Below, one piece after another: positions 1 to 5,845 of a stretch of DNA of 5,845 nt (positions within the stretch are counted from its first letter, which is position 1; each line of letters opens with the position of its first letter). The position numbers were made by a program, and so were the translations under genes. Source of the DNA: Candidatus Eiseniibacteriota bacterium (GTDB taxonomy: Bacteria; JAFGKV01); contig JALOPK010000220.1 in assembly GCA_025453925.1 (NCBI GenBank), positions 1 to 5,845 on the forward strand, read 5' to 3'. Below the pieces are notes generated by a model. It had not been told where the DNA came from. It saw only the letters and a list, made by a program, of their open reading frames with translations, and made no database searches.

Positions 1-30
1 GAGGCCAGGGCAAATTCCGGGGAGCTGCAG

Positions 31-67
31 GTTGGATGTTCAGCGCTGATCGCTTGATGTTCGACGC
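31..67. repeat. TTCGAYGTT-type repeat remnant
   Basis: GTTGGATGTTCA and CTTGATGTTCGACG separated by about a dozen bases, the same vocabulary as the block at 2967-3038. Includes the small palindrome TCAGCGCTGA (40-49). Diverged, and not tandem over a long distance. Confidence 0.5.
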
Positions 68-115
68 CGGGCCTCCGCGGTTCTTCCTCTCGTCGCGACC
101 CTCGTTTCGTCGGGC

Positions 116-151
116 ATATAGGACATGTCCAATATAGGACGCGTCCTATAT
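116..151. promoter_or_regulatory. Tandem 20-bp palindromes, TATAGGAC-type
   Basis: 132-151 is a perfect 20-bp palindrome (ATATAGGACGCGTCCTATAT). 116-135 is the same palindrome with ATGT at its centre and one mismatched pair. They overlap by 4 bp with a 16-bp period. The AT-rich ends stand out in GC-rich DNA. It could be a binding site for a dimeric regulator of the gene to the left of the window, a cruciform or RNA hairpin, or a member of the dispersed TATAGGAC repeats I recall from Planctomycetota-like genomes. It lies 122 nt past the radical SAM stop and lacks a following T-run, so a simple terminator is less likely. Confidence 0.6.
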
Positions 152-273
152 CAATCGCGGCCCGCTCACCCTCGCCAAACCTTTCTCGCCCTCCGGCATT
201 GCCTTTGAACCTGCGGGACAGCCGTTTGAGGTTGGAGGCTCGGTACGGAAGGTTGGACGTTTGCAGGATGCCC

Positions 274-1368
274 TCAGCTCCATACCCCGGGGATGGTCCG
301 GCCACACGAGGGGCAGGCGCCGCCCTTGAGGGTGTTGGACAGAATCGTAAAGCCCATCCGGCGTATCAGCGTAGCTCCACATCCCGGGCAGGACGTGTCC
401 TCGTACCCCAGACCGGGAACATTGCCCAAATAGACGAAGTGGAGTCCGGTTTCCTTGGCAACCCGGTAACACCGTTCCAGCGTGGATACCGGTGTGCGCG
501 GCAGATTGGTGATCCTATAGGTGGGATGGAACTGGGAGAAATGCACGGGCACCTCGGGGCCCAGCTCGCGCACCACCCATTGGCTGAGCGCCCGGATCTC
601 TCCCTCCGCATCATTCTGACCGGGCAGAATCAGGTCCACGATCTCCAGCCATGTGCCCTGCTCCTTGATCCACCGCAATGCATCCAGCACGGGCTGCAGA
701 GTCCCCGCGCACAGCTCCCGGTAGAACGTGTCGGTGAATGCTTTCAGATCAACCTTGACGGCGTCGAGCCGGGGGAGCAGTTCCATCAACGGCTCCTTGA
801 GGATGTAGCCGTTGGAGATCATGACCGACCGCAGGCCCCTCGTCCGCCCTTCGATGGCGGAATCCAGCATGTACTCGTAGAAGATGACCGGCTCGGAATA
901 CGTGTAGGCAATGCTGGCACATGATCGGTCTTTCGCAGTCGCAGCAACGGCGGCGGGAAGGAGATCCGCGCTCTTCACCTGCTCCGGACGGAACTGAGAG
1001 ATATCCCAGTTCTGGCAGAACTTGCACTCCATGTTGCAGCCGGTGGTGGCGATGGAAAAAGCGGTGGTTGCGGGCAGGAAGTGAAAGAGCGGCTTCTTCT
1101 CGATAGGATCGACATGCGCCGCCACGGCTCGCCCGTACACCAGCGTGGAATAGACGCCTTCGACGTTTTCACGAACGCCGCAGTACCCGCGTTCTCGGTC
1201 CGCAACCTCGCAGGCACGGGGGCACAGCGTGCAGGCGATCCGCTTGTCCTCCAGAGGCTTCCAGTACTTCGCCCGCCGGGTGAACTGGGCGTCAGTGTCA
1301 TCTCCCGTGCCCAAGAGCGGAACCGCTCCAAAGCCCGCCAGACTCGAGAGGAAGCACCGTCTGTTCAA
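274..1368 (-). CDS. amrS: AmmeMemoRadiSam system radical SAM enzyme, with Tat-like signal
   Basis: 364 residues. The radical SAM 4Fe-4S motif is C111-NME-C115-KF-C118, in the usual phenylalanine-preceded context. Upstream lies the family's N-terminal cysteine group (C46-TL-C49-PRA-C53 ... GY-C63-GVREN), similar to pyruvate-formate-lyase-activase-like proteins. Downstream are AYTYSEPVIFYEY (154-166), ISNGY (184-188), DAVKVDLKAF (202-211), HFSQFHPTYR (276-285) and a C-terminal zinc-ribbon-like pair, CPGC (327-330) and CPSC (352-355). The protein presumably generates the 5'-deoxyadenosyl radical to modify an unknown substrate that also involves the Memo and AMMECR1 partners. Residues 1-20 (MNRRCFLSSL plus a hydrophobic run) fit the Tat consensus RRxFL, unusual for an enzyme that needs cytosolic SAM and reductant. 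The TTG start is chosen because it overlaps the DUF362 stop, has GAGGTGA 4 nt upstream, and the twin-Arg motif follows at once. The next in-frame Met is residue 113, inside the cluster motif. Family assignment is very secure. Confidence 0.96.
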   Translation of the reverse strand: MNRRCFLSSLAGFGAVPLLGTGDDTDAQFTRRAKYWKPLEDKRIACTLCPRACEVADRERGYCGVRENVEGVYSTLVYGRAVAAHVDPIEKKPLFHFLPATTAFSIATTGCNMECKFCQNWDISQFRPEQVKSADLLPAAVAATAKDRSCASIAYTYSEPVIFYEYMLDSAIEGRTRGLRSVMISNGYILKEPLMELLPRLDAVKVDLKAFTDTFYRELCAGTLQPVLDALRWIKEQGTWLEIVDLILPGQNDAEGEIRALSQWVVRELGPEVPVHFSQFHPTYRITNLPRTPVSTLERCYRVAKETGLHFVYLGNVPGLGYEDTSCPGCGATLIRRMGFTILSNTLKGGACPSCGRTIPGVWS

Positions 1369-2333
1369 AGCGTCACCTCGCGCACCTCAATGGCGTCGCG
1401 CCGGTGCTCGCCCACACCCATGCGCCCCGCAGTCTCGATCCAGGAGGGCCGCCTATTGGCCTCGGCCAGCGAGGGAAGCCCTCGGGCTGCGCGCCGGGCC
1501 TCGATCATCTCATGGCCGATGCGATCAGCGGCAACAGGATCGCGGGACACCAGGACCCCATCGAAGTTCCACGCCCAGGCCGGCTTGTACGACGGGCCGC
1601 CGTGACACTGGGCGACTGCTCCATCCAACACCGTCAGGCAGAGTCGTTCGCGCACCGGAGCCAGCATCGCAACCTCTGCGACGTAGGGATCACAGTTGTT
1701 GCCGTGATACTTGTTGGGATTGTGGATGACGCCATACAGGTTCTTCAGTGAACACGAGATGCCGGAGAGGTCGTGGTCCTTGATGACTCCGACACTCACC
1801 AGCGCGTCGGTGTGAAGCAGCGCACTGGACACGAGGCTGCCGACCGCGCCCTGTTCGAACAGCTCCCGGCTGTACCCCACCGCATCGGTCGCGGTGGTTG
1901 CGAACCCCGCCCCTCCTGTGCCGAACCCCGCCCGTGTCAGCTCCCTTCTGCTCCTTTCCCATGCCGTGACCTCGCGCGCCCCGGAGTCACGCAGGAGTGA
2001 GGCCAGAGCCTCCGCGAGTTCCTGGCAGGGCGAGAGCGGCCGTCCCGCCAGGCAGTTGAGCTTGAGGCCGACGGTCCGGCGTCCCGCCAGAGCGTGGGCC
2101 GATGAATCCGGACCAAGCGCCGAGAGCGCGGCAGAGAGCGCGGCTTGATACGCGTCAGCCTTTGCCTTCCCGGTCAGCTCTGAGAGGCCGGGTCGACGAA
2201 CGATGACAACCCGGCTGGGTGGACCGTCCGAGGCGGTCGGTGGCCGCTTCTCGGCCTCTCCCCGGCACGGCGCATTGAACAGCCCGACCGCAGTCGCCGC
2301 GGACAGTGAACGAACGAAGGAGCGACGGTTCAT
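1365..2333 (-). CDS. DUF362 domain protein with Tat signal
   Basis: 322 residues. The N-terminus MNRRSFVRSL followed by a small hydrophobic Ala/Val/Leu run (11-20) is a twin-arginine (Tat) signal, so the mature protein is probably exported folded, perhaps with a cofactor. The body from about residue 40 fits DUF362: VGLKLNCL (88-95), VGVIKDHDLSGISCSLKNLYG (181-201, the family's K-x-H...LKN-x-G core), LTVLDGA (233-239) and VSRDPVAADRIG (262-273). DUF362 proteins are often described as iron-sulphur related. This one shows no C-terminal ferredoxin-type CxxCxxC, only scattered Cys (94, 103, 194, 214, 232, 243), so a bound cluster is not evident. The reaction is unknown. No good Shine-Dalgarno precedes the ATG at 2333; a 9-codon ORF preceded by GAGGG ends across this ATG and could couple translation. 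The stop overlaps the TTG start of the radical SAM gene (TTGA), indicating that the two are produced together. Confidence 0.93.
   Translation of the reverse strand: MNRRSFVRSLSAATAVGLFNAPCRGEAEKRPPTASDGPPSRVVIVRRPGLSELTGKAKADAYQAALSAALSALGPDSSAHALAGRRTVGLKLNCLAGRPLSPCQELAEALASLLRDSGAREVTAWERSRRELTRAGFGTGGAGFATTATDAVGYSRELFEQGAVGSLVSSALLHTDALVSVGVIKDHDLSGISCSLKNLYGVIHNPNKYHGNNCDPYVAEVAMLAPVRERLCLTVLDGAVAQCHGGPSYKPAWAWNFDGVLVSRDPVAADRIGHEMIEARRAARGLPSLAEANRRPSWIETAGRMGVGEHRRDAIEVREVTL
1373..1379 (-). promoter_or_regulatory. Shine-Dalgarno of the radical SAM gene
   Basis: GAGGTGA on the minus strand ends 4 nt before the TTG at 1368-1366. It lies inside the last codons of the DUF362 gene. It decides the start: without it the non-ATG codon and the twin-arginine N-terminus would be doubtful. 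Confidence 0.65.
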
Positions 2334-2359
2334 GAGGGAATCCCGGGCCTGAAGACCAT
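2330..2359 (-). CDS. Possible 9-codon leader ORF coupled to DUF362
   Basis: Reads MVFRPGIPS then TGA on the minus strand. The stop TGA (2332-2330) overlaps the DUF362 ATG (2333-2331) as ATGA. A GAGGG supplied by the end of the 40-bp palindromic repeat lies about 8 nt before the leader ATG, whereas the DUF362 ATG has no recognisable Shine-Dalgarno of its own. It could therefore deliver ribosomes to DUF362. Such short ORFs are common by chance, and nothing in the peptide suggests a function. Confidence 0.25.
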   Translation of the reverse strand: MVFRPGIPS

Positions 2360-2363
2360 CTGC

Positions 2364-2403
2364 GCGCCCTCACCCTCGCCCTCTCCCGCGAGGAGAGGGG
2401 ATG
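2364..2403. repeat. 40-bp palindromic repeat, copy upstream of DUF362
   Basis: Identical over 40 bp to 2853-2892 and in direct orientation, with repeat starts 489 bp apart. The hairpin CCCTCTCC/GGAGAGGG spans 2379-2399. It lies about 30 bp before the DUF362 start. The complete identity of two noncoding copies implies recent duplication, gene conversion or insertion. Recombination between them would remove the DUF559 gene and leave one copy. Confidence 0.9.
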
Positions 2404-2430
2404 TGTGTACGGCCCAGGATCGGCACGGGC

Positions 2431-2460
2431 AGAAAAGCCCCTTCTCCCCTCGGGAGAAGG
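2431..2460 (-). terminator. Terminator-like hairpin after the DUF559 gene
   Basis: On the minus strand the 9-bp stem of the inverted repeat copy is followed by GGC and then TTTTCT. It begins about 27 nt after the DUF559 stop. The short, interrupted T-run makes it a weak intrinsic terminator at best. If active it would separate transcription of the Memo-AMMECR1 half from the DUF362/radical SAM half. Confidence 0.35.
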
Positions 2461-2474
2461 TTGGGTTGAGGGGG
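2437..2474. repeat. Diverged, inverted copy of the palindromic repeat, after the DUF559 stop
   Basis: Same architecture in opposite orientation: hairpin CCTTCTCCC-ctc-GGGAGAAGG (2440-2460, 9-bp perfect stem, 3-nt loop), then TTGGGTTGAGGG, the mirror of the CCCTCACCCTCG head. It starts 12 nt beyond the DUF559 stop. Together with 2853-2892 it forms inverted flanks around the DUF559 gene. Its sequence differs from the two 40-bp copies, but the stem changes are compensatory (CCTTCT/AGAAGG versus CCCTCT/AGAGGG). Confidence 0.8.
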
Positions 2475-2486
2475 CCAGCAGTGACG

Positions 2487-2849
2487 CTACTCATGGGAAC
2501 GAGCCGCAACCCGGATGGTTTCCAACACGCTATCGGCTCTCAGGAGAACATCATTGTCCCAGAATCGCAGGATGCGAAAGCCTTGCGCCGTCATCCATTC
2601 GTCACGCGTTTCGTCAGCTCGACTGCCCGTATGCTGGCTTCCATCGACTTCCACAACCAAGCGCGCCTCTTGGCAGAAGAAGTCTGCAGTGTAGGGTCCA
2701 ATGGGACACTGTCTCCGGAACTTCAACCCGGCGGCGAGTTGTCTTCCCCGCAAACGACGCCAGAGCGCCCGCTCGGCGTCAGTGCTCCGCCGCCGTAATG
2801 AACGAGCCCGTCCGGTTCGGCTTCTGCGTGTGCTGATCGGGGTGCTCAC
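2487..2849 (-). CDS. DUF559 domain protein (small PD-(D/E)XK/Vsr-like endonuclease family)
   Basis: 120 residues, which is full length for a stand-alone DUF559 protein. Family motifs in order: TDAERALWRRLRGRQL (23-38), GLKFRRQCPIGPYTADFFC (41-59), EARLVVEVDGSQH (61-73), GFRILRFWDNDVL (90-102). The ADFFC and VVEVDG segments hold the acidic residues expected of a Vsr/PD-(D/E)XK-like nuclease fold. No member function is firmly established to my knowledge, so DNA cleavage here is inference. The N-terminus is strongly basic (many Arg in 8-21), consistent with nucleic-acid binding. The start is GTG at 2849; an in-frame stop at 2861-2859 rules out anything further upstream. A TGAGGG with SD-like spacing lies inside the flanking 40-bp repeat. 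The gene is bracketed by palindromic repeats (2853-2892 before the start, 2437-2474 after the stop) and interrupts an otherwise overlapping operon. This suggests it arrived as a small cassette. It has no obvious functional link to its neighbours. Confidence 0.88.
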   Translation of the reverse strand: MSTPISTRRSRTGRARSLRRRSTDAERALWRRLRGRQLAAGLKFRRQCPIGPYTADFFCQEARLVVEVDGSQHTGSRADETRDEWMTAQGFRILRFWDNDVLLRADSVLETIRVAARSHE

Positions 2850-2852
2850 CGT

Positions 2853-2892
2853 GCGCCCTCACCCTCGCCCTCTCCCGCGAGGAGAGGGGATG
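2853..2892. repeat. 40-bp palindromic repeat, copy upstream of the DUF559 start
   Basis: Perfect 40-bp identity with 2364-2403, same orientation. Built as a CCCTCACCCTCG head followed by a hairpin CCCTCTCC-cgcga-GGAGAGGG (2868-2888, 8-bp stem, 5-nt loop). It ends 3 nt before the DUF559 GTG and, read on the minus strand, provides its in-frame stop and a TGAGGG that can act as Shine-Dalgarno. The form is REP-like: a short palindrome with a conserved one-sided head. Confidence 0.9.
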
Positions 2893-2966
2893 CCACGCGC
2901 CAATTGCCGCCCAGTCCTTCGCGCTCCGTCATCTGCGTCAACCTGCGCTGTTGCCTGCCGGATTCT

Positions 2967-3038
2967 GGACGTTCGACGGTCGATGTTCGACGTTCCCCAC
3001 CTTCATCTTCCCTCTTTCGACGTTTGATGTTGGACGGT
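2967..3038. repeat. TTCGAYGTT-type short interspersed repeat block
   Basis: Degenerate tandem units such as GGACGTTCGACGGTCGATGT, TTCGACGTTCC and TTTCGACGTTTGATGTTGGA. Read on the minus strand it gives the low-complexity phrases RPTSNVE and HRPSNVQ. I recall such phrases being widespread as spurious ORFs in Planctomycetota, Verrucomicrobiota and Lentisphaerota genomes. It lies 17 nt beyond the Memo-AMMECR1 stop. Function unknown. Confidence 0.7.
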
Positions 3039-3055
3039 CTCGAGCCTGGCGTGAT

Positions 3056-4561
3056 CTACTTCTTCTCCTCCTCGCTGAGCAGTTCGTCCCCAAACACGAT
3101 GGACTCGAACTTCTCCAGTGTCGCCCGCTTCCACGCGTGGCGATCGAGGCCGGCCTTGCCACCCAGATGTTCCAGGTAGGCCGTGAGATCCCATCCCTGT
3201 TCCACCGGGACTTCGGGGAGGAACACCCCGCGCCGTCCCTGGGCTGAGAGCACCAATCCGTGGCGTCCGACGATGATCTCGCTGACATCCTTCACGGGCT
3301 CCAGCGGCGTCAGCACGCTGATCTTGAACGACAGCCCGGAATACTCCGCCTTCTCCACCGGATTGAACCGGGGATCCCGGAACGCCGCCGAGAACGCATT
3401 GTCCGCCACGGCCTCGGCCAGAGGCTTGAGTCCCTCGATATACCCGATGCACCCCCGCAGATCCCCGTCGGCAAACAGCGTGACGAACACTCCGGCCGAA
3501 CGCGACACCGCGGGGCTCATCCGGCCCTTCCACTCCTCGAGATCGGGCCCCGGCAGCCCGCTCACTCGCCTCGTCACCACCTCCCGGGCGAGCAGGACCA
3601 ATTCCCTCCGATCGCTCTCGGGAAGGGAGAACCCTCGCTCCGGCATGACGGAAACCTCCTCGGAATCGGTAGAGAAACTGATTGCCAGGTAGCTGACCGA
3701 ACTCTCGGTGGTCGGCATGGCATCGAGGGAGGTGCTGGCGTGGATGAGCTCACCCCGGCTGCCCTCCGGGAGCATCTCCAGCGCCACTGCGATCGGCCCT
3801 CTTCCGCATATGGTGTCCTTGGTGCGCGCAACGTACGAATCGAAGCCGTCGGCATCACGGCCGCAAATCAGGTCGGCGGCCTCATGGTTCATGGCCGAAA
3901 GTCGCTGCCGAAGGTCGGCCACCGAACCGGCGGTGAACGGGACGTAGTCAAAGCGCTCACCATAGTGGGTGAAGTCGCTGCTGACGACCACGAGGGTTTG
4001 ATCATCCAGGTGGCGGGCCAGGAGCCGCGCCAACGCCCTGCGGTTCTCCGGCGACACGTCGCCGATCAAGACCGGCACCAAAGTGAACTCATCCAGGATT
4101 ACCTGCAGGAACGGCAGGTGGATTTCGATGGCATGCTCGCTCGCCTCTGCCGCGCGGTTCTCTTTCACCAGCGGATCCTTGAGCAGCGACTCGCACGCGG
4201 CGCGATCAACCGGCACGGTGCCCAGCGGCGTCTGATAGGCATCGAACGGGCCGACTGCCGCCCCTCGAACCCAGGCGCGGTGGCTCGGGGAGAGCACCAT
4301 CACTCGGCGGAATCGCTCCTTTGGAACTCTGGCGTAGCCGAACGCGGCCGTACGGGCAGAGTACTGATACCCCGCGTGGGGGACGATGAGCGTGGTAAGG
4401 GCGGGGTCCGGCTGCTGCGCGGCCTCGCGGAGATATGATTCGACCGTGGCGCGCAGTTCGTCCGCTCGACCCGGATACCATGACCCGGCGAGCACCGACG
4501 TGCGCACCTCCCCCGATCCACTGTGACAGCTGAGGAAGAGCAGCATGATCGCAACCCTCAT
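3056..4561 (-). CDS. amrB/amrA: Memo-AMMECR1 fusion protein (AmmeMemoRadiSam system proteins B and A in one chain)
   Basis: 501 residues with two domains. Residues about 20-297 are a Memo (protein B) domain, from VLAGSWYPG (23-31) to SVSYLAISF (288-296). They keep the family's metal-site residues: His62 (VPHAGY), His94 (SPSHR), Asp196 and His199 (SSDFTHYG), and Cys252 (TICGRGPI). These match the H/H/D/H/C set known from human MEMO1, a relative of LigB-type non-haem-iron dioxygenases. Residues about 312-490 are an AMMECR1 (protein A) domain with the signature LRGCIG (368-373), FRDPRFNPV (394-402) and the GVFLPEVPVEQGWD stretch (445-458). The biochemical reaction of this pair is not known. Memo proteins usually start near the AGSxYP motif; here about 20 extra residues precede it, with a short hydrophobic run ending FLSC (9-12), so a lipoprotein or membrane-targeted form is possible. 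The ATG overlaps the gpmI stop (ATGA), and AGGGA lies 8 nt upstream. I see no closer upstream in-frame start. Domain assignment is secure; localisation is uncertain. Confidence 0.95.
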   Translation of the reverse strand: MRVAIMLLFLSCHSGSGEVRTSVLAGSWYPGRADELRATVESYLREAAQQPDPALTTLIVPHAGYQYSARTAAFGYARVPKERFRRVMVLSPSHRAWVRGAAVGPFDAYQTPLGTVPVDRAACESLLKDPLVKENRAAEASEHAIEIHLPFLQVILDEFTLVPVLIGDVSPENRRALARLLARHLDDQTLVVVSSDFTHYGERFDYVPFTAGSVADLRQRLSAMNHEAADLICGRDADGFDSYVARTKDTICGRGPIAVALEMLPEGSRGELIHASTSLDAMPTTESSVSYLAISFSTDSEEVSVMPERGFSLPESDRRELVLLAREVVTRRVSGLPGPDLEEWKGRMSPAVSRSAGVFVTLFADGDLRGCIGYIEGLKPLAEAVADNAFSAAFRDPRFNPVEKAEYSGLSFKISVLTPLEPVKDVSEIIVGRHGLVLSAQGRRGVFLPEVPVEQGWDLTAYLEHLGGKAGLDRHAWKRATLEKFESIVFGDELLSEEEKK

Positions 4562-5845
4562 GGTGTGATCCCTGACGGCGTGATGAGACTCGGTAAGAAC
4601 TCCTCTGGAGCATTGTACCCCAATAGATTGAGTATCGTTGCGGCGACATTGCCCAGACCCGGGTCAGGCGCCGACCGGAGCGCGTAGCCCGGACGGGAAC
4701 GCGTATCCGCGATCAGGAAGGGCACGGGGTTGAGGCTGTGACTCGTAAGCGGCAGCGGAGTTCCCGACGAATCCCGCAGCACCAACCCGTTCTTGGCCCG
4801 CTGGTACATCTGATCTGCGTTGCCGTGGTCGGCGGTGACCACCATGACGCCGCGAGCTTTGCGAATCTCGTCCCATACTCGCCCGATGCAGAGATCGACC
4901 GCCTCAACGGCAATGATGGTAGCGTCCATCACCCCGGTATGCCCCACCATGTCGCCGTTGGCGAAGTTCACCCGGATGAAGGGAAAGAGGCTCGAGCGAA
5001 TGCCTTCGATCACCTCGTCGGCCACCTCGGCGGCCTTCATCCAGGGTCGCTGCTCGAAAGGCACCCGATCGGATGGCACTTCTGTATAGCGTTCGATCTC
5101 ATCATCGAACTTGCCGCTACGGTTCCCGTTCCAGAAGTACGTGACATGCCCGAATTTCTGCGTCTCCGCCACCGCGAGCTGCGGCACGCATGCCGCAACC
5201 AGATACTCGCTCACGGTGCGCGCGATGGCGGGAGGTTCGACGAGATAGCGTGACGGGATGTGCAGGTCGCCGTCATACTGCATCATGCCTGCATAGAGGA
5301 CCTCCGGCCGCGCCATGCGGTCGAAGTAGGCGAACTCGTCATCCTCGAATGCGCGGCTGATCTCGATGGCGCGGTCGCCGCGGAAGTTGAAGAAGAGGAC
5401 CACGTCGCCGTCCCGCATGACCCCCACCGGGGCGCCCTCATCGGCGATGACAAACTCGGGTAGGAACTGGTCGCTGAGGCCAAGTTCCGTCCGGTACGTG
5501 CGGATTGCCGTCTCCGCATCGGGAAACTGGCGCCCATTCCCGTGCACGTGGGCCTCCCATCCCCGCTGCACGATCCGCCAGTCAGCCTGGTAGCGATCCA
5601 TGGTGGTCACCATGCGGCCGCCGCCGCTGGCGATCCGGTAGTCAAGGCCGGCGCCGCGATACCCGGCGAGCTTCTCCTCCAGAGGCCTGACATACTCCAG
5701 GGCACTGGTCTCCGGCACATCCCGCCCATCCAGCAGGACGTGAACCCGGGCACGCGGCGCCCCGTCCGACCGCGCTCGGTCCAGCAGCATGAACAGATGG
5801 CGGATGTGACTGTGTACGTTGCCGTCGGACAGCAATCCGATGAGA
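4558..5845 (-). CDS. gpmI: 2,3-bisphosphoglycerate-independent phosphoglycerate mutase, plant-like type (5' end outside the window)
   Basis: Glycolytic/gluconeogenic enzyme interconverting 3- and 2-phosphoglycerate in the cytosol through a phosphoserine intermediate with two divalent metal ions. The visible 428 residues begin in the transferase/phosphatase inter-domain region and run to the natural C-terminus, so about 100 or more N-terminal residues, including the catalytic serine, lie beyond the edge. Numbering from the first complete codon: LLSDGNVHSH (4-13), HVLLDGRD (35-42), SGGGRMVTTMDRY (73-85), FFNFRGDR (151-158), KFGHVTYFWNGNRSGKF (230-246), NFANGDMVGHTG (293-304), TADHGNADQM (337-346) and TSHSLNPVPF (367-376). 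The last three hold the metal-binding Asp/His residues. The wording of the middle motifs resembles plant and kinetoplastid iPGM more than the Bacillus/E. coli type. The reading frame stays open to the window edge; a TTG at 5835-5833 is an internal Leu codon of the GLLSDG motif, not the start. The stop overlaps the next gene by 4 nt (TCAT on the plus strand), implying co-translation with the Memo-AMMECR1 gene. The family assignment is very secure. Confidence 0.96.
   Translation of the reverse strand, partial: LIGLLSDGNVHSHIRHLFMLLDRARSDGAPRARVHVLLDGRDVPETSALEYVRPLEEKLAGYRGAGLDYRIASGGGRMVTTMDRYQADWRIVQRGWEAHVHGNGRQFPDAETAIRTYRTELGLSDQFLPEFVIADEGAPVGVMRDGDVVLFFNFRGDRAIEISRAFEDDEFAYFDRMARPEVLYAGMMQYDGDLHIPSRYLVEPPAIARTVSEYLVAACVPQLAVAETQKFGHVTYFWNGNRSGKFDDEIERYTEVPSDRVPFEQRPWMKAAEVADEVIEGIRSSLFPFIRVNFANGDMVGHTGVMDATIIAVEAVDLCIGRVWDEIRKARGVMVVTADHGNADQMYQRAKNGLVLRDSSGTPLPLTSHSLNPVPFLIADTRSRPGYALRSAPDPGLGNVAATILNLLGYNAPEEFLPSLITPSGITP

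Follow-up and report, generated by a model that had tools for sequence, protein, structure and literature searches.

Radical SAM enzymes depend on SAM and strong reductants and are for that reason regarded as confined to the cytoplasm; can an AmmeMemoRadiSam system, which is built around such an enzyme, nevertheless work outside the cytoplasm when its proteins begin with what look like export signals? The question is raised by a window of 5,845 nucleotides (the whole stretch of DNA analyzed here), which makes up all of contig C241 in a 3.9-Mb draft genome (502 contigs) that is 82% complete. A reading of the window made before any database search (hereafter, the sequence-only reading) had placed a complete AmmeMemoRadiSam set at positions 274 to 4561 and had proposed that it represents an envelope-targeted branch, every component of which carries an export-like N terminus. 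We consider it likely, with a probability of about 0.68, that the window encodes an extracytoplasmic, membrane-surface AmmeMemoRadiSam machine; the export itself is inferred from sequence.

The minus strand of the window reads, in order, gpmI, the Memo-AMMECR1 fusion, a DUF559 ORF, DUF362, and the radical SAM gene (Table 1), with the AmmeMemoRadiSam genes clustered within 4.3 kb on one strand. All three defining components score above their NCBIfam cutoffs: the radical SAM protein reaches 397.5 bits against TIGR04337 (cutoff, 220), the Memo part of the fusion 223.4 bits against TIGR04336 (cutoff, 26), and the AMMECR1 part 158.5 bits against TIGR04335 (cutoff, 99). These profile matches and the gene calls upheld the coordinates and components of the set as first read, with one correction: DUF362, which had been counted among the components, is an associated gene and not one of the three that define the system. 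The neighboring gpmI is not part of the system, nor is the DUF559 ORF; gpmI adjoins the cluster in three genomes of the window's family. By every feature that could be tested, the window is a member of AmmeMemoRadiSam, differing in location, gene fusion, and partners. The extended N termini appear to be natural starts, since the ATG of Memo-AMMECR1 at 4561 overlaps the gpmI stop (ATGA), and the TTG of the radical SAM gene at 1368 overlaps the DUF362 stop (TTGA) and has GAGGTG upstream.

Table 1. Genes, putative signals, and conserved sites in the window (positions counted from the first letter of the window)
Feature	Position	Strand	Remarks
Radical SAM protein of AmmeMemoRadiSam system	274..1368	-	364 aa, TTG start; exported branch; TIGR04337, PF04055, tree position
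Radical SAM cluster motif CNMECKFC (C111, C115, C118)	1015..1038	-	Invariant in 130/130 exported and 116/116 unsignalled homologues
Putative Tat signal of radical SAM protein, MNRRCFLSSLAGFGAVPLLGTGDDTDA	1288..1368	-	Twin Arg at 1357-1362; R3 and R4 invariant in alignment
DUF362 protein	1365..2333	-	322 aa; PF04015; predicted LarA fold
Putative Tat signal of DUF362, MNRRSFVRSLSAATAVGLFNAPCRGEA	2253..2333	-	Twin Arg at 2322-2327; M1, R3, R4, and F6 invariant in alignment
DUF559 (Vsr-like) ORF	2487..2849	-	PF04480; inserted in cluster, no signal
Memo-AMMECR1 fusion	3056..4561	-	501 aa; Memo residues 20-296, AMMECR1 residues 320-490; TIGR04336 and TIGR04335 above cutoff
AMMECR1 LRGCIG motif	3443..3460	-	Invariant in AMMECR1 alignment
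Memo Cys252	3806..3808	-	Aligned with MEMO1 metal ligand C244
Memo His94	4280..4282	-	Aligned with MEMO1 metal ligand H81
Memo His62	4376..4378	-	Aligned with MEMO1 metal ligand H49
Putative Sec signal peptide of Memo-AMMECR1, MRVAIMLLFLSCHSGSGEV	4505..4561	-	Hydrophobic N terminus in 51/53 fused copies
gpmI (phosphoglycerate mutase)	4558..5845	-	TIGR01307; 5' end beyond contig; upstream neighbor overlapping Memo start

The signals were called by simple rules and not by SignalP, and the evidence for them rests mainly on conservation. In the same-genus and same-family genomes, the radical SAM protein begins MNRRCFLSGLAG and MKRRVFLGGLLS, respectively, with the motif retained, DUF362 begins MNRRSFVHSL and LNRRSFLQAL, and the Memo N terminus is likewise hydrophobic in both. 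R3 and R4 are the sole invariant residues within the first 30 of 11 aligned exported radical SAM proteins (the other members being 44 to 83% identical to the window's protein). Because that set was picked as exported by eye, DUF362 provides the fairer test: seven proteins gathered by similarity, and not by motif, keep M1, R3, R4, and F6 invariant in an otherwise variable N terminus. The simple Tat rule fires on 5.8% of 962 neighboring ORFs and on 3.2% of shuffled N termini, and it is satisfied by nearly all radical SAM proteins of the exported branch. Across 81 radical SAM proteins, the motif is RRxF(L/I)K, which is the textbook Tat consensus, and TatC is encoded in the window genome (235 bits). 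Among 58 untruncated DUF362 relatives, 45 have the twin-Arg motif; the 13 without a signal come mainly from Aminicenantes and Zixibacteria. In some radical SAM lineages, Tat has been swapped for a Sec-like or transmembrane (TM) segment, and one member uses RK.

For Memo-AMMECR1, the N terminus is hydrophobic in 51 of the 53 fused copies versus none of the three unfused Memo proteins of the other branch. We read the signal as Sec-type, an inference from sequence alone, and find no support for a lipid anchor; lipobox-like N termini occur only in scattered relatives. The lipoprotein reading of the FLSC at the end of the hydrophobic run was rejected, as the Cys is absent from the same-genus copy, which reads MRVAIMLLLLSIQSGSAE. 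The Tat motifs that the sequence-only reading had claimed for the radical SAM protein and DUF362 therefore held, the twin Arg being conserved in the alignments, as did its hydrophobic Memo extension, now as a Sec signal; its hint of a lipoprotein failed.

To be more than a quirk of one genome, the signals should follow the phylogeny of the enzyme, and they do so closely. When 251 radical SAM homologues were placed in a tree, one bipartition (support, 95) fits the signal label for 236 of 237 scored sequences; sequences with an unclear N terminus, ten of which lie within the exported side, were left unscored. A separate tree of 139 radical SAM sequences requires a single change between signal and no signal. 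The tree input comprised 60 matches from a whole-genome sample, 80 named loci, and 112 matches from Thermodesulfobacteriota loci; the 80 named loci had been selected for resemblance to the exported form, and this subset is therefore biased towards it. The named exported loci cover at least 15 named phyla, most commonly Acidobacteriota, Planctomycetota, Zixiibacteriota, Omnitrophota, and Myxococcota. A few radical SAM proteins of the exported branch have no recognizable signal, and the window genome also encodes a signal-less radical SAM paralogue (G000:C361) and a second Memo without a signal. The sequences thus show that the export signals mark one deep, widespread branch; that the proteins are exported remains inferred.

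The exported enzyme does not have the appearance of a decaying one, because every one of the 11 conserved cysteines is retained in 130 exported and 116 unsignalled sequences (one gapped row in the unsignalled set excepted) and the TYxEP SAM motif is kept. Homologues that lack the N-terminal segment while keeping everything else would have refuted the proposal of an envelope-targeted branch, and the outcome was the opposite: the unsignalled homologues make up the remaining side of the tree, where a linked DUF362 and a fused Memo-AMMECR1 are almost always lacking. Conservation, the tree, the independent signal types, and a linked membrane protein described below all support that proposal.

The partners of the radical SAM enzyme separate the two branches as well. 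Fusion of Memo with AMMECR1 is confined to exported loci (53 versus 0, one duplicate removed). The window Memo shares its His, His, Cys metal site with human MEMO1 (PDB 7KQ8) and with class III extradiol dioxygenases; unlike human MEMO1, it bears a signal and is fused to AMMECR1, and both its metal and its activity are only inferred. As background on the other half of the fusion, a 2026 model (PMC13386939) gives the AMMECR1 family the largest weight that it lists for any anaerobe marker.

Members of the close DUF362 family were seen at 49 exported loci and at one other locus. An AlphaFold model of the window protein (pLDDT, 92.4) predicts a LarA fold: it matches lactate and malate racemases with Z scores of 14 to 16.6, the best match in VIA-align being a malate racemase (Z, 16.6; 204 residues; rmsd, 3.1), versus 5.8 for the next unrelated fold. 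The predicted fold is thus common to the LarA superfamily (Pfam clan CL0471), but the window protein belongs to PF04015 and not DUF2088, has about 320 residues compared with 393 to 480, carries a Tat signal, and is not always accompanied by larC in the genome. H187, K197, and H210 share their spacing and offset with LarA H174, K184, and H200, a match of spacing and offset only, and K197 and H210 are invariant in 52 relatives. No sequence match for DUF362 was found in the PDB. A role as a nickel-pincer enzyme is no more than possible: larC is present in five of the seven genomes with window-type DUF362 and missing in two. If a pincer-type cofactor were bound, Tat export of DUF362 would make sense. 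Viral origin or carriage of DUF362 was rejected, as no relative was found in viral contigs.

The strongest new link is to a membrane protein, mostly of 710 to 790 residues, which is present at 45 exported loci and at no unsignalled locus. It often lies on a different contig from the cluster. Genome-wide, 40 of the 42 genomes that hold the exported branch encode it, versus 4 of 82 without the branch. Two genome samples gave 16/17 versus 1/43 (P of about 2e-12) and 24/25 versus 3/39 (P of about 3e-13); these statistics ignore shared ancestry, but the two samples cover different phyla. The exceptions run both ways. Of the two exported-branch genomes in which the protein is missing, one is the draft genome of the window (a same-genus query found none, a weak negative in a draft 82% complete, whose incompleteness possibly explains the absence), whereas G086, G088, and G125 carry it without a detected exported radical SAM gene; G046 holds a distant full-length copy. 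In a structural model (pLDDT, 92.3), one part takes an MFS fold (match to SV2A; Z, 26; 356 residues) and another is a spermidine synthase domain (Z, 30). Hydropathy predicts 14 helices, arranged as six, one extra, the soluble domain, one extra, and six, and, together with positive-inside counts, places the spermidine-synthase-like domain outside the membrane. Most copies have another residue in place of the catalytic Asp of aminopropyltransferases; the nucleotide motifs GGGxxG, ELDP, and DGR persist in the majority of lineages but have been lost from Zixibacteria and from the family of the window, including the window's two nearest relatives. Both parts are present in the known fused MFS/spermidine synthase proteins (NF037959 and PRK03612), from which the linked protein differs in the mostly replaced Asp, the loss of nucleotide motifs in some lineages, and the predicted outside position of the domain. 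No paper on fused MFS/spermidine synthase proteins was found in the literature searched.

Taken together, these results suggest a working scheme, each step of which is an inference. The radical SAM enzyme would receive its iron-sulfur clusters in the cytoplasm, be exported folded by Tat, and work with Memo-AMMECR1 at the outer face of the inner membrane, Memo-AMMECR1 having taken up its His/His/Cys metal ion outside. The MFS-type transporter, with its outside-facing spermidine-synthase-like domain, would move a small molecule for the system; the cargo that calls for the fewest assumptions would be SAM or an adenosyl by-product, though this is speculative. In some lineages, a NapH-like membrane ferredoxin may feed electrons from the quinol pool, which is equally speculative, as a NapH/NapG-like membrane ferredoxin lies near nine exported loci and the link covers only some loci. 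There are no direct data on the substrate, the electron source, or the SAM supply, the latter two being inferred. A bolder version, which we regard as no more than possible, is that the enzyme is an exported radical SAM enzyme served by a dedicated MFS protein that carries SAM or its by-products, the outside domain holding the adenosyl ligand. The suggestion, in the sequence-only reading, that the system modifies or metallates an exported partner remains unproven. Several points count against the main reading: radical SAM chemistry outside the cytoplasm is awkward, neither a SAM pool nor a low-potential donor being known there; the membrane protein is missing in the window genome; and the motifs of that protein are lost in the window's nearest relatives.

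The main rival is action before export: while still in the cytoplasm, and supplied with SAM and electrons there, the radical SAM enzyme would act a single time on a partner (DUF362, for example). Tat would then move the completed complex across the membrane, and outside the radical SAM protein would be only a structural or electron-transfer subunit. In its favor, Tat carries folded complexes with which untagged partners can hitchhike (PMC10924467), DUF362 is signal-less in Aminicenantes and Zixibacteria beside a signal-bearing radical SAM protein, and no SAM would be needed outside. Against it, Memo-AMMECR1 would go unfolded by Sec, so the three proteins could meet only outside, several lineages have a Sec or TM segment on the radical SAM protein itself, and the linked transporter-like protein is left unexplained; on balance, we consider this rival unlikely. 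Less likely still is a membrane tether, in which the N termini do no more than hold the proteins against the cytoplasmic side of the membrane, without the catalytic domains ever crossing it. Some lineages do show a long TM segment at the N terminus with no obvious site of cleavage (L077 and L174), in two genomes the TM segment is encoded by a small ORF of its own upstream (L050 and L054), and ordinary access to SAM would be explained; however, the conserved RRxF-L/I-K is a Tat targeting motif that tethering does not need, the Memo-AMMECR1 signals look cleavable, with lipoboxes in a few relatives implying export, and positive residues before the hydrophobic segment point to an N-in, C-out orientation. 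Finally, vestigial or misannotated N termini (upstream read-through or functionless relics), an alternative raised in the sequence-only reading, draw some support from alternative starts inside each extension but are all but excluded, as the twin Arg is invariant in divergent surroundings, the window's starts overlap upstream stops, the fit to one clade is near perfect, and signal types are swapped (Tat for Sec or TM) rather than lost.

The preferred reading, an extracytoplasmic machine, has a known parallel for the proposed route: Tat-exported iron-sulfur proteins such as hydrogenase small subunits and HybA have a twin-Arg signal and are folded before export (PMC10924467), as proposed here for the radical SAM protein; the difference is that the window protein is a radical SAM enzyme. 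To our knowledge, no exported radical SAM enzyme has been characterized, and none was found in the literature searched. The system itself is known by name only (TIGR04335, TIGR04336, and TIGR04337), and that name turned up in just five papers, a single time in each; the literature searched, which covered few subscription journals, gave no function for AmmeMemoRadiSam, DUF362, or AMMECR1 and did not mention an exported form, which appears to be new. The window branch has radical SAM cysteine motifs identical to those of cytoplasmic AmmeMemoRadiSam and differs from it in its export signals, the Memo/AMMECR1 fusion, the DUF362 and MFS/spermidine-synthase-like partners, and its separate branch in the tree. 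If the reading is true, an exported branch in at least 15 phyla with intact catalytic cysteines would break the cytoplasm-only rule. The branch also offers a handle on AmmeMemoRadiSam, with its short set of recurring parts and a transporter-like partner to which it is strongly linked.

Several minor observations were made at related loci. The radical SAM proteins with a Sec-like or TM N terminus in place of Tat include those of L157, L166, L171, L173 to L175, and L177; such N termini would imply either cluster insertion outside or a signal anchor. In L050 (G016) and L054 (G037), the radical SAM gene is split, and the small upstream ORF with the TM segment ends in a REARFY-like domain start, its TGA overlapping or adjoining the ATG of the main ORF. 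These two genomes, which are of different families, may use termination-reinitiation or frameshifting here. Tandem pairs of radical SAM genes were seen at L274 (G108:C12) and L281 (G071:C31), and one of the pair at L274 is signal-less though inside the exported branch. The signal-less radical SAM paralogue adjoins a larC-like (nickel-pincer) gene fragment in two family genomes (L039, G000:C361; and G002:C46).

Signal-less DUF362 proteins that start directly at the domain lie beside a Tat-bearing radical SAM protein at L113, L140, L149, L152, and L176 (Aminicenantes and relatives) and at L102, L136, L156, and L163 (Zixibacteria and relatives), an arrangement that may point to a cytoplasmic role for DUF362 or to its export by hitchhiking. 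A second DUF362 family, mostly with its own Tat signal, occurs near exported loci in Acidobacteriota and Zixibacteria (L114, L120, L124, L125, L129, L131, L133, L136 to L138, L155, L156, and L159), sometimes beside a NapH/NapG-like fused membrane ferredoxin; a ferredoxin within this second family as the electron donor was rejected, as its members have one to seven cysteines and no obvious 4Fe-4S motif. A DUF6599 protein is present at 10 exported loci. In the window itself, an exact 40-nt direct repeat (2364-2403 and 2853-2892, 489 nt apart) flanks the DUF559 ORF, which is absent between the corresponding genes of the same-genus genome G001, where Memo-AMMECR1 and DUF362 nearly abut; with these repeats and that abutment, the DUF559 ORF resembles a small mobile cassette.
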